Part shown: positions 1 to 51,703 of the stretch, in pieces
Layout of the letters: every line of letters begins with the position of its first letter
Position numbering within the stretch: position 1 is the first letter of the stretch
Source of the DNA: a virus
DNA length: 51,703 nucleotides
IMG/VR virus record: IMGVR_UViG_3300014911_000009
Location: 1 to 51,703 of that record
Direction: 5' to 3' (one strand)
Program-made: the position numbers and the translations under genes
Notes under the pieces: generated by a model
Databases searched by the model: none
Seen by the model: the letters and a program-made list of their open reading frames with translations, nothing else
What the model was told of the DNA's origin: nothing

Positions 1-114
1 ATTACAACCAACACGTATGGAAAATAGAGCATTGATTGCATCAGGGTCTACTTTAAGCAGATCATTTAGATAATCTACGGTCTCTTTAATGCTAATTTTA
101 TCTTGCACTGACAT
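1..114 (-). CDS. Partial hypothetical protein (N-terminus only)
   Basis: The minus strand opens with ATG at 114 behind a strong AGGAGGG ribosome binding site, and the frame stays open to the window edge, so only the first 38 residues are visible (MSVQDKISIKETVDYLNDLL...). They look like an acidic, helical, soluble N-terminus. The gene is the last one on this side and continues leftwards. An attC-like palindrome lies directly upstream of its ribosome binding site. I do not recognise the family. Confidence 0.6.
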   Translation of the reverse strand, partial: MSVQDKISIKETVDYLNDLLKVDPDAINALFSIRVGCN

Positions 115-117
115 ATT

Positions 118-165
118 AATCCCTCCTGTAACTAACGTTTAGCCGACCTACGGCAGCTTTTTAGA
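118..165 (-). repeat. Degenerate attC-like site
   Basis: Read on the minus strand, a short hairpin (GCTGCC..GGTCGGC) leads into CGTTAGTTAC and then AGGAGGG and the ATG at 114. This is the right half of the integron-like palindromes found between the small genes further on. The left half is eroded and overlaps the stop of the preceding zinc-ribbon gene. Confidence 0.4.
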
Positions 166-274
166 TTGCATCAATACGATATTGCAATTTATTCTCTGGA
201 TCATAATCATAAAAATTGGCACGCCCGCAGTAAGGACATTGAATTACATTCCCCCACAAGCATATACAACCCAT
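161..274 (-). CDS. Small zinc-ribbon protein, 37 aa
   Basis: A 37-codon frame starts with ATG at 274 inside the 3' end of the preceding gene, with 31 bp of overlap, and carries CxC plus CPYCGRAN, a compact zinc-ribbon knuckle. The C-terminus is acidic and aromatic. Its stop adjoins the attC-like palindrome. The ribosome binding site is weak (AGG at about 10 nt), so translation coupling to the upstream frame is likely. Function unknown. Confidence 0.45.
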   Translation of the reverse strand: MGCICLWGNVIQCPYCGRANFYDYDPENKLQYRIDAI

Positions 275-474
275 TCAAAACCTGGTTTACGTTTAATAAT
301 ATTCACCTTCTTTCTGTCTATTTGGTGGAACCAACCCCCACTATTGCCAATCCGCTCACAAAGAGCACTCACCCCACCTGACATTAGTGCTATCCATTGA
401 CCCTCTAGGGGTTCGAGGATGTCAGTGCAATTGGCTTCCCTTACCTTACTGTTGGTTCCACCTATCACTCCCAT
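244..474 (-). CDS. Hypothetical protein, 76 aa
   Basis: The ATG at 474 overlaps the last codons of the terminase gene in another frame, which suggests coupled translation. The product has four cysteines, a Gly/Ser-rich middle and a basic segment (RKKVNIIKRKPGFEW) near the end. No family recognised. It could be a small DNA-binding protein or an unused frame; the intact length and end-to-end packing with its neighbours favour a gene. Confidence 0.4.
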   Translation of the reverse strand: MGVIGGTNSKVREANCTDILEPLEGQWIALMSGGVSALCERIGNSGGWFHQIDRKKVNIIKRKPGFEWVVYACGGM

Positions 475-2168
475 ACACTTCGCCCTACCTCTGGAGCACA
501 AAACTCACTCTGAGGTCTCTGTGGCATTTCTTTTGAGTTCCCCTTCTCATGTAAGGCCAATACAAAACACCTAAACGCCTCTGGAATATGCACATTCTCT
601 GGTGTCCTTATCGTAGTTTTCCCTGTTGTCATGCTTATAGATTCTCTTTCACTCTGAAAGTCCTCTATCAAATCATCCTCAAATTCCTTTGGTAAAACAA
701 ACCCTTTCTTCTTAAAGATATTGTTTAATTTATCAATTGTGAAAACCTTCATCTCCGCTTCTTTTTTTATATACTTCCTCTTACTCGGTGGAAGGTTTTT
801 TGTTTTTGGGTCTACCTCCCAACCAAGATCAGCCTTTTTATTAAAAGATACCTCTATAAGTCTATCAGCATAGTTCTTGCCAGCATATCCCCTGTGTTTC
901 TCATTTCTCAATGTAGTAACTATAGCTGGATTGTTTGTTATGTCCACTCCAGCCCATGATTCTCTATAGAAATCCATAACATAATCTAAAATCTCTGCCT
1001 GATAATCCGAAATAACCTCCTGGATAAGAGACACAACCCCAACCAGAAACCACTTATCTCTTTTTATATGATGGGCAAAAAACAAAATAACTGACGTATG
1101 AATTAAGCCGACATCCATTCCAATACCAACTTTATCAAATATATTAGGGTCTAGTTTGGGTAGATCTGACAAAAATTGATCAGGAGTGCTATTTTCATAC
1201 ATTTTGCCAGTAATAATCGTCTTATAGAAAGAGACTTCTTTAATATCTTCGCAACAGGCTCGTATCGAATCAATATCCCACGGCAATTTGTAAAATGCAG
1301 CAAATTCCCCAAAAACTAGATTTCTACATCGAGGATCTTTTTCAGAACCATACATGTCGATGTCATTCCTGAAGTCTGCAATTGAATAATGCCTTTCAAG
1401 TAATTGGGCTATATGAAAACGAGCATGGGCAAAAGTTTCATCCCATTTTGTATCAGCTAAATACAGAGGACTATCTGCGGTTACAATGTCGCAAGTACCA
1501 AAGAATCTCTCCGTTGCTCCTCTGACAGACTTTGTTTTGGAGAATTTATCCCATGCTTTCTTGAGGAAGAAACCAGCCTCTTCAACATACTTATGGATAG
1601 GGTTTTGGCCTACGATGGTTTCACCTAAATCTTTTTCTCCTGCCTTCCCCATAAAGGCTGCCCCTTTATGTTTCAATTTATACTCATAAAGGGATTTTCC
1701 AAGAACAATTGACCCCGTTTTCTTTCCTGTTAATAAAAACTGGGTTAAAAATCTTATGTGGAGAAAAGCCTTTTGTAGACTCCGCTCTCTCTGGTCAATC
1801 TGCGATTCTCTGTGTGCAACAAGCATAATCTCTGCATTAAATGAATTGATAGCATCTTGCAACATGCAGGATTCTAAAACAGAAGATTTGCCTGTTCTTC
1901 TTGCTGCTGCCATCACACAAGACTCACATAGAATGACAGGTATCTGGAAGTAATAGAGCTTAAAACAATATACGCTTTCCAATTTTTGCATCCAATAGTC
2001 CGCAAATATTGGACGATTAGCTTTTGTCAGGAAATAGAACGATAGTTTTAAGTCCTGTTCTTTGGTTCGTCTTTTGGGAGATTTGTATTTTTTGAAGCAA
2101 GTTCGCAATGTGTTCAATATGTTCTTCCGTTCCCTAAAACTTACAGAAATCGCGCTTGGCAATAGCAA
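465..2168 (-). CDS. terL: Phage terminase large subunit (TerL)
   Basis: This is the packaging motor ATPase/nuclease that moves DNA into the prohead. Visible parts are a Walker A variant ARRTGKSS (about residues 89-97), a Walker B KYVEEAGF (about 193-200) and the start of the RNase H-like nuclease, VGIGMDVGL, with Asp near 352. The frame as given begins at a TTG (2168). An ATG at 2187 with an upstream AAGGTG reads 17 residues (MLEHPVFAIAKRDFCKF) to a TAG at 2134-2136 in the other frame. A +1 shift at TTT-TAG would join it to RERKNILN, so the true N-terminus is probably the frameshifted one. An attC-like site sits just upstream. Function is confident; the start is not. Confidence 0.9.
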   Translation of the reverse strand: MLLPSAISVSFRERKNILNTLRTCFKKYKSPKRRTKEQDLKLSFYFLTKANRPIFADYWMQKLESVYCFKLYYFQIPVILCESCVMAAARRTGKSSVLESCMLQDAINSFNAEIMLVAHRESQIDQRERSLQKAFLHIRFLTQFLLTGKKTGSIVLGKSLYEYKLKHKGAAFMGKAGEKDLGETIVGQNPIHKYVEEAGFFLKKAWDKFSKTKSVRGATERFFGTCDIVTADSPLYLADTKWDETFAHARFHIAQLLERHYSIADFRNDIDMYGSEKDPRCRNLVFGEFAAFYKLPWDIDSIRACCEDIKEVSFYKTIITGKMYENSTPDQFLSDLPKLDPNIFDKVGIGMDVGLIHTSVILFFAHHIKRDKWFLVGVVSLIQEVISDYQAEILDYVMDFYRESWAGVDITNNPAIVTTLRNEKHRGYAGKNYADRLIEVSFNKKADLGWEVDPKTKNLPPSKRKYIKKEAEMKVFTIDKLNNIFKKKGFVLPKEFEDDLIEDFQSERESISMTTGKTTIRTPENVHIPEAFRCFVLALHEKGNSKEMPQRPQSEFCAPEVGRSVWE

Positions 2169-2223
2169 AAACTGGATGCTCTAACATTTTATTCTGAAGC
2201 ACCTTATTATTGTAGTCGATAGT

Positions 2224-2271
2224 ACCTAACACAAAGATCACCGGCTCGTCCGGTGCATCTTTTGGTTAGGG
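2224..2271 (-). repeat. attC-like palindrome upstream of terL
   Basis: On the minus strand CCTAAC and GTTAGG bracket a nearly perfect hairpin (CAAAAGAT-CACCGG / CCGGTG-ATCTTTG) with a 4-6 nt loop. The outer boxes match the R''/R' architecture of integron attC sites, and the element lies between the stop of the 2296-2901 gene and the start of terL. It is one of the cleanest copies in the window. Confidence 0.6.
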
Positions 2272-2295
2272 TTGGCTTGTCATGCGTTTTGCCTT

Positions 2296-2901
2296 TTATT
2301 TCAGCATCTTTGCCCACATTGCCAATTCATCCGCAATCCATCCAACAAAAACGATACTTGGGGAATCATACATAGCATCGTTGCATTTTCTGTTGGCCCT
2401 GGCATCTTCTGACAATCGTGAAGATAGCTCATCTCGGAGAAGAATGGCATCATCCTTAAATCGTTTCTTATACTCGGCAATACACTTTGCAAACAGTTTG
2501 GCTACTTCTTTGTCTCTCTCCCCTGCCCTTATCCTGTCTCTTTCCTCTTCTGTCTGCCCATTAACTATCCATGTCCGTGAGTTTTCATCAATCTTCTTCG
2601 CCTCTTCGTCATACTCGTTTTGAAAATCTCTCAATTTATCGACAAAAAATAACGTCTCAGCTTTCAACTCGGCATGAGTCAATTGGGCATGCCTGCTACC
2701 ACGTTTTGGTGCTAATCCTAAACGCTCCTTGTAATCAGATACCATTAGTTCTAACTGCTTCTGCTTGATGATACCTTCTGGTTGTTTTGTGATGTCCTTA
2801 TTCTTTTTACCGAAATATAGCTTAATCGCATATAACGACCAGGGCACAACAACTAAGGCAATCCCTAGACATAAGATTATTAAAGAGTAGTTGCTTGACA
2901 T
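2296..2901 (-). CDS. Membrane-anchored coiled-coil protein, 201 aa
   Basis: A hydrophobic segment (about residues 7-28, SLIILCLGIALVVVPWSLYA) follows a short N-terminus and suggests a single-pass membrane protein. The rest is highly charged and helical, rich in E, K and R (about 70-170), with few motifs. A good AAAGGAGGAATT ribosome binding site precedes the ATG at 2901. Position upstream of the terminase might suggest packaging or lysis accessory work, but no family is recognisable. Confidence 0.6.
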   Translation of the reverse strand: MSSNYSLIILCLGIALVVVPWSLYAIKLYFGKKNKDITKQPEGIIKQKQLELMVSDYKERLGLAPKRGSRHAQLTHAELKAETLFFVDKLRDFQNEYDEEAKKIDENSRTWIVNGQTEEERDRIRAGERDKEVAKLFAKCIAEYKKRFKDDAILLRDELSSRLSEDARANRKCNDAMYDSPSIVFVGWIADELAMWAKMLK

Positions 2902-2958
2902 AATTCCTCCTTTGTTACTAACATTCTTCAGCTTGAAAAGCTAACCTCTTAAGCAAAA

Positions 2959-3126
2959 TTAAACATCAATTGTTTTGTTGATAGTTGAACTCACCGGGCC
3001 AGCAATACCAAACATTGAATCAAATGGACTCCACCATTGATTATTTACGCCGAATCTATATGTTCCAATCAGTAAGTGGATTATCATTTTCCAATTCCGC
3101 TTTATGTATTCTAGTCTTCCCTTCAA
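2959..3126 (-). CDS. Small hypothetical protein, about 55 aa
   Basis: A frame with TTG at 3126 (AGGA upstream) or ATG at 3087 reads an aromatic, basic peptide with NNQWWSPFDSMF in its centre and ends in a segment whose DNA (GTTTAATTTTGCTTAAGAGG) also ends the methyltransferase gene at 3217. The 3' end and the following palindrome therefore look duplicated from that gene. No ribosome binding site is strong. It may be a cassette-type small gene or a remnant. Confidence 0.35.
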   Translation of the reverse strand: MKGRLEYIKRNWKMIIHLLIGTYRFGVNNQWWSPFDSMFGIAGPVSSTINKTIDV

Positions 3127-3216
3127 TGTAAATCCTATTTAAAGTCTTCTTCAGCCTGAAAAGCTAATGTTATTTATTTGCAATCAGATGGAAATAATAG
3201 GGGTGCTTACTCCCTC

Positions 3217-4593
3217 TTAAGCAAAATTAAACGTCAACTGTTCTGTCGATACTGTCTTCTCCTCTTGGTTAAAATCTAACCTCAATTGCTTTCGTTCATC
3301 TAAGATTCGTTTCTCTGCTATTTTGCAGTATTCAGAATTGATTTCGATTCCTATCCATTTTCTGTCTAGTTTTTCAGCAGCTACGGCGGTTGTACCAGAG
3401 CCGAGGAAGAGGTCAAAGGCAATTCCTTTAGTTGGTGTCATAGTTAGCTTACAAAGATATTCGATGAGTTCAAGGGGCTTAACAGTAGGATGGTCATTGC
3501 GTATACATTTAACTTTATTGCCATTCTTGTCTATATGATATAAAGTATCCAATCCGCCACACTTTACACACGGTATATAGCCTATAAGACCTTTCTCACG
3601 TTCAGAACGTGATGCTTTGGCAACATAAAAGAAGCGGGAAGGACCTCCTGAATCACCTACAAATTGATTGCATTGGTCACGTCTCTCTTCAGCATATCTA
3701 TCACCAAAAAACATGCCTTCACCCAGCTTTGCTTTACTTTTACTCCATTTGCTTATTAGAGTTCCAACCTGCTCATCCAGCATCCTTGCTGCTTCCTCGT
3801 CCAATATTAGATTTGCAGGGTAGCGACCTTTGGATGGCGTTTGTTTATTGTCTCCATATATTTTCTCATCTGTATATTTATTGTTTTTATAAACTCGTTT
3901 TGCACTACCACTTGGTGGCCTCTCGCCATTTAATAATACTCGCCCCCCATCAATCCAAAATCCTGCAACTCCCCATTCCAAGGCATTTTGAGCGAATGTG
4001 CCTTCAAGGGGCTTCATGGCGACGGTTATCATTTCAACAGCAGGCTTAAGACCTGTATCCCAACCATTCCAGAGCTTGGCTTCTTCAGACTGGGGGTTCG
4101 TAGCTGTCTTTTTGCGAAAAGTAACGGCTATTTCAGAAGGATTTACTCCTGGTTTTCTTGAAGATGGCAATATAGCACCCTCTAAGTAACATCCAAGCAT
4201 CTTGTCAATCCCCTTACTGATGTCGTAGCTCTTGGGGAAGCCACTACCATAAACCCAAAGGATGCAATCCCTTATCTCCCATCCTGCATCTTCAATAGCA
4301 CAGGTCAGGCGATGATAAGTACGAGTACCACCAAAAGCTAGAAGCATTGCCCCTGGTTTAGAAATCCTTAAAACCTCTTTCCATACTTCAACCTGAAAAG
4401 CAATACCAGAGGAGTCCCATTTCTTTCCCATAAAGCCTAACTCGTAGGGAGGATCAGTAATAACAGTATCAACATAGTTATCTGGTATTTCTCGCATCGC
4501 TTCTATGCAATCCCCACAGATTATCTTATTTATCGGGTCAACCCCATCTTTCAGGTCGTCCAAGGTGATTACCATTCCCTTTTTCTCACTCAT
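3217..4593 (-). CDS. DNA methyltransferase (N4/N6 amino-methyltransferase class)
   Basis: The protein carries the catalytic motif TVITDPPYELGF (motif IV, DPPY) near the N-terminus and the AdoMet motif FDLFLGSGTTAVAAEKL near the C-terminus, the order seen in beta-class amino-methyltransferases. A large insert of about 250 residues between them probably holds the target recognition domain. Start taken as ATG 4593 after AAGGAG; it overlaps the upstream stop by 8 bp. The last 120 bp are nearly identical to the end of the second methyltransferase gene (8593-8712), which points to gene conversion. Likely a solitary phage modification enzyme; no restriction partner is seen. Confidence 0.88.
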   Translation of the reverse strand: MSEKKGMVITLDDLKDGVDPINKIICGDCIEAMREIPDNYVDTVITDPPYELGFMGKKWDSSGIAFQVEVWKEVLRISKPGAMLLAFGGTRTYHRLTCAIEDAGWEIRDCILWVYGSGFPKSYDISKGIDKMLGCYLEGAILPSSRKPGVNPSEIAVTFRKKTATNPQSEEAKLWNGWDTGLKPAVEMITVAMKPLEGTFAQNALEWGVAGFWIDGGRVLLNGERPPSGSAKRVYKNNKYTDEKIYGDNKQTPSKGRYPANLILDEEAARMLDEQVGTLISKWSKSKAKLGEGMFFGDRYAEERRDQCNQFVGDSGGPSRFFYVAKASRSEREKGLIGYIPCVKCGGLDTLYHIDKNGNKVKCIRNDHPTVKPLELIEYLCKLTMTPTKGIAFDLFLGSGTTAVAAEKLDRKWIGIEINSEYCKIAEKRILDERKQLRLDFNQEEKTVSTEQLTFNFA

Positions 4594-5602
4594 CCCCAAA
4601 CGTCTCCTTATACTCCTTCAATTCCTTCTCTTCCCACTCTTGCAATATCTCCTTATACTGTTCTTCCTGTTTTTCAAGGTCTTCCCAAGATATTCCTAGC
4701 TTCTTCAAAGCACTATCCATATTGTCAATATTATTCCTCTTTCTATAGGTATACAAAACCCCCAACACCCCGGTCCTTAACACAAAAGGTATTATCCAGT
4801 AAGGTATAATGCCCTTCTCCCATAAAAACCAGAGTTCCCTTGACCAAACATGGTACTTGGTGTCCTTATCTTCGTTTTCATATTCGTAATACCATTTATC
4901 TAAACCACCAGCCTCTAAGATATGATGACAGTTATTACATCTGAAAGAAAACTCACCAATATTTTGCTGAACAAACTCCTTGATCTTCCTTTGCTCCTCC
5001 TGGTAGATTTTTACGGTATCTTCGTGGGCTAGTTCTGTCTGGTATTCTTGTTCAAGAACCTTGAGCATATCTTTCAGCGTACCTACAGTTTGCAAAACCA
5101 TCTTAGAGATATTCATTTCGGCTTCGCTAACAAGTTCATCTCTATCCAATGCCATTTTCTGTAGGGCAAAATATTTAATCTCAAGAGTTCTGCATTGCCC
5201 AATCAATGATCTTGCCCTTTCCTTTGCCTCAGTTTCAGGATATTTTCTCAATGCCTCTTCTATATTGTGTAAACTGGTCTCTCGTTCTTTTTCAAATTTT
5301 TCAATCTCCGAAAGAATTTTCTCACGAGTTTGGGGGTCTATCTTTGCCCTTAATATTCCTGCCCCCCCTCTAAATCTTTCATCCATTTGCTCCTTCATCC
5401 TATCTATATACTTCTTTTCATCCTCTTCAATATCCTTATCCTTCCAGCTAATAGGGGCATCTGGAAAGTCTTTTTTATATTCTTCTACGGTGATAGCATG
5501 ATAGTCTCGTATGTGCTCCGTAAGATCAACAGCCTCATAGGGAGGGTGATGGCATATTCTGCATGCCACAAGTCTGTCGCTAGTCTTGGGTTTAGTAGGC
5601 AT
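4586..5602 (-). CDS. Zinc-finger coiled-coil protein, 338 aa
   Basis: The N-terminus has CRICHHPPYEAVDLTEHIRDYH followed by ITVEEYKKDFP, resembling MucR/Ros-type C2H2 fingers that bind DNA. The middle (about 65-215) is strongly charged and helical, probably coiled coil. A second CNNCHH motif appears near 225, and the C-terminal half contains aromatic residues and PYWIIPF. Position in the packaging neighbourhood makes a small-terminase or DNA-binding regulator role conceivable, but that is inference only. Confidence 0.6.
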   Translation of the reverse strand: MPTKPKTSDRLVACRICHHPPYEAVDLTEHIRDYHAITVEEYKKDFPDAPISWKDKDIEEDEKKYIDRMKEQMDERFRGGAGILRAKIDPQTREKILSEIEKFEKERETSLHNIEEALRKYPETEAKERARSLIGQCRTLEIKYFALQKMALDRDELVSEAEMNISKMVLQTVGTLKDMLKVLEQEYQTELAHEDTVKIYQEEQRKIKEFVQQNIGEFSFRCNNCHHILEAGGLDKWYYEYENEDKDTKYHVWSRELWFLWEKGIIPYWIIPFVLRTGVLGVLYTYRKRNNIDNMDSALKKLGISWEDLEKQEEQYKEILQEWEEKELKEYKETFGDE

Positions 5603-5840
5603 TATTTGTTTTCTCCTTGTTTCCTTCTTCTTCCACTCTTTTTAATAATGGGATATTGTCTTTAATCCACTTAGCAAAACAGTATAGACAATATTTCCCA
5701 TCTAAATCTTTTATGTCAAAAGATACTCTAATGCTCAATTCTTCTAGGCTACCTTCTATCCCACAATCTTGCCCGCAAACAGGACAAATTAACCTTGTCC
5801 CGTTTAAGTTTGTCCCAATAGAAAGTTCATTAATGGTCAT
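5592..5840 (-). CDS. Zinc-ribbon protein, 82 aa
   Basis: Start taken as ATG 5840 after GGAGATG. CPVCGQDCG (about 20-28) and CLYCFAK (about 52-58) form a two-knuckle zinc site separated by an acidic strand region. It overlaps the next gene by 11 bp, indicating coupling. The role is unknown; similar small ribbons are scattered throughout this genome. Confidence 0.6.
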   Translation of the reverse strand: MTINELSIGTNLNGTRLICPVCGQDCGIEGSLEELSIRVSFDIKDLDGKYCLYCFAKWIKDNIPLLKRVEEEGNKEKTNNAY

Positions 5841-5844
5841 TTTT

Positions 5845-6270
5845 TCATCTCCTTTTTTGTTCTTCAATGCTTACTAATTCAACTTCCCATCTTGGTGTTT
5901 CAGAATAATACTTCCCTGTCCCTGGTAAATACTCTACAATTTGGGAATCATCCTTCCAAAGAATAGAATTTGCAGCATCTTTAAAAAGCTTAATATAATT
6001 GTCCAGGTCTGGCCTGCCATCAGGCCGAATCTCTCCCTTTTCGGCCATTATTCTTTTCTTCTTTGAAAAGCTTTTGGGTATCTTTTTGTAAATGTTTAGT
6101 CTTAGCTTTAAAGAACCAACTAAAGGAGTATTAGGTTTGTGGGGGATTAACTGGCTTCTAATGTTGTTTTCATCCTCAACCGAAGGATTGTATTGTCCCA
6201 CGTAATTGCCCCTGCGAAAGGTTTTGTGTCTCTTTTTGGCTTTAGGCTCACCATAAATAACAAACTTCAT
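5845..6270 (-). CDS. rusA: RusA-family Holliday junction resolvase
   Basis: The 141-residue length and motifs fit RusA: GEPKAKKRHKT at the N-terminus, and the catalytic region RPDLDNYIKLFKDAAN followed by LWKDDSQIV, with three acidic residues spaced as in the family. It would cut four-way junctions made during phage replication or packaging. It is the first gene behind a 260-bp leader that recurs at 48.2 kb, and the ATG at 6270 directly follows a hairpin (CTCGG..CCGAG). Confidence 0.88.
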   Translation of the reverse strand: MKFVIYGEPKAKKRHKTFRRGNYVGQYNPSVEDENNIRSQLIPHKPNTPLVGSLKLRLNIYKKIPKSFSKKKRIMAEKGEIRPDGRPDLDNYIKLFKDAANSILWKDDSQIVEYLPGTGKYYSETPRWEVELVSIEEQKRR

Positions 6271-6535
6271 CTCGGATTGGGCCGAGGAGACTGCCTCCTT
6301 CAGGTGGCAGAGGAATCAGCCTTCCTCCTTTCTTTTTTAAGATTTTCTCTTAACATTTGCGTTTCATATAGTTAATATGGTTTTAACAAACAACCTATCA
6401 AGCTGTCGGTTGTTTGTTTCTTAAATGCTATATGCTATTTAAGAAGGGTTGCAGTCAATCAACCTATCGTCCTCCGTTCTCCTGCGTGGCTTGACACGAA
6501 ACCTGGAAGGACAAGCTGTCTGCCTTAGCTGACAG
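6271..6535 (-). promoter_or_regulatory. Repeated structured leader, copy 1
   Basis: On the minus strand the leader runs from TGTCAGCTAAGGCAGACAGC through TTGACTGCAACCC, a TTCTTAAAT/ATTTAAGAA stem, AAAGAAAGGAGG, a CTGCC..GGCAG hairpin holding a second GGAGG, and a CTCGG..CCGAG hairpin just before the rusA ATG. About 200 bp are repeated almost exactly at 48.19-48.43 kb, with an extra ~50-bp block here and an extra ~16 bp there. TTGACT with GCATAT 17 bp downstream is a possible promoter. Confidence 0.6.
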
Positions 6536-6764
6536 TAGTTGACTCGGACAATTCCTTCACAGGATTTACAAATAGTGCCAGCATCCCATTATCATTTTCG
6601 ACAATCCTTACTATCCTACTTATATTTCTTCCAATCCGACTCTTTTCCTTCATTAGCCATCTCTCAATAGTTATCCTGCCATATTGAGTGTCAAGTTTTT
6701 CGTTTTTGGGCGAATATTTATAGAGTTGAACTAGTCCCATCTTTTTTGCTTGTTCTTCTGTCAT
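6525..6764 (-). CDS. Hypothetical protein, 79 aa
   Basis: ATG 6764 follows GGGGAG. The product is basic in its middle (KEKSRIGRNISRIVRIVEN), and its last residues are encoded by the start of the repeated leader, so the natural C-terminus may have been replaced when the leader moved in. An 18-19 codon lysine-rich frame (6775-6834) precedes it. Function unknown. Confidence 0.5.
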   Translation of the reverse strand: MTEEQAKKMGLVQLYKYSPKNEKLDTQYGRITIERWLMKEKSRIGRNISRIVRIVENDNGMLALFVNPVKELSESTTVS

Positions 6765-6902
6765 ATATCTATCTTACTCCCCTTTTTTTAAACTTATATT
6801 TTTTAGCTATACTTTTTAATTGTTTCATTACTGATATTCCCTGCTGTACTGACAAAATATGAATGTGTCCACAGAGAAGGGAGTTTAAGTAAGCTCCTTG
6901 TA

Positions 6903-7985
6903 TTATTCCAGCCTAACTGGCATCACAATATTTACCAAGTTTTCACCATCCAACGGTTCTAATACGGCTGGTGAGGCTCCATCTTTCAAAGAAAAACGAA
7001 CATCATCGCTGTCTATTACATTCAGAACATCCATTAAATAATCCTGGTTAAGCCTTATTGTAATGGAGGCCCCATTATAGTTCATGGGGACTACTTCAGT
7101 CCCCTCCCCATACTCCGTGTTTACAGCAGATAAAATCATTTTATCAGTAGAAATATCAAATTTGACAAATTGAGATATTAAGGCCATCCTTTTTAACGCC
7201 CCCATAAATCCCTTTTTGTTAATAATAATCTCGTTGGAGTAATCTTCCGGGATTATCTTCTTATAATCTGGGAACGTTCCTTCCAGCATCCTTATCGTTA
7301 TAGATGAGTCACCAACCTGGGCAACCATATTGTTGCCCTTAAACCCTATGAGCACCTTATCTTTGTCGTCTAACAGCCTTAAAAGCTCATTCAAGCCTTT
7401 TCGTGGCAAAATTGTCCCATCGGGGATGTCCGCCTCAAACGGTTTTTCTATTTTGGCCAGCCTATGGCCATCTGTTGCTACCATCCTTATGTTTTGTCCA
7501 TCACTCTCAAAAAGAACCCCCATAAGGGAAGAGTTCATGGCCATTTTTGCTACTGCAAAGATAGTCTTTTTAATCATGCTTTTTAGCATGGCTGAATCAA
7601 CGGGCATTAGTTCTGTGCCTTCCCAAAATGAAACAGAAGGGTACTCTTCGGGATCAGCGGAAAAAACAGTAAACTTAGAACTGCCAGATCTAATGCTAAC
7701 CTTATTGTCCTCTTTGCTTTTTATCCGAACTTCTCCATCTTCAAGGCCCTTCACAATTTCATGTACTTTGCGAGTCAGCAAGGCAGTCCTACCTTGTTCT
7801 ACAACTTCGGCAGAACAATTAATCTTAACCCCAACTTCCAGGTCGGTAGCTACCAGTTCTAAACTGTCTTTTGCCAAAAAAAGGGCATGTTCTAAGATAG
7901 GTGCAATATTGGATTGCCTCCCACTTACTCCCTTAATTTTTGATAAACTCTTTTCCAATTCTCTCTTCTCAATCCTGACTTCCAT
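6903..7985 (-). CDS. dnaN: DNA polymerase III beta sliding clamp
   Basis: 360 residues, the usual clamp length, with three repeated clamp folds recognisable by VATDGHRLAKIE (about 170), PDYKKIIPE in the middle domain and a C-terminal VMPVRLE close to the conserved MPMRL ending. ATG 7985 follows GGAGG. A phage-encoded processivity clamp implies recruitment of a host or phage family C or A polymerase, which is not visible in this window. Confidence 0.93.
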   Translation of the reverse strand: MEVRIEKRELEKSLSKIKGVSGRQSNIAPILEHALFLAKDSLELVATDLEVGVKINCSAEVVEQGRTALLTRKVHEIVKGLEDGEVRIKSKEDNKVSIRSGSSKFTVFSADPEEYPSVSFWEGTELMPVDSAMLKSMIKKTIFAVAKMAMNSSLMGVLFESDGQNIRMVATDGHRLAKIEKPFEADIPDGTILPRKGLNELLRLLDDKDKVLIGFKGNNMVAQVGDSSITIRMLEGTFPDYKKIIPEDYSNEIIINKKGFMGALKRMALISQFVKFDISTDKMILSAVNTEYGEGTEVVPMNYNGASITIRLNQDYLMDVLNVIDSDDVRFSLKDGASPAVLEPLDGENLVNIVMPVRLE

Positions 7986-8006
7986 GCAAACCTCCTTTTT
8001 CTTGAA

Positions 8007-8252
8007 TTAATTTTTCCAAAATGATTTCTTGTCCTTGCTAAATTCGCTAACAAGTTTCTCCCACCGGTTTTCAATTTTTAACACAATAACTGAGGACAAT
8101 TCCCCCTCATCATAAGTCTTGAAACTAAACCACTTCTTCTCCAAACGCCAATCAGCATCTCCCTCCAATAAGCGTTGTATTCTTTCTAAAACCTCTTTGG
8201 GATATTCACTGCTGCATGGCCACTTTCCTGTTCTCACAGTTTTTTTAGTCAT
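8007..8252 (-). CDS. Hypothetical protein, 81 aa
   Basis: ATG 8252 overlaps the end of the thioredoxin-like gene, suggesting coupling. The product is charged and tryptophan-rich (KWPCSSEYPKEVLERIQRLL) and looks soluble. No family recognised. It sits between a redox protein and the sliding clamp. Confidence 0.55.
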   Translation of the reverse strand: MTKKTVRTGKWPCSSEYPKEVLERIQRLLEGDADWRLEKKWFSFKTYDEGELSSVIVLKIENRWEKLVSEFSKDKKSFWKN

Positions 8253-8520
8253 CACCCAAAACCTCCTCTAATAACGGTATCTTTCCTTCCCACTGCCCAA
8301 CTCTTTCTCCATCCCTAAATGCAAGAATGACAGGCAATTTCCCATTGCCAATGCTTTCATATGCAGCTTCTGCCAATCCCTCTGTTGTATCAACATTGTA
8401 ATATTTAATAGGTGTTCCATGTTCCGACAACTTCCGTAATAGATTGCCAAACTCGTCTAGCTGACAAATAGGACAATCTTCTTTGGTAAAAACTTTTAGC
8501 TCTAGTGAATTGATATTCAT
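8245..8520 (-). CDS. Glutaredoxin/thioredoxin-like protein
   Basis: The 91-residue protein begins with a beta strand and the redox motif EDCPICQ (CxxC, about residues 16-19), followed by a helix, YYNVDTTEGL and a cis-proline segment KLPVILAF, the order of the glutaredoxin fold. Such phage proteins usually donate electrons to ribonucleotide reductase; none is seen here. A good AAAGGA ribosome binding site precedes ATG 8520. Confidence 0.8.
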   Translation of the reverse strand: MNINSLELKVFTKEDCPICQLDEFGNLLRKLSEHGTPIKYYNVDTTEGLAEAAYESIGNGKLPVILAFRDGERVGQWEGKIPLLEEVLGDD

Positions 8521-8535
8521 TGAGAATTTTCCTTT

Positions 8536-9336
8536 CTACAAACTCATTTCCAGTTGTTCTACCACTGGTTGTTCCTGATCTGCATCGGTTTCAAAATCTA
8601 ACCTCAATTGCCTTCGTTCATCTAAGATTCGTTTCTCTGCTATTTTGCAGTATTCAGAATTGATTTCGATTCCTATCCATTTTCTGTCTAGTTTTTCAGC
8701 AGCTACGGCGGTAGTGCCAGAGCCAAGAAAAGGATCAAGCACAATATCTGCTTCATCTGTTGAAAACACAACACACCGAACAATGAGATTAATTGGCATT
8801 TGACAAGGATGCACTTTTTTATTTGTGCCGGGGAGCAATATTGCTTCAGGATGTTTAATAGAACCAGCATAAACAAAAGGAATATCATCCCAATAGTCTA
8901 GCAGTTGCCCCTTCATATTTATTTGCCGTTTATTATTCCAAGGCAATGTTGTTTTACGATATTGAGCATAAGTGTTAAATTTATAATCAGAGGATTTGCC
9001 AAACATCAAAATAGGTTGACATGCAGGCCAAAAATGTTTTGTTTCATGTCCATTCGAAACATTTTTCCATTTTATGTTGTTTATAAAAAAGCCATGTTTT
9101 TCCATCATCACACCAATTTTAAATTGATGGCGATCAAGTGTCATTAGATAAAAAGTTCCCGTGGGTTTAAGTAGCCTAAACCCCTTGGTTATCCATTTGG
9201 AACACCAGTCATAATAATCTTTGCGGTTATCATTGTTGTAACCACCATACTTCTTGCCTACATTAAACGGCGTATCCGCAAAAACCAAATCCACACTCTC
9301 ATCTTGTAGACGGCATAACCTCAAGGCAATCCCCAC
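8536..9336 (-). CDS. DNA methyltransferase, apparently frameshifted at its start
   Basis: The body shows FADTPFNVGKKYGG (a motif IV variant with DTPF), a central recognition region and LDPFLGSGTTAVAAEKL with the AdoMet site. The natural start is probably ATG 9394 behind GGAGG: its frame reads MIITLDDLKNGVDPINKIIC..., the same N-terminus as the methyltransferase at 3217, but stops after EVMPSTR. The listed frame begins at a GTG one base out of register. A +1 shift near 9310 would fuse them. It is either a recent frameshift, a sequencing error or recoding. Both ends match the other methyltransferase gene at DNA level. Confidence 0.75.
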   Translation of the reverse strand: MGIALRLCRLQDESVDLVFADTPFNVGKKYGGYNNDNRKDYYDWCSKWITKGFRLLKPTGTFYLMTLDRHQFKIGVMMEKHGFFINNIKWKNVSNGHETKHFWPACQPILMFGKSSDYKFNTYAQYRKTTLPWNNKRQINMKGQLLDYWDDIPFVYAGSIKHPEAILLPGTNKKVHPCQMPINLIVRCVVFSTDEADIVLDPFLGSGTTAVAAEKLDRKWIGIEINSEYCKIAEKRILDERRQLRLDFETDADQEQPVVEQLEMSL

Positions 9337-9434
9337 AGATTATCTTATTTATCGGGTCAACCCCATTTTTCAGATCGTCTAAGGTGATTATCATAGAAAA
9401 AGCGGCCTCCATCCCTTTTGCCAGTCTGCCTGCA

Positions 9435-10043
9435 CTAACTCACCCACCTGCCTAATTTAGTAACCATATTCAAAGCTTTTGAACCTGATTCTCCTGCCAC
9501 TATCTTCTTGTCCCCATACCGAGCTACTGTATAACCTGTAAATGAAGTCATAAACGAACTAAATAAAAAACCGCCTATCCACTTTATCATGCTCATAGTG
9601 TCAACGATTATTGATGGAGCTACTTTCCATACTCCCATAGCAACTATACATAGGGGGGCGTAGAAGGAAAACAATATGCAGGCATTACCTACCTTAATCA
9701 TCATTCTTGGTCGAGCTTGCCGAACGAGAGGGTCATTGCTAAGCAAAGCAGTCTTTATTACGTCTCTTCCTCCCTCTGCATCCCTAACCTGTAATTCAAG
9801 TTCTTTTAATCTCGCCTCTTTCAGCCTAATCTCGTTCTCCTCAAGAAACCTTTGTAGCTCGACCTGTTTTTCAGGAGGGATAACACCGGTCTGCACTCCT
9901 TTGATCACGGTATTCGCAAACCCTGCAGCGTCTTTCGCAATCTCCTCTGCCTTGCCCCCAAAGATTTTCCCCACTCCTTCAATGATGTCTGGAGCATGTT
10001 TAACTGCTGCTGGTAATAACGATAATAAAATTGGTAACATCAT
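9435..10043 (-). CDS. Holin, GTA/3-TM family
   Basis: A hydrophobic N-terminus, a helical charged middle (about 75-120, KQVELQRFLEENEIRLKEAR) and membrane segments around 118-140 and 148-170 match the three-transmembrane holin family used for gene-transfer-agent and phage release. RQARPRMM before the second membrane helix is typical. It would time membrane permeabilisation so that the amidase at 12.4 kb reaches the cell wall. ATG 10043 overlaps a tiny upstream frame and follows AAAGGAGG. Confidence 0.8.
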   Translation of the reverse strand: MMLPILLSLLPAAVKHAPDIIEGVGKIFGGKAEEIAKDAAGFANTVIKGVQTGVIPPEKQVELQRFLEENEIRLKEARLKELELQVRDAEGGRDVIKTALLSNDPLVRQARPRMMIKVGNACILFSFYAPLCIVAMGVWKVAPSIIVDTMSMIKWIGGFLFSSFMTSFTGYTVARYGDKKIVAGESGSKALNMVTKLGRWVS

Positions 10044-10150
10044 AGGCCTCCTTTTTTGACACTCTCCTGAATTTTCCGCTTAATGCCATAGTTAGGTTGT
10101 TGCTTTTTACCCTGTCTTGTTTTCGAATCACTTATAAGCCCTGTGGTCAT
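10040..10150 (-). CDS. Possible small basic peptide, 36 aa
   Basis: A frame from ATG 10150 ends with a TGA overlapping the holin ATG. Its C-terminus IQESVKKGGL is encoded partly by a fragment of the dispersed 50-bp repeat. It is rich in K and Q and has only a weak GAAG ribosome binding site, so it may be a coupled leader for the holin or a chance frame. Confidence 0.3.
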   Translation of the reverse strand: MTTGLISDSKTRQGKKQQPNYGIKRKIQESVKKGGL

Positions 10151-10210
10151 AATCGCTGTCTTCTATCCCGAGCCTTTTCCTGTGGCTACCCCGTGCAAGG
10201 CAGAACGAAA

Positions 10211-10390
10211 TTAGTTTTCAGGTCGATTTTGTTTACCTTGCATTGGGTTGATTGATGGATTATGTTTCTGTTCTTCAATTTTTCGATATTTTTTACTTCC
10301 ACAATTAGGGCATTGTCCAAACAACATAAATTCCCAATTTTGTCCTTTGTGATTGCAACTTAAACATATCATATCAGTATCATAGCTCAT
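10211..10390 (-). CDS. Zinc-ribbon cassette protein, 59 aa
   Basis: ATG 10390 follows TTGGAGG. CLSCNHKG (about 9-16) and CPNCGSKK (about 27-34) form a rubredoxin-like zinc ribbon, followed by a charged tail (KYRKIEEQKH). It sits upstream of the holin region as the first clear member of the small-gene array. Binding partner unknown. Confidence 0.6.
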   Translation of the reverse strand: MSYDTDMICLSCNHKGQNWEFMLFGQCPNCGSKKYRKIEEQKHNPSINPMQGKQNRPEN

Positions 10391-10397
10391 GTTTTAC

Positions 10398-10437
10398 CTC
10401 CAAGAAATATAACGATTGAGTTAAGCGACGGGCGGAT
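10398..10437 (-). repeat. attC-like site
   Basis: On the minus strand TAATCC..GCCCGTCGCTTAACTCAATCGTTATA spans the stop of the 132-aa gene and ends just before TTGGAGG of the next gene. The right half, GCTTAACTCAATCGTTA, is close to the classical L'/R' part of integron attC sites (GCTTAACTCAAGCGTTA). Confidence 0.55.
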
Positions 10438-10835
10438 TATTTTGAAAATTTTATATAACCATCTTCCACCAAAAATATTAACATTTTGGCACGGGCGTTG
10501 GCTTCGGTGTCTTCCCAATACGATTGCACTATTCCCTTCTCTTTGTCTCCGAATTCACACAACCATCCTTCTTTGAAATCTTTAAAGTGATCTACATCGT
10601 GAGGTAATCGCTCTCCCAACTCTCGGCAAGTAGGGGCTTTGAGAACTTCTCTATAACTTTTCAACATTTTCCAAAATTTTTTATCTCTTTCTCTTTCCAA
10701 TAGTAACTGAACTTTGTCTCCATCTTCATCGTGGCATACAATCCAATATATTCCTGGAAATTCCTGAGGAAACCCTAAGTCTTTTAATTTTCTACAAAGC
10801 TCTAAAGAAGGAACTTCTTTCTCTAACCAATCCAT
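10437..10835 (-). CDS. Hypothetical cassette protein, 132 aa
   Basis: Start set at ATG 10835 because GTTAGGAGGTGTAAG lies immediately before it; an upstream in-frame ATG lies inside the attC-like element. The protein is acidic and aromatic, with EFPGIYWIVCHDEDGDK in the first third and an EANARAKMLIFLVEDG C-terminus. It looks like a small soluble alpha/beta protein. Its first six residues (MDWLEK) match those of the next upstream cassette. Function unknown. Confidence 0.6.
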   Translation of the reverse strand: MDWLEKEVPSLELCRKLKDLGFPQEFPGIYWIVCHDEDGDKVQLLLERERDKKFWKMLKSYREVLKAPTCRELGERLPHDVDHFKDFKEGWLCEFGDKEKGIVQSYWEDTEANARAKMLIFLVEDGYIKFSK

Positions 10836-10840
10836 CTTAC

Positions 10841-10903
10841 ACCTCCTAACACAGCGGTAACTTGCGCCGTTTTCGGGCGTCAAGTTGACTGCCTTGTTAG
10901 ATT
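10841..10903 (-). repeat. attC-like site
   Basis: Minus strand: ATCTAACAAGG (R'' overlapping the preceding stop), a stem TTGACGCC-CGAAAA-GGCGCAA, then GTGTTAGGAGG (R' fused to the ribosome binding site of the next gene). Size about 60 bp, palindromic but imperfect, matching integron attC architecture. R'' fits the RYYYAAC consensus exactly. Confidence 0.7.
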
Positions 10904-11082
10904 ACTATTTCTACCTTGTCGATTGCGTCTCTTAAGGCTTTCAAATTGTTTTTGACTGTATTTGGCCACAAACTTGCATTCTTGGTGTAGAAAATCAAGG
11001 TGTTCAAATACTCATCAATGTTTCGCTTCAGAGTTTCAAGTTCCTTTGAGTTATTGGTCATTGCATTCTCTAACCAATCCAT
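10897..11082 (-). CDS. Hypothetical cassette protein, 61 aa
   Basis: ATG 11082 follows CTAGGAGGTGTAAG. The product is helical with MDWLENAMTNNSKELETLKR at its start, and the stop adjoins the attC-like box. About 28 bp around the start (ribosome binding site to codon 5) repeat the start of the neighbouring cassette. No family recognised. Confidence 0.55.
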   Translation of the reverse strand: MDWLENAMTNNSKELETLKRNIDEYLNTLIFYTKNASLWPNTVKNNLKALRDAIDKVEIVI

Positions 11083-11087
11083 CTTAC

Positions 11088-11146
11088 ACCTCCTAGCGTT
11101 TTAGCTGAGTCGCCAGTATCGGTCGGCTCAAACGGGTTGTTAGCGG
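11088..11146 (-). repeat. attC-like site
   Basis: Minus strand: CGCTAACAACCC, stem TTGAGCCG / CGACTCAG around GATACTGG, then AAACGCTAGGAGG. R' is slightly altered (GCTAGG for GTTAGG). It separates two small genes on the same strand and overlaps the stop of the preceding one. Confidence 0.65.
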
Positions 11147-11352
11147 GCTTCCATTTGTAACGCACCGCCAAGATATTTTTTGTAATAATTATTTTGTGCT
11201 TTTAATTTGTCAGTGTTTGTTTTTTTGTATAGCTTGCATGCTTCGTTTTTCCAAAATGTCATAAGGTCTTTTTCTGCCAGCGTGCATTCGGCGATACCGC
11301 CTAAAATATTTGGTGAATGATGATAATATTTGCAAGTTTCACAGTATTTCAT
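11140..11352 (-). CDS. Cysteine-rich cassette protein, 70 aa
   Basis: ATG 11352 follows CTGGAGG. CETCKYYHH (about 4-12), a single CTL and CKLYKK resemble the small 'CxxCxYY' proteins common in bacteria and phages, presumably metal-binding. The stop adjoins the attC-like element downstream. The region just upstream (11360-11400) carries a weaker palindromic site with CATAACAAATC. Confidence 0.55.
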   Translation of the reverse strand: MKYCETCKYYHHSPNILGGIAECTLAEKDLMTFWKNEACKLYKKTNTDKLKAQNNYYKKYLGGALQMEAR

Positions 11353-11423
11353 TTTACCTCCAGTTGTGTCAGTCAAGTTAAGTGATTTGTTATGTATCCC
11401 AGGGTTAACCTTGGTCAATGTCG

Positions 11424-11513
11424 TTAACGGTTTCCCGCCAAGGTGGGCACACCCATCCCCAGAACCATAGGCATATTTAGGCTTCTAGCTATCAAATAAT
11501 CATGCTTTTTCAT
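11424..11513 (-). CDS. Small peptide, 29 aa
   Basis: ATG 11513 has a perfect AAAGGAGG at 7 nt spacing. The 29 codons give MKKHDYLIARSLNMPMVLGM and then GVPTLAGNR, ending in CGTTAACG, a palindromic box. The strong ribosome binding site and the position in the array argue for translation; the function is unknown. Confidence 0.4.
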   Translation of the reverse strand: MKKHDYLIARSLNMPMVLGMGVPTLAGNR

Positions 11514-11515
11514 TT

Positions 11516-11761
11516 TTACCTCCTTTCAAACAAATAACATTTCCGTCCTTTTCTACAGAAGAAATAACCCTTATCGTCTTTTAAAATGTATAGCACACCA
11601 TGATATCTCATTTCCCTTTCAAAATCTTCCTTCGTAAGAGAATCAGAATCTACAACATATGATCGTATCCATTCATCATGTTTTTTCTTCACTCTACAAA
11701 TCCCAAGCACCGTCACAAATACAATAAAACCTATTAAAATTATCTTGGTTGTAGTTGACAT
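11516..11761 (-). CDS. Single-pass membrane cassette protein, 81 aa
   Basis: ATG 11761 follows GGGAGGG. Residues about 5-22 (KIILIGFIVFVTVLGICR) form a membrane helix, followed by a charged cytoplasmic or periplasmic domain ending KGRKCYLFERR. One of several tiny membrane proteins in the arrays. Function unknown. Confidence 0.55.
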   Translation of the reverse strand: MSTTTKIILIGFIVFVTVLGICRVKKKHDEWIRSYVVDSDSLTKEDFEREMRYHGVLYILKDDKGYFFCRKGRKCYLFERR

Positions 11762-11767
11762 CAAATC

Positions 11768-11829
11768 CCTCCCATATAACGCTCTGGATAAGCCACAGCT
11801 TTAGCTGTCGGCTTTATTCAGCTTGTTAG
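11768..11829 (-). repeat. attC-like site
   Basis: Minus strand: TTCTAACAAGCTGAATAAAGCCGACAGC, loop TAAA, GCTGTGGCTTATCCAGAGCGTTATATGGGAGGG. Both arms pair over about 20 positions with bulged bases, R'' is CTAAC and R' is CGTTATAT followed at once by the ribosome binding site. The preceding gene stops inside it. One of the best examples in the window. Confidence 0.7.
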
Positions 11830-12043
11830 AAAGAAAGTCTTTGACTTCAACAGCATCAAACATTACAACAATCCCTCTGCCATCAAAATTATCATTTACA
11901 ATTTTTCCTACAGGGCCTTCTTTACACAATCTGCGTTTATCCGTTTTTCCCCATTTGCCAGGCATAATTAACGAAATACTGGCAGGACCATACCCTATTG
12001 CTATTTGTTCCTCACATTTTTTGATAATTTCTTCTGGGGTCAT
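11801..12043 (-). CDS. Hypothetical cassette protein, 80 aa
   Basis: Start chosen at ATG 12043 (GGAGCAATAAA upstream); an in-frame ATG at 12070 lies next to the repeat. Sequence begins MTPEEIIKKCEEQIAIGYGP and contains KWGKTDKRRLC and DGRGIVVMFDAVEVK, suggesting a small mixed alpha/beta protein. Its last codons (SNKLNKADS) are read through the attC-like palindrome, the arrangement common in integron cassettes. Confidence 0.55.
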   Translation of the reverse strand: MTPEEIIKKCEEQIAIGYGPASISLIMPGKWGKTDKRRLCKEGPVGKIVNDNFDGRGIVVMFDAVEVKDFLSNKLNKADS

Positions 12044-12065
12044 TTTATTGCTCCATTTTCTTTCT

Positions 12066-12222
12066 AACATTGAAATAACCTGCGTGTGGGCAGGTATGGT
12101 GACGACTCTATGATCATCTCTTCGCCCTGAACTGCCCGTCCAGTGACTAGCAGTTCAAAGTTTATCTACCGGCCATATCACTACCCACACGTCAGGTTGG
12201 TTGATGTTATTTCAATATTTCA
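12066..12222 (-). repeat. About 150-bp inverted-repeat element, copy 1
   Basis: The element is bounded by inverted arms AACCTGCGTGTGGGCAG and CTACCCACACGTCAGGTT, with GAAATAAC/GTTATTTC beyond them, and a conserved interior (GGTGACGACTCTATG, GCCCTGAACTGCC, CAGTGACTAG). A second copy at about 25090-25236 is roughly 90% alike by eye. It occupies an intergenic slot like the attC-like sites and may be a long-loop version of them or a separate miniature element. Confidence 0.6.
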
Positions 12223-12373
12223 CCTTGTTCCAAACACCCTCGCATTCAGCTCTATATGAGCATTTATAGCAGGTATTGTTTGCAAAACACTCCTCAATCC
12301 ACTGCCATAAAATCTTTTGATATTTGTCTATCCACTTTCTTCTATTTTCCTGTCTTTCCTTTTTATTTTCCAT
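12212..12373 (-). CDS. Small basic protein with CxxC, about 53 aa
   Basis: ATG 12373 starts MENKKERQENRRKWIDKYQK; the frame is also open upstream to a GTG at 12403 that overlaps the end of the amidase gene. Only the GTG region has a GGAGG nearby, so the start is uncertain. CFANNTCYKCSYRAEC near the C-terminus can bind a metal. The stop lies next to the 150-bp element. Function unknown. Confidence 0.45.
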   Translation of the reverse strand: MENKKERQENRRKWIDKYQKILWQWIEECFANNTCYKCSYRAECEGVWNKVKY

Positions 12374-12390
12374 TGTCCAATCAGAAAAAT

Positions 12391-12936
12391 TCAGATTTCC
12401 CACCTCCTAACTGCCTCCCTGATTGCCTCTGCTATCTTGACAGTAGCTTCACCAGATATAATCATCTCGTGATGTAGAACGTTATCAATAAAAAGAGGTT
12501 CAATAAGAATTGCTGAACATTTAGTATGTTTAATGCAACTCCAACCCCTATCCTTTGGCCCTAATTCCCAAATAGGAGTGCTTGCTTTTGTCGTATGCAA
12601 CCTCTCACAGAATTCGTCTAGCAATATCTCCGCAATCTTCCTTGTGCGGGGATAAGCAGTTGTTGTATGACAAACAAGGGAATATTTGCCCTTTCCTGCG
12701 TTTAAGTGGCCTGCAATATACAGATCAAAATCATAACGATTCACCTGTTCATGGCGATCTCGGTAACTACCAAAAAAACCCGAGTGTACTTCATGGCCAT
12801 CTTCTTCAAGCAAGGCTCTGGTGTATCGAAAATAATTCTCTACAGCATAGGCTTCTGTTAAACGTTTATACGATGCTCCCTTATCATAGGGTTTCGCTGG
12901 TTTATTAATGTGTTGAACATCTAATGCAATTCTCAT
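12391..12936 (-). CDS. N-acetylmuramoyl-L-alanine amidase (endolysin)
   Basis: 181 residues from ATG 12936 (MRIALDVQHINKP). The Amidase_3 order is visible: an N-terminal strand with D and H (DVQH), an acidic EAYAVENYF helix bearing the zinc-binding Glu, a YIAGHLNAG motif with the second His, and AILIEPLFIDN with the catalytic Glu. It would cleave peptidoglycan after the holin opens the membrane. No signal peptide is seen. The frame extends upstream through a repeated segment (12958-12998) encoding LFLVGF, shared with the gene at 28131. Confidence 0.85.
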   Translation of the reverse strand: MRIALDVQHINKPAKPYDKGASYKRLTEAYAVENYFRYTRALLEEDGHEVHSGFFGSYRDRHEQVNRYDFDLYIAGHLNAGKGKYSLVCHTTTAYPRTRKIAEILLDEFCERLHTTKASTPIWELGPKDRGWSCIKHTKCSAILIEPLFIDNVLHHEMIISGEATVKIAEAIREAVRRWEI

Positions 12937-12957
12937 AATTTCACAGTTTGTAAAACC

Positions 12958-12998
12958 CACCAAAAACAATAGGTTTTTAAGGATGCCTTTCTCACCCT
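12958..12998 (-). repeat. Dispersed repeat encoding KGILxNLLFLVGF, copy 1
   Basis: AGAAAGGCATCCTT, four A or A-rich bases, CCT and then TTTTTGGTGGGTTTTA recur at 28396-28437 with few differences. Here it lies immediately upstream of the amidase start in frame; there it encodes the start of a small protein. Confidence 0.5.
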
Positions 12999-13027
12999 AT
13001 TAAATAATTGACCCTTTAACTCTTGAG

Positions 13028-13342
13028 CTAAGGAAAGTCTATCATCCCAACACAATCAGGGCTTAACTTGCTCGCCTCCTTAAAACATTTATCACAAAGC
13101 AACCTATTGGTTGTCTCTGCTCCACATCTACAACAATAGTATGTCTTGTCTTCCGCCCCCTCCCACCCATACGTCCTGTATGACTTCTGCTTTTTGAGCT
13201 TTCTCAACCTTTTTTGTTGTTTTAATCTTCTTTGTCTCCTTGCCTCCTGACATTCGAGTTTTTTGCAGAAATATGCCGTGTGTGATGGCGATAGAAAGAT
13301 CTCTTCACAATTCCAACACGTATGTTCTTTCATCCTTGCCAT
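13028..13342 (-). CDS. Double zinc-finger basic protein, 104 aa
   Basis: CWNCEEIF and CKKLEC at the N-terminus and CCRCGAETTN with CDKCFKEA near the C-terminus form two Cys4 zinc sites. Between them lies a very basic helix (RRQRRLKQQKRLRKLKKQK) that could bind nucleic acid. The first gene after leader copy 3, with ATG 13342 about 30 nt beyond the GGAG-containing hairpin. Possibly a phage transcription or DNA-binding factor; family not recognised. Confidence 0.65.
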   Translation of the reverse strand: MARMKEHTCWNCEEIFLSPSHTAYFCKKLECQEARRQRRLKQQKRLRKLKKQKSYRTYGWEGAEDKTYYCCRCGAETTNRLLCDKCFKEASKLSPDCVGMIDFP

Positions 13343-13643
13343 AATAATTATATGCTGAGAGGACTGTCTCCTTCAGGTGACAGGGGAATCGCACACCCTC
13401 CTTTCTTTATTTTATTTTAAAACAAAACTTGACAAATTTATTTAATCGACGGGTAAAAAGCTGGAAAGCTGAAAATGCTACCAGCATTCCTCGTGCGGCT
13501 CTTTAAAATTAAAAGTAAAAGGTTGCAACAAATAGGTTGTTGCGTAAAACTTTTACCGCTTAAGAGAAAAAAGATTTCTTCGGGCTCGGACGGAGCCTTT
13601 GATCTTACGATCAAGAAGCTGTCTGCTTTAGCTGACAGAGTCG
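13343..13643 (-). promoter_or_regulatory. Structured leader, diverged copy 3
   Basis: About 300 bp without a gene. On the minus strand it begins GACTCTGTCAGCTAAAGCAGACAGC and ends AAAGAAAGGAGG..GATTCCCCTG.CACCTGAAGGAGACAG, the same opening and closing blocks as the leaders at 6.3 and 48.2 kb. The middle differs: a GATCGTAAGATC stem, a GCAACAA..TTTGTTGC hairpin and an A/T-rich stretch. Conservation of the ends with a variable middle suggests function in the RNA. Confidence 0.5.
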
Positions 13644-13844
13644 TCACTGATTTTTGTTGCCTCTTTCTAAAATCTCTACAGCTTCCTCAATACAGTCTCT
13701 ACAAACACCAAAACAAAGCTCACTGCCTACAAACACTACTAACTTTTCGTAGTAAGACCCACATCCATCACAGAGAAGAAGACTGCCATTTTCCCCTTCT
13801 TCTATTTGAATTGATTTTCTCCAATTATAACCCATAATTGCCAT
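13644..13844 (-). CDS. Zinc-binding cassette protein, 66 aa
   Basis: CDGCGSYYEKLVVFVGSELC followed by CRDC gives a four-cysteine zinc site after a short basic N-terminus; the C-terminus is acidic and helical. Either ATG 13844 or ATG 13835 could start it; GGATGG favours the latter. Its stop meets the start of leader copy 3, so it is probably the last gene of the transcript coming from 14 kb. Confidence 0.55.
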   Translation of the reverse strand: MAIMGYNWRKSIQIEEGENGSLLLCDGCGSYYEKLVVFVGSELCFGVCRDCIEEAVEILERGNKNQ

Positions 13845-13863
13845 CCTACTTCGGCCACTCCTT

Positions 13864-14034
13864 TGACACTCTCCTGAATAAATTCAGGAGATTCTCAGGC
13901 AACAGCAGGCTAAAACCTGTCTGTTAGCACCTGACGGCTCTGCCCAAGCCGAAGAATCAACATTGTTGTCAAAAGAAAAACATTAGCCATTCATCCCCTG
14001 AATAAATTCAGGGACTTTCTGGCTGAGACTCTGT
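13864..14034 (-). repeat. Two incomplete copies of the dispersed palindromic repeat
   Basis: TGACACTCTCCTGAATAAAT runs to about 13889, and CCCTGAATAAATTCAGGGAC continues through TTTCTGGCTGAGACTCTGTA to 14034. Together they represent left and right halves of the 50-bp repeat seen complete at 21310, 26668 and 37926. The 100 bp between them, containing a CTGTCTGTTAGCACC box, hold no gene. Confidence 0.65.
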
Positions 14035-14045
14035 AAATTTTATAT

Positions 14046-14294
14046 CTACCTGTTTCCATTTAACCCTCCATAAATGTTAGATACATTCAGTAAAAGCGAC
14101 TGATAATACGCACTTAATTCTTTAGCTTGCTCCCATTGTGCTGGATGCCATTTTTTGTAGTACTCTTGGTTTTTAGTCATTTCATATAATGTATTCTGGA
14201 CTTTCCATAACCGTCTAAACAACCTTTTAGGTAATTTGAATTCTCGGAGATCATAAAAACCTTTATATGGCTTATATTTATCAATTTCTTTCAT
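14046..14294 (-). CDS. Hypothetical cassette protein, 82 aa
   Basis: ATG 14294 follows AGGAG, directly behind an attC-like element. The protein is basic, rich in K, Y and W (MKEIDKYKPYKGFYDLREFK), and predicted helical. No known domain. Confidence 0.55.
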   Translation of the reverse strand: MKEIDKYKPYKGFYDLREFKLPKRLFRRLWKVQNTLYEMTKNQEYYKKWHPAQWEQAKELSAYYQSLLLNVSNIYGGLNGNR

Positions 14295-14299
14295 TTTTC

Positions 14300-14368
14300 A
14301 AATTTCTCCTAACATCTAAGCTGAGTGGCGGCTGTTTTTCAGCGTCCACTCGACCTGCTGGTTAGCTG
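14300..14368 (-). repeat. attC-like site
   Basis: Minus strand: AGCTAACCAGCAGGTCGAGTGG, ACGCTGAAAAACAGC hairpin, CCACTCAGCTTAGATGTTAGGAG. R'' overlaps the stop of the upstream gene and R' runs into the ribosome binding site of the next. Arms pair over about 20 bp with bulges. Confidence 0.7.
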
Positions 14369-14952
14369 GTACTATAGCTAACCTTTATCAATTCCATACC
14401 CTCTAAAAACTTAATAGTTGCTTCTGCTTCTGGTTCGCTTATCTTCCAGTTAAGAGCTTTTGCTTCTTCCAATATTTCATTAGTGATCATAGGTTTTCCC
14501 TCAATCCCAAGGACGTGATACATCTTTGCAGCTATCGATAGAGTTTTGTAGTCGTCCGATGCACTAAGGTTTTTCATTTGTTCAAGGACATTCCTCATCC
14601 TCTTAGCTTCCTCATTTTGTGTATCCTCTATTAAAGAAGCAACTTCACTTCCTATCTTTGTCAACTGGTATATATAGCGTCTTGGTTCGAAAGTCACATT
14701 GAAATTAAATGGCGAAAAAGTCTCAACTTTTTCCTCTACAATACCCGTAGCTTTTAAGCTACTTATTACCTCTGTAACCTCAGCACTATATGGGCCGTAG
14801 TAATACGGTATAAAATCAATTCCTAACCCAAGTTTTTCATTAAGGAAGTATAAAGTTTTCTGGAGCAATGTCCTTCCAGCGATCATACCTCTGTCACTGT
14901 AAGAAAGCGTCAAAATAACCAATTCATATGTCTTCATTTTAATACTCTTCAT
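14362..14952 (-). CDS. YwgA/Panacea-like protein, 196 aa
   Basis: Start taken at ATG 14952 after AAGAAGG. The N-terminal half has TLLQKTLYFLNEKLG and FIPYYYGPYSAEVTEVISSL, the LQK...YYGPYS signature of the YwgA family, related to the Panacea (DUF4065/SocA) antitoxin fold. Such domains act as regulators or antitoxins. No obvious toxin lies next door, although cassette arrays often carry toxin-antitoxin genes. The stop is inside the attC-like R'' box. Confidence 0.6.
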   Translation of the reverse strand: MKSIKMKTYELVILTLSYSDRGMIAGRTLLQKTLYFLNEKLGLGIDFIPYYYGPYSAEVTEVISSLKATGIVEEKVETFSPFNFNVTFEPRRYIYQLTKIGSEVASLIEDTQNEEAKRMRNVLEQMKNLSASDDYKTLSIAAKMYHVLGIEGKPMITNEILEEAKALNWKISEPEAEATIKFLEGMELIKVSYSTS

Positions 14953-15038
14953 CTGCCTTCTTGTCCGGGCTATTTCCACTTTCGCTGATTAGTGCTACTA
15001 ATGTTCGGTCATCAACCAAAATAGCCCAGAGAACAAGG

Positions 15039-15098
15039 CAAATAACGGCTTAATCAGTCGCACGCTTTAGCGGGTCGGCTGGATTTGCTTGTTAGCAA
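15039..15098 (-). repeat. attC-like site
   Basis: Minus strand: TTTGCTAACAAGCAAATCCAGCCGACCCGC, loop TAAA, GCGTGCGACTGATTAAGCCGTTATTTGCC. Arms AATCCAGCCGACCCGC / GCGTGCGACTGATTAAG pair with bulges, as in short attC sites. The small gene upstream stops inside the hairpin. Confidence 0.7.
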
Positions 15099-15225
15099 AC
15101 TTTTTGCAAGCCTCCTCAAAGCTTTCGTCTACTAAATGGTTATTAACATACACAATTGTTTTTCCTGCCCAATAGTATTCTTCTATTTTGTTCGTATTAA
15201 TTACTTCTTTTCTATCTGGTGTCAT
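15067..15225 (-). CDS. Small cassette protein, 52 aa
   Basis: ATG 15225 has GGAGGAAACAAG upstream. MTPDRKEVINTNKIEEYYWAG is followed by TIVYVNNHLVDESFEEAC, giving a small alpha/beta peptide. Its C-terminal residues (NKQIQPTR) are read through the attC-like palindrome. Function unknown. Confidence 0.5.
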   Translation of the reverse strand: MTPDRKEVINTNKIEEYYWAGKTIVYVNNHLVDESFEEACKKFANKQIQPTR

Positions 15226-15235
15226 CTTGTTTCCT

Positions 15236-15300
15236 CCTGTTTGTTAACATTAAGCTCACCCGCACAAGGTAGAACGTGTTTAGTCTTCAATTCGGCCTAG
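15236..15300 (-). repeat. Degenerate attC-like site
   Basis: Minus strand GTAAGCTAGGCC, GAAGACTAAACACG..., GTGAGCTTAATGTTAACAAACAGGAGG. Box spacing and the run into GGAGG resemble neighbouring attC-like elements, but pairing is poorer. Confidence 0.4.
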
Positions 15301-15479
15301 CTTACCTCATGTCGGGTAGAGTGATTGGTTAGGTTTGCGTACGCAAATTCTTCATCTTCAATTTCCTCTAATACCCATAATAAGGCTTCATCAATTCCTT
15401 GCTCGTAAGTCATTGCAGGAAACCTAGTTTCATCTGGCAATCTGTCAAAAACTTTTACAATTTCATTTCTCGTTTTCAT
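15297..15479 (-). CDS. Hypothetical cassette protein, 60 aa
   Basis: ATG 15479 follows GGTTAGTTTGCTTGGAGG. The protein begins MKTRNEIVKVFDRLPDETRF and is acidic and helical (EALLWVLEEIEDEEFAYA). The same upstream box (GTTAGTTTGCTTGGAGG) precedes the cassette gene at 24872. Function unknown. Confidence 0.55.
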   Translation of the reverse strand: MKTRNEIVKVFDRLPDETRFPAMTYEQGIDEALLWVLEEIEDEEFAYANLTNHSTRHEVS

Positions 15480-15497
15480 AGTACCTCCAAGCAAACT

Positions 15498-15533
15498 AAC
15501 CATTGATTATCAAGTTGATTTGCCCTGATATTA
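15498..15533 (-). repeat. 36-bp repeat shared with 25485-25520
   Basis: TAATATCAGGGCAAATCAAC followed by TTGATAATCAATGGTT (minus strand) is identical at both positions and ends in the GGTT that begins the right-hand attC-like box. Both copies lie between small genes. Confidence 0.6.
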
Positions 15534-15543
15534 CGTTTAATCT

Positions 15544-15669
15544 CTAATCTTCCCCTTCTATAATGACAACCCTCCCGCCTTTCAACTTCTCGCAAATCCA
15601 ATTGCCTAACCATGATGCGATTATATATGCAAACAAAAGCAACGCGATTAACCAGCCTGTGTTGTTCAC
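15544..15669 (-). CDS. Small membrane protein, 41 aa
   Basis: A GTG at 15669 overlaps the stop of the helicase loader gene (GTGA), with GAGGAAGAG upstream inside that gene. Residues about 5-22 (GWLIALLLFAYIIASWLG) form one membrane helix, followed by a short charged tail. The four-base overlap predicts translational coupling. Function unknown. Confidence 0.5.
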   Translation of the reverse strand: MNNTGWLIALLLFAYIIASWLGNWICEKLKGGRVVIIEGED

Positions 15670-16493
15670 CTTCTCTTCCTCCAATCCTCGCACTGGAAAT
15701 TGACAACCTTGAATCCTGCAAGCCGAGAAGCCAATCTGCCGTCAACTACATCCTCAATCTGTTCAAGGCTTAGATTTGAAGTAACGATTGTCGGCTTCAT
15801 CAGCCGTATCCTCTTATCAATAATCAAATAAAGGGTAGTCCTGGCCCATTCGGTAGTTTTCTCGGCTCCAAAATCGTCTAAAACCAAATACTGGTACTGA
15901 CCATACATTTCAATATAGTCAATGTCTGTCATTCCAGCATCTCGATCAAATGTCTGTCTAATCTTAAGTAATAACTCGGGAACAGATACAAATCTCACCA
16001 CATTACCCTGTAAAAGCAACTCTTTAGCAATAGACACCGCAAGATGAGTCTTTCCGCTCCCGCACCTACCAGTAAGGAAAAGACTATCCTGGGGGCCCTC
16101 TACATACTTTTGGCAAAACTTAAGATACTTCTTGTTTGAATTGGTGACCTCAAAAGTATCAAATGAACATTCGGCATAGCAGGGAGACACCCCAGCTTTT
16201 ACCATGGCTCCTAGTGTGTCCTTTTTTACCTCAACAATTCGCTTTTCAGCCTCTTCTTTGCGTTGTCTCTCCTGTATTTCCTGCTTGATTTTTTCTCCAC
16301 ACCGATAACAATAATCAACTCCACTCAACGAATAGTCCGCACTTTTACCACAGCGACACTTACGAAATTCAGGAGGGTCGGGAATAAGTTTCGTGAAGTC
16401 AACTGAGGTCCACTGGATATTTTCTCCCGTCGCTTTTTGCTTTTCCTGTCTTTTGGCTAAAAGACGATCCTGAGCCACTTCCAATTCGTTCAT
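15666..16493 (-). CDS. DnaC-like replicative helicase loader
   Basis: 275 residues with an N-terminal zinc site (CRCGKSADYSLSGVDYCYRC, about 46-65), a Walker A GRCGSGKTHLA (about 142-152), Walker B YLVLDDFGAE near 200 and a sensor region TIVTSNLSLEQI. This is the DnaC/IstB-like AAA layout that loads DnaB-type helicase. It overlaps the upstream replication protein gene by 95 bp, an unusually long overlap, yet ATG 16493 is the only good start. Confidence 0.85.
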   Translation of the reverse strand: MNELEVAQDRLLAKRQEKQKATGENIQWTSVDFTKLIPDPPEFRKCRCGKSADYSLSGVDYCYRCGEKIKQEIQERQRKEEAEKRIVEVKKDTLGAMVKAGVSPCYAECSFDTFEVTNSNKKYLKFCQKYVEGPQDSLFLTGRCGSGKTHLAVSIAKELLLQGNVVRFVSVPELLLKIRQTFDRDAGMTDIDYIEMYGQYQYLVLDDFGAEKTTEWARTTLYLIIDKRIRLMKPTIVTSNLSLEQIEDVVDGRLASRLAGFKVVNFQCEDWRKRR

Positions 16494-17472
16494 TCTTAAA
16501 CTCCAACGATTTTTTCAGTCGATTTCTGAAAGAACTCTTAAAATCACTTTTGGGGAACCTTGAGGACTGCCGAGCTTCTTTTTTTCGGTGCTCCGCCTCT
16601 AACCAGGTTGCCCATCCCTCCAGTTCATCCCCAACGTCCAGGTTGTGGAAGCTATCGTTATTAACGACCTTACTAACAAACCACTCATTATCCTTATCGG
16701 CATCAAGCTTGAACTCTTTGGGGAATTGCTTGACGATTTCAAGAAACCTTAAAGCTAAAGGATGGAAAGAGGAGGAGGTAGACTCCCCTGTTGCCATGAT
16801 TTTGTTGTCTACATCCTTTTTTAGAGAGTTAGTACCACCTCCTCCTTTCTTTTTATGGTTATGGTTATGGTTATGGTTATGGTTATGGTTATGGTTATTG
16901 CAGGTTGAGGTGCTTCCTCGTGTGCATATTGAGGTGCTTTTTGGAGTGCTGCCTGTGGTTTGGTTTGGTGCATCTTGAGGTGCAGGTTGAGGTGCTTCCT
17001 CGTGTGCAGGTTGAGGTGCTTCTATTACAATTCCTTTTGGCTTAAACGTATTGATTATCTTTTTGTAGAGTGATTTTTTGATATCATCTAACTTTTCGTA
17101 AGCAATATAAAACCGATCTTTTACTTTCTTACCTTTACCTCTATTAGAATTTCGATCCTGATAGATATGATAATCTGTCAGGTATAAATATTCTTGACCA
17201 TCAACTTCAACACACTTCATAAGGTCTACACTTATAAGCTTTTCTTTTAACTCAACCCATTGTTGCGGATTATCAAGGTCTAAATAATATATAAAATCTC
17301 TCTCAGTATATGGGTCTAAATTATCATCTGCTAAAAGACCAGGAAACGTGAAATAATTGGCTATATTAAGAAGAGTAAACCAATCCCACCTTTGTTCTTT
17401 ACTTAATTTTTGCACACGCTTTCCACCTATTCCCGATCTTTGGAAAACGATATAACCTTTATCTAATATCAT
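16399..17472 (-). CDS. Phage replication initiator-like protein with Asn-His repeat
   Basis: The N-terminal domain (about 1-140) begins MILDKGYIVFQRSGIGGKRV and includes a winged-helix-like stretch; the C-terminal region (about 230-330) with LRFLEIVKQFPKEF is DnaD/replisome-organiser-like. Between them is a low-complexity linker of proline-rich repeats and eight Asn-His dipeptides encoded by a pure ATGGTT hexanucleotide tract (16854-16900, plus strand). Gene order (initiator then DnaC-like loader) matches lambda O/P-type modules. Assignment rests on context and weak similarity. Confidence 0.6.
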   Translation of the reverse strand: MILDKGYIVFQRSGIGGKRVQKLSKEQRWDWFTLLNIANYFTFPGLLADDNLDPYTERDFIYYLDLDNPQQWVELKEKLISVDLMKCVEVDGQEYLYLTDYHIYQDRNSNRGKGKKVKDRFYIAYEKLDDIKKSLYKKIINTFKPKGIVIEAPQPAHEEAPQPAPQDAPNQTTGSTPKSTSICTRGSTSTCNNHNHNHNHNHNHNHKKKGGGGTNSLKKDVDNKIMATGESTSSSFHPLALRFLEIVKQFPKEFKLDADKDNEWFVSKVVNNDSFHNLDVGDELEGWATWLEAEHRKKEARQSSRFPKSDFKSSFRNRLKKSLEFKNERIGSGSGSSFSQKTGKAKSDGRKYPVDLS

Positions 17473-17504
17473 GTTCTATTCCTCTCACATCATTCTCCTT
17501 TCAA

Positions 17505-19853
17505 CTATTCAACTCTTGCTCCGCTTTTTTTCTCAAAAACGATTTTATTGTCAGCCATCCCCCAAACCTCAGGACTCTGGGACACAAAATAGAACTGCTC
17601 AAACCCCCCTATCTCCAGGGCCTTCTTCTTCATCCTAAAATATTTCTCTCTGTTTTCTTTGGATAAAGCTCCATCACACTCGTCTTCCACGCATGTAAGA
17701 AAGCTTCTCCCGGATAATTCCTTGTTTCTAATAGCAATTGCCTGAGTTATAGCAGACTGAATCCAAACCTTCTCTCCTCCAGATAAGTCAATGATGGTCT
17801 TTTCCTCCTCACTTTCTGCATCCAGTACCTTAATATCAAACACCTCCATCATCTTTTTGCCATCCTTAGTCGGTCTGGTGGTTTCAATTTTCACCGTAAA
17901 CCTGGGGCCAAAACAGGCTTGAAGGAGTTCGTTAGCAGTGGCAGAGATCGCAGGGCCGGCATCGTCTATTTCCAGAGCAATCAATCCATCTTTACCCAAA
18001 GCTCTCTCAAGTAAAGCCCATTCTGATATTTCTTTTTCCAGGGTTTTTGTTTCAGTTTTCAGCCGTGCAACCTCTTTCTGTGCCTCTCGGATAGCCTTTA
18101 GTGACTGCTCTACCATTCCTAACTTTCCGGCCAGATCAACTTCCCCCTTTTTCAAACTGTTTATTTCATTGCCGGCAAAGCTAATTTGTCTTTCAAGATC
18201 TTCAATTCTTCCAGGTAGCTCTTTGTCCAGGGAACCAAGGAGTTTCTCTTTCTCTGTCTTCTTTTTGGAGACATCTAATTCAAGATTGGTTACTTCATCG
18301 TCCATTTCATCCTTTAGGACTACCTTCTCCTTTTCTAATCCCGTTATCTCTTCTTTCGCTTCCTCGATAGTCCTCTGTGCCATCTCCAACTCGGGAAGAA
18401 GGCGGGTAAATTTACGTACTTCAATCAACGCTTCATCAATTACGGATAGTTCATCTTGAAGATCCCTCAAAGCTTGCTTTCTTTCCTTATATTTAATCTC
18501 CACGTCCTGCAAATGTTTGCAGGAATTTTTGATAATATTGAGTTCTTTTAGCGAAGGCGGGTCCCAGTCTCCGGATAGAACTGCGACCTTTGACTTGAGT
18601 GGCTCAATACTGTCTCTGGCTTTGACCGCGTCGCTAATGAGGGGGCACTTATTCTCATATTCGGTCTCAAGACAGGGGATTCCGTTGAGCTGATTGGCTG
18701 TTTGCTCGTTTCTTTCGATTTCTTTTTCAAGATTGGCAATATCGGCAGAATGGGCTCTTTTTTCTGCCTCTGTTTTTGCCTCAAGAAAGGCAACTTGGTT
18801 TCGGAGTTGATCAAGTCTTTCGACTTCTTTTTCCGTTCCCTCAATATCCATCCGTGCTTGGTCAGCCTTACGTCTGATTGATTCCTTTTTGCTCTCAAGC
18901 TCTTTTTCCTCCTTTAGTGCAGCCTCTATTTTACCCTTGCCAGAGAGTATCTTTTCCGCCCTCCTCTCTTTACCTTTTGCATCTTCTATCTTTGCCTCTA
19001 TTTCTTTTGTCTTCCGAAACAGAGTGTCCTTGAGAGTTCTGATCTTTTCTTCTATGTCAGCGACCTCCCGTTTTAGCTCTTCCACCCGTTTGGCTTCCTT
19101 CTCCTGTACAGCCTTCTTAGTCTCAAGAGCTGAAAGTTCTTTTCGGTGAGACTCAAGGATAGTTTCTTTCTCTGCGATGGTCTTTCTGACAGTCTCTAAC
19201 TGTAAGGCCAGTTGCTTTTTCTCGTCCTGTTTGGCTTCCAGGGTTTCTATCTGGGCATTAAGACTTTCAATAGTAGGCTTAGTTCCTTCGACTTTGATCT
19301 CATGTTGCTTTCTGTGTTCTTTTGCCTTATCAGCCATCACCTGGTATCGATCTAAAAGCAACAGTTCGGTGAAGAGTTCCTTTAGCTCGGACTTAGAATG
19401 AGCTGAGATGGGCCTAGCTCCCTGAGCTCGAAAAATGGACTCAAAAAAGAGTTTCTGAGATCCTATAATTTTTTCTATTTGCTGATCGTACGTTTGCGCT
19501 TTCCCATCATTTAGGGCAGTCCAGGTTCCATTGTTGCCAATATAGAGATAGGCTTCCATCTTCTTGCCTTTCGGCTCAATCAAAATTAGAGATCGGTACC
19601 GAGACCCGTTCATCTCAAAAATCAATTCTTTTTCAGCTTGTCCTATTACATGATCATAATAACTTCCTTCTCTACCAGGCACTACTCGGTAAGGTGTTAT
19701 CTGTCCCAAAAAACTTGATTTTCCAGTACCATTTTCCCCTACAAAAGCAGTTAATCCCTGGTTGAGTTCAGAGAAGTCTATATCTATATGGTCTAATCCA
19801 AGACCATCTTTGATTCCCCGGAAGTTTTTTAGCGAAAGCTTTATAGGTCTCAA
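17505..19853 (-). CDS. sbcC: SbcC/Rad50-like ATPase
   Basis: 782 residues. Walker A GENGTGKSSF (about 39-48), a central coiled coil (about 180-640) interrupted near 390-410 by IPCLETEYENKCPL, which sits where Rad50 carries its zinc hook, and the signature IDLSGGEKVW with downstream FLTCVEDECDGALS as Walker B. With the SbcD-like nuclease downstream it forms the phage version of the SbcCD/gp46-gp47 complex that processes double-strand ends for recombination-dependent replication. Confidence 0.9.
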   Translation of the reverse strand: MRPIKLSLKNFRGIKDGLGLDHIDIDFSELNQGLTAFVGENGTGKSSFLGQITPYRVVPGREGSYYDHVIGQAEKELIFEMNGSRYRSLILIEPKGKKMEAYLYIGNNGTWTALNDGKAQTYDQQIEKIIGSQKLFFESIFRAQGARPISAHSKSELKELFTELLLLDRYQVMADKAKEHRKQHEIKVEGTKPTIESLNAQIETLEAKQDEKKQLALQLETVRKTIAEKETILESHRKELSALETKKAVQEKEAKRVEELKREVADIEEKIRTLKDTLFRKTKEIEAKIEDAKGKERRAEKILSGKGKIEAALKEEKELESKKESIRRKADQARMDIEGTEKEVERLDQLRNQVAFLEAKTEAEKRAHSADIANLEKEIERNEQTANQLNGIPCLETEYENKCPLISDAVKARDSIEPLKSKVAVLSGDWDPPSLKELNIIKNSCKHLQDVEIKYKERKQALRDLQDELSVIDEALIEVRKFTRLLPELEMAQRTIEEAKEEITGLEKEKVVLKDEMDDEVTNLELDVSKKKTEKEKLLGSLDKELPGRIEDLERQISFAGNEINSLKKGEVDLAGKLGMVEQSLKAIREAQKEVARLKTETKTLEKEISEWALLERALGKDGLIALEIDDAGPAISATANELLQACFGPRFTVKIETTRPTKDGKKMMEVFDIKVLDAESEEEKTIIDLSGGEKVWIQSAITQAIAIRNKELSGRSFLTCVEDECDGALSKENREKYFRMKKKALEIGGFEQFYFVSQSPEVWGMADNKIVFEKKSGARVE

Positions 19854-19950
19854 AATTTCCTCCTGTTATTGAGTGGTTAAAAATATAAGACAAATTGTTT
19901 TCTGTGTCAAGTAAAAAGTTCAATAAAATCAAATACTTATGCTATTTTAA

Positions 19951-20049
19951 TTAAATAATTTGTTTCACAAGAAAAACTAAAACTGAAATGGCTATCCCTA
20001 AAGAAATCAGGGAAATAATAAGATAGTCCCATCTTCTACTTTTAATCAT
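19951..20049 (-). CDS. Tiny membrane protein, 32 aa
   Basis: ATG 20049 overlaps the stop of the SbcD-like gene and is preceded by GGAAGGAGATAGCC. MIKSRRWDYLIISLISLGIA continues into SVLVFLVKQII, a single membrane helix with a positive N-terminus. The strong ribosome binding site argues that it is translated. Function unknown. Confidence 0.5.
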   Translation of the reverse strand: MIKSRRWDYLIISLISLGIAISVLVFLVKQII

Positions 20050-21202
20050 GGCTATCTCCTTCCTCTATCATTTTCGCCTTTGTCAAAACTCCTGGTGGGA
20101 TTGTAGCGTTCACGGTCTCACCCCACCGAATTAGCTTTTCCTCCAACGACCTCATCCGACTTATCTCTGGTGCCCTCCTTCTCTCTTTAGGAATAATGGT
20201 CTTTTCAATCTTAATTTCATACGCGCCCGATAGAGTTTTTCTTATGTCTTCATCCCGAAAACCATTGCGATTTTCTTCATCAACCTGATACCGGATACGC
20301 AGATAAGCACCATTCCCGTCAAGGTTGGCAAGAGATTCCAAAGTCGGGTTCTGACCAAGATCAATACTTATACGAGGTCTACAGGGAGTCCGAATAAACT
20401 TGACATCCTTTAACTGCTTCCCCTCCAGAGTAACTATGTTAAAACCCTTCTCTTCCTCTTCTCCAAAGTTAAGCTGGCATATTGATCCTGAATACATTAC
20501 TTCATCCCATGCTTGCCTTCGGTGTATATGGCCAAGTAACGATGCACTAAATCTTCCCTGTCTAAGATCATTGATTGAAAATTCAATGTCCTGTCCCACG
20601 AGGGTTTGCCCTTCGGCAACCTCTGCTCCCACAATGGTGCCATGACCAACGAAAATACATGGGCACTCATGTTGATCGTTCACCTGTCCGAATCCTCGGA
20701 AAACATCTAGCAATAAGTCTTTAATTTCCTGGTTAACTTCCTGTGATCCTCCATTTTGATAAGCCATCAGATGAGCCTTGTTGACCGGAGGCAAAGCTGA
20801 AAAGACAACTTTGGTCTCACTGAAAGGAGAAGGCTCATCAGCCCAGAAGCAGTTATCAGTGTCGAGAAATACCTGCTGAATTTTGTCAGCGACATATATT
20901 TGATGCTTGGCCTGTAGTTTGGCAAAAATATTCAGGCTTCCAGGATGTTCGTGGCTATAAGTTCCCTGAACCATAAACACAGGACAATGATCAGCCAGCC
21001 TTCTTATAGCTTCAGATGCTTTACCCAAAACTTCATCCTCAACCTTTATGCTTGACCCGTATTCATCCAGATAGTCTCCTGCAATAACAGCAAGATCTAC
21101 TTTTTCCTCTATGGCATTATCAATCATGTATTCTACACATCGACTTACCTCTTCAAGATTAGTCGCTGAGAAATGGCAATCAGCACTATGGAGAATCTTC
21201 AT
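20042..21202 (-). CDS. sbcD: SbcD/Mre11-like nuclease
   Basis: 386 residues with the metallophosphoesterase motifs in order: SADCHF (motif I), VIAGDYLDE (II), QGTYSHEH (III, Thr-Tyr-Ser in place of the usual Asn), FVGHGTIVG (IV) and LLGHIHRR (V). It is the nuclease partner of the SbcC-like ATPase immediately downstream. The change in motif III could weaken phosphoesterase chemistry, although the flanking His remain. Start ATG 21202 after GGAAGGAGG. Confidence 0.88.
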   Translation of the reverse strand: MKILHSADCHFSATNLEEVSRCVEYMIDNAIEEKVDLAVIAGDYLDEYGSSIKVEDEVLGKASEAIRRLADHCPVFMVQGTYSHEHPGSLNIFAKLQAKHQIYVADKIQQVFLDTDNCFWADEPSPFSETKVVFSALPPVNKAHLMAYQNGGSQEVNQEIKDLLLDVFRGFGQVNDQHECPCIFVGHGTIVGAEVAEGQTLVGQDIEFSINDLRQGRFSASLLGHIHRRQAWDEVMYSGSICQLNFGEEEEKGFNIVTLEGKQLKDVKFIRTPCRPRISIDLGQNPTLESLANLDGNGAYLRIRYQVDEENRNGFRDEDIRKTLSGAYEIKIEKTIIPKERRRAPEISRMRSLEEKLIRWGETVNATIPPGVLTKAKMIEEGDSHD

Positions 21203-21437
21203 AATGCAACGCCTCCTTCCTAAACTTTTCTCTTATTCTGTTAACGTTCTCCAAAATCACCTTCTTCAGCTCCTCTCCCTTAAGAAGAGGAGTACAAAAG
21301 AAAGTCTTTTTGACACTCTCCTGAATAAATTCAGGGACTTTCTGGCTGAGACTCTGTAAGCATATCGGTCCACACCATCTGGTCAGGAATTCTGTGTATT
21401 CCTTCTTGAATTCCGACAAATATTGCTTCTTTCTCAA
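21186..21437 (-). CDS. Small protein interrupted in frame by the 50-bp repeat, 83 aa
   Basis: The N-terminal half (KQYLSEFKKEYTEFLTRWCG) and C-terminal half (KKVILENVNRIREKFRKEAL) are separated by QSLSQKVPEFIQESVK, encoded exactly by the dispersed repeat at 21310-21359. The insertion keeps the frame open. The gene overlaps both neighbours (the upstream Gp3-like gene and sbcD), so it belongs to the replication operon. Function unknown. Confidence 0.55.
   Translation of the reverse strand: MRKKQYLSEFKKEYTEFLTRWCGPICLQSLSQKVPEFIQESVKKTFFCTPLLKGEELKKVILENVNRIREKFRKEALHYEDSP
21310..21359 (-). repeat. Dispersed 50-bp palindromic repeat, complete copy
   Basis: TTGACACTCTCCTGAATAAA TTCAGGGACTTTCTGGCTGA GACTCTGTAA: the core CTGAATAAATTCAG is palindromic. 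The copy at 37926-37975 is identical in the opposite orientation, and the copy at 26668 differs at few positions. It lies inside a reading frame. Confidence 0.85.
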
Positions 21438-22612
21438 AAGGGAACATCATCATCTTTTTCATCCTTATCCTTTATGCTATTTAGCTTATCCCAAAAAGCT
21501 TCTCTCTGTTCATCCGTGAACCGGTCAAGGGTCTTTTTCAAATTACTTCGATCATAGCCCTTTCTTTTCATCAACTTCTGGAGAGTCTCAATTTGGGCAG
21601 TTTGATCTAAATCCAAAAAATGCTTTTTCCGATTTTCAGGATCGAATTCATCTTCTTTTTCTTTCTCTTCAGATTTGATTCCTTCTTCAGGTTCAATTTC
21701 ACTTTCTTGATTTTCCTCCACTTCCGGCTGAACTACTTCAGGAGTTTCCTTGTCACCCTCTGCTTTTCCTTCCAAAGCCACCATCGCTTCCTTTGCCCTG
21801 CCGGTTATTGCCTTTGGATCTGCAAGCGAGAGAAGATCGGAAATCCCCACGTCAGCAACATCCAAGCTAAGGACCCACTTCTTGGTTGTCATCCCATTCG
21901 GTAACGTATACTGTTTCTGTTCCCTTGTGAGCAGCAGAGGAATACCTCTTATTCTTCCGAAGTCAGGGTCACCATTAGGAGAAGTCAAAGACCGAATGTT
22001 CTCGTGCATGGTCCTTATGGTTTTCATTGTCCACTTTGACCCAGTTCGTATCCACCAGAGGCGAAGCCCTTTCATCCCCACAATTAAGAATTTGAGAGTC
22101 CCTTCAAGTTGACATTTTCCATCCTTGTACTTTGGACACTCAAACCCAGGACAGGATATGGGGGTTTCTTTATAGTCGTAATCATCAGGAGACAATCTCG
22201 ACTCAAGGAACTCTCTCTCTTTCTGATCCTTGGCGGAATCCAGTTTTTTCTTAGCCTGTTCACTGAGCGAGATCTCTCTCTGGAAGCCCATTCGTCCATT
22301 ACCATAACAAGTCTTCTGACCTCTGGAGTTCCAGGATACAAACTCCTGGGGAAAATTTTCTGTGGGTGAATTACTAACAAACACAATCTTTATGGCCTTT
22401 GGTTCATTTCCATACAAGGAATGATAAAGTTTCTTGTCGTCCTCGCTTGCGTCAACCCGCCCTAGGTGATCAAGCTCTTTCGGATAGTTCAAACCCTGCT
22501 TGGCTCTTTCTTCCATACTCTCACCCAGGCGGACAAAACCCCTCCTGGGCATAATGTCTACGTCCGACACTCCGGGGATACTCGGCGTATATCCATTTTT
22601 GTTATTTTCCAT
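21434..22612 (-). CDS. Gp3-like phage DNA-metabolism protein (putative RDF family)
   Basis: 392 residues from ATG 22612. The N-terminal 250 residues include PRRGFVRLGE, a Cys cluster CPGFECPKYKDGKC and LRLWWIRTGSKWTMKTIR, a pattern I associate with the Gp3-like family that includes recombination directionality factors. The C-terminal third is very acidic (EVEENQESEIEPEEGIKSEE) and ends DDDVPF, reminiscent of the acidic tails of single-strand DNA-binding proteins. First gene of the recombination operon; family assignment is tentative. Confidence 0.5.
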   Translation of the reverse strand: MENNKNGYTPSIPGVSDVDIMPRRGFVRLGESMEERAKQGLNYPKELDHLGRVDASEDDKKLYHSLYGNEPKAIKIVFVSNSPTENFPQEFVSWNSRGQKTCYGNGRMGFQREISLSEQAKKKLDSAKDQKEREFLESRLSPDDYDYKETPISCPGFECPKYKDGKCQLEGTLKFLIVGMKGLRLWWIRTGSKWTMKTIRTMHENIRSLTSPNGDPDFGRIRGIPLLLTREQKQYTLPNGMTTKKWVLSLDVADVGISDLLSLADPKAITGRAKEAMVALEGKAEGDKETPEVVQPEVEENQESEIEPEEGIKSEEKEKEDEFDPENRKKHFLDLDQTAQIETLQKLMKRKGYDRSNLKKTLDRFTDEQREAFWDKLNSIKDKDEKDDDVPF

Positions 22613-22631
22613 TTTACACCTCACTTTTTTC

Positions 22632-22660
22632 TTGACTTTTCTTATAGCTCCTGCTATAAA
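22632..22660 (+). promoter_or_regulatory. Promoter with embedded palindromic operator
   Basis: TTGACT (22632-22637), 17-bp spacer, TATAAA (22655-22660). Between the two lies TTATAGC-TCCT-GCTATAA (22642-22659), a perfect 7+7 inverted repeat overlapping the -10 box, as expected for a repressor site. The minus-strand recombination operon starts 20 bp to the left, so the same operator could act on both directions. Confidence 0.65.
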
Positions 22661-22666
22661 AAAACA

Positions 22667-22736
22667 CCTTCTAAAAATCTCTTTGTGTTTTGGGGCCTTT
22701 CTTGATTGCTGGGTCAGGAAGGCCTTTTCCTTTTTT
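22667..22736 (+). ncRNA. Putative short RNA between promoter and terminator
   Basis: From the predicted start near 22667 the transcript would meet GGCCTTTC (22694-22701) pairing with GGAAGGCC (22717-22724) over a 15-nt loop and followed by TTTTCCTTTTTT, an intrinsic terminator. About 70 nt, no convincing frame. It is divergent from the recombination operon and controlled by the palindromic operator. Confidence 0.55.
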
Positions 22737-22788
22737 GAAGTTATCTGCTGGTCAACCCATCTCTATCATTTGCAAATCGAATTACGGG

Positions 22789-22938
22789 TTAGGAGCAGAC
22801 ATGGTGTGTGCATACTCCAAGATCCAAAAGAAGAGTAGCCACCCACCATTGCCATGTAAGTATCCCATAGTCACCTAATGCCAAAGGTAATATCCCAATT
22901 AAAACAAAAACCCACCATTTTCCTATAAATCTTATCAT
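22789..22938 (-). CDS. Small two-helix membrane protein, 49 aa
   Basis: ATG 22938 follows TTAGGAGAC. MIRFIGKWWVFVLIGILPLA and TWQWWVATLLLDLGV give one long or two short membrane segments rich in Trp. It directly follows an attC-like site on the transcript and stops in a CCTAACCC box. Possibly a cassette-borne membrane peptide. Confidence 0.5.
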   Translation of the reverse strand: MIRFIGKWWVFVLIGILPLALGDYGILTWQWWVATLLLDLGVCTHHVCS

Positions 22939-22949
22939 GTTTGTCTCCT

Positions 22950-23010
22950 AATGTCCTGCATCACCAGCAACCGGTAGGGCACCTGCATGAATGCAACGGT
23001 TAGCCATTAA
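22950..23010 (-). repeat. attC-like site
   Basis: Minus strand: ATGGCTAACCGTTGCATTCATGCAGGTGCC, CTACCGG, TTGCTGGTGATGCAGGACATTAGGAG. R'' directly follows the stop of the upstream gene; R' (CATTAGG) merges with the next ribosome binding site. Confidence 0.55.
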
Positions 23011-23201
23011 AGCCTACGTAAAATAAACCAGGTAAATTTAGACCAAAAACGTTCTTGCCAAAAAGTCCAATGCCATTGCCAAGAAGAATCTCCATATTTG
23101 GATGCACGTTTTTCGCTTAGACTCTGAGCAGTTTGCATACGGCTTTCGCCAAAATCAATCAGAAATTGTGATAATTTATTTTGTAAATTTGTTAGTCTCA
23201 T
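23007..23201 (-). CDS. Hypothetical cassette protein, 64 aa
   Basis: ATG 23201 follows GTTAGCCAAAGGAGG. Helical N-terminus (MRLTNLQNKLSQFLIDFGES) and a Trp-rich C-terminus (SSWQWHWTFWQERFWSKFTW) that could associate with membranes. Stop TAA is three bases from the R'' box. Function unknown. Confidence 0.5.
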   Translation of the reverse strand: MRLTNLQNKLSQFLIDFGESRMQTAQSLSEKRASKYGDSSWQWHWTFWQERFWSKFTWFILRRL

Positions 23202-23209
23202 TTTTCCTC

Positions 23210-23262
23210 CTTTGGCTAACATCTGAACTAAGAGGCGTCACCCGACTTTAGTCAAGACATAC
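23210..23262 (-). repeat. attC-like site
   Basis: Minus strand: GTCTTGACTAAAGTCGGGTGACGCCTCTTAGTTCAGATGTTAGCCAAAGGAGG. The right half is clear (GTTAGCC plus ribosome binding site); the left half lies within the 3' end of the upstream gene and is degenerate. Confidence 0.5.
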
Positions 23263-23462
23263 CGTAGTCGTCTTTTCCAATAAATCCCCCCAAACAAGGG
23301 CAGAAAAGAGAGTCTTTTAAAAATTGGGTGGGATCTATCGTATTCCTTTAGCGTTTTTAGTCTTTTGCCGAGCAATTCCCACTCGGCGACCGCTTCTGGC
23401 CCAAGTTCTGCCGGGTCAAAATTTCCAAGTTTTGCAGTGGTTATGCAATTATTAGCTATCAT
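23238..23462 (-). CDS. Hypothetical cassette protein, 74 aa
   Basis: ATG 23462 follows GGCTAACCATGGAGG. The sequence begins MIANNCITTAKLGNFDPAEL and has a basic, hydrophobic C-terminus (YWKRRLRYVLTKVG). The stop is inside the attC-like element. Function unknown. Confidence 0.5.
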   Translation of the reverse strand: MIANNCITTAKLGNFDPAELGPEAVAEWELLGKRLKTLKEYDRSHPIFKRLSFLPLFGGIYWKRRLRYVLTKVG

Positions 23463-23477
23463 AGAACACCTCCATGG

Positions 23478-23612
23478 TTAGCCACCAATTACCCTAAAAC
23501 GCTCTAGACACCAAAAAATAAAATAGACCCCGCCACAAAATAATCCAGCATAAATCAATAAATTAATGATCGAAGCAACAATCCCCATACTTACGATACT
23601 ATTTGTTTTCAT
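23478..23612 (-). CDS. Small membrane protein, 44 aa
   Basis: ATG 23612 follows GGGGAGGATAAT. MKTNSIVSMGIVASIINLLI continues YAGLFCGGVYFIFWC, giving two short or one long membrane segment. The stop codon overlaps GGCTAACC, the R'-like box that supplies the ribosome binding site of the next gene. Confidence 0.5.
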   Translation of the reverse strand: MKTNSIVSMGIVASIINLLIYAGLFCGGVYFIFWCLERFRVIGG

Positions 23613-23893
23613 ATTATCCTCCCCTTTTACCTATAAAAGATTGATTTGTTATGCTACCAGGGCTTTACCGGTGATACGCTCACCAGCAAGCGATACAATA
23701 TATGCCTTGAGTCATATTTCTCCTTTCTTTTAGATTTGCCCTGGTATTATTTAAGGGTTGGGGGTGCAACCAATATATTCCCACGCTGAACACCCATCCC
23801 TTTTTTCACACTCTTCCTCACAAAACGCTTCTTCTACTGGATCCTTTCCACTTCAGGAGGACATACAGATTAATAGATTTGGGGCACTTTCTA
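23613..23893 (-). other. Intergenic region with attC-like palindrome
   Basis: Holds GCTGGTGAGCGTATCACCGG and GTAGCATAACAAATC (minus strand), an attC-like arrangement, an 11-codon frame behind AAAGGAG at about 23720, and at its left end the 22-bp repeat TCTATCAACTGTTGCTAAGC. I see no normal-length gene. Confidence 0.4.
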
Positions 23894-24175
23894 TCAACTG
23901 TTGCTAAGCTCTTGTTCTGAACTCCTTAAGGTTCTCAAAGAAGTTATCTTCCTATAATCTAATCCAATTTCCTCACATACCTTCAGGTCAAAATCCGTCA
24001 ATATTTCAATTCTTTTTCTCGCCTTCTCCCTACAAATGTTACAAATTTCGTAAATGTGATAAAATCTTTTGTCCTGGAATTCTCGTGTATCCTTCCATTC
24101 GTCACATAACCAACACTTTTTAGTTTGTTCTTCAATCTCTTGGTCAATAGCAATGTCAGCAATATTGGTTTCCAT
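23894..24175 (-). CDS. Cys4 zinc-binding protein, 93 aa
   Basis: ATG 24175 follows AAGGGG. CWLCDEWKDTREFQDKRFYH and CNICREKARK form a zinc site of the type seen in small phage HNH-like or 'recombination endonuclease VII-like' zinc proteins, but no catalytic His pair is visible. Its last residues (SSEQELSNS) are encoded by the 22-bp dispersed repeat. Overlaps the upstream gene by 20 bp. Confidence 0.55.
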   Translation of the reverse strand: METNIADIAIDQEIEEQTKKCWLCDEWKDTREFQDKRFYHIYEICNICREKARKRIEILTDFDLKVCEEIGLDYRKITSLRTLRSSEQELSNS

Positions 24176-24506
24176 TTTGATTTTCCCCTTTGGTTTTGTG
24201 CTTTGTCTGTTTCGACTGACAATACAGACACTTCCCGTTCCGATGGAGCGCCATTTTGTTGCACTTTTTACAGAACCATAAGCCGTTTCTTTTTGTTTTG
24301 TCTTCTACACAGTGCCAGTCTGGGCCTTGTTGTTTTTTTTTCTTATCTTTAAGGTGGTGAGAATTAAGCATTTCCTGAAACCCGCCATCACCATAAAACC
24401 ACTCAGTGTAGCATTTTTTGGGTTCAGGCAATTCTTCCCAATATCGGAACAGGAGATTTTCTAAATCTTTTCGTAACCAGTCTCTTCTTAGCTCTTGGAA
24501 TGACAC
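24156..24506 (-). CDS. Zinc-ribbon protein, 116 aa
   Basis: Starts at GTG 24506 behind AAAGGAGG. The first 60 residues are helical and aromatic (RRDWLRKDLENLLFRYWEEL); the C-terminus has CKKCNKMALHRNGKCLYCQS, a Cys4 ribbon, followed by a Lys/Gln-rich tail. Possibly nucleic-acid-binding. Family not recognised. Confidence 0.55.
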   Translation of the reverse strand: MSFQELRRDWLRKDLENLLFRYWEELPEPKKCYTEWFYGDGGFQEMLNSHHLKDKKKKQQGPDWHCVEDKTKRNGLWFCKKCNKMALHRNGKCLYCQSKQTKHKTKGENQNGNQYC

Positions 24507-24620
24507 TGGTTTACCTCCTTTCTGGGCTGCCGTGGCTTCCTAGCTCCAAACTTATTTGCCGCTTTCTTCGCAGTGCGACGTAATCAGCCACTCCCTACCC
24601 CTAGACAGCCCGTTAACGTA

Positions 24621-24803
24621 TTAGCTGACCCATTTAATTTGTAAAATTTTCACACTTCCAACTTCATCACCAATCTCGTTTGAGTGCAAAACGAGTCCTT
24701 CTCTAAGCACATAATTGAAAAACCATTCTCTTGCTTCCGTGTCATCACCATGCATTGTGGATTCATCATAATCAAGCTCTATAAGTAGCCGTAATGTTGT
24801 CAT
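24621..24803 (-). CDS. Hypothetical cassette protein, 60 aa
   Basis: ATG 24803 follows GGGGG. The protein resembles a small regulator-like alpha/beta fold (MTTLRLLIELDYDESTMHGD, WFFNYVLREGLVLHSNEIGD); the pattern 'IELDYD..MHGDD.EA..WF.N..L' occurs in many small phage proteins of unknown role. It ends GTCAGCTAATACGTTAACGG, with the stop inside a palindromic box. From 24507 to 24620 there is only a weak attC-like element. Confidence 0.55.
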   Translation of the reverse strand: MTTLRLLIELDYDESTMHGDDTEAREWFFNYVLREGLVLHSNEIGDEVGSVKILQIKWVS

Positions 24804-24815
24804 CAAACCCCCTAA

Positions 24816-24882
24816 TAAGTTTAACGTCTTAGCTGACCTGCACTGTTTTCAGTGTCAGGTCAAGCGGCTGGTTAGTTTTTAT
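24816..24882 (-). repeat. attC-like site
   Basis: Minus strand: AACTAACCAGCCGCTTGACCTGACACTG, loop AAAA, CAGTGCAGGTCAGCTAAGACGTTAAAC, then TTAGGGGG. Both arms pair with single extrahelical bases, R' GTTAAAC fits the consensus GTTRRRY, and the upstream stop TAA lies in R''. Among the best examples. Confidence 0.72.
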
Positions 24883-25078
24883 CTAAAAAATATTTATGGT
24901 GTTGTTCGGCGCATTTATGTATTTTGGGTTGAAAATATCCAGAGCCATTATATCCGCATTTGAAACACGGTGCCTTATTCATTGCCCCCATTTCAAATAA
25001 GAGCTTCTCGTAACGAGCTAAACGTTCTTCAATCGTAGATTCTAAAATAAACTTACCATTTTGCCATAAACCATTCAT
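24872..25078 (-). CDS. Zinc-binding cassette protein, 68 aa
   Basis: ATG 25078 follows GTTAGTTTGCTTGGAGG. MNGLWQNGKFILESTIEERL leads to CFKCGYNGSGYFQPKIHKCAEQHH, a Cys/His cluster for one zinc. The stop is in the R'' box. Function unknown. Confidence 0.55.
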   Translation of the reverse strand: MNGLWQNGKFILESTIEERLARYEKLLFEMGAMNKAPCFKCGYNGSGYFQPKIHKCAEQHHKYFLDKN

Positions 25079-25089
25079 GTTGCCTCCAA

Positions 25090-25236
25090 GCAAACTAACA
25101 TTGAAATAACCTGCGTATAGGTAGGTATGGTGACGACTCTATGGTTGTCTCTTCGCCCTGAACTGCCCATCCAGTGACTAGTAGCTCAAGGTTTATCTAT
25201 CGGCCATATCGCTCTACCCACACGTCAGGTTGTTTC
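25090..25236 (-). repeat. About 150-bp inverted-repeat element, copy 2
   Basis: Same arms (AACCTGCGTATAGGTAGG and CTACCCACACGTCAGGTT) and interior as the element at 12066-12222, with about a dozen substitutions. It ends at CTAACATTGAAATAACC, as the first copy does, so boundaries are shared on both sides. Confidence 0.6.
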
Positions 25237-25240
25237 ACCA

Positions 25241-25423
25241 TCAATCCCTCCGTATATCTTTAATCCATCTACCAAACTCATCAAATCCTTTTCCAAAACC
25301 AGAAAAAGGGGCGCCACAACCATTTCTTTCAATGTATCGCCAACCTTTACAGACTGGACAAGCTCGCCTTGGGCCATATTTCCTTATGTTATAGAACATC
25401 CTATGCCCCACTCGTATATACAT
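25241..25423 (-). CDS. DnaJ-type zinc-finger-like protein, 60 aa
   Basis: CPVCKGWRYIERNGCGAPFS resembles a CxxCxG repeat with degenerate second knuckle, followed by GFGKGFDEFGRWIKDIRRD. ATG 25423 has only GGAAAAG upstream. It overlaps a short Cys-rich frame by 40 bp, so coupling or a frameshift may be involved. Confidence 0.45.
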   Translation of the reverse strand: MYIRVGHRMFYNIRKYGPRRACPVCKGWRYIERNGCGAPFSGFGKGFDEFGRWIKDIRRD

Positions 25424-25473
25424 AGTTCTTTTCCGCCATATTTAAGGCATTTTTTGCAAATATATGTTTCCAT
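25384..25473 (-). CDS. Tiny Cys-rich peptide, 29 aa
   Basis: ATG 25473 follows GGGAG. METYICKKCLKYGGKELCIY has a CxxC and three further Cys. It overlaps the next gene in another frame and follows the 36-bp repeat at 25485-25520. Short but well placed; translation uncertain. Confidence 0.35.
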   Translation of the reverse strand: METYICKKCLKYGGKELCIYEWGIGCSIT

Positions 25474-25484
25474 TAAAGTCTCCC

Positions 25485-25520
25485 AACCATTGATTATCAA
25501 GTTGATTTGCCCTGATATTA
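25485..25520 (-). repeat. 36-bp repeat, second copy
   Basis: Identical to 15498-15533. It lies between the cytosine methyltransferase gene and a Cys-rich peptide gene and ends at the start of a GTTGGGAG ribosome-binding stretch. Confidence 0.6.
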
Positions 25521-25554
25521 TCGCCCTAAAGGACGAAGTTCATTAAAAATATCA

Positions 25555-26325
25555 TTATTGGTTACATTCAAAAAATGCTTTTGCAAAACCAGCAGGCGTA
25601 ATCGCTCGTCTTTCCTGCCTTGTTAATTTTCCGAACATTTCAGGGGCTATTTCCCGACTTGCCAATCTATCAAACTTTTTCTGTAATCTTGGATTAAGCG
25701 ATTTATAAGGATTAAAAACTGGCAATTTTGGGCTATTAGTTTTGTGTTTTTCTATCTGTTCTTTTGCCATTACATCTTCTATTTTTTCAAACTTCTTTTT
25801 CGGTTCGCTAAACCAACCCCATAAATAAGTTTTCTTTTTATATTCATCACCAAATTCCCAAGGGTCAAACTCAAATGCTGGTTTCCCTAAAAAGTATTTA
25901 AGCATTCCATTCGGATTTTCTAATGCCCAAAATTTTAATGGCAAAGTTTTATGTCTTGTATCTTGTTGAATTTCCATACAAGACCAGATTATATCCAAGC
26001 AAGCTCTCACCACTTCAAATCCTTCTTCCAAATCCCTTGGTTTCTTCGCCTTTGTTCTCGCAAAACTAAACATTGTGCAAGGAGGAGCAGACAAAATTCC
26101 ATAAACTTTTCTGATAGGAATAACTAATCTATAATTATCGTTTGTGTCTTTTCTAAAATGAAAACATCGACTCCTGTCATTCTCTACAATTCTTGTTGCC
26201 AATACATCATATTTAGGCAAAGTTATATTATAAACAGTATAACCAGCTTCTAAATATGGCTTACTCCAAGCTCCTGTTCCTCCACATAAATCTAAAATTA
26301 TTTTATTTTTATTACTTGTAGGCAT
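25555..26325 (-). CDS. DNA cytosine C5-methyltransferase-like protein
   Basis: 256 residues. DLCGGTGAWSKPYLEAGY at the N-terminus is the AdoMet motif, SAPPCTMFSFAR contains the catalytic PPC, and FWALENPNGMLKYF supplies the ENP/ENV-type motif. The protein is short and lacks an obvious long recognition domain, as in several phage Dcm-like enzymes. It would modify phage DNA or protect it from host restriction. It lies among the small cassette genes, so it may itself be accessory. Confidence 0.75.
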   Translation of the reverse strand: MPTSNKNKIILDLCGGTGAWSKPYLEAGYTVYNITLPKYDVLATRIVENDRSRCFHFRKDTNDNYRLVIPIRKVYGILSAPPCTMFSFARTKAKKPRDLEEGFEVVRACLDIIWSCMEIQQDTRHKTLPLKFWALENPNGMLKYFLGKPAFEFDPWEFGDEYKKKTYLWGWFSEPKKKFEKIEDVMAKEQIEKHKTNSPKLPVFNPYKSLNPRLQKKFDRLASREIAPEMFGKLTRQERRAITPAGFAKAFFECNQ

Positions 26326-26336
26326 TTTAAAAATGT

Positions 26337-26627
26337 CTAAAAATGTTTACAGAAGATACAATCGCAATCCCCGGTTTTAGGAATATTCAATTTTATTGTC
26401 CTGCATAAGCTCTGAGGAATTGCATCATCGGATTTGGGACATAATATCTTCTCTATCTCTAGCAACTCCTCGCTCCTTATCGATTCAAAATCCTCGAACC
26501 TATGTAATTTCTGAGTCTCAGACAGTTTTACTAGCTTTCTTAATTGATGACTTGGCAGATCTCGTAAATTCACATCAGCAATAGACCACCTAGATTTGAT
26601 AGTCTTTATCATCTGATTTCTTGTCAT
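26337..26627 (-). CDS. Hypothetical protein with C-terminal CDCIFC, 96 aa
   Basis: ATG 26627 follows AAGGGGAGACAG. The N-terminal half is helical (MIKTIKSRWSIADVNLRDLP) and resembles a helix-turn-helix-like or SAP-like segment; the C-terminus CDCIFCKHF may bind metal. It overlaps the next upstream gene by 38 bp. Function unknown. Confidence 0.5.
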   Translation of the reverse strand: MTRNQMIKTIKSRWSIADVNLRDLPSHQLRKLVKLSETQKLHRFEDFESIRSEELLEIEKILCPKSDDAIPQSLCRTIKLNIPKTGDCDCIFCKHF

Positions 26628-26826
26628 AACTGTCTCCCCTTGGATTTATTAGTCGGCCAACTACCCTTGACACTCTCCTGAATAAATTCAGAGACTTTCT
26701 GGCTGAGACTCTTGTAAGAACTCCCATTAAATCTTCACAAGGTTCCCACTCTGGTGCATCATGTTTATAGTGTGTTTCAGCTAAGTATGTTGCCAAATCT
26801 TTTGCATATTCGTATTCGTTTTTCAT
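26590..26826 (-). CDS. Small protein disrupted by the 50-bp repeat, 78 aa
   Basis: The first 37 residues (MKNEYEYAKDLATYLAETHY, PEWEPCEDLMGVL) look natural. Then the dispersed repeat at 26668-26717 is read as TRVSARKSLNLFRRVSR, after which the frame runs on into unrelated sequence. The original C-terminus has probably been lost. ATG 26826 has only a weak ribosome binding site (GAGG, 7 nt). Confidence 0.5.
   Translation of the reverse strand: MKNEYEYAKDLATYLAETHYKHDAPEWEPCEDLMGVLTRVSARKSLNLFRRVSRVVGRLINPRGDSYDKKSDDKDYQI
26668..26717 (-). repeat. Dispersed 50-bp palindromic repeat, complete copy
   Basis: TTGACACTCTCCTGAATAAA followed by TTCAGAGACTTTCTGGCTGA and GACTCTTGTAA. One substitution and one inserted T distinguish it from the copies at 21310 and 37926. 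It lies within a small gene in a reading frame different from the one used at 21310. Confidence 0.8.
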
Positions 26827-26831
26827 TTTTA

Positions 26832-26902
26832 CCTCAAAGGGCTAACGTTTATATTAAGCCGTGTGCTTTTTGCCGCCAACGTCAAATAACTTGTTATTTT
26901 CT
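26832..26902 (-). repeat. attC-like site
   Basis: Minus strand: GAAAATAACAAGTTATTTGACGTTGGCGGC, AAAAAG loop, CACACGGCTTAATATAAACGTTAGCCC. The last residues of the upstream zinc-ribbon gene (FDVGGKKHTA) are encoded inside it. R' is GTTAGCC; the GAGG for the next gene follows. Confidence 0.6.
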
Positions 26903-27054
26903 AGCGGTTCAAAACATTGTCCACATTGTGGACACCTACCATGATAGCCGTCTAATAACTCCCTTGCATCACGTACCAGCTTGGCTCTTATTTCTCGTTC
27001 ACACTCAGAACACTTTATAGTTTTAAAGCTAGATATAGATAACGTTGGTTCCAT
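26854..27054 (-). CDS. Zinc-ribbon cassette protein, 66 aa
   Basis: ATG 27054 follows GGAGAG. IKCSECEREIRAK and GRCPQCGQCFEPL form a Cys4 ribbon around a short helix (LVRDARELLDGY). The C-terminal ten residues are read through the attC-like site. Likely a small nucleic-acid- or protein-binding ribbon. Confidence 0.55.
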   Translation of the reverse strand: MEPTLSISSFKTIKCSECEREIRAKLVRDARELLDGYHGRCPQCGQCFEPLENNKLFDVGGKKHTA

Positions 27055-27090
27055 CTTCAGCTCTCCTTACAATTTCACGGCGAGCTATTC

Positions 27091-27345
27091 TTACTTCCAT
27101 CTATGTTTAAACTCCTTGTCAAAACACGGGCTATCTGTAGGCATTAAAGAGCCGATCTCAACATGATCCGTATGAACATAACCTGCAATACCATCCAGGA
27201 AAATTACAGGCGTACCAGATTTGTTTAAAAATGCTGCAGATTTTATATAGGTGCACTTCCCATTTTTGTGGAAAATCGGCCAATATGTAACTGCAGTTCC
27301 TATTGGGTTTTCATTTATTGCGTTAATTTTTTCTTCAAGTGTCAT
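27091..27345 (-). CDS. Hypothetical cassette protein, 84 aa
   Basis: ATG 27345 follows CGGGAGG. MTLEEKINAINENPIGTAVT, then TYIKSAAFLNKSGTPVIFLD and AGYVHTDHVEIGSL, suggests a small SH3-like beta barrel after a helical N-terminus. Function unknown. Its start follows a double attC-like element. Confidence 0.55.
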   Translation of the reverse strand: MTLEEKINAINENPIGTAVTYWPIFHKNGKCTYIKSAAFLNKSGTPVIFLDGIAGYVHTDHVEIGSLMPTDSPCFDKEFKHRWK

Positions 27346-27357
27346 AATCTTGGTCCT

Positions 27358-27440
27358 CCCGACAGATAACGTCTTAATCAGTCGCACGGTTTTCGAGTCG
27401 GCAGATTAACGCTGAAATAACCGGCGACGGTTAGCCGTCC
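27358..27440 (-). repeat. Double attC-like element
   Basis: Minus strand contains GACGGCTAACCGTCGCCGGTTATTTCAGCG followed by GTTAATCTGCCGACTCG-AAAA-CCGTGCGACTGATTAAGACGTTATC and TGTCGGGAGG. The second hairpin alone is a good attC-like site; the first resembles the outer part of the 150-bp elements. Two recombination sites without a gene between them would be consistent with cassette loss. Confidence 0.55.
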
Positions 27441-27673
27441 GAGTTGATTGAGTTGTCAGATTGCATTTTCGCATTAAACATTGTTGCTAAATCTATGTTT
27501 CGAGTACATTCTGGGCACAGATATATAGAAAACTGTTGTAACCCCTCCATCCCAGAAGAATCCCATAATGTTGCAACTAATTGGGTTCTACCTCTCTTGT
27601 GATGCACTTTCCCACAATTTTGGCATCGGTCGTTTTCCATATTGCAGCAAGTAATATTGTTAACTGTGCTCAT
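27431..27673 (-). CDS. Zinc-ribbon cassette protein, 80 aa
   Basis: ATG 27673 follows CAGGAGATC. CCNMENDRCQNCGKVHHKRG and YLCPECTRNIDLA form a zinc ribbon with a beta-strand insert (LVATLWDSSG). The C-terminal residues SDNSINSDG are encoded at the edge of the attC-like element. Function unknown. Confidence 0.55.
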   Translation of the reverse strand: MSTVNNITCCNMENDRCQNCGKVHHKRGRTQLVATLWDSSGMEGLQQFSIYLCPECTRNIDLATMFNAKMQSDNSINSDG

Positions 27674-27684
27674 TTTGATCTCCT

Positions 27685-27748
27685 GTGGCAAACTAACAAT
27701 TAGCTCACGAGCAAGCGAAGCGCAGACTCGTAAGGTAGTTGGTTATGT
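27685..27748 (-). repeat. attC-like site
   Basis: Minus strand: GACATAACCAACTACCTTACGAGTCTGCG, CTTCGCT loop, TGCTCGTGAGCTAATTGTTAGTTTGCC. The stem TACGAGTCTGCG / TGCTCGTGAGC has bulges in attC fashion, and R' GTTAGTT leads to the AGGAG of the next gene. Confidence 0.65.
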
Positions 27749-27827
27749 CTTCTCACATATCAACCAGGAATCTCCCGCTGAAATACACAACCGTAATAAT
27801 TAGCACAGCCACACAGAAAACATCGAA

Positions 27828-27899
27828 TTATCTTTCATTCTCAAAAAAGTGTTTGTCCCAGTCCGTGTCTTCGATGTAATGCTTGAATTTTTCTATCAT
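27828..27899 (-). CDS. Possible 23-aa peptide, maybe frameshifted
   Basis: ATG 27899 reads MIEKFKHYIEDTDWDKHFFE and stops at TAA 27828. In another frame the sequence continues RCFLCGCANYYGC, a typical zinc-ribbon, ending near 27755. A frameshift would give an ordinary 50-residue zinc-ribbon cassette protein; as written it is broken. Confidence 0.3.
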   Translation of the reverse strand: MIEKFKHYIEDTDWDKHFFENER

Positions 27900-27902
27900 C
27901 CT

Positions 27903-27955
27903 TGCCTACTTGTTTTGTGGCTAACCATCAAGCTGACTTGCCACCACTCTAAGAG
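27903..27955 (-). repeat. attC-like site
   Basis: Minus strand: GACATTAACCTCTTAGAGTGGTGGCAAGTCAGCTTGATGGTTAGCCAC. R'' ATTAACC and R' GGTTAGCC pair; the central stem is short. It separates two small genes. Confidence 0.5.
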
Positions 27956-28134
27956 GTTAATGTCGAATAGCAGGTTTTACACTCGTACACTCGGAGGGGA
28001 TCTCCCATGCTATCTTTGCCTACATAGATCAATCTTAAAGTCTCGGAAATCTTTTCCCGAAGTCCTCTATCTGTTTTATTCCTCTTTAAAGGTTCTCGTA
28101 GATCTTCACATTTACACTTGCTGGCCTTGTTCAT
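27949..28134 (-). CDS. Cys-containing cassette protein, 61 aa
   Basis: ATG 28134 overlaps the end of the preceding gene (ATGA-like). CKCEDLREPLKRNKTDRGLR and YECKTCYSTLTS may bind one zinc. The frame ends inside the attC-like element. Function unknown. Confidence 0.5.
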   Translation of the reverse strand: MNKASKCKCEDLREPLKRNKTDRGLREKISETLRLIYVGKDSMGDPLRVYECKTCYSTLTS

Positions 28135-28445
28135 AAAACGAATTTGCCTCCTTCCACTTTAAAACCTCCATAAGTTTCAATCTTTTCTTCATCTTCTTTG
28201 CCTTCAAGAATCTTGATGAGTGGTTTTAGCTTTGGAAGGATTTTTAAGAGTTGTTCTACTGCTTGTTCTTTTTCTTTGTTCTTGTCTTGCAGGAATTCAT
28301 TAACTCTTCTGATACACTCTTTAAGGGTTTCTTTCTGTAGGCTAAAATCAAACTCTAATTGAACTTTCACAAATCCTTTCTCCTGGTTTATAAAACCCAC
28401 CAAAAATAGCAGGTTTTGAAGGATGCCTTTCTTCTCCTTTTGCAT
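28131..28445 (-). CDS. Coiled-coil protein with repeat-derived N-terminus, 104 aa
   Basis: ATG 28445 starts MQKEKKGILQNLLFLVGFIN; codons 5-19 come from the repeat shared with 12958-12998. The rest is a charged helical protein (KECIRRVNEFLQDKNKEKEQ) likely to form a coiled coil. No strong ribosome binding site precedes ATG 28445; a start further in (GTG near 28385) is possible. Confidence 0.5.
   Translation of the reverse strand: MQKEKKGILQNLLFLVGFINQEKGFVKVQLEFDFSLQKETLKECIRRVNEFLQDKNKEKEQAVEQLLKILPKLKPLIKILEGKEDEEKIETYGGFKVEGGKFVL
28396..28437 (-). repeat. Dispersed repeat encoding KGILQNLLFLVGF, copy 2
   Basis: Matches 12958-12998 apart from a few bases. In both cases it lies at the start of a gene and is read in the same frame, giving an LLFLVGF peptide. 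Confidence 0.5.
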
Positions 28446-28471
28446 CAATTACAAACACTCTTTGGTTACGT

Positions 28472-28493
28472 TCTATCAACTGTTGCTAGGCTC
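28472..28493 (-). repeat. 22-bp dispersed repeat
   Basis: TCTATCAACTGTTGCTAGGC; near-identical copies lie at about 23891-23912 and 46747-46768 (differences at one or two positions). All are at or just after the 3' end of minus-strand frames. Confidence 0.55.
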
Positions 28494-28552
28494 CTAAAAT
28501 CACCTGAAACTAACTGAAACTTTTTTTCCTTGAGTTTCAGGTTGGTTTTGTG

Positions 28553-28621
28553 ATAAAAAAAAGACCAGCACAGCCCAAATTGGAGGAGAAAAACTTTTAG
28601 GCTTATTGTGCTGGTCTTTTG
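28553..28621 (-). terminator. Leftward intrinsic terminator or attenuator
   Basis: AAAAGACCAGCACA (28560-28573) and TGTGCTGGTCTTTT (28608-28621) form a perfect 14-bp stem with a 34-nt loop. On the minus strand it is followed by eight T, the hallmark of an intrinsic terminator. It lies between the leftward promoter at 28.73-28.76 kb and the first minus-strand genes, so it may attenuate the whole leftward unit. Confidence 0.7.
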
Positions 28622-28725
28622 GGGGATTGCACTATAGCATCCCTTTTCGATCTCAACTTTATTTGCCTTCCTCAATGTCTCCTCCAACTCCCAAGGGGGG
28701 TAAAAAATGAAAAGTTTATGGTGGG

Positions 28726-28755
28726 AATATATAATAAACATATTGCTAATAGCAA
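28726..28755 (-). promoter_or_regulatory. Candidate leftward promoter
   Basis: Minus strand TTGCTA (28755-28750), 18-bp spacer, TATATT (28731-28726). The -35 region lies in TTGCTAATAGCAA-like dyad symmetry, which could be an operator. Placement at the left lip of the divergent region fits an early promoter for the minus-strand genes. Confidence 0.45.
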
Positions 28756-29031
28756 GTTTGATATAACTAGATTGTACTGTAAGCAACATGACAATGACTG
28801 GTTGTATGCTTATAGCAACTTTTTTCTTAAAAATCCTATTTTTTTTATGCTTATGGTTGAATTTTTATAGGATTAAAAAAGTTAGAAAAAAATATGGAGT
28901 TAAATAACTTTTAGGGATTACTTACATTTCTCGTCCCTGAAATTCCTAAAGTGTCCGCATTACTAATAACATGTTTGTTACTACATCCACCACCACCATC
29001 TTTTTGCCAACAGGTATTTAAAAAAAAGGAC

Positions 29032-29072
29032 GGCAATTCATCCCACGGTTAAAACACGTGGGCTTTCTTGCC
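29032..29072 (+). mobile_element. IS200/IS605-type right-end relic
   Basis: GGCAATTCATCCCACGGTTAAAACACGTGGGCTTTCTTGCC folds with GGCAA/TTGCC outside and CCCACG/CGTGGG inside. The phrase GCAATTCATCCC...GGGCTTTCTTGC is characteristic of IS200/IS605 and IS1341-type right ends, which also form the 3' part of TnpB guide RNAs. No transposase frame adjoins it, so it is a relic or a small non-autonomous copy. Confidence 0.55.
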
Positions 29073-29811
29073 CTGATTTTTTGTAAAAAATGAGACAATA
29101 TAGTAACAAAAAGTGAGAAATGTTACAGAATACGGAATACAAACACTTAACATCCTCTTACCCCATTCTATTTTAGTTGTGGCCATTTCCCTTGCCTATA
29201 TCCCCTTGCTTAATTTTTTTATGGTAAATTTTAAGATAATTTTTTTTGAAATTCCTCAACAATATCAACACCTTAAACCTCTTACCCCAAAACCACTAAA
29301 ATATACCAAAATGACAATTTCCTCAATAATTCCAACAAGTTAAATAAAAAAAATAAAAAGCTCAACAAATATATAGCCCCCTAATATATATATATACATA
29401 TATAAAAAAATATACATATACACTTATATATAAAAATAAAAAAAATAAAATAAAATCCTACTTGTATATATTTATTGATGTTTTTTATATTCCTAACCTT
29501 TCCTCAATAATCTCAATAACTTACACCAATTTTCATTACTTTACCAAAATCTGACAATATACACTAACTACCGAATTCTACTAAGGAAATCAAAAAAAAC
29601 TACCATAAAAAATAAGCAAAAAAACATAAAACCAATAACCAAAAACACCAATCTCTAACACACCAAAAATGAACGCTTGAACAAGGTCAACCACAACACC
29701 ACACACTACAAGAAAAGGATCTCAGGGAATTCTAAAAATTCTGGGTGAGGGACAGTCTGTGGCATTTTTGACACATCAAATTGCCGAACTCCTCGGAAGT
29801 GGGGGGGGGGT

Positions 29812-29838
29812 GTGCATATAATAGATTCTTATATGCAC
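29812..29838. promoter_or_regulatory. Perfect 10-bp dyad next to a G10 tract
   Basis: GTGCATATAA-TAGATTC-TTATATGCAC, preceded directly by ten G and a T. Spacing of the half-sites (centre to centre about 17 bp) suits a dimeric repressor or initiator. It lies in the middle of the divergent gene-free region. Confidence 0.5.
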
Positions 29839-30373
29839 TCATCACGAAACCTCAATGATTTCAAGTACTTAGACAACATTGTCCCATTTTGAAACACACT
29901 GTCCCATTTTGGGACACTCAAAGCATTTCTCTAGTAATTCCAGGTGTTTACAAGTGTTTCTACGGAATTTATCAATGTTGCAGGTGTTGCGGTTTTGCAA
30001 CGGCGTACCAAGTCAATGTTTCTTTCTGAAACTCACTGGCCGTTTTCGTGGGAATATCGTATTCCTTCCCCTTTTCACCTATAGTAGCTCTCCTTTGCAC
30101 TCATGCCAGGATTTATTTTCCTTACTTTTGGGGCTTGTAACTCTTTGAAATTATTAGACTTTTTCCCTTGAAAAAAAATGAAAAAAAATTAAAAAAATTG
30201 CATTTTTTTCTTGACAAAATTTCGCCATTTTCCCCAAATGGTTCTAGTTTTCGAGGAAAACGTTGTAAATGGTTGATATTGTTGGGGATTTGGAGTTTTA
30301 TTAAAAATGTAAACATTGTAAAAAAACCCTGTTTTGGCCTCGTAAGTTATTGATATTATTGAGAAAATTTTTG

Positions 30374-30382
30374 TGGTATAAT
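30374..30382 (+). promoter_or_regulatory. Extended -10 rightward promoter
   Basis: TGGTATAAT, a perfect extended -10 element, 30 bp before the ATG of the first rightward gene. The -35 region is poor (no TTGACA at the right distance), as usual for extended -10 promoters. Confidence 0.6.
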
Positions 30383-30411
30383 GAAATAAAACCGAAAAAG
30401 GAGGCGTAACT

Positions 30412-30612
30412 ATGGAACCTATTGAAATTTTTTCACCAGAGCAGAGGCTCTGGCTGGCCGTCTGGGAGCAAGCCAGGAAAGATGCCCAGGAAGGCCAAGA
30501 AGACGCTCGGTCCTTTCTGGCCGAGTGCAAGCCAATTTTTCAGGTGCTCTTCCATGAGTACCTCGAAACTGAAAATATTTTTCATCAAGGCATGGTCCGC
30601 CATAGCCATTAG
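30412..30612 (+). CDS. Small acidic protein, 66 aa
   Basis: First gene of the rightward operon, ATG 30412 after AAAGGAGGCG. MEPIEIFSPEQRLWLAVWEQ and ARKDAQEGQEDARSFLAECK form helices. Its 3' end lies within a terminator hairpin, so a portion of transcripts would stop here. Function unknown. Confidence 0.6.
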   Translation: MEPIEIFSPEQRLWLAVWEQARKDAQEGQEDARSFLAECKPIFQVLFHEYLETENIFHQGMVRHSH

Positions 30613-30641
30613 GTTCGGCTATGGCAGTCATGCCTTTTTTT
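30589..30641 (+). terminator. Intrinsic terminator/attenuator inside gene end
   Basis: GGCATG and CATGCC enclose GCCATAGCC / GGCTATGGC (9-bp stem, 9-nt loop), followed by seven T. It overlaps the last codons and stop of the 66-aa gene and precedes the AAA ATPase, suggesting partial termination or regulated readthrough. Confidence 0.65.
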
Positions 30642-30644
30642 ATT

Positions 30645-30662
30645 CCCTCCCTTCGGGGAGGG
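30645..30662 (+). repeat. UUCG hairpin, copy 1
   Basis: CCCTCCC-TTCG-GGGAGGG, a 7-bp GC-rich stem with the hyperstable UUCG tetraloop, followed within 25 bp by AGGAGG and an ATG. Identical hairpins precede three later genes at 35298, 35734 and 36474. Confidence 0.7.
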
Positions 30663-30681
30663 GGAAGGAGGAGGAAAAGAA

Positions 30682-32112
30682 ATGAAGTGCGTAAATAATT
30701 ATTTGCAGGCAGGGTATCCCTGTCTATGTGTGCAAACCCATGAAGAAACAAGAGCGATCTCTCGGCTGTCCCAGGAGGCCGAGGGATATAATATTTTCTC
30801 CTGGGACATTGTCGGTGGGTTGGCCGACCACCAGACAGGGCAATCCCGCCAAATGGCCGACCCCCTCGCACCGCTGAATGCGGTTGCTACCCTTCCTGAA
30901 TCTTCCATCCTCTTTCTGAAAGACTTTCACCGCTTCATTGAGGCGGTGGAAGTGATCAGGACGGTGAAGAATCTCATTCCCGTCCTGAAGGCGACTGATC
31001 GCCATGTGGTGATTGTATCGCCTATCCTCAACATCCCCGTGGAGCTGGAAAAGGACATCACTATCCTAGACTTTCAGCTCCCGACCATCTCAGATCTCCT
31101 TGCCACTGCCCAGCGGATAGTCTCGGAAAACGAGTTGTCTGTGCAAGTAGACGAACGGGCTATCAGTGCAGGGAAGGGTCTTACCTTGCACGAGGCAGAG
31201 AATGCTATGGCTCTGTCTCTAGTGCAGGAAAAAATCTTTTCAAAGAAGGTCGTTGAGGCCGAAAAGCTCCAGGCCATCCGCAAATCTGGCCTCATGGAGC
31301 TATACGAACCTGTCCCTGAAGACCAACTCGGTGGTCTTGACCCCCTCAAGCGGTATATCAAAAACCGCAAGAGAGGGTTTGAAGATGACCGACTCCCCAC
31401 TCCAAAAGGAATCTTACTTGTTGGCCTACCTGGTGCTGGAAAGTCCCTCACTGCCAAAGTTACGGCTTCTGTCCTAGATTTTCCTCTCATAAGGCTTGAC
31501 ATTTCCAGCCTCAAAGGCTCGCTTGTAGGTGAATCTGAAGCGAAGATGCGTCAATCTCTTAATCTCATTGATGCGGTTTCTCCCTGTGTGGTGTGGATAG
31601 ATGAAATAGAGAAAAGCTTAGGGGGTGTTCAATCTTCTAATCGAACTGATGGGGGGACTACATCCGCTATGTTTGGGCATCTCCTCACTTGGATGCAGGA
31701 ATCTCAATCTCCTAAATACATCATCGCCACCTGTAACGATATTGACGACCTCTTGACCATTTCTCAAGGTGCTCTCCTCAGACGGTTTGATGACGTATTT
31801 TTTGTGGATCTTCCCTCTCAGTCCGAGCGACAAGAGATCTTTTCTATTATGAATCAGCGTTACAGAACCGATTTTGACCCGTCCTTAGCCTCCAAGATGG
31901 AAGGCTGGACAGGGGCAGAAATAGAGAAATTTGTAATTTCCGCAATCTATGATGGAGAGGATGAGGCTTTCACAAATGTGAAGCCCATCTATCTCCAGAA
32001 TAGGGAAAAAATAGAAAAAGCCCGTGAATGGGCCAAATTCAATGCCCGCCTCGCTAACGGCGATGGGCAGGCCCAAAAGAGCGGGCGGAAAATAAAAATG
32101 GCTACCTGCTGA
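30682..32112 (+). CDS. Ycf46-like AAA ATPase
   Basis: 476 residues. The N-terminal domain (about 1-200, GYPCLCVQTHEETRAISRLS) matches the non-ATPase part of Ycf46-type proteins. Walker A is LVGLPGAGKSLT (about 246-257), Walker B VVWIDEIEKS (about 303-312), with arginine-finger region GALLRRFDDVFF and sensor 2 GWTGAEIEKFV. In cyanobacteria and phages such ATPases are encoded beside DUF1257 (Ycf35-like) and DUF2997 proteins, as here. Likely a remodelling ATPase; its substrate is unknown. Confidence 0.85.
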   Translation: MKCVNNYLQAGYPCLCVQTHEETRAISRLSQEAEGYNIFSWDIVGGLADHQTGQSRQMADPLAPLNAVATLPESSILFLKDFHRFIEAVEVIRTVKNLIPVLKATDRHVVIVSPILNIPVELEKDITILDFQLPTISDLLATAQRIVSENELSVQVDERAISAGKGLTLHEAENAMALSLVQEKIFSKKVVEAEKLQAIRKSGLMELYEPVPEDQLGGLDPLKRYIKNRKRGFEDDRLPTPKGILLVGLPGAGKSLTAKVTASVLDFPLIRLDISSLKGSLVGESEAKMRQSLNLIDAVSPCVVWIDEIEKSLGGVQSSNRTDGGTTSAMFGHLLTWMQESQSPKYIIATCNDIDDLLTISQGALLRRFDDVFFVDLPSQSERQEIFSIMNQRYRTDFDPSLASKMEGWTGAEIEKFVISAIYDGEDEAFTNVKPIYLQNREKIEKAREWAKFNARLANGDGQAQKSGRKIKMATC

Positions 32113-32142
32113 GCTACAGCAGGAGAAAGGAGGTATTGTATT

Positions 32143-32553
32143 ATGGGATATAGTAATATAGAAATTGTCAATGATCCCTTAGAGGGTGAACTATTAATAG
32201 CTCAAGGAGAACGGCGAAAGGGCGGAGCGTATATTGCTCGTATTGTAGGCCTAGACAAAAAATATAAATATGCTCGTGAGTTTATTTCTGAAAGAGAAAA
32301 TGACTGGAAAAGTGGAATTGTTACTGCCAAAGTTCCGCTTTCTGATCTTAGCATGCCGTGGGATTTGCTCGAAATTAGGGCAGGGGGTTCGTGGAAAAAC
32401 GATTATAGAGGGTTCTACCTCTATGATGCTATAGAAAAAGATGTTGAAACTATTAATGAAAAGGTGTTGAGGGAAAAACTTGCAGAAACATTGAAACCCA
32501 CACCCATCCAAGCCGAGCATGAAAAAAAGGTGGAGAGGAGGATAAAAGTATGA
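32143..32553 (+). CDS. Hypothetical protein in the ATPase module, 136 aa
   Basis: ATG 32143 after AAGGAGG. MGYSNIEIVNDPLEGELLIA starts a beta-rich domain with GAYIARIVGLDKKYKYAREF, then a long helix near the C-terminus. It overlaps the DUF1257-like gene (4 bp). Conserved position inside the module suggests a partner of the AAA ATPase; no family recognised. Confidence 0.6.
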   Translation: MGYSNIEIVNDPLEGELLIAQGERRKGGAYIARIVGLDKKYKYAREFISERENDWKSGIVTAKVPLSDLSMPWDLLEIRAGGSWKNDYRGFYLYDAIEKDVETINEKVLREKLAETLKPTPIQAEHEKKVERRIKV

Positions 32554-32909
32554 GCCACACCATGAATATAGAAATAGAGTTGCACGACAGGCAGGCCCTT
32601 GAGCAAGCTTGCCAAAGGCTTAGCCTGACCCTCGCTGAGGGGAAGGTCAAGTTCTACAGTACAGAAGAGGAAGGGATGCTTGTCCAGCTCCCAGGGTGGA
32701 AGTATCCCATTTGCATAAAAGAAAATGGCCATGTTTCTTACGATAATTACAATGGCCAATGGGGCAAGATAGAAAAATTAAACAAACTCCGTGCTTATTA
32801 TGGCATAGAAAAGGCCAAAATTGAGGCACGGAAACAGGGATGTTCTGTATATGAAACTTATAATAACCGTACTCAACAGCTTGAGCTGCGGATAAGAGTA
32901 GGAGGTTAG
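32550..32909 (+). CDS. DUF1257/Ycf35-like protein
   Basis: 119 residues starting MSHTMNIEIELHDRQALEQA, close to the family's typical MSHFT.I.T.I.D...L..AL opening; the middle has VQLPGWKYPICIKENGHVSY and a tyrosine-rich C-terminus ending in ELRIRVGG. Family function is unknown. The combination with Ycf46-like and DUF2997-like neighbours makes the call credible. Confidence 0.7.
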   Translation: MSHTMNIEIELHDRQALEQACQRLSLTLAEGKVKFYSTEEEGMLVQLPGWKYPICIKENGHVSYDNYNGQWGKIEKLNKLRAYYGIEKAKIEARKQGCSVYETYNNRTQQLELRIRVGG

Positions 32910-32910
32910 T

Positions 32911-33114
32911 ATGAAAGAAATAATTTTGAAATTTGACACCAAAACTGGCGAATGCCAGATCGAGGCCCAGGGTTTTCGTGGCAAGTCTTGCCAAGACGCC
33001 ACAGAGTTTTTGAAAAAGGCCCTCGGCCAGTGCACCGATTTTCGGCGGAAGGCCGAATGGTACGAAAAAAACCTCAAACTCAATGGTTGCGTTGTGAGCA
33101 ACCATTGTGGATAA
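32911..33114 (+). CDS. DUF2997-like protein
   Basis: 67 residues. MKEIILKFDTKTGECQIEAQ then GFRGKSCQDATEFLKKALGQ matches the DUF2997 pattern (Ix-G-x-ieveGF-GksC---t-fleeaLG). Starts two bases after the preceding stop, so translation is coupled. Role unknown; part of a three-gene module. Confidence 0.7.
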   Translation: MKEIILKFDTKTGECQIEAQGFRGKSCQDATEFLKKALGQCTDFRRKAEWYEKNLKLNGCVVSNHCG

Positions 33115-33124
33115 GGAGGTAATT

Positions 33125-33790
33125 ATGGCAAAAATTACTAAAATTTCTCAACAGGCTCTATCTGCTCCCTCCCTCCCCGCCATCCTGGCAGAGTATGGTG
33201 ATCTCCACTGGAGTATCACTGTGGGGAAAAAACCGAGAGGGTTTTGGAGACCCCCTCTAACAATCAAGTTCTGGCATGAGGGGATAGAGGGGGATAATCT
33301 CAATGCTCTAAACATTGATCCCAATCTGTCAGTTCTGGAATTTCTTTGCCAGGTTTGGGGGATGGACGATAGCGGATTAGAAAATTTCCTCTATTGCCAC
33401 AGTTGTTCCGAGTGTCGCAAAGAGAAAGTATTCCAATTCTTGAAGTGTCCTGTCGTATTTTGGAATGCCTCTGATCCTCATACAGCACAAACAAATGCGT
33501 GCAACCTTCGAAAATTAATAGACAGATTCAACTTCTTTTGTGAACAAACTACCACTATCTTCCCAGACTGGCGACCTGGTCGCCCTGATTATTCTGACGT
33601 GATTGACTGGGTTCGTAGAAAAGTCTGCGAACCAATCACAGAAGAATACAACAAACGGATATTAGAGGCTTACCAGTCTGAGCCGATCGAGGAGGAGACC
33701 ACGATTTCCTCTGAGACGGTGAAGATGGAGGCTATTCAAAAAGAAGTTCAAGAAAAGAAAAGGCCATCCAGAAAACTAAAGATGGCCTGA
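33125..33790 (+). CDS. Hypothetical protein, 221 aa
   Basis: ATG 33125 after AAGGAGG. The N-terminus (AKITKISQQALSAPSLPAIL) leads into a beta region, then CHSCSECRKEKVFQFLKCPV with four Cys for a metal site, and a Lys/Glu-rich end. Last gene before a 660-bp gap with structured RNAs. Family not recognised. Confidence 0.6.
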   Translation: MAKITKISQQALSAPSLPAILAEYGDLHWSITVGKKPRGFWRPPLTIKFWHEGIEGDNLNALNIDPNLSVLEFLCQVWGMDDSGLENFLYCHSCSECRKEKVFQFLKCPVVFWNASDPHTAQTNACNLRKLIDRFNFFCEQTTTIFPDWRPGRPDYSDVIDWVRRKVCEPITEEYNKRILEAYQSEPIEEETTISSETVKMEAIQKEVQEKKRPSRKLKMA

Positions 33791-33814
33791 AATGAAAGGA
33801 GGTGAGAGTTTTCC

Positions 33815-34140
33815 CTACTGTCACGCTGTGGTTGGGAGCGATAAAACCAGCTTGCAGGGTGCAAGTCCTGCAGGTGAGCGAAAGACCCTCCAACCTAGCT
33901 ACTTTTGTAGCGAAAAAGGGGTAATCGGATGAGGAGGATGGCGTCGAAAGGGTATAGACCCTAAGAACACTGCGTCCTGCATGACCCAAGAATCCGTGAC
34001 AAGATGATGTCGTGCTTTGTCATGCAAGCTAAGTCGTTTGGCCGTGGTGAGCCTCGATCACGGTTAGGAAAAGACAGACGGCGAAAAGACCCAAATACTC
34101 GTAGGATTGTGCATAAGCTGCCTACGAGGAGAGGCGATTA
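33815..34140 (+). ncRNA. Structured RNA candidate, HEARO/omega-RNA-like
   Basis: No gene fits, but many stems do: GGTTGGGAG/CTCCAACC (33832/33889), CTTGCAGG/CCTGCAG, GCTAC-TTTT-GTAGC, GGGTATAGACCC, GCATGAC/GTCATGC, CCGTG/CACGG and CTCGTAGG/CCTACGAG. The order GGGTGCAAGTCC...GACCCTCCAACC.AGCTAC resembles what I recall of HEARO RNAs, the guide RNAs of IscB-type nucleases. No IscB lies nearby, so it would be a solo copy. A group II intron remnant is the main alternative. Confidence 0.5.
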
Positions 34141-34151
34141 AGATTTTTTTC

Positions 34152-34179
34152 TTGACAACTAAGAAGGGGTTGTGTTAAT
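34152..34179 (+). promoter_or_regulatory. Promoter of the 34.19-kb RNA
   Basis: TTGACA (34152-34157) preceded by a T-rich stretch, 16-bp spacer, GTTAAT (34174-34179). The TTTTTTCTTGAC context recurs at the promoters at 42048 and 48501. Start expected near 34186. Confidence 0.55.
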
Positions 34180-34186
34180 CTAATCA

Positions 34187-34420
34187 AAATTCTTGGTGAA
34201 ATCCCTGGCACTAAGACCAGGTGAGGAGATTGGCCATCTCCAAAATGACCTGACTGGAAGGCCAATGGCAAACGGTGTTCCAATGAAGGGATTATCTACC
34301 AAGAATCTTATGGAGGTGCTTCCCTCCATTAAAACAAGGGTTGAAATAAAATTTTTTCTTAATTTTTGGGAAGCACCTCTATATGAAACCCCATCTTGAT
34401 TGTCAAGGTGGGGTTTTTTA
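34187..34420 (+). ncRNA. Highly structured ~235-nt RNA with own promoter and terminator
   Basis: Three independent long helices are visible. ATTCTTGGT (34189-34197) pairs with ACCAAGAAT (34298-34306), extended by ATCCC/GGGAT, enclosing CTGG/CCAG and GAGAT/ATCTC hairpins: a multibranched domain. GAGGTGCTTCCC (34313-34324) pairs perfectly with GGGAAGCACCTC (34368-34379). ACCCCATCTTGA/TCAAGGTGGGGT (34388-34414) followed by T6 is the terminator. A 68-codon GTG frame exists but follows the stems and has no ribosome binding site. I do not recognise the family. Confidence 0.7.
34388..34419 (+). terminator. Intrinsic terminator
   Basis: 12-bp stem with one G-T pair, 3-nt loop and a T6 tail, located 28 bp before the ATG of the DHH gene. 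Transcription of that gene then needs readthrough or a promoter within the short gap. Confidence 0.8.
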
Positions 34421-34447
34421 TTTAGGAAGAAAGGGGGGTAGGACAAA

Positions 34448-35296
34448 ATGTATAAAATCTATACCCATATGTACCCAGATTTAGATTGTCTTTGTTCTCT
34501 CTATCTTCTTGAGAAAATCCACGGAGAGATAGAGATTGAGTTTATTTCCATTCAAACAGATCCCCTCCCTAAAGGAGATAATATTTTGGTAGTAGATATT
34601 CTTGGAGGGGACATTGACCATCATGATGAATCTGGAGAGACCTCTACCTGTCAAAAAATCTATGATGCTCATCCGGAGATTCATAGTCCTGCCTTAGGTG
34701 TGTTGGTAGACTACTGCCACCGATCTGATATTATGAAACTCACCAAAGAGGAGACAGGAGGTAATTCCCTGAAATTTTGTATCTTTGTAACCAGGGATAC
34801 TTGTCATGATTACCACCTGATCTATCAAATCTTCAAGACTATCGCTAACAAAGTCTATGAAGACCCTGCTTATCTTATCCATTTTGCACGTTCTCATATC
34901 CTTGCTATGTATCCATCTGTTAGGAAATATTTTGATAATTATGAGAAGTATATGGCTGCCCAAAAAGATTGGATAGAAGTCTGCCAGATAGGTAATCTAT
35001 GGGTAGCAATCAACGAATCAGAGGAAAATCTGACCTCGTTCATCTTTGACAATTATCCCCATGTTGACCTGATAATCTACAGAAATCCCCAGAAAGATTG
35101 GGCGGGGTTTGTTAAGAGGAGTGAGGAAAGAAAGGTTGGGGTAGACCTAGAAAGAATATATAATACATTGAAAGAAAAAGAGAAGGGTTGGTTTTTGCAT
35201 AAGAGTGGTAATCTTCTTTTGTGTGGAACGCCGAAGGCACCGTTGGCAAAGACTACCTTGACAGTTCAGGAAATGGTTGAGTTGTTAAAAATCTAA
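34448..35296 (+). CDS. DHH-family phosphoesterase
   Basis: 282 residues. HMYPDLDCLCSLYLLEKI supplies the first metal ligands (H-x-D-x-D) and DILGGDIDHHDE the DHH motif; a VDYCHRSD segment resembles motif III. The C-terminus lacks an obvious GGGH of DHHA1, ending AKTTLTVQEMVELLKI. Such enzymes degrade short oligonucleotides or cyclic dinucleotides. Whether this one acts on phage recycling or on host signalling cannot be told. Confidence 0.75.
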   Translation: MYKIYTHMYPDLDCLCSLYLLEKIHGEIEIEFISIQTDPLPKGDNILVVDILGGDIDHHDESGETSTCQKIYDAHPEIHSPALGVLVDYCHRSDIMKLTKEETGGNSLKFCIFVTRDTCHDYHLIYQIFKTIANKVYEDPAYLIHFARSHILAMYPSVRKYFDNYEKYMAAQKDWIEVCQIGNLWVAINESEENLTSFIFDNYPHVDLIIYRNPQKDWAGFVKRSEERKVGVDLERIYNTLKEKEKGWFLHKSGNLLLCGTPKAPLAKTTLTVQEMVELLKI

Positions 35297-35297
35297 T

Positions 35298-35315
35298 CCC
35301 TCCCTTCGGGGAGGG
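35298..35315 (+). repeat. UUCG hairpin, copy 2
   Basis: CCCTCCC-TTCG-GGGAGGG, one base after the DHH stop and followed by GGGGAGG and ATG 35334. No T run, so it is not an intrinsic terminator. Confidence 0.7.
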
Positions 35316-35333
35316 GAAAGGGGAGGTAGAGAG

Positions 35334-35525
35334 ATGGTTGAATACGCAGAAATGACAAAGGAAGAATTTGAAAGGGGATTGGATTGTCAAGTTGTTGGCG
35401 AATACCAGGCAAGAAGAAACAGGAATAGAAGGATTAAAAAACTAGGGGAATCTTATCATAAATATGCTGGTAAGATATCATTATATGATATGTTTCAGTT
35501 AAGGGGGAAGGAGGTGAAAAGATGA
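35334..35525 (+). CDS. Small basic protein, 63 aa
   Basis: MVEYAEMTKEEFERGLDCQV followed by a basic stretch (RRNRNRRIKKLGESYHKY) and a polar end. Overlaps the next gene by 4 bp (ATGA). It may bind nucleic acid; unknown family. Confidence 0.5.
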   Translation: MVEYAEMTKEEFERGLDCQVVGEYQARRNRNRRIKKLGESYHKYAGKISLYDMFQLRGKEVKR

Positions 35526-35725
35526 AAGATTATTATTACGTGAGATATTTTGGTGGGATAGGTGGGCGTCTCACAATTGCCCCCAGCAAAAAGCATCTGT
35601 CGCGCCCCAAAACAAAATGGGAAAGATACCCTTCGAAAGAAGAGGCACTTCAAAGACTGGCAGAATGGGGATTCACGGAAACGACCGATGGGAAAAGATA
35701 TTTTTCACCATCAGAGGGGGGCTAG
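35522..35725 (+). CDS. Hypothetical protein, 67 aa
   Basis: Coupled to the preceding gene. MKDYYYVRYFGGIGGRLTIA suggests a small beta domain, followed by EEALQRLAEWGFTETTDGKR, a helix and hairpin. Unknown function; followed by UUCG hairpin copy 3. Confidence 0.5.
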   Translation: MKDYYYVRYFGGIGGRLTIAPSKKHLSRPKTKWERYPSKEEALQRLAEWGFTETTDGKRYFSPSEGG

Positions 35726-35733
35726 TTTTTATC

Positions 35734-35751
35734 CCCTCCCTTCGGGGAGGG
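35734..35751 (+). repeat. UUCG hairpin, copy 3
   Basis: Same 18-bp sequence as the other copies, eight bases after the 67-aa gene stop and followed by GAAGGAGG and ATG 35772. Confidence 0.7.
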
Positions 35752-35771
35752 AGAAGGAGGTAGGTAGGGAG

Positions 35772-36245
35772 ATGAAAAGAAATCATTTTAGTATTGCTGA
35801 AATAATTAAAATGGTAGAACAACACAGGGACATCATTGAAAAACGGATTGAGGAGGAGAGAGAATCAGCCAAAAATAGTGATGGTTTTTTGTGGTTTGGG
35901 CAAACATCGGATTTGCGATATTACAAAAACAGCCACCAGTTGTTTGCCGTAGAGGGTACCACTGCAACCCAAATGATGGTTTTAGAGGACGATGATGGTT
36001 CAATTATTGTCCCAGCCATTATAGATGGGGTTGTTTATTTTGTTTATCCTGAGGAAGGGAAAGGAGGATTTGTCCATTTGTTTTATTCCGGTAAACGTAA
36101 TAGATGGGCAGCGATTCTCACGGACTCTGGCTGGCTCAAGACAAATGAGCTGGAAAAAACACCTGGCGAAATCTGGCAAAACATTACTGAGGAAATAATT
36201 GATGGTCAAAATGTTTTTTATCCCAAACCCCCAGGATGGATATAA
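35772..36245 (+). CDS. Hypothetical protein, 157 aa
   Basis: ATG 35772 chosen because a ribosome binding site (GGAGGTAGG) precedes it; the frame is open far upstream. A helical start (AEIIKMVEQHRDIIEKRIEE) is followed by a beta-rich domain with FVYPEEGKGGFVHLFYSGKR. The stop overlaps the ribosome binding region of the next gene. Unknown. Confidence 0.55.
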   Translation: MKRNHFSIAEIIKMVEQHRDIIEKRIEEERESAKNSDGFLWFGQTSDLRYYKNSHQLFAVEGTTATQMMVLEDDDGSIIVPAIIDGVVYFVYPEEGKGGFVHLFYSGKRNRWAAILTDSGWLKTNELEKTPGEIWQNITEEIIDGQNVFYPKPPGWI

Positions 36246-36256
36246 AGGAGGCGGAA

Positions 36257-36466
36257 ATGAAAAATGGTTGGTATCCTAACCAAACCCTAGGGAACCCTAA
36301 TGTCCCTAAGGGAGCTAATATAATAGGTTCCCTAGTGAGTATGTCAGGGGAGGTAATATATACCTGTTATAGTTTCTTTTACAATTTTTACAGGGTATGC
36401 GACTGGAAAGGAAGCAAACCTCAGAAAATAAGCAGTAGTGAGATAATTGCTATGGAGAAGTGTTAA
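36257..36466 (+). CDS. Hypothetical protein, 69 aa
   Basis: ATG 36257 after AAGGAGG. MKNGWYPNQTLGNPNVPKGA leads into a hydrophobic aromatic stretch (VIYTCYSFFYNFYRVCDWKG). Probably a small soluble protein; unknown family. Followed by UUCG hairpin copy 4. Confidence 0.5.
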   Translation: MKNGWYPNQTLGNPNVPKGANIIGSLVSMSGEVIYTCYSFFYNFYRVCDWKGSKPQKISSSEIIAMEKC

Positions 36467-36473
36467 TTTCATC

Positions 36474-36491
36474 CCCTCCCTTCGGGGAGGG
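36474..36491 (+). repeat. UUCG hairpin, copy 4
   Basis: Same CCCTCCC-TTCG-GGGAGGG, seven bases after the 69-aa gene stop, followed by AAAGGGG and then GAGGGGG before ATG 36522. Confidence 0.7.
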
Positions 36492-36521
36492 AGAAAGGGG
36501 ATGGTTAAAGAGGGGGTATTT

Positions 36522-36860
36522 ATGAATACACAAAATAGAATTGATTCACTTTTTAAAAGCATTAATGAAACAAAAACTTATCAGAAGGATATGCCACTTT
36601 TTAAAAGGCTTAATCTAAAACCTTTTATTATTGAAACTCATCGACGACATTATGTTGGTGAAGTCAAAATGGAAAATGGCTCACAGATAAAAATATGGGT
36701 TGAGGCATATCCTGCTCAGTTTTGGTTTTTTGAAATCTTCTGTGCAGACAACAAGAAAACAACACGAATAACTACAGGAAGTGGTTCATTGGAAGATTAT
36801 TGGGGTTTTGTCGAAGCAATAGCAACAGGTATGATTGTGGTTGATAAGAATTTTTTGTAA
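36522..36860 (+). CDS. Hypothetical protein, 112 aa
   Basis: ATG 36522 after GAGGGGG; an upstream in-frame ATG near 36501 is possible. MNTQNRIDSLFKSINETKTY begins a helical N-terminus, followed by a beta domain (GEVKMENGSQIKIWVEAYPA) and a C-terminal helix. Ends just before the recombinase. Unknown. Confidence 0.5.
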   Translation: MNTQNRIDSLFKSINETKTYQKDMPLFKRLNLKPFIIETHRRHYVGEVKMENGSQIKIWVEAYPAQFWFFEIFCADNKKTTRITTGSGSLEDYWGFVEAIATGMIVVDKNFL

Positions 36861-36874
36861 CGGAGGTGTCTACT

Positions 36875-37954
36875 ATGCATCCACAGAACAAATATAATAT
36901 AGAAAAATTTTTGAAAAACGAGCAGGTACGAGCAATCAACGGTAGTTTTGCTCGTAACACAATAGATCAACGGAGAGTCTTTTTGAATGGGTTTGCCCGT
37001 TTCTTGGGGGATACGCTTTTTCAAAATGTTAGAATAGAAGATATACAAAATTATATTTTCTATAAAACTCGAAAGGAAGAAAAAAAATGCTGGCATTTTG
37101 GCACCTGCACAATCCCCAATTTCATGACTAACCTGGAGATATTTTACGCATGGATGATGGATGAGGGTCAAATCGAACATAATCCTGCAACCCAGACTAA
37201 ACAGTATTACAGGGATTCATCTTTGAATGGAAGGTCAAAACCAAAAACACCTAGAGGACGAACCCCTTTACCACCGGAACATCTTTTCCAGGAGATCTTT
37301 TATTCTAACCGATTGACCTTGCTAGAGCTAGTGGTAGTCAATTTGTGTGACCAGTATTTTAGAATAGAGGAACTCCCTAAAATAGAATTAGATGATATTG
37401 ATTTTGAAACGGGGATGGTTTCTCTAGTCAAAGAAAAGGTAAAAGGCAAAGAAGATAAATTCCCTGTTCTGGTTAATAAATTTTTTGATCCTCCAGATTA
37501 TAGGTTGAGGCTTATCAAAGCATATATCGAGCAAGAAAGACCAATAAATGTTGATTCTCCATATCTTCTTGTGGCCAATTCCCATACCGAGGAGTATTAT
37601 CACAGTACCTATAAACCCCGTAGAAACATGTACTCTACTTCGGGGATGCAAAGAATCTTCAAAAGAGCAATACAAAAAGTCTTCCCCAATGATGAGAGAT
37701 TGCAAAAAATGTTTACTTCCAGGGTAATGAGACATCACTGTGTTACGATGTTTCTGAATGGAAGCTATGGAGACAGTAGCCCCTGGAAATTGGTTCCAAT
37801 GCTAGGACACAAAGACATTAATACTATCTCAGCCTATACTGATTTTAGGAAAGAAGACCTTATTAATGCCTGTTTGGGGGAAGTGAAAAAATGCAAGTCT
37901 TGTAAACAGGTAGTTGAAGAAACTTTTACAGAGTCTCAGCCAGAAAGTCCCTGA
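36875..37954 (+). CDS. Tyrosine recombinase, C-terminus truncated by a repeat
   Basis: 359 residues from ATG 36875 (ACGGAGGTG upstream). A SAM-like core-binding domain (about 5-115) precedes the catalytic domain: Arg near 163 (YFRIEEL), Lys near 190, RVMRHH with Arg 286, LGHKDI with His 312 and nucleophile Tyr 321 in SAYTDF. The usual first His of HxxR is Arg here. CKSCKQ (about 340) begins a zinc ribbon, but the 50-bp repeat then enters and stops translation; the missing CPHCGE lies beyond it in another frame. Could integrate the phage or act on the cassette sites. Confidence 0.8.
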   Translation: MHPQNKYNIEKFLKNEQVRAINGSFARNTIDQRRVFLNGFARFLGDTLFQNVRIEDIQNYIFYKTRKEEKKCWHFGTCTIPNFMTNLEIFYAWMMDEGQIEHNPATQTKQYYRDSSLNGRSKPKTPRGRTPLPPEHLFQEIFYSNRLTLLELVVVNLCDQYFRIEELPKIELDDIDFETGMVSLVKEKVKGKEDKFPVLVNKFFDPPDYRLRLIKAYIEQERPINVDSPYLLVANSHTEEYYHSTYKPRRNMYSTSGMQRIFKRAIQKVFPNDERLQKMFTSRVMRHHCVTMFLNGSYGDSSPWKLVPMLGHKDINTISAYTDFRKEDLINACLGEVKKCKSCKQVVEETFTESQPESP

Positions 37955-37975
37955 ATTTATTCAGGAGAGTGTCAA
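37926..37975 (+). repeat. Dispersed 50-bp palindromic repeat inside the recombinase gene
   Basis: Exact reverse complement of 21310-21359. Taking out 52 bp (the repeat plus two flanking bases) restores an open frame giving CKSCKQVVEETFCPHCGETL, a normal C-terminal zinc ribbon, which shows the direction of the event: insertion into an intact gene. Confidence 0.85.
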
Positions 37976-38019
37976 TTTCTGCCCACATTGTGGAGAGACA
38001 TTGAAAGAGAGGCGGTTTA

Positions 38020-39126
38020 ATGATAATTGAACTTGGTTTAACTGGACTTGCTACTTGGGGGTTATATAAATTAGTCAATAGGAAGGATAAAACCAGAGTT
38101 GATGTACAAGATGACTATTATGAAGATATTGAAAAAGATGAGGTTCTTATCTCGGATGAAAGACCCCAGGGGTGGTCTGAATTCATCGGGAATAAGGATG
38201 TAGTTGAGTCTCTAAGGGTAGCGTGTGAGTTTGCCAGACGTACTGACAACACGTTAGGAAATATTCTTTTATTGGGTTCTGCTGGTACAGGAAAAACTTC
38301 ACTGGCACGTATCATAGCAAAAGAAATGGGGTATTGTTTCTTTGATATGAACGGTACCACTATGTCAAATATGACAGACATATACCATACAGTAACACGG
38401 ATGGCTAAGTGGTTAGAGGAAAGAGATGAGAAGGTGATCCTGTTTCTTGATGAAATACACGCCCTGGATGGCAATACTGCTATGGTCAGGGAAACCTTGA
38501 AGCCGTTAATCGAGGAGCATATCTTCAAAACAAACCTCCTAAAAATGGATGACGGAACTATGAAGAGAATACGCCCCTGGTCTCATCAATTACCTCCCTT
38601 TACGGTGATTGGAGCTACAGACCAGGATATAAAAGACAAAGCTATTAGATCGAGATTTAGAGTTTATACCCTGGCAAAATATAGCACGCTGGAGATTGAA
38701 AAGATAGTCAGAAATTTCTGCAAAAAGACGGACAAGGAATTTGATGATGGGGCAATCAGATTGATAGCAGAACGTAGCCGATTGAACCCTAGATTAGCAA
38801 TTCATAATACGAAAGAGATATGGGAGTATGCCTTTGTACGTGATATGAAGTATGCAACGTATGCCCTTGCGAAAGAGGTTTTACAGGAGAGAAAGAAAAT
38901 CTACGAATACGGCCTCACACTTGATGACATCAGGTATTTACAGAAATTAAATAGTGTCGGCAGACCGACAGGAGAAACTACGTTAAGAAAAACCTTGAGA
39001 CTCCCTGACGTTACCTTCCAGGAAACAGAGGAATTGTTATTCGATTTGGGGTTTGCAGAAGCAACCCCAAGGGGAAGGAAAATAACAGAGGTAGGGAGTG
39101 AGTGGTTGGGAAAGGAGAATACTTGA
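38020..39126 (+). CDS. RuvB-like AAA ATPase
   Basis: 368 residues. Short hydrophobic N-terminus, then FIGNKDVVESLRVACEFARR like the RuvB opening, Walker A LLLGSAGTGKTSLAR (about 83-97), Walker B VILFLDEIHALD (about 139-150), sensor 1 FTVIGATDQ and a DNA-binding-like winged helix at the end. It resembles RuvB but has an unusual N-terminal membrane-type segment. With RusA it could migrate and resolve junctions. Start ATG 38020 follows GAGGCGG. Confidence 0.8.
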   Translation: MIIELGLTGLATWGLYKLVNRKDKTRVDVQDDYYEDIEKDEVLISDERPQGWSEFIGNKDVVESLRVACEFARRTDNTLGNILLLGSAGTGKTSLARIIAKEMGYCFFDMNGTTMSNMTDIYHTVTRMAKWLEERDEKVILFLDEIHALDGNTAMVRETLKPLIEEHIFKTNLLKMDDGTMKRIRPWSHQLPPFTVIGATDQDIKDKAIRSRFRVYTLAKYSTLEIEKIVRNFCKKTDKEFDDGAIRLIAERSRLNPRLAIHNTKEIWEYAFVRDMKYATYALAKEVLQERKKIYEYGLTLDDIRYLQKLNSVGRPTGETTLRKTLRLPDVTFQETEELLFDLGFAEATPRGRKITEVGSEWLGKENT

Positions 39127-39178
39127 ACTCATGGAGATGCATTTTTGGGATCGGCGAAGCCACGCTTATAGAGTGTAT

Positions 39179-39210
39179 CAACTACCCCTGAATTTATTCA
39201 GGGGTAGTTG
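39179..39210. repeat. Perfect 15-bp palindrome at a convergent junction
   Basis: CAACTACCCCTGAAT-TT-ATTCAGGGGTAGTTG. It encodes the last residues (STTPE) and stop of the primase-helicase and shares the CCTGAATAAATTCAGG core with the 50-bp dispersed repeat. No T tract on either side, so it is not a classical terminator, though it could block convergent transcripts. Confidence 0.7.
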
Positions 39211-41974
39211 ACACAAAATCCCTCCATGCTCCAGGATAAGGCTTAGAAGGGTCTATCTTCATCACAAAATGCCCTTTAGTTAGCATTGTCCTCTTATGTT
39301 GTTGTCGAGTGGGGAGATCTAATTGATAACTTCCTAGAGATATCCCTTCATTTTTCAGAGCGTTTCTAATGTCTGTTTGTTTGAACAATACACTACTTCC
39401 CGTTGCCCGCCTGTAGTAACGTGTGTACTCATTCCACACATTTCTGAATTTTAATGCTATTATTTTTTTGTTTCCATTCGTGATTATCCAGTAATCTATG
39501 TTCTGACGTAAAACCTTTTTGTATGCCATTACATTTAAATCTTCTATAAATTGGGTCGTAATCTTAACCTCTTCGCTGTCTTGCATTTGTTCTTTGTATG
39601 CCTCACCTACAACCCTCCACATTTCCCCTATTTTTCCTTCCTTTTCTTTTTCTGTTAGCACTCCATAATATTCTGCAAAATCAAGGATATTTTTATACCC
39701 CCAAACAATAACAGAGTAATTTTTAACTTCCCTGTCTACCTCACTGCCCTGAGTCCTTAAAATGAGTGTCTTTGATATTCCTCTAAGACTATCTATCCTC
39801 TTTTGAATATTCTGGCTAAATATCCATCGAATGTAATGAGACATTAAAAGAGTATATCTTCCTTGATTATCCAAGATGGTGTTGTATAGTTCCGCCGATC
39901 TATCCTGTTGATTTCTCGACATCTGAATCTGGACCGTTCGGTTTCTTGATGCTGCTGATTGCGTCATCTCTTCACCGGCAATACAGAGACAGACATTTTG
40001 GGGAGTAATGCTTCTCATCTGCCCTGATGGACTACTTTTGTTTGAGTATGAGGCATCGTATAGCCCTTTTAGCATGTCTTCGTATTCCCTTCTTTTCTCG
40101 GGGTTCTTATTCAGTTCAAACTGGTCAAAAAATAGGGGAAAAGAATTGTATGCACATATTGACTGTTTGAATGCAGTGGCACTTGTATCCTGTATGTCTA
40201 TACCAGAATGAGGAACAAAACCAGAGAAATAGGTCATTAGTTCACCAAGCTTTGACTTGCCTTCATTTGTCATGCCGTTGATAAATAGAAAGGGGAACCT
40301 GTAGTCATATTCTTTCTTGATAATTTCTGCAAAGGGAGTAGCAAATAACCATCCAAACGCAAGAACAAACTGTTTATTACCTCGTGATTGGGGTATTTTG
40401 CTTAAAAGAATATCTAAAAGTCTTTTTATCTCATCATTAATTTGTGGCTTATATTCCATTCTGATATTATCTACTCCACCAGGAAGATTAGGGTCGAGAG
40501 AAAGACAAAATCTTTCACCATCAACATAAAAATTACCATCTCTATAAATAGGATAAAAACCATTCTTAGTTATGAGCAGATTGTCTGTAATATAATAGTG
40601 TTTTTCATTCTTGTTGAAATATCCGTATTGACCAATGCCTGTTACAACTGGAATATTGGCTTTTTGGCATACTAACTCAAACATTGTGGTTAAATCTGTT
40701 GCATTACCTCGAAAAAAGAAATCTCCAACAGATTGTATTCTAGTCTTGAACCTGCCTGGATCTGACATAGTTTTAGAATCTATTTCGATAGTTCTTTCTT
40801 CCCTGTTATTCCTTAACCGAAAGGTTCTTTTTGTTTCTTCTACTCCTGCAACTTCCACCTTTTTTATTAACTTCATTGTGAAATTAGTAAAAGAGACCCA
40901 TGTTTTCCCTTTCACTAGCTTATAATATCCATCTTCCCTTTCTAGTATTTCTCTAATCTCTTCACTCTCCTGTGTAATATTTATTATTCGGTCCTTGTTC
41001 TTTATGAAATCCTCTTTTGTTATATATTTAACAAAGTCTTTCTCTATTTTTCCTTTTTTCTTCTTGAAATGAAGCAGAGTATTAATCAAATCCAGGGGAC
41101 TTCCAGATTGAGCACTATGCTCATCTCTAAAGGTATTCTCTTTGATATTAATAAAAAAGTTGTATTCATCCTCCATTTGCCCTGTTCTCAGATAAGCAAT
41201 AGGGCAGGGTAGCCAGAGGATCTTTTTGTTTGCGGAATCAGATTTACTTTTAGTAAAACACTCCTTAGCCCATTTTTTTAAGACCGTTTCAATGCTAATC
41301 ATTCTGTTGTATTCATCAATCTCTTTTTCTATCTCGTCTTTTGGCTTAATAGCCCTTTCTTCCAGTATGAATCTTGTAAAATCATTCCCTCCTTCAAGGA
41401 AAAAGGTCTCCTCTGTAGTCTTGGGAATACCATAGATATGTGGGTTACGACTTGAAAGGAGTCTTACGTTCCAGACAGGAGAATCAGAGATAGAATATAG
41501 ATTGAAGGGTGATGGGGAATATTTTTCGCTCAACCACGATAAAAAGCCATGAAATTTATTAATAAATTCTTCTTTATCTTTTTTTACTGGTTCGGGTAGT
41601 GTGATGATACAGTATACATCGTCTCCTGCATCTCTTATGCTAATTTCACCGAGATGGAAATCTTGCAAGAGGGTCTTACACCAATCTTTTATTTTCCTTC
41701 TGTCATCACGCAAAACAGCATCAGCATGTCGTTTACTATAGTCTTTACGTGCAGATTCATTTAGCAGGAAGGGTATTACTACCTTTTCTACTTGCTTGAA
41801 ATATTGAGGATTGACTATTTCAGAACCCTTGGTCTTTGTTAAAACAGGGTTGACACAATAAAAGTATTCGCCGTGGCCATTGAACGAATGGTTAGCCTGA
41901 AGATGATCTGCTTCACCAGGAATGGCCAGGTATCTATTAGTATTTTCAGTTTTGACTATAAGACCGTGTTTCAT
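39194..41974 (-). CDS. Phage primase-helicase-like protein, 926 aa
   Basis: The C-terminal half carries LFINGMTNEGKSKLGELM (Walker A, about 567-574) followed by FPLFFDQFEL (Walker B-like) and an arginine-rich region (AASRNRTVQIQM), resembling DUF927/SF3-like helicases. The N-terminal region (about 1-190) could be a divergent archaeo-eukaryotic primase domain, and NIKENTFRDEHSAQSGSPLD (about 276-297) resembles a CHC2-type fold without zinc ligands. Placed alone on the minus strand at 39-42 kb. Likely the replicative primase-helicase. Confidence 0.7.
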   Translation of the reverse strand: MKHGLIVKTENTNRYLAIPGEADHLQANHSFNGHGEYFYCVNPVLTKTKGSEIVNPQYFKQVEKVVIPFLLNESARKDYSKRHADAVLRDDRRKIKDWCKTLLQDFHLGEISIRDAGDDVYCIITLPEPVKKDKEEFINKFHGFLSWLSEKYSPSPFNLYSISDSPVWNVRLLSSRNPHIYGIPKTTEETFFLEGGNDFTRFILEERAIKPKDEIEKEIDEYNRMISIETVLKKWAKECFTKSKSDSANKKILWLPCPIAYLRTGQMEDEYNFFINIKENTFRDEHSAQSGSPLDLINTLLHFKKKKGKIEKDFVKYITKEDFIKNKDRIINITQESEEIREILEREDGYYKLVKGKTWVSFTNFTMKLIKKVEVAGVEETKRTFRLRNNREERTIEIDSKTMSDPGRFKTRIQSVGDFFFRGNATDLTTMFELVCQKANIPVVTGIGQYGYFNKNEKHYYITDNLLITKNGFYPIYRDGNFYVDGERFCLSLDPNLPGGVDNIRMEYKPQINDEIKRLLDILLSKIPQSRGNKQFVLAFGWLFATPFAEIIKKEYDYRFPFLFINGMTNEGKSKLGELMTYFSGFVPHSGIDIQDTSATAFKQSICAYNSFPLFFDQFELNKNPEKRREYEDMLKGLYDASYSNKSSPSGQMRSITPQNVCLCIAGEEMTQSAASRNRTVQIQMSRNQQDRSAELYNTILDNQGRYTLLMSHYIRWIFSQNIQKRIDSLRGISKTLILRTQGSEVDREVKNYSVIVWGYKNILDFAEYYGVLTEKEKEGKIGEMWRVVGEAYKEQMQDSEEVKITTQFIEDLNVMAYKKVLRQNIDYWIITNGNKKIIALKFRNVWNEYTRYYRRATGSSVLFKQTDIRNALKNEGISLGSYQLDLPTRQQHKRTMLTKGHFVMKIDPSKPYPGAWRDFVSTTPE

Positions 41975-42047
41975 GTGTTTTAGGCTTTGGAAACCCCATT
42001 ACTTGCAGTGGGGAGGAAAAGCCTATCTCCTTTTTTTAAATTTTTTC

Positions 42048-42079
42048 TTGACAAACTATTGAAGATTTATTACTATAAT
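42048..42079 (+). promoter_or_regulatory. tnpB promoter, apparently leaderless
   Basis: TTGACA (42048-42053), 17 bp, TACTAT (42071-42076) overlapping TATAAT (42074-42079). The expected start coincides with or lies within a few bases of ATG 42084. There is no Shine-Dalgarno sequence. Confidence 0.6.
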
Positions 42080-42083
42080 AATT

Positions 42084-43214
42084 ATGAAACTCACCGTGAA
42101 AGTTAAATTGCTTCCCACTCAAGAACAGAAAGACTCTCTCGTTAAAACCATTGAGGTTTTCAATGAAGCTTGTAATTATATTTCCCAAATAGCTTTCGAG
42201 AAAAAAACCTTTGGCCAAGTAGGTTTACACCATCTTTGCTATCGGGAAGTCAGAAACAAATATAAACTTTCTGCCCAGTTGACCGTTAGGGCAATCGGCA
42301 AAGTTTCTGAGTCCTATCGTGCCGAAAGGAAAACTCTGCATATTTTTAAAAAACATTCGGCACTTGTCTATGATCAAAGGATTCTTTCTTTTAAGGGTCT
42401 CGACACTGTTAGCATTCTCAGTCTTGATGGTAGGTTCAAAATCCCTATCGTTTTTGGTAAATATGCCAAGCTTGATCAAAGAAGAGTTCGAGGACAGGCT
42501 GATCTTATTTACAAGAAAAACAATCTTTTTCTTTACCTTTGCGTAGAACTCCCCGATGGGATACCGATTGACCCCAAAGGAACGCTTGGTGTAGATTTTG
42601 GCATTGTCAATCTTGCTACCACCTCTGATGGAAAAACCTTCTCTGGTAAGCAAGTTAACACCGTGCGTGAACGTATGGCCAAGATTAAAAAATCCTTGCA
42701 GAAACGTAATTCTAAGTCTGCCAAAAGACATCTTAAAAAGCTTTCCGGTAAAGAAAGAAGATTTAAGAAGCACGTGAACCACATCATTTCCAAAAGAATT
42801 GTTCAAATTGCGAAAGACACCTCCCGTGCCATTATCCTTGAGAACCTCAAAGGCTTCAACGGAAGGAAAACGGTTAGGAAAGAACAAAGAGAACAATTTG
42901 GAAAATGGGCTTTTAACGAACTTAGAAGATTTATCGAATATAAGGCACAGATTGCAGGGGTTCCAGTAATCGCTGTTGACCCACGGAATACTAGTCTTAC
43001 CTGTAGTCAATGCGGATATATTTCTAAATCCAACCGAAGATCTCAATCTAAGTTTGTCTGTAAGCAATGTGGTTTCTCCCTAAATGCCGACATAAATGGC
43101 GCAATCAATATTTCTCAAAGGGCTGTCGTAAACCAGCCTATCGCAGTCCATGCTGATGTTGCTATTGCTCCCGTTCCTGGAACTGCAATGCCCCGCCAGC
43201 TTACTACGGGGTAG
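42084..43214 (+). CDS. tnpB: TnpB RNA-guided nuclease
   Basis: 376 residues. RuvC motif I VDFGIVNLAT (Asp near 171), motif II AIILENLKGF (Glu), the zinc ribbon CSQCGYISKSNRR...CKQCG and motif III LNADINGAINI (Asp) are all present, so the nuclease looks intact. N-terminal REC/wedge part starts KLTVKVKLLPTQEQKDSLVK. TnpB cuts DNA at sites next to a target-adjacent motif, guided by omega-RNA, and keeps its element in place. No accompanying TnpA. Confidence 0.92.
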   Translation: MKLTVKVKLLPTQEQKDSLVKTIEVFNEACNYISQIAFEKKTFGQVGLHHLCYREVRNKYKLSAQLTVRAIGKVSESYRAERKTLHIFKKHSALVYDQRILSFKGLDTVSILSLDGRFKIPIVFGKYAKLDQRRVRGQADLIYKKNNLFLYLCVELPDGIPIDPKGTLGVDFGIVNLATTSDGKTFSGKQVNTVRERMAKIKKSLQKRNSKSAKRHLKKLSGKERRFKKHVNHIISKRIVQIAKDTSRAIILENLKGFNGRKTVRKEQREQFGKWAFNELRRFIEYKAQIAGVPVIAVDPRNTSLTCSQCGYISKSNRRSQSKFVCKQCGFSLNADINGAINISQRAVVNQPIAVHADVAIAPVPGTAMPRQLTTG

Positions 43215-43215
43215 T

Positions 43216-43572
43216 TTATCCCAATAACTTATCTGCAATTTTGTCGGCAACTACTGTTAAAATAGCTATTCCAAAAGCTCCCAAAATCCCTATAACTATC
43301 TTTGCCTTTCCAGATAGCACATCTACCTTGACCAATCCATTGGAAATCTTATTGTCCCACAATTCCCATAACTTTGACGTTTGTTTCTCAAGGTGAGACA
43401 CTTTTTGTCCTATCTCGCCTTTAAACAGGCCGTTTTTAATCCTATTTTCAAGAAACTGGTCAAGCTTTGCGTTAATAGAATCAGTCTTTTTATCAAGATT
43501 CTCCACGCTTTCCTTTATCATACCTAAAGTTTCACTAAAACTCGAATGTTCAGAACAGAATTCTCCAGCCAT
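43216..43572 (-). CDS. Hemolysin XhlA/holin-like protein, 118 aa
   Basis: A helical, charged N-terminal region (SETLGMIKESVENLDKKTDS, about 10-70) ends in one membrane helix (KIVIGILGAFGIAILTVVAD, about 90-110) near the C-terminus. That layout matches small XhlA-type or spanin/holin accessory proteins. It follows the DGR genes and directly abuts the TnpB element, whose insertion may have cut off downstream sequence. ATG 43572 follows AAGGAC. Confidence 0.5.
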   Translation of the reverse strand: MAGEFCSEHSSFSETLGMIKESVENLDKKTDSINAKLDQFLENRIKNGLFKGEIGQKVSHLEKQTSKLWELWDNKISNGLVKVDVLSGKAKIVIGILGAFGIAILTVVADKIADKLLG

Positions 43573-43618
43573 TTGTTTGTCCTTGATTATTTATAATCTT
43601 GTCTCCATATCACAAAAA

Positions 43619-43915
43619 TCATATAAAAGTATAATACTTATCTATTTTCTTAATGGTCGCATAAAATGGCAATTCTTTTTTATACATTTCGATTTGCTCA
43701 ATAAGCACTGTTGAACCGGTAAAAAGCACATGTTTCTCCTCATCAAGCATAAATTGTAGAGTAAGGCAAGGGGTCTGTGAATACTTGCTTGCACCGAGAC
43801 GATAATTCAAAATTAGAATCTCCCTATTCAATACATCGTTGATGCTACATTTTGATCCTTCTAAGGGTTGATGGCCTTTTGCAAAATCACTAAAACGTTT
43901 CTTGATTTTGTGCAT
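43619..43915 (-). CDS. DGR-linked small protein, 98 aa
   Basis: ATG 43915 overlaps the 3' end of the reverse transcriptase by 26 bp. MHKIKKRFSDFAKGHQPLEG, then INDVLNREILILNYRLGASK and HVLFTGSTVLIEQIEMYKKE, predicts a compact beta-rich fold (possible OB fold). It is not the usual Avd four-helix protein. Overlap with the RT suggests an accessory role in mutagenic retrohoming, which is inference. Confidence 0.55.
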   Translation of the reverse strand: MHKIKKRFSDFAKGHQPLEGSKCSINDVLNREILILNYRLGASKYSQTPCLTLQFMLDEEKHVLFTGSTVLIEQIEMYKKELPFYATIKKIDKYYTFI

Positions 43916-44918
43916 AATTCAATATCTCCTGTAGTTCATCCAACTTCAGTCTCTTTCTCAAATTATAAGCATTAGCCCATTTTAGCCAACCCATAATAGA
44001 TGCTAAAGATGATCTAAATTGGTCTAGTGTTATTTGACCTTTAATTAACATGTCTGGCAGCTTCTCTAATCTTCTCTTGATTCTTTTTGCTGTACTCTTT
44101 CTAACCAAGATGTATTTTGGGAAATGTCTATATCCCAGAAAGTCAACACCTCGGGATACTGGGAATAAATCACATTTGCTCAAACATAACTTCAATCTGG
44201 CCATTAAAAACTCTTTTATAAGATATGCCATATCACCAAGCCATTTCTTGTCATTATGGAACAGGCAAAAATCGTCACAATAACGGATGTAATGTTTTGT
44301 CTTGTGCTCATGCTTTAGAAATTGGTCTAATTCATTCATATATAAATTCCCAAACCATTGGCTCGTATAGTTGCCAATTGGTACATTTTTGCCGCCTAGG
44401 CATGAATAAATAATGTCTCTAATTAGCCATAATGTATCAGGACATTTAATTTTTTGTTGAATGATCTCATACAAAATATCGTGGTCCACAGAGGGATAAA
44501 ATCTAGAGATATCCATCTTCAGGCAATATTTATTTTTACGAATAAACTCCATTGTACGCCGACTTCCGGCATGAATTCCCTTGCTCTTCCGGCAAGCATA
44601 TGAATCAGAAATAAACATAGCATCCCAAATAGGCTCTACCACATTCATCAAAGCATGTTGCACAATTCGATCTGGATTGAACGGCAATTTATAGATAATA
44701 CGTTTCTTTGGCTCATAAATAATCTTTTCTTTATATTGAGATGTTGTGAAAGTCTTGTTTGTTAATGAATCCTGAATAGCGAAAAGATTCTCATCAAAAT
44801 TTCTGTCAAATCGTTTAATCGTATTTTGCCACCCCTTGCCTTTGCGAGCAGATAAATAGGCTCGATAAATATTGTCAACATTGGTTATTTTAGGCCATAG
44901 GTTGCCGTGCCTTCTCAT
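43890..44918 (-). CDS. Diversity-generating retroelement reverse transcriptase
   Basis: 342 residues. First catalytic Asp in YCLKMDISRFYPSV (about 136), the DGR-type motif IGNYTSQWFGNLY (about 181-193) where group II intron enzymes differ, and RYCDDFCLF (about 212-220) with the two further Asp. The YCDD in place of YADD or YMDD is a minor variant. It would copy the template RNA from 45046-45158 with adenine mutagenesis. ATG 44918 lies 127 nt past the template. Confidence 0.93.
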   Translation of the reverse strand: MRRHGNLWPKITNVDNIYRAYLSARKGKGWQNTIKRFDRNFDENLFAIQDSLTNKTFTTSQYKEKIIYEPKKRIIYKLPFNPDRIVQHALMNVVEPIWDAMFISDSYACRKSKGIHAGSRRTMEFIRKNKYCLKMDISRFYPSVDHDILYEIIQQKIKCPDTLWLIRDIIYSCLGGKNVPIGNYTSQWFGNLYMNELDQFLKHEHKTKHYIRYCDDFCLFHNDKKWLGDMAYLIKEFLMARLKLCLSKCDLFPVSRGVDFLGYRHFPKYILVRKSTAKRIKRRLEKLPDMLIKGQITLDQFRSSLASIMGWLKWANAYNLRKRLKLDELQEILNYAQNQETF

Positions 44919-45045
44919 AAAACTTTTTGATATGGGTAGCTTTCGACTATCCTACTAACTACCCTACATCCTCCGTTTTGTGTTTTGCCAGACTTATGCC
45001 TGACAGGGCCGACAGATCCAGCCAGGAGTATCGCTCCGTCCTGGA

Positions 45046-45158
45046 TCCGACTGCCTGCGACTGCCGATATTCGTATTCGTATTCCAGTGATAGTTATTCG
45101 CATTACGACTCTGGGAACTGCAATTCGTCCCATTATTCCAATTACCGCCCGCCAGCAG
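45046..45158 (-). repeat. DGR template repeat (TR)
   Basis: 113 bp, minus strand, between target gene and RT. Its conceptual translation is Asn-rich (GGNWNNGTNCSS, NTNTNIGSR), the usual enrichment of AAT/AAC codons. It aligns to 45222-45334 without gaps; all 15 differences are at template A. Template A content by count is 33. Confidence 0.95.
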
Positions 45159-45211
45159 TGCACTTTCATGACCTGTCAGCCTCCAAAATTCCCGTGTTAC
45201 GCTCTCTCGAT

Positions 45212-46438
45212 TTATAGTGGCTCCGACCGCCCGCGACCGCCGATATTCGTATACGTATGCCAGCGATAGTTATACGCAGAACGACCCCGGGAACCGCAAT
45301 ACGTCCCACTATTCCAATAACCGCCCGCCAGCAGCTTCACATCACCATATGTCCCTTGCTTATACAATAAGCCTTTTGTGCCTGGGAGATCATACCAAGC
45401 CCAGGACGGATCTCCTGTATCGGGCAAACCATCCACTCGAAACGATTGATCTCTTAGCCATTGCCACAGCACCCCACAACAATCCTCACAACCAATATTA
45501 GAGATCATACGTCGGCCAGCAGTATCAGAATGGCCACCAGTAGTTACAGGATCGGCTGATCCAGAGATGTTGGTTTCTTCATTGCTACCACGAGCTAATG
45601 ATTGAAATTCTAAGTCGTCTTCCATTATCATCCCAACTTTTACCAGCCTGTCAACGTAATCCATCCAGTTAATGTTATCAAGAATAGTGGCACCATACAC
45701 ACTTTGAACTCCACCAGCGCTATCGTCAGAGCCCAAGTATATCATTTCCCAGCCGTTGGTCCCGTCGTCCCAGGCCAGGCCAGCATTGCTCATATTTTTA
45801 TTGCGGGCACGATGTTTAAGGTCCCAGATCGAAGCGGGCAATATATCATTGGCATAATAATTGGCTAGATCGTGTTCTCTACACGTCCAAGTCACAGTGT
45901 CATCAACCACGGTATCTCCTGGTGTAGTAGGCCATGTTGGTTCAGAGGCCCCCGAAGTCCCCGCCACAGTGGCCTCATACCAGTATCCATTATCGGTCGT
46001 AGGGGCTCGGAAGTCTCCCTCGCTATATGCAGTCGATGCAGCCCAGTCCGGGGGATCGGCATCTGCGCAGAGAGTATGAAAGCCTCCAATCTTACGTGAA
46101 TTATTCGCCGTGAAGCCTGACGGATAGGTACTATTCAATGAAATCTTGAATGCCAGGCTTCCGTTATCGTCACATGCATATACATAATAATCCTTGCCAT
46201 TGCTTATCGTGCCAGTGTCAAGGTCTGTAGCTGTACTAATATCAACATCAGTATCCGTAAAAAACCAGTTATCCCCGATTTTTAATGGGACAAGATTGCT
46301 TCCCTTAAACACAATCTTGCCATGATCGCTAGAATGTGCTTCCAACAATCTGTCGTTCTTGTTGAGATAGAAATTAGCCAGGATGGCTGCTGCCTTGATG
46401 TTGTCAGACATATCTTTTACTACTTTAGCATTACTCAT
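45212..46438 (-). CDS. DGR target: lectin-like tail protein, 408 aa
   Basis: A long N-terminal part with tail-fibre character (phrase WPTTPGDTVVDDTVTWTCRE, about 170-190, is a repeated phage fibre motif) leads to a C-terminal C-type-lectin-like domain starting near QWLRDQSFRVDG. The last 38 residues are the variable region, LLAGGYWNSGTYCG...GGRGRSEPL. Variation there changes surface residues for receptor binding. It overlaps the upstream gene (ATGA). Confidence 0.9.
   Translation of the reverse strand: MSNAKVVKDMSDNIKAAAILANFYLNKNDRLLEAHSSDHGKIVFKGSNLVPLKIGDNWFFTDTDVDISTATDLDTGTISNGKDYYVYACDDNGSLAFKISLNSTYPSGFTANNSRKIGGFHTLCADADPPDWAASTAYSEGDFRAPTTDNGYWYEATVAGTSGASEPTWPTTPGDTVVDDTVTWTCREHDLANYYANDILPASIWDLKHRARNKNMSNAGLAWDDGTNGWEMIYLGSDDSAGGVQSVYGATILDNINWMDYVDRLVKVGMIMEDDLEFQSLARGSNEETNISGSADPVTTGGHSDTAGRRMISNIGCEDCCGVLWQWLRDQSFRVDGLPDTGDPSWAWYDLPGTKGLLYKQGTYGDVKLLAGGYWNSGTYCGSRGRSAYNYRWHTYTNIGGRGRSEPL
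45222..45334 (-). repeat. DGR variable repeat (VR)
   Basis: Located at the 3' end of the target gene, ending nine bases before its stop. Fifteen substitutions relative to TR, for example AAT to TAT, AGT to GGT, CAG to CGG, CAC to CGC and AAT to TCT; none at template G, C or T. Identity ends after TCGGA/CCA near the stop. Confidence 0.95.
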
Positions 46439-46707
46439 GATAGACTACCTCCATTTCCAATGATGATTTGTGCTATTTCCTCCCTACTCCCGAATCCTTT
46501 TATCTTCCACAATGGCATCGGGTTATCAACCTTTTCTGTCACCAGATCTTCAATTTCTTCAGAGCCAGAAACAACACGGATAGCTTTATCATCCTCCAAA
46601 TTGTAAATAATTTTCATATCTTCTATTGCTTTGGCCTTAAATTCATCTACTTCTAGAAGATTCAAGAAATCTTGTTTTGTTGCTATATACTTGGGATAGC
46701 CTTTCAT
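46435..46707 (-). CDS. Small protein upstream of the DGR target, 90 aa
   Basis: MKGYPKYIATKQDFLNLLEV and ELIEDLV-type acidic helices, ending FGSREEIAQIIIGNGGSLS. Similar small proteins often lie between tail fibre genes and may be chaperone-like. Four-base overlap with the target gene (ATGA) indicates coupling. Start ATG 46707 follows AGGAGG. Confidence 0.6.
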   Translation of the reverse strand: MKGYPKYIATKQDFLNLLEVDEFKAKAIEDMKIIYNLEDDKAIRVVSGSEEIEDLVTEKVDNPMPLWKIKGFGSREEIAQIIIGNGGSLS

Positions 46708-46746
46708 ATTTTCACCTCCTAAGTTTTGATAGATTTTGATTAGTTT

Positions 46747-46768
46747 CTATCAACTGTTGCTGAGCTCC
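46747..46768 (-). repeat. 22-bp dispersed repeat, third copy
   Basis: TTCTATCAACTGTTGCTGAG, directly after the stop of the 464-aa tail protein (46768) and before the 90-aa gene. Matches 23891-23912 and 28472-28493. Confidence 0.5.
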
Positions 46769-48162
46769 TAAATCAAAGAATTATTAGGATATACTTTAAA
46801 ATAATAAGAAGTCCCATTTACTTCCACTTTTGCGATCCTTGGTGTGCCAGACAAGGTTGCATCTGGATGAGCATTTAATCGCCGCACAATTAAGTCTCCG
46901 GCATCATATATAATACCTGTTGCTTCTGGGTAGGTCTTAAAATAGTATCTGCTTTTCCCACTCACATATTCAAAAATTACTGGAGTGCCAGACAATGTAG
47001 TATCCTGAATGGAATAAGGGTTATTTATATACTCTGTGCTTATACTATTTGCCAATGAGGATACTGTTGGATATGCTTTGCAATAATAATAATTTGCACA
47101 ACATGCAAATCTTAGAACTATCGGAGTTCCAGATAAAGTAGCATCATCGTAGGATAAATATGAATGACTACCCAAATAACTCAAATATGTACTATCCTCA
47201 TGATCAATCGTATATTGATGATTATAGACAAAGAAATTCTTCAAATTGGCATCTGAGGAAGTAGATTTGATATAGTCCTGCCCTTCATACGCTGAATATC
47301 CATAGTTGGGTATAGTAATGTAGACATATCCACCGTAATAACACCATGCCCAGTCTGTATCCTGTATTTGGGTATTGCTAAGACTGAGAAGAGAATATAC
47401 AGAATCACCAGGAGTAATATAGTAAGCTTTTGGTACGGTAGTAGGTGAAGTAGTTGTGGATATTCTTATGCAGTATCCTGTCTTTGCATCAACTGTATCT
47501 GTAGCCCAATCTGACGGAGGGGTATATTCTATCAACCCATCGCTAGCAAAATCATTGGTATTATCAACTAAGTTGTTTGCTGTGCTTAACAGTTCTCCCC
47601 ATACACCACTGCCTTTTGAATATTCTACTTTAAGAGTAACATTTGCTCCCCATTGGGAAAAGGCAAAGTCAATCTTACCAAAGGTAGAACTGTCAATAAT
47701 GTAAAGATAGTCATCTGTTTCAGCAAGAACGGTAAAAGGAGTTCCCTCTTCACTCGCTGCTTCTGTAGAGTTGTCCGTATAAGTTGCACCGTCATAAAAC
47801 AATACATAGTCAAAACTGGTTAAGGTTACACTTGCTGCCTGTCCCATGTATGTCAAAGGAGCACCATCAAGATACAGTTGGTTAATCACGTTATGTGCAT
47901 AATTGGATACAGCTATTTTCCAGATGGAGTAGGCATCATAGGCTTTTTCGTGCGTCCAGTTGGTATAGCTTGATATAGTATTGCCCAACCCCACATCTCT
48001 GAGCATTTTTGTGTCTAAAGAACAACTGGCTATTATGGCAACGATTTCTTCCGCCGAGATGTCATATTTCTTGTATCTGCCGTCAAGAAAGTTGAAGTTT
48101 TTGTTGGTCTTTTTTATGTATTGTTCTTTGGTAGCATCTTCTAGTATATGTTCAATGGACAT
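46768..48162 (-). CDS. Phage tail/structural protein with three C-terminal repeats
   Basis: 464 residues. A helical N-terminus (MSIEHILEDATKEQYIKKTN) is followed by beta-rich, aromatic, Thr/Ser-rich sequence typical of fibres. Three repeats of the form DATLSGTP...YYFK.YP occur at about 345-370, 390-415 and 440-460. It is the first gene behind leader copy 2 and lies upstream of the DGR target, probably as part of the same adhesion structure. Confidence 0.7.
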   Translation of the reverse strand: MSIEHILEDATKEQYIKKTNKNFNFLDGRYKKYDISAEEIVAIIASCSLDTKMLRDVGLGNTISSYTNWTHEKAYDAYSIWKIAVSNYAHNVINQLYLDGAPLTYMGQAASVTLTSFDYVLFYDGATYTDNSTEAASEEGTPFTVLAETDDYLYIIDSSTFGKIDFAFSQWGANVTLKVEYSKGSGVWGELLSTANNLVDNTNDFASDGLIEYTPPSDWATDTVDAKTGYCIRISTTTSPTTVPKAYYITPGDSVYSLLSLSNTQIQDTDWAWCYYGGYVYITIPNYGYSAYEGQDYIKSTSSDANLKNFFVYNHQYTIDHEDSTYLSYLGSHSYLSYDDATLSGTPIVLRFACCANYYYCKAYPTVSSLANSISTEYINNPYSIQDTTLSGTPVIFEYVSGKSRYYFKTYPEATGIIYDAGDLIVRRLNAHPDATLSGTPRIAKVEVNGTSYYFKVYPNNSLI

Positions 48163-48185
48163 TGGTTTTCACCGATCCTTTTTCA

Positions 48186-48432
48186 TTCATCTCGGATTAG
48201 GCCGAGGAGACTGCCTCCTTCAGGTGGCAGAGGTTTATAATCTGTAGAATCAGCCTTCCTCCTTTCTTTTTTAAGATTTACCTATCAAGCTGTCGGTTGT
48301 TTGTTTCTTAAACGCTATATGCTATTTAAGAAGGGTTGCAGTCAATCAACCTATCGTCCTCCGTTCTCCTGCGTGGCTTGACACGAAACCTGGAAGGACA
48401 AGCTGTCTGCCTTAGCTGACAGTAGTTGACTA
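48186..48432 (-). promoter_or_regulatory. Repeated structured leader, copy 2
   Basis: Nearly identical to 6271-6535 over about 200 bp, including the TGTCAGC..GCAGACAGC opening, TTGACTGCAACCC, the TTAAATAGCATATAGCGTTTA stem, AAAGAAAGGAGG, CTGCC..GGCAG and CTCGGCCTAATCCGAG. In this copy the ATG of the tail gene is 24 nt further away. Missing here is a ~50-bp block present in copy 1. Confidence 0.6.
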
Positions 48433-48500
48433 AGCTTATCTGCTCGTTGGTTATTTTAATGGTGTTTGACATTTTTCCTCTTTGCCTTAAAGGTTTTTTC

Positions 48501-48529
48501 TTGACTTTCTTGTTTAAAGTGTGTATAAT
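48501..48529 (+). promoter_or_regulatory. Strong promoter, leaderless transcript
   Basis: TTGACT (48501-48506), 17-bp spacer, perfect TATAAT (48524-48529). ATG 48536 lies seven bases from the -10 box, at the expected start site, so the message would be leaderless. A TTTTTTC precedes the -35 box, as at 42048 and 34152. Confidence 0.7.
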
Positions 48530-48535
48530 AATCCT

Positions 48536-49084
48536 ATGAAAAAAGCACTTATAACTTTGCTACTTTTTTTCCTGCCTGCAAGTGTTACAGCCGAACCCTC
48601 CGATTATATAAAATTTTCTCTTGGAGCTATAACAGGTCTCGCAATTCATGAGAGTGGTCATTTTATTGCTGGTGAAATAACCGATACAGATTTGCATTGG
48701 AATTCGCCAACACGTTTTACGTTTGATACCAAATCATCAAGAGATGCTGCGATTATTTCATCTGCTGGAATTCTCTCAAACATGCTGACAACAGAAGCCA
48801 TCCTCAACACTAAAATTCCCAAACAAAATTGGTATACTATTGGATTATTAACTTTTAGCGTAGCCCAACCACTTTTTTATGTTTTTACAGATCAAGTTTT
48901 TCATGATGCGCCCGATATTGAAACTATGAATGATAATGGTTTTAAAAGAGACTACATAAATACTGCCATTGTATTACATTCTCTTTTTAGTATATATCGT
49001 GTGTTTCATAAAACAGACATTCCCCTTTACTTCAAAGTATCGGAAAAGACAATTTTCATAGAGTTAATTGTTCACAGATTTTAA
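48536..49084 (+). CDS. Secreted or membrane metallopeptidase-like protein, 182 aa
   Basis: Start set at ATG 48536, which coincides with the expected transcription start. MKKALITLLLFFLPASVTAE is a signal peptide; IHESGHFIAGE near 40 is HExxH-like (HESGH), followed by two or three hydrophobic helices. The overall layout suggests a short M50-like or membrane-associated zinc protease. It is the only plus-strand gene here, between two minus tail genes, so it is probably a moron-like acquisition expressed in the lysogen. Confidence 0.6.
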   Translation: MKKALITLLLFFLPASVTAEPSDYIKFSLGAITGLAIHESGHFIAGEITDTDLHWNSPTRFTFDTKSSRDAAIISSAGILSNMLTTEAILNTKIPKQNWYTIGLLTFSVAQPLFYVFTDQVFHDAPDIETMNDNGFKRDYINTAIVLHSLFSIYRVFHKTDIPLYFKVSEKTIFIELIVHRF

Positions 49085-49095
49085 AAACTCCTTCC

Positions 49096-51703
49096 TTAAT
49101 TAGCTGCTATTTGTTTAGCTTCCTCTAAAGTTATGCCTTGTTTTTGGCATAAAACTTGCAGTATTTTCTCAGTCTCTTGTAGCTTCTTGTATGTTTCTGC
49201 ATGGCAGAACATGGAAAATTTACTCATGGCCTTAACTTTCATGAAATGGTGGCCATCATCGTTGACTGTGATAAGACCTGCTCTATCAAAGGCATGGAGA
49301 TTATGACTGATAACCTCATTAGCTTTGCCTGCCATGTGGCGAGAGAAGTCATGGGCAAGTTCAAGATCGTTGTAGTCATCCCAGGCGTTTTCTGTGAGAG
49401 TAGCATCGAGATGGAGTTCACCATTAGCAATAATTTCAGCTGCTAGATTCGTAGAGCCTCCTTCTATTAATGAAAATTTAAATTTACCTTCTTCTGTATC
49501 AGCAGTTACATTTACTGTTTCTAGTACGATAGAGCCATAATTAGTACTAGATTGTTTAAAATATATCTGCCCAGGATGATCACCTATAGCAGGAGTGCTT
49601 GGGTTGTGAACAAGACATAGTGATGCTCCACTGGTTCCAGAATAATTAGCATAAATTTGAAATCTACCTGAAACATTAGTTTGGCCTATTCTACAGATTA
49701 TATCGGAATAAGCATCAATGATGAAATCTAGACCACTTGTTTCTGTATATAATTTTGTGTTATAGCTGTTATCAAATACTAATTCCGCAGATGCTGAAAA
49801 ATCTCCTTTTATCTTAAGCTGTCCACCTACAGGTATTGTAAAAGCGTCCACAGAAAGTAAAAGCTGTGTCCCATCCCAATTTAAATATAGTTCATCATTT
49901 CCGATGTAAAACTTTGCTCTATCAGAGTCACTATCGTCTATGCCTAAAATAAATCCATCATTCACTCCCTTGACATCATCTATCCAAATAGTACAAGCCC
50001 CCAAATCCGTTACATATTTCAACCCCACCGAGATGATAGCTGTATCACTTCCAGGATTAGCCAGGGGCAGGGTAACTTGTGTCCAGGTGTTAGCAGAGAG
50101 GGCTGGTATATCAAGAGTCTCCAGTGGACTAGCGCAATTTGCGGTATCATCAAGAAGTAATTGCAAATCACCGCTTGCTGTTGCTACCGAACATTTTATC
50201 CACAATCTTACCTCGGAGGCTTTCGACAAATCTAATGAGGTTATGGCTTCGGTAGCAAGTATATCGCCAGCCGAAGCCCCAGCGACCACTTCCAGTTTAG
50301 CTGAGGCAGAACCTGCTTTATAATCGGATGTATCGGCGGTCGATGTCACATCAGTATCTACGCTTTCGCTCCAGGCATCATCGCAATTTTCAATAAGCCA
50401 GTAATTGACGAAATCCGTATTATGACAAACCGTGCAATCCGGTAATAGAAATAATTTGTTCCCATCTATATTAAATCCATAATAATCTCCGACCCCAATA
50501 GGTTCAACAGTAAAAGAATATAGGGAATAATTTTTAACTCTTCCATTTTTAGTGATAATTTTTCTATCTATTTTTATTGGTAATTCAGAAAAAGTATCAC
50601 TACCAATACGTATCCTAAAGTATTTAGCTCCTTTGATAATTTTTATTCTCTTTTCTCCAACGTAAAAACCAAGAGATAGAGCTAATCTTCTAACAGCATC
50701 AATTAGTGATTCGTTTTTATTACAAAATTCATAGTTATTATTGTTTATATTCCCATCTGAGTCTATCAATCCAGCGAGAAGTTTCATTCTGGTTTCCCGA
50801 TCATTTACAAGGTATTCTTCTGGAATATGTTTATTCCCAAGCACGCCTAACTTTCTTAATTCTTTTTGGAGTGACCATTTATGCCTGCCTCCTTGATATC
50901 CTGTTGTTATGCGCACATATTTTGCATTATTATTTGGCAAAACATCAAGGCGACACTCCAAACCAAGCTCAAAAGCATATCCTTGTAAAAAATCAATTAT
51001 TTCTTTATCTGCCGTGGTAATCGCAACTGAATTAGAAGTACCATCACCCAACCATAAGCCTAAAAAATATGGGTCTATAGAGACCTCTTTGTGCGGATAC
51101 TCAACTGAATTTTTATATGCCTTGTATCCATGTTTAAATGAATCAGACGACAATAGATAATTTGCTACAGATATATTCTTTGTGGTTATATACATTTCTT
51201 TTTTGCGACAATGAAAATAATGCCTTTTCAAAGAAAGAATATGTGATTTATTACATACAAAACTATCACCATTATTAAGAGTGATCTTATACATTTCTTC
51301 TTGTCCACGTCCAAGATTTAATACTTTTCTAGGGGTTGAATCATCACCCATAATTAAGTCTCCGATTACAATATCCTCGACTTTTTTAATAGAGCCATCA
51401 TACATTAAAATCTTAGTCCCTTTCCCAAAACATTTCCCCGCATTGAAAAATACGTCTCCGGCCCCTGGGTCAACTGCCAGGGTAACGGCTTTAGAGGTGA
51501 TCGTTCCGGCGGTGAGTTTGTTGACGGACAGGTCAGTAATATAGGCATCTCCGATAACACTTAAAGTTGCTAAATCTCCTGCATCAGATAAATTGGCAAG
51601 ACCAGAACCACCCTGAATCACTACCTTTCCTTTTATCGTTAAGGTATTAGCTTCAGAAATGTTCCAATCTATAAGATTATTGGCATCTCCCTGAAACTTA
51701 AAT
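49096..51703 (-). CDS. Tail fibre-like protein interrupted by an intein (partial)
   Basis: The frame is open to the right edge of the window, so the N-terminus lies outside. The visible N-extein (ISEANTLTIKGKVVIQGGSG..DVFFNAGK) and C-extein (TDFVNYWLIENCDDAWSESV onwards) are Gly/Ser/Thr-rich, beta-structured tail material with a C-terminal helical tail (ETEKILQVLCQKQGITLEEA). A 338-residue intein separates them. Carbohydrate-binding-like segments (TSDYKAGSASAKLEVVAG) appear after the insertion. A mature fibre requires splicing. Confidence 0.85.
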   Translation of the reverse strand, partial: FKFQGDANNLIDWNISEANTLTIKGKVVIQGGSGLANLSDAGDLATLSVIGDAYITDLSVNKLTAGTITSKAVTLAVDPGAGDVFFNAGKCFGKGTKILMYDGSIKKVEDIVIGDLIMGDDSTPRKVLNLGRGQEEMYKITLNNGDSFVCNKSHILSLKRHYFHCRKKEMYITTKNISVANYLLSSDSFKHGYKAYKNSVEYPHKEVSIDPYFLGLWLGDGTSNSVAITTADKEIIDFLQGYAFELGLECRLDVLPNNNAKYVRITTGYQGGRHKWSLQKELRKLGVLGNKHIPEEYLVNDRETRMKLLAGLIDSDGNINNNNYEFCNKNESLIDAVRRLALSLGFYVGEKRIKIIKGAKYFRIRIGSDTFSELPIKIDRKIITKNGRVKNYSLYSFTVEPIGVGDYYGFNIDGNKLFLLPDCTVCHNTDFVNYWLIENCDDAWSESVDTDVTSTADTSDYKAGSASAKLEVVAGASAGDILATEAITSLDLSKASEVRLWIKCSVATASGDLQLLLDDTANCASPLETLDIPALSANTWTQVTLPLANPGSDTAIISVGLKYVTDLGACTIWIDDVKGVNDGFILGIDDSDSDRAKFYIGNDELYLNWDGTQLLLSVDAFTIPVGGQLKIKGDFSASAELVFDNSYNTKLYTETSGLDFIIDAYSDIICRIGQTNVSGRFQIYANYSGTSGASLCLVHNPSTPAIGDHPGQIYFKQSSTNYGSIVLETVNVTADTEEGKFKFSLIEGGSTNLAAEIIANGELHLDATLTENAWDDYNDLELAHDFSRHMAGKANEVISHNLHAFDRAGLITVNDDGHHFMKVKAMSKFSMFCHAETYKKLQETEKILQVLCQKQGITLEEAKQIAAN
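50419..51432 (-). mobile_element. Intein with LAGLIDADG homing endonuclease
   Basis: 338 residues starting CFGKGTKILMYDGSIKKVED (Cys1, block A), block B with CNKSHILSL, LAGLIDADG motif 1 LGLWLGDGTS, motif 2 LLAGLIDSDGN, and the ending PIGVGDYYGFNIDG...LPDCTVCHN followed by Thr as +1 residue. His-Asn at the C-terminal splice site and both endonuclease motifs are intact. It sits between GK and TD of a tail protein. Confidence 0.93.

Follow-up and report, generated by a model that had tools for sequence, protein, structure and literature searches.

A structured RNA is, close to certainly, encoded between positions 34187 and 34420 of the window (the whole stretch of DNA analysed here, a 51.7-kb IMG/VR virus record). 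The explanation ranked first, to which an even chance is given, is that this element constitutes the 3' half of a structured leader of about 620 nt (about 33797-34420) that ends in a transcription attenuator. Three lines of evidence are considered below: the fold of the element itself, a conserved RNA directly upstream, and a long inverted repeat whose downstream arm is part of the terminator.

Genomic setting

The element is held in a 657-bp gap between two genes of the same strand, p33107 and a gene for a DHH-phosphoesterase-like protein (Table 1). The operon is co-directional, in the order AAA ATPase, DUF1257-like, DUF2997, p33107, RNA, DHH-like gene, with the first three genes at 30682-33111. 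Relatives of the AAA ATPase occur in hundreds of phage and plasmid records and in 420 IMG/VR stretches. The AAA-DUF1257-DUF2997 set is common across phages, plasmids, and cyanobacteria, and no function is known for it. The DHH-like protein matches Pfam PF01368 weakly (E 0.0094, under the Pfam cut-off), and its C-terminal part (34916-35206) bears a weak resemblance to FosB (phmmer E 5e-4) that is probably due to chance. Peptide-pattern searches for relatives of the DHH-like protein, p33107, and the RuvB-like protein returned none.

Genes elsewhere in the window include an integrase, a Gp3-like recombination directionality factor, and a sliding clamp. A diversity-generating retroelement lies at 43216-46438, with a reverse transcriptase (43890-44918, minus strand), an Mtd-like target (45212-46438, minus strand), and two small open frames (43619-43915 and 43216-43572, minus strand) that may be accessory genes. 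A TnpB-type RNA-guided nuclease gene (42084-43214) is about 53% identical to a Geobacillus plasmid TnpB. An 841-aa protein (49096-51621) carries Hint and LAGLIDADG domains, as an intein-like insertion. The AT-rich region 28800-30680 (about 1.9 kb) has no clear genes, and gene direction and GC skew switch there, making it a candidate origin or control region.

Table 1. Positions of the RNA elements, the open frame, and the neighbouring genes in the window
Feature	Position	Strand	Remarks
Upstream gene p33107	33107-33790	+	227 aa; homologues in L023 and G001
Upstream RNA part, non-coding	33797-34147	+	GC 50% against 40% for the genome; homologue in virus L023
Hairpin h1, GCTAC/GTAGC	33898-33911	+	L023: AAGGT/ACCTT; 5 pairs kept, all changed on both sides
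Core, TAATCGGATG ... GACCCAAGAATCCGTGA	33922-33999	+	
Core helix, CGGAT/ATCCG	33926-33930/33992-33996	+	
Core inner helix, GGATG/CGTCC	33936-33940/33973-33977	+	
Core apical hairpin, AGGGT/ACCCT	33949-33962	+	
Helix GTCGT/ACGGC enclosing hairpin CCGTG/CACGG	34033-34082	+	
Hairpin h8, CTCGTAGG/CCTACGAG	34098-34128	+	L023: CTAGG/CCTAG
Arm 1, proposed antiterminator arm	34151-34171	+	Contains TTGACA; 18/21 complementary to 34387-34407
Domain A, multibranched	34187-34308	+	Closed by 34189-34197/34298-34306 plus 34200-34206/34287-34293
68-codon open frame	34193-34399	+	Spans domain A, hairpin B, and the terminator 5' arm
Hairpin B	34309-34383	+	16-bp stem, 43-nt AT-rich apical part
Intrinsic terminator	34385-34420	+	Arm 2 with arm 3, plus T6 tail
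Arm 2	34387-34407	+	Terminator 5' arm plus loop; partner either arm 1 or arm 3
DHH-phosphoesterase-like gene, proposed as regulated	34448-35296	+	282 aa; motif DHHDE

A folded RNA ending in an intrinsic terminator

The RNA 34187-34420 folds at -97.1 kcal/mol (z -7.7), a stability equalled by none of 200 shuffles. Taken separately, domain A, the hairpin, and the terminator have z-scores of -3.9, -6.5, and -6.2, respectively, and no shuffle out of 300 reaches any of them. The three long helices of the initial annotation are found at their sites and, given the z-scores of the whole and of its parts, are real rather than the product of chance. The plus strand folds better than its complement (-97.1 against -86.2 kcal/mol).

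In domain A, where helix P1b is taken from the minimum free energy and centroid structures, a loop-loop pairing is possible between ATTGGCC (34229-34235) and GGCCAAT (34260-34266). The perfect 12-bp hairpin GAGGTGCTTCCC/GGGAAGCACCTC is present at 34313-34324/34368-34379, and its stem extends to 16 bp (34309-34324/34368-34383, with one G-U pair). The terminator also holds up, with a stem at 34385-34417 comprising 15 pairs and followed by a T6 tail. The fold thus supports a strongly structured RNA with an intrinsic terminator at its end.

The same segment had been described as lacking a convincing gene. This stands as far as homologues are concerned, since none of the 68-codon frame is found in Pfam, PHROGs, PDB, or the fetched loci, but not for codon usage, which is gene-like: the score of the frame (0.092) is above those of all 93 spurious frames and exceeds 89% of real-gene windows. 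The frame, read from GTG 34196 or ATG 34265, could encode a phage protein to which the hairpins are secondary, or the leader peptide of an attenuator. We consider this improbable, as no clear ribosome-binding site precedes the GTG and perfect 16-bp and 15-bp hairpins are unusual within a gene. Nevertheless, the frame stays a real alternative, leader peptide included, since it ends with a stop codon inside the terminator stem.

A conserved RNA directly upstream

The sequence between p33107 and the element, 33797-34147, contains no gene-like frame as judged by codon usage. Alone, it folds barely better than shuffles (z -1.5), and the case for an upstream RNA therefore rests on its conservation. 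An alignment of this operon's AAA ATPase was used to gather eighty IMG/VR loci. In one of them, virus L023, the non-coding DNA behind a p33107-type gene resembles 33913-34118, with a blastn E of 0.002; the local alignment scores 36, and the best of 1000 shuffles scores 22. This homologue occupies the same place, behind the AAA/DUF1257/p33107-type operon. The two RNAs have an identical 17-nt core in common, and GACCCAAGAATCCGTGA, TAATCGGATG, and CGGCGAAAAG are unchanged in both. A search of 50 related virus records with the core-motif pattern matched L023 only.

Compared with L023, the proposed helices h1, h3, h4, h7, and h8 are kept with two-sided changes, and h6 with one-sided changes. For instance, the counterpart of 34033-34082 is GCCGT/GCGGC enclosing CCAAAGG/CCTTTGG. 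As the comparison involves two sequences, with the register of the variable hairpins set by hand, it supports the upstream fold without proving it. Compensatory changes, which the initial annotation had put forward as a check, are thus seen between two sequences in the upstream helices, while the three helices that it named lack a clear homologue. The element can no longer be called an orphan, since the flanking 33797-34147, which had been overlooked, is conserved RNA. Because this RNA has the same operon position in L023, a transcript spanning 33797-34420 is plausible.

About 1.3 kb behind the homologous RNA, L023 encodes a TnpB-like protein of the guided_TnpB family (L023:11224-13019), preceded by a weakly HTH-like 184-aa open frame.

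A putative switch between two helices

A repeat search reveals an inverted repeat of 21 nt (86%) at 34151-34171/34387-34407. In 2000 dinucleotide shuffles of the upstream 590 nt, the 18/21 complementarity of these arms was never reached, and two shuffles reached 17. Among 326 further stretches of the genome the highest count is no more than 16, and the other three terminator-like sites of the window, all weaker, reach just 13-14. According to the computed pairing, the arm 1-arm 2 helix and the terminator helix are mutually exclusive and near-isoenergetic. In the predicted ensemble, the arm 1-arm 2 helix has a probability of 1.00 for RNA 3' ends at 34408-34412, 0.48 at 34415, and 0.07 at 34420, where that of the terminator is 0.93. 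When the 5' end is set at 33797, the trend is the same, the arm 1-arm 2 helix falling from 0.93 to 0.13.

An intrinsic terminator thus stands 28 nt ahead of the same-strand DHH-like gene, and an upstream arm excludes it by pairing with its 5' arm, to an extent beyond chance. From these folding models, the layout looks like a transcription attenuator placed before the DHH-like gene. Pairing of arm 1 with arm 2 would enclose domain A and hairpin B in a single unit and mask the 5' arm of the terminator, so that RNA polymerase would continue into the DHH-like gene. Otherwise, arm 2 would pair with arm 3 and transcription would end at the T run. Binding of a molecule, a protein, or a ribosome could stabilise or open domain A and/or hairpin B and so decide between the two outcomes. 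Transcription from an upstream start, regulation of the read-through, and the sensing of some signal are all inferred. At 21 bp, the antiterminator would be long for a switch controlled by a ligand, which counts against the attenuator reading.

The repeats could also bound a MITE-like, palindrome-ended mobile element (34151-34407). Terminal inverted repeats do lie exactly at the ends of the structured block, but a second copy is absent from the window, the 18-mer end matches only two unrelated IMG/VR sites, no target-site duplication is seen in the flanks, and a terminator that looks functional sits at the right end. This origin is very improbable.

In another reading, the upstream RNA would be a processive antitermination element, similar to put of HK022 or to EAR, that modifies RNA polymerase. 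The polymerase would then pass the terminator at 34420 and later ones as well. The put RNA is short, with two hairpins, and nothing of the kind was found by the Rfam scan, which makes this reading quite unlikely. In its favour, the nascent RNA is structured and located directly ahead of a terminator within an operon, and put provides a phage precedent for a cis-acting antitermination element (PMC9378689).

It can also be observed that 34095-34118 and 34158-34180 both resemble the 5' arm of one L023 hairpin (10301-10323), as if arm 1 were a duplicate of hairpin h8.

Promoter and independent transcription

The attenuator reading needs arm 1 to be in the transcript, and transcription would therefore have to start upstream. 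If it started at about 34187, arm 1 would have no role in the RNA. Such a start is what the initial annotation had suggested, with an independent RNA of about 235 nt made from its own TTGACA-type promoter; it would be ended by the terminator and would act in trans as a small RNA. The perfect -35 hexamer, the possible -10 box GTTAAT at 16 nt, and the strong fold (z -7.7) with its terminator are all in line with this view. However, GTTAAT is the best -10 near this hexamer and is weak (4/6, with position 2 not A), TTGACA occurs 52 times in the window, and a promoter scan gave no plus-strand site between 33298 and 34707. The promoter claim is, therefore, not upheld: the hexamer is part of the left arm of the inverted repeat, paired with the terminator. 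The independent-RNA claim is left unsupported, since the -35 box makes more sense as one strand of a helix in competition with the terminator. An independent RNA also leaves the highly significant complementarity of arms 1 and 2 unexplained, and its immediate upstream neighbour, with the same orientation and in the same operon, is a conserved structured RNA. The small RNA is accordingly ranked second, as a doubtful alternative, behind the leader with an attenuator.

On the minus strand, TTGACA-17-TATAGA (34406-34378) is found within the terminator and may be an antisense promoter directed into the element.

Domain A and the putative switch in other viruses

Domain A aligns weakly but collinearly with the last part of the L023 leader (10337-10432), and the two share CTnGGnGnAnTCCC, GCAC, TGAGGnG, GGCCA, and TTAnCTnCC. 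The whole 3' segment scores 19 against the L023 leader, a value equalled by 2 of 1000 shuffles. For domain A alone, this number ranges from 2 to 709 of 1000 depending on the scoring scheme, and 1.4% of unrelated stretches match L023 as well as domain A does. On sequence grounds, common ancestry of domain A and the L023 leader end is possible, without being proven. A three-way junction common to both was discarded as evidence of homology, the shape being found in 7-13% of shuffles.

Nothing in L023 corresponds to hairpin B, the terminator, or the arm 1-arm 2 pairing. The switch part is not seen to be conserved: in L023, the one distant homologue, the next gene is not DHH-like and has no terminator before it. 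In G001, the closest relative by AAA ATPase (75%), a p33107 homologue is present, but neither RNA part follows it; at L117:57-1025, G001 shows two tandem p33107-type genes, again with no RNA behind. No close copies of the RNA 34187-34420 were found in the phage, plasmid, and IMG/VR searches made, and blastn of the region against phages and plasmids gave nothing or chance matches. A ribonucleotide-reductase match was rejected, being in another reading frame. Pattern scans of IMG/VR and GTDB with the repeat arm, the closing helix of domain A, and the upstream core gave no hits or unrelated ones.

A bolder proposal goes beyond the attenuator, and we hold it to be unlikely: 33797-34420 would be one ornate RNA of about 620 nt and of a new class, with a two-domain fold whose 3' domain A is common to L023. 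It would be a fixed partner of some versions of the phage AAA-DUF1257-DUF2997 set, and here it would also switch transcription of the DHH-family gene. Few large structured RNAs are known from phages, and most of them lack an explanation. Were this RNA a partner of the gene set, it would offer a handle on the set; the termination switch, if true, would reveal what the phage senses.

Comparison with known RNAs

At the gathering score, no Rfam family is found in the whole window, including 6S, GOLLD, ROOL, OLE, raiA, and riboswitches. Relaxed thresholds, applied to the window, the segment, and L023, gave sub-threshold matches to MIR319, PyrR, and RsaE only. The best of these, MIR319 and PyrR, reach roughly half of the score needed and are artefacts of long hairpins. 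The PyrR attenuator (RF00515) gives the best attenuator-type alignment, at 34302-34421, over the hairpins and the terminator. Membership was nevertheless rejected (27.8 bits against a cut-off of 54, and no pyr gene). A group II intron was also dismissed, as the whole record has no domain V (RF00029) at E<=10 and no D1D4 match, although the upstream segment has, by eye, loops similar to those of domain I (GGTGCAAGTCC and GCGAAAG).

Like GOLLD, ROOL, and OLE (PMC12286853), the proposed leader would be a structured RNA of about 500-600 nt in a phage or bacterial operon. It differs from them in having no Rfam match, only two known members, and a predicted shape. With attenuators and riboswitch platforms (1:2 / 2:3), it has in common exclusive helices sharing one arm, a U tail, and a gene directly behind. 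In contrast to them, 215 nt separate the arms here, the sensor would be much longer, and it corresponds to no known aptamer family or ligand. Whereas the short put RNA of HK022 acts on RNA polymerase, the switch described here is predicted to act by pairing. The likeness to put, by analogy, would be that of a phage nascent RNA controlling termination in cis (PMC9378689).
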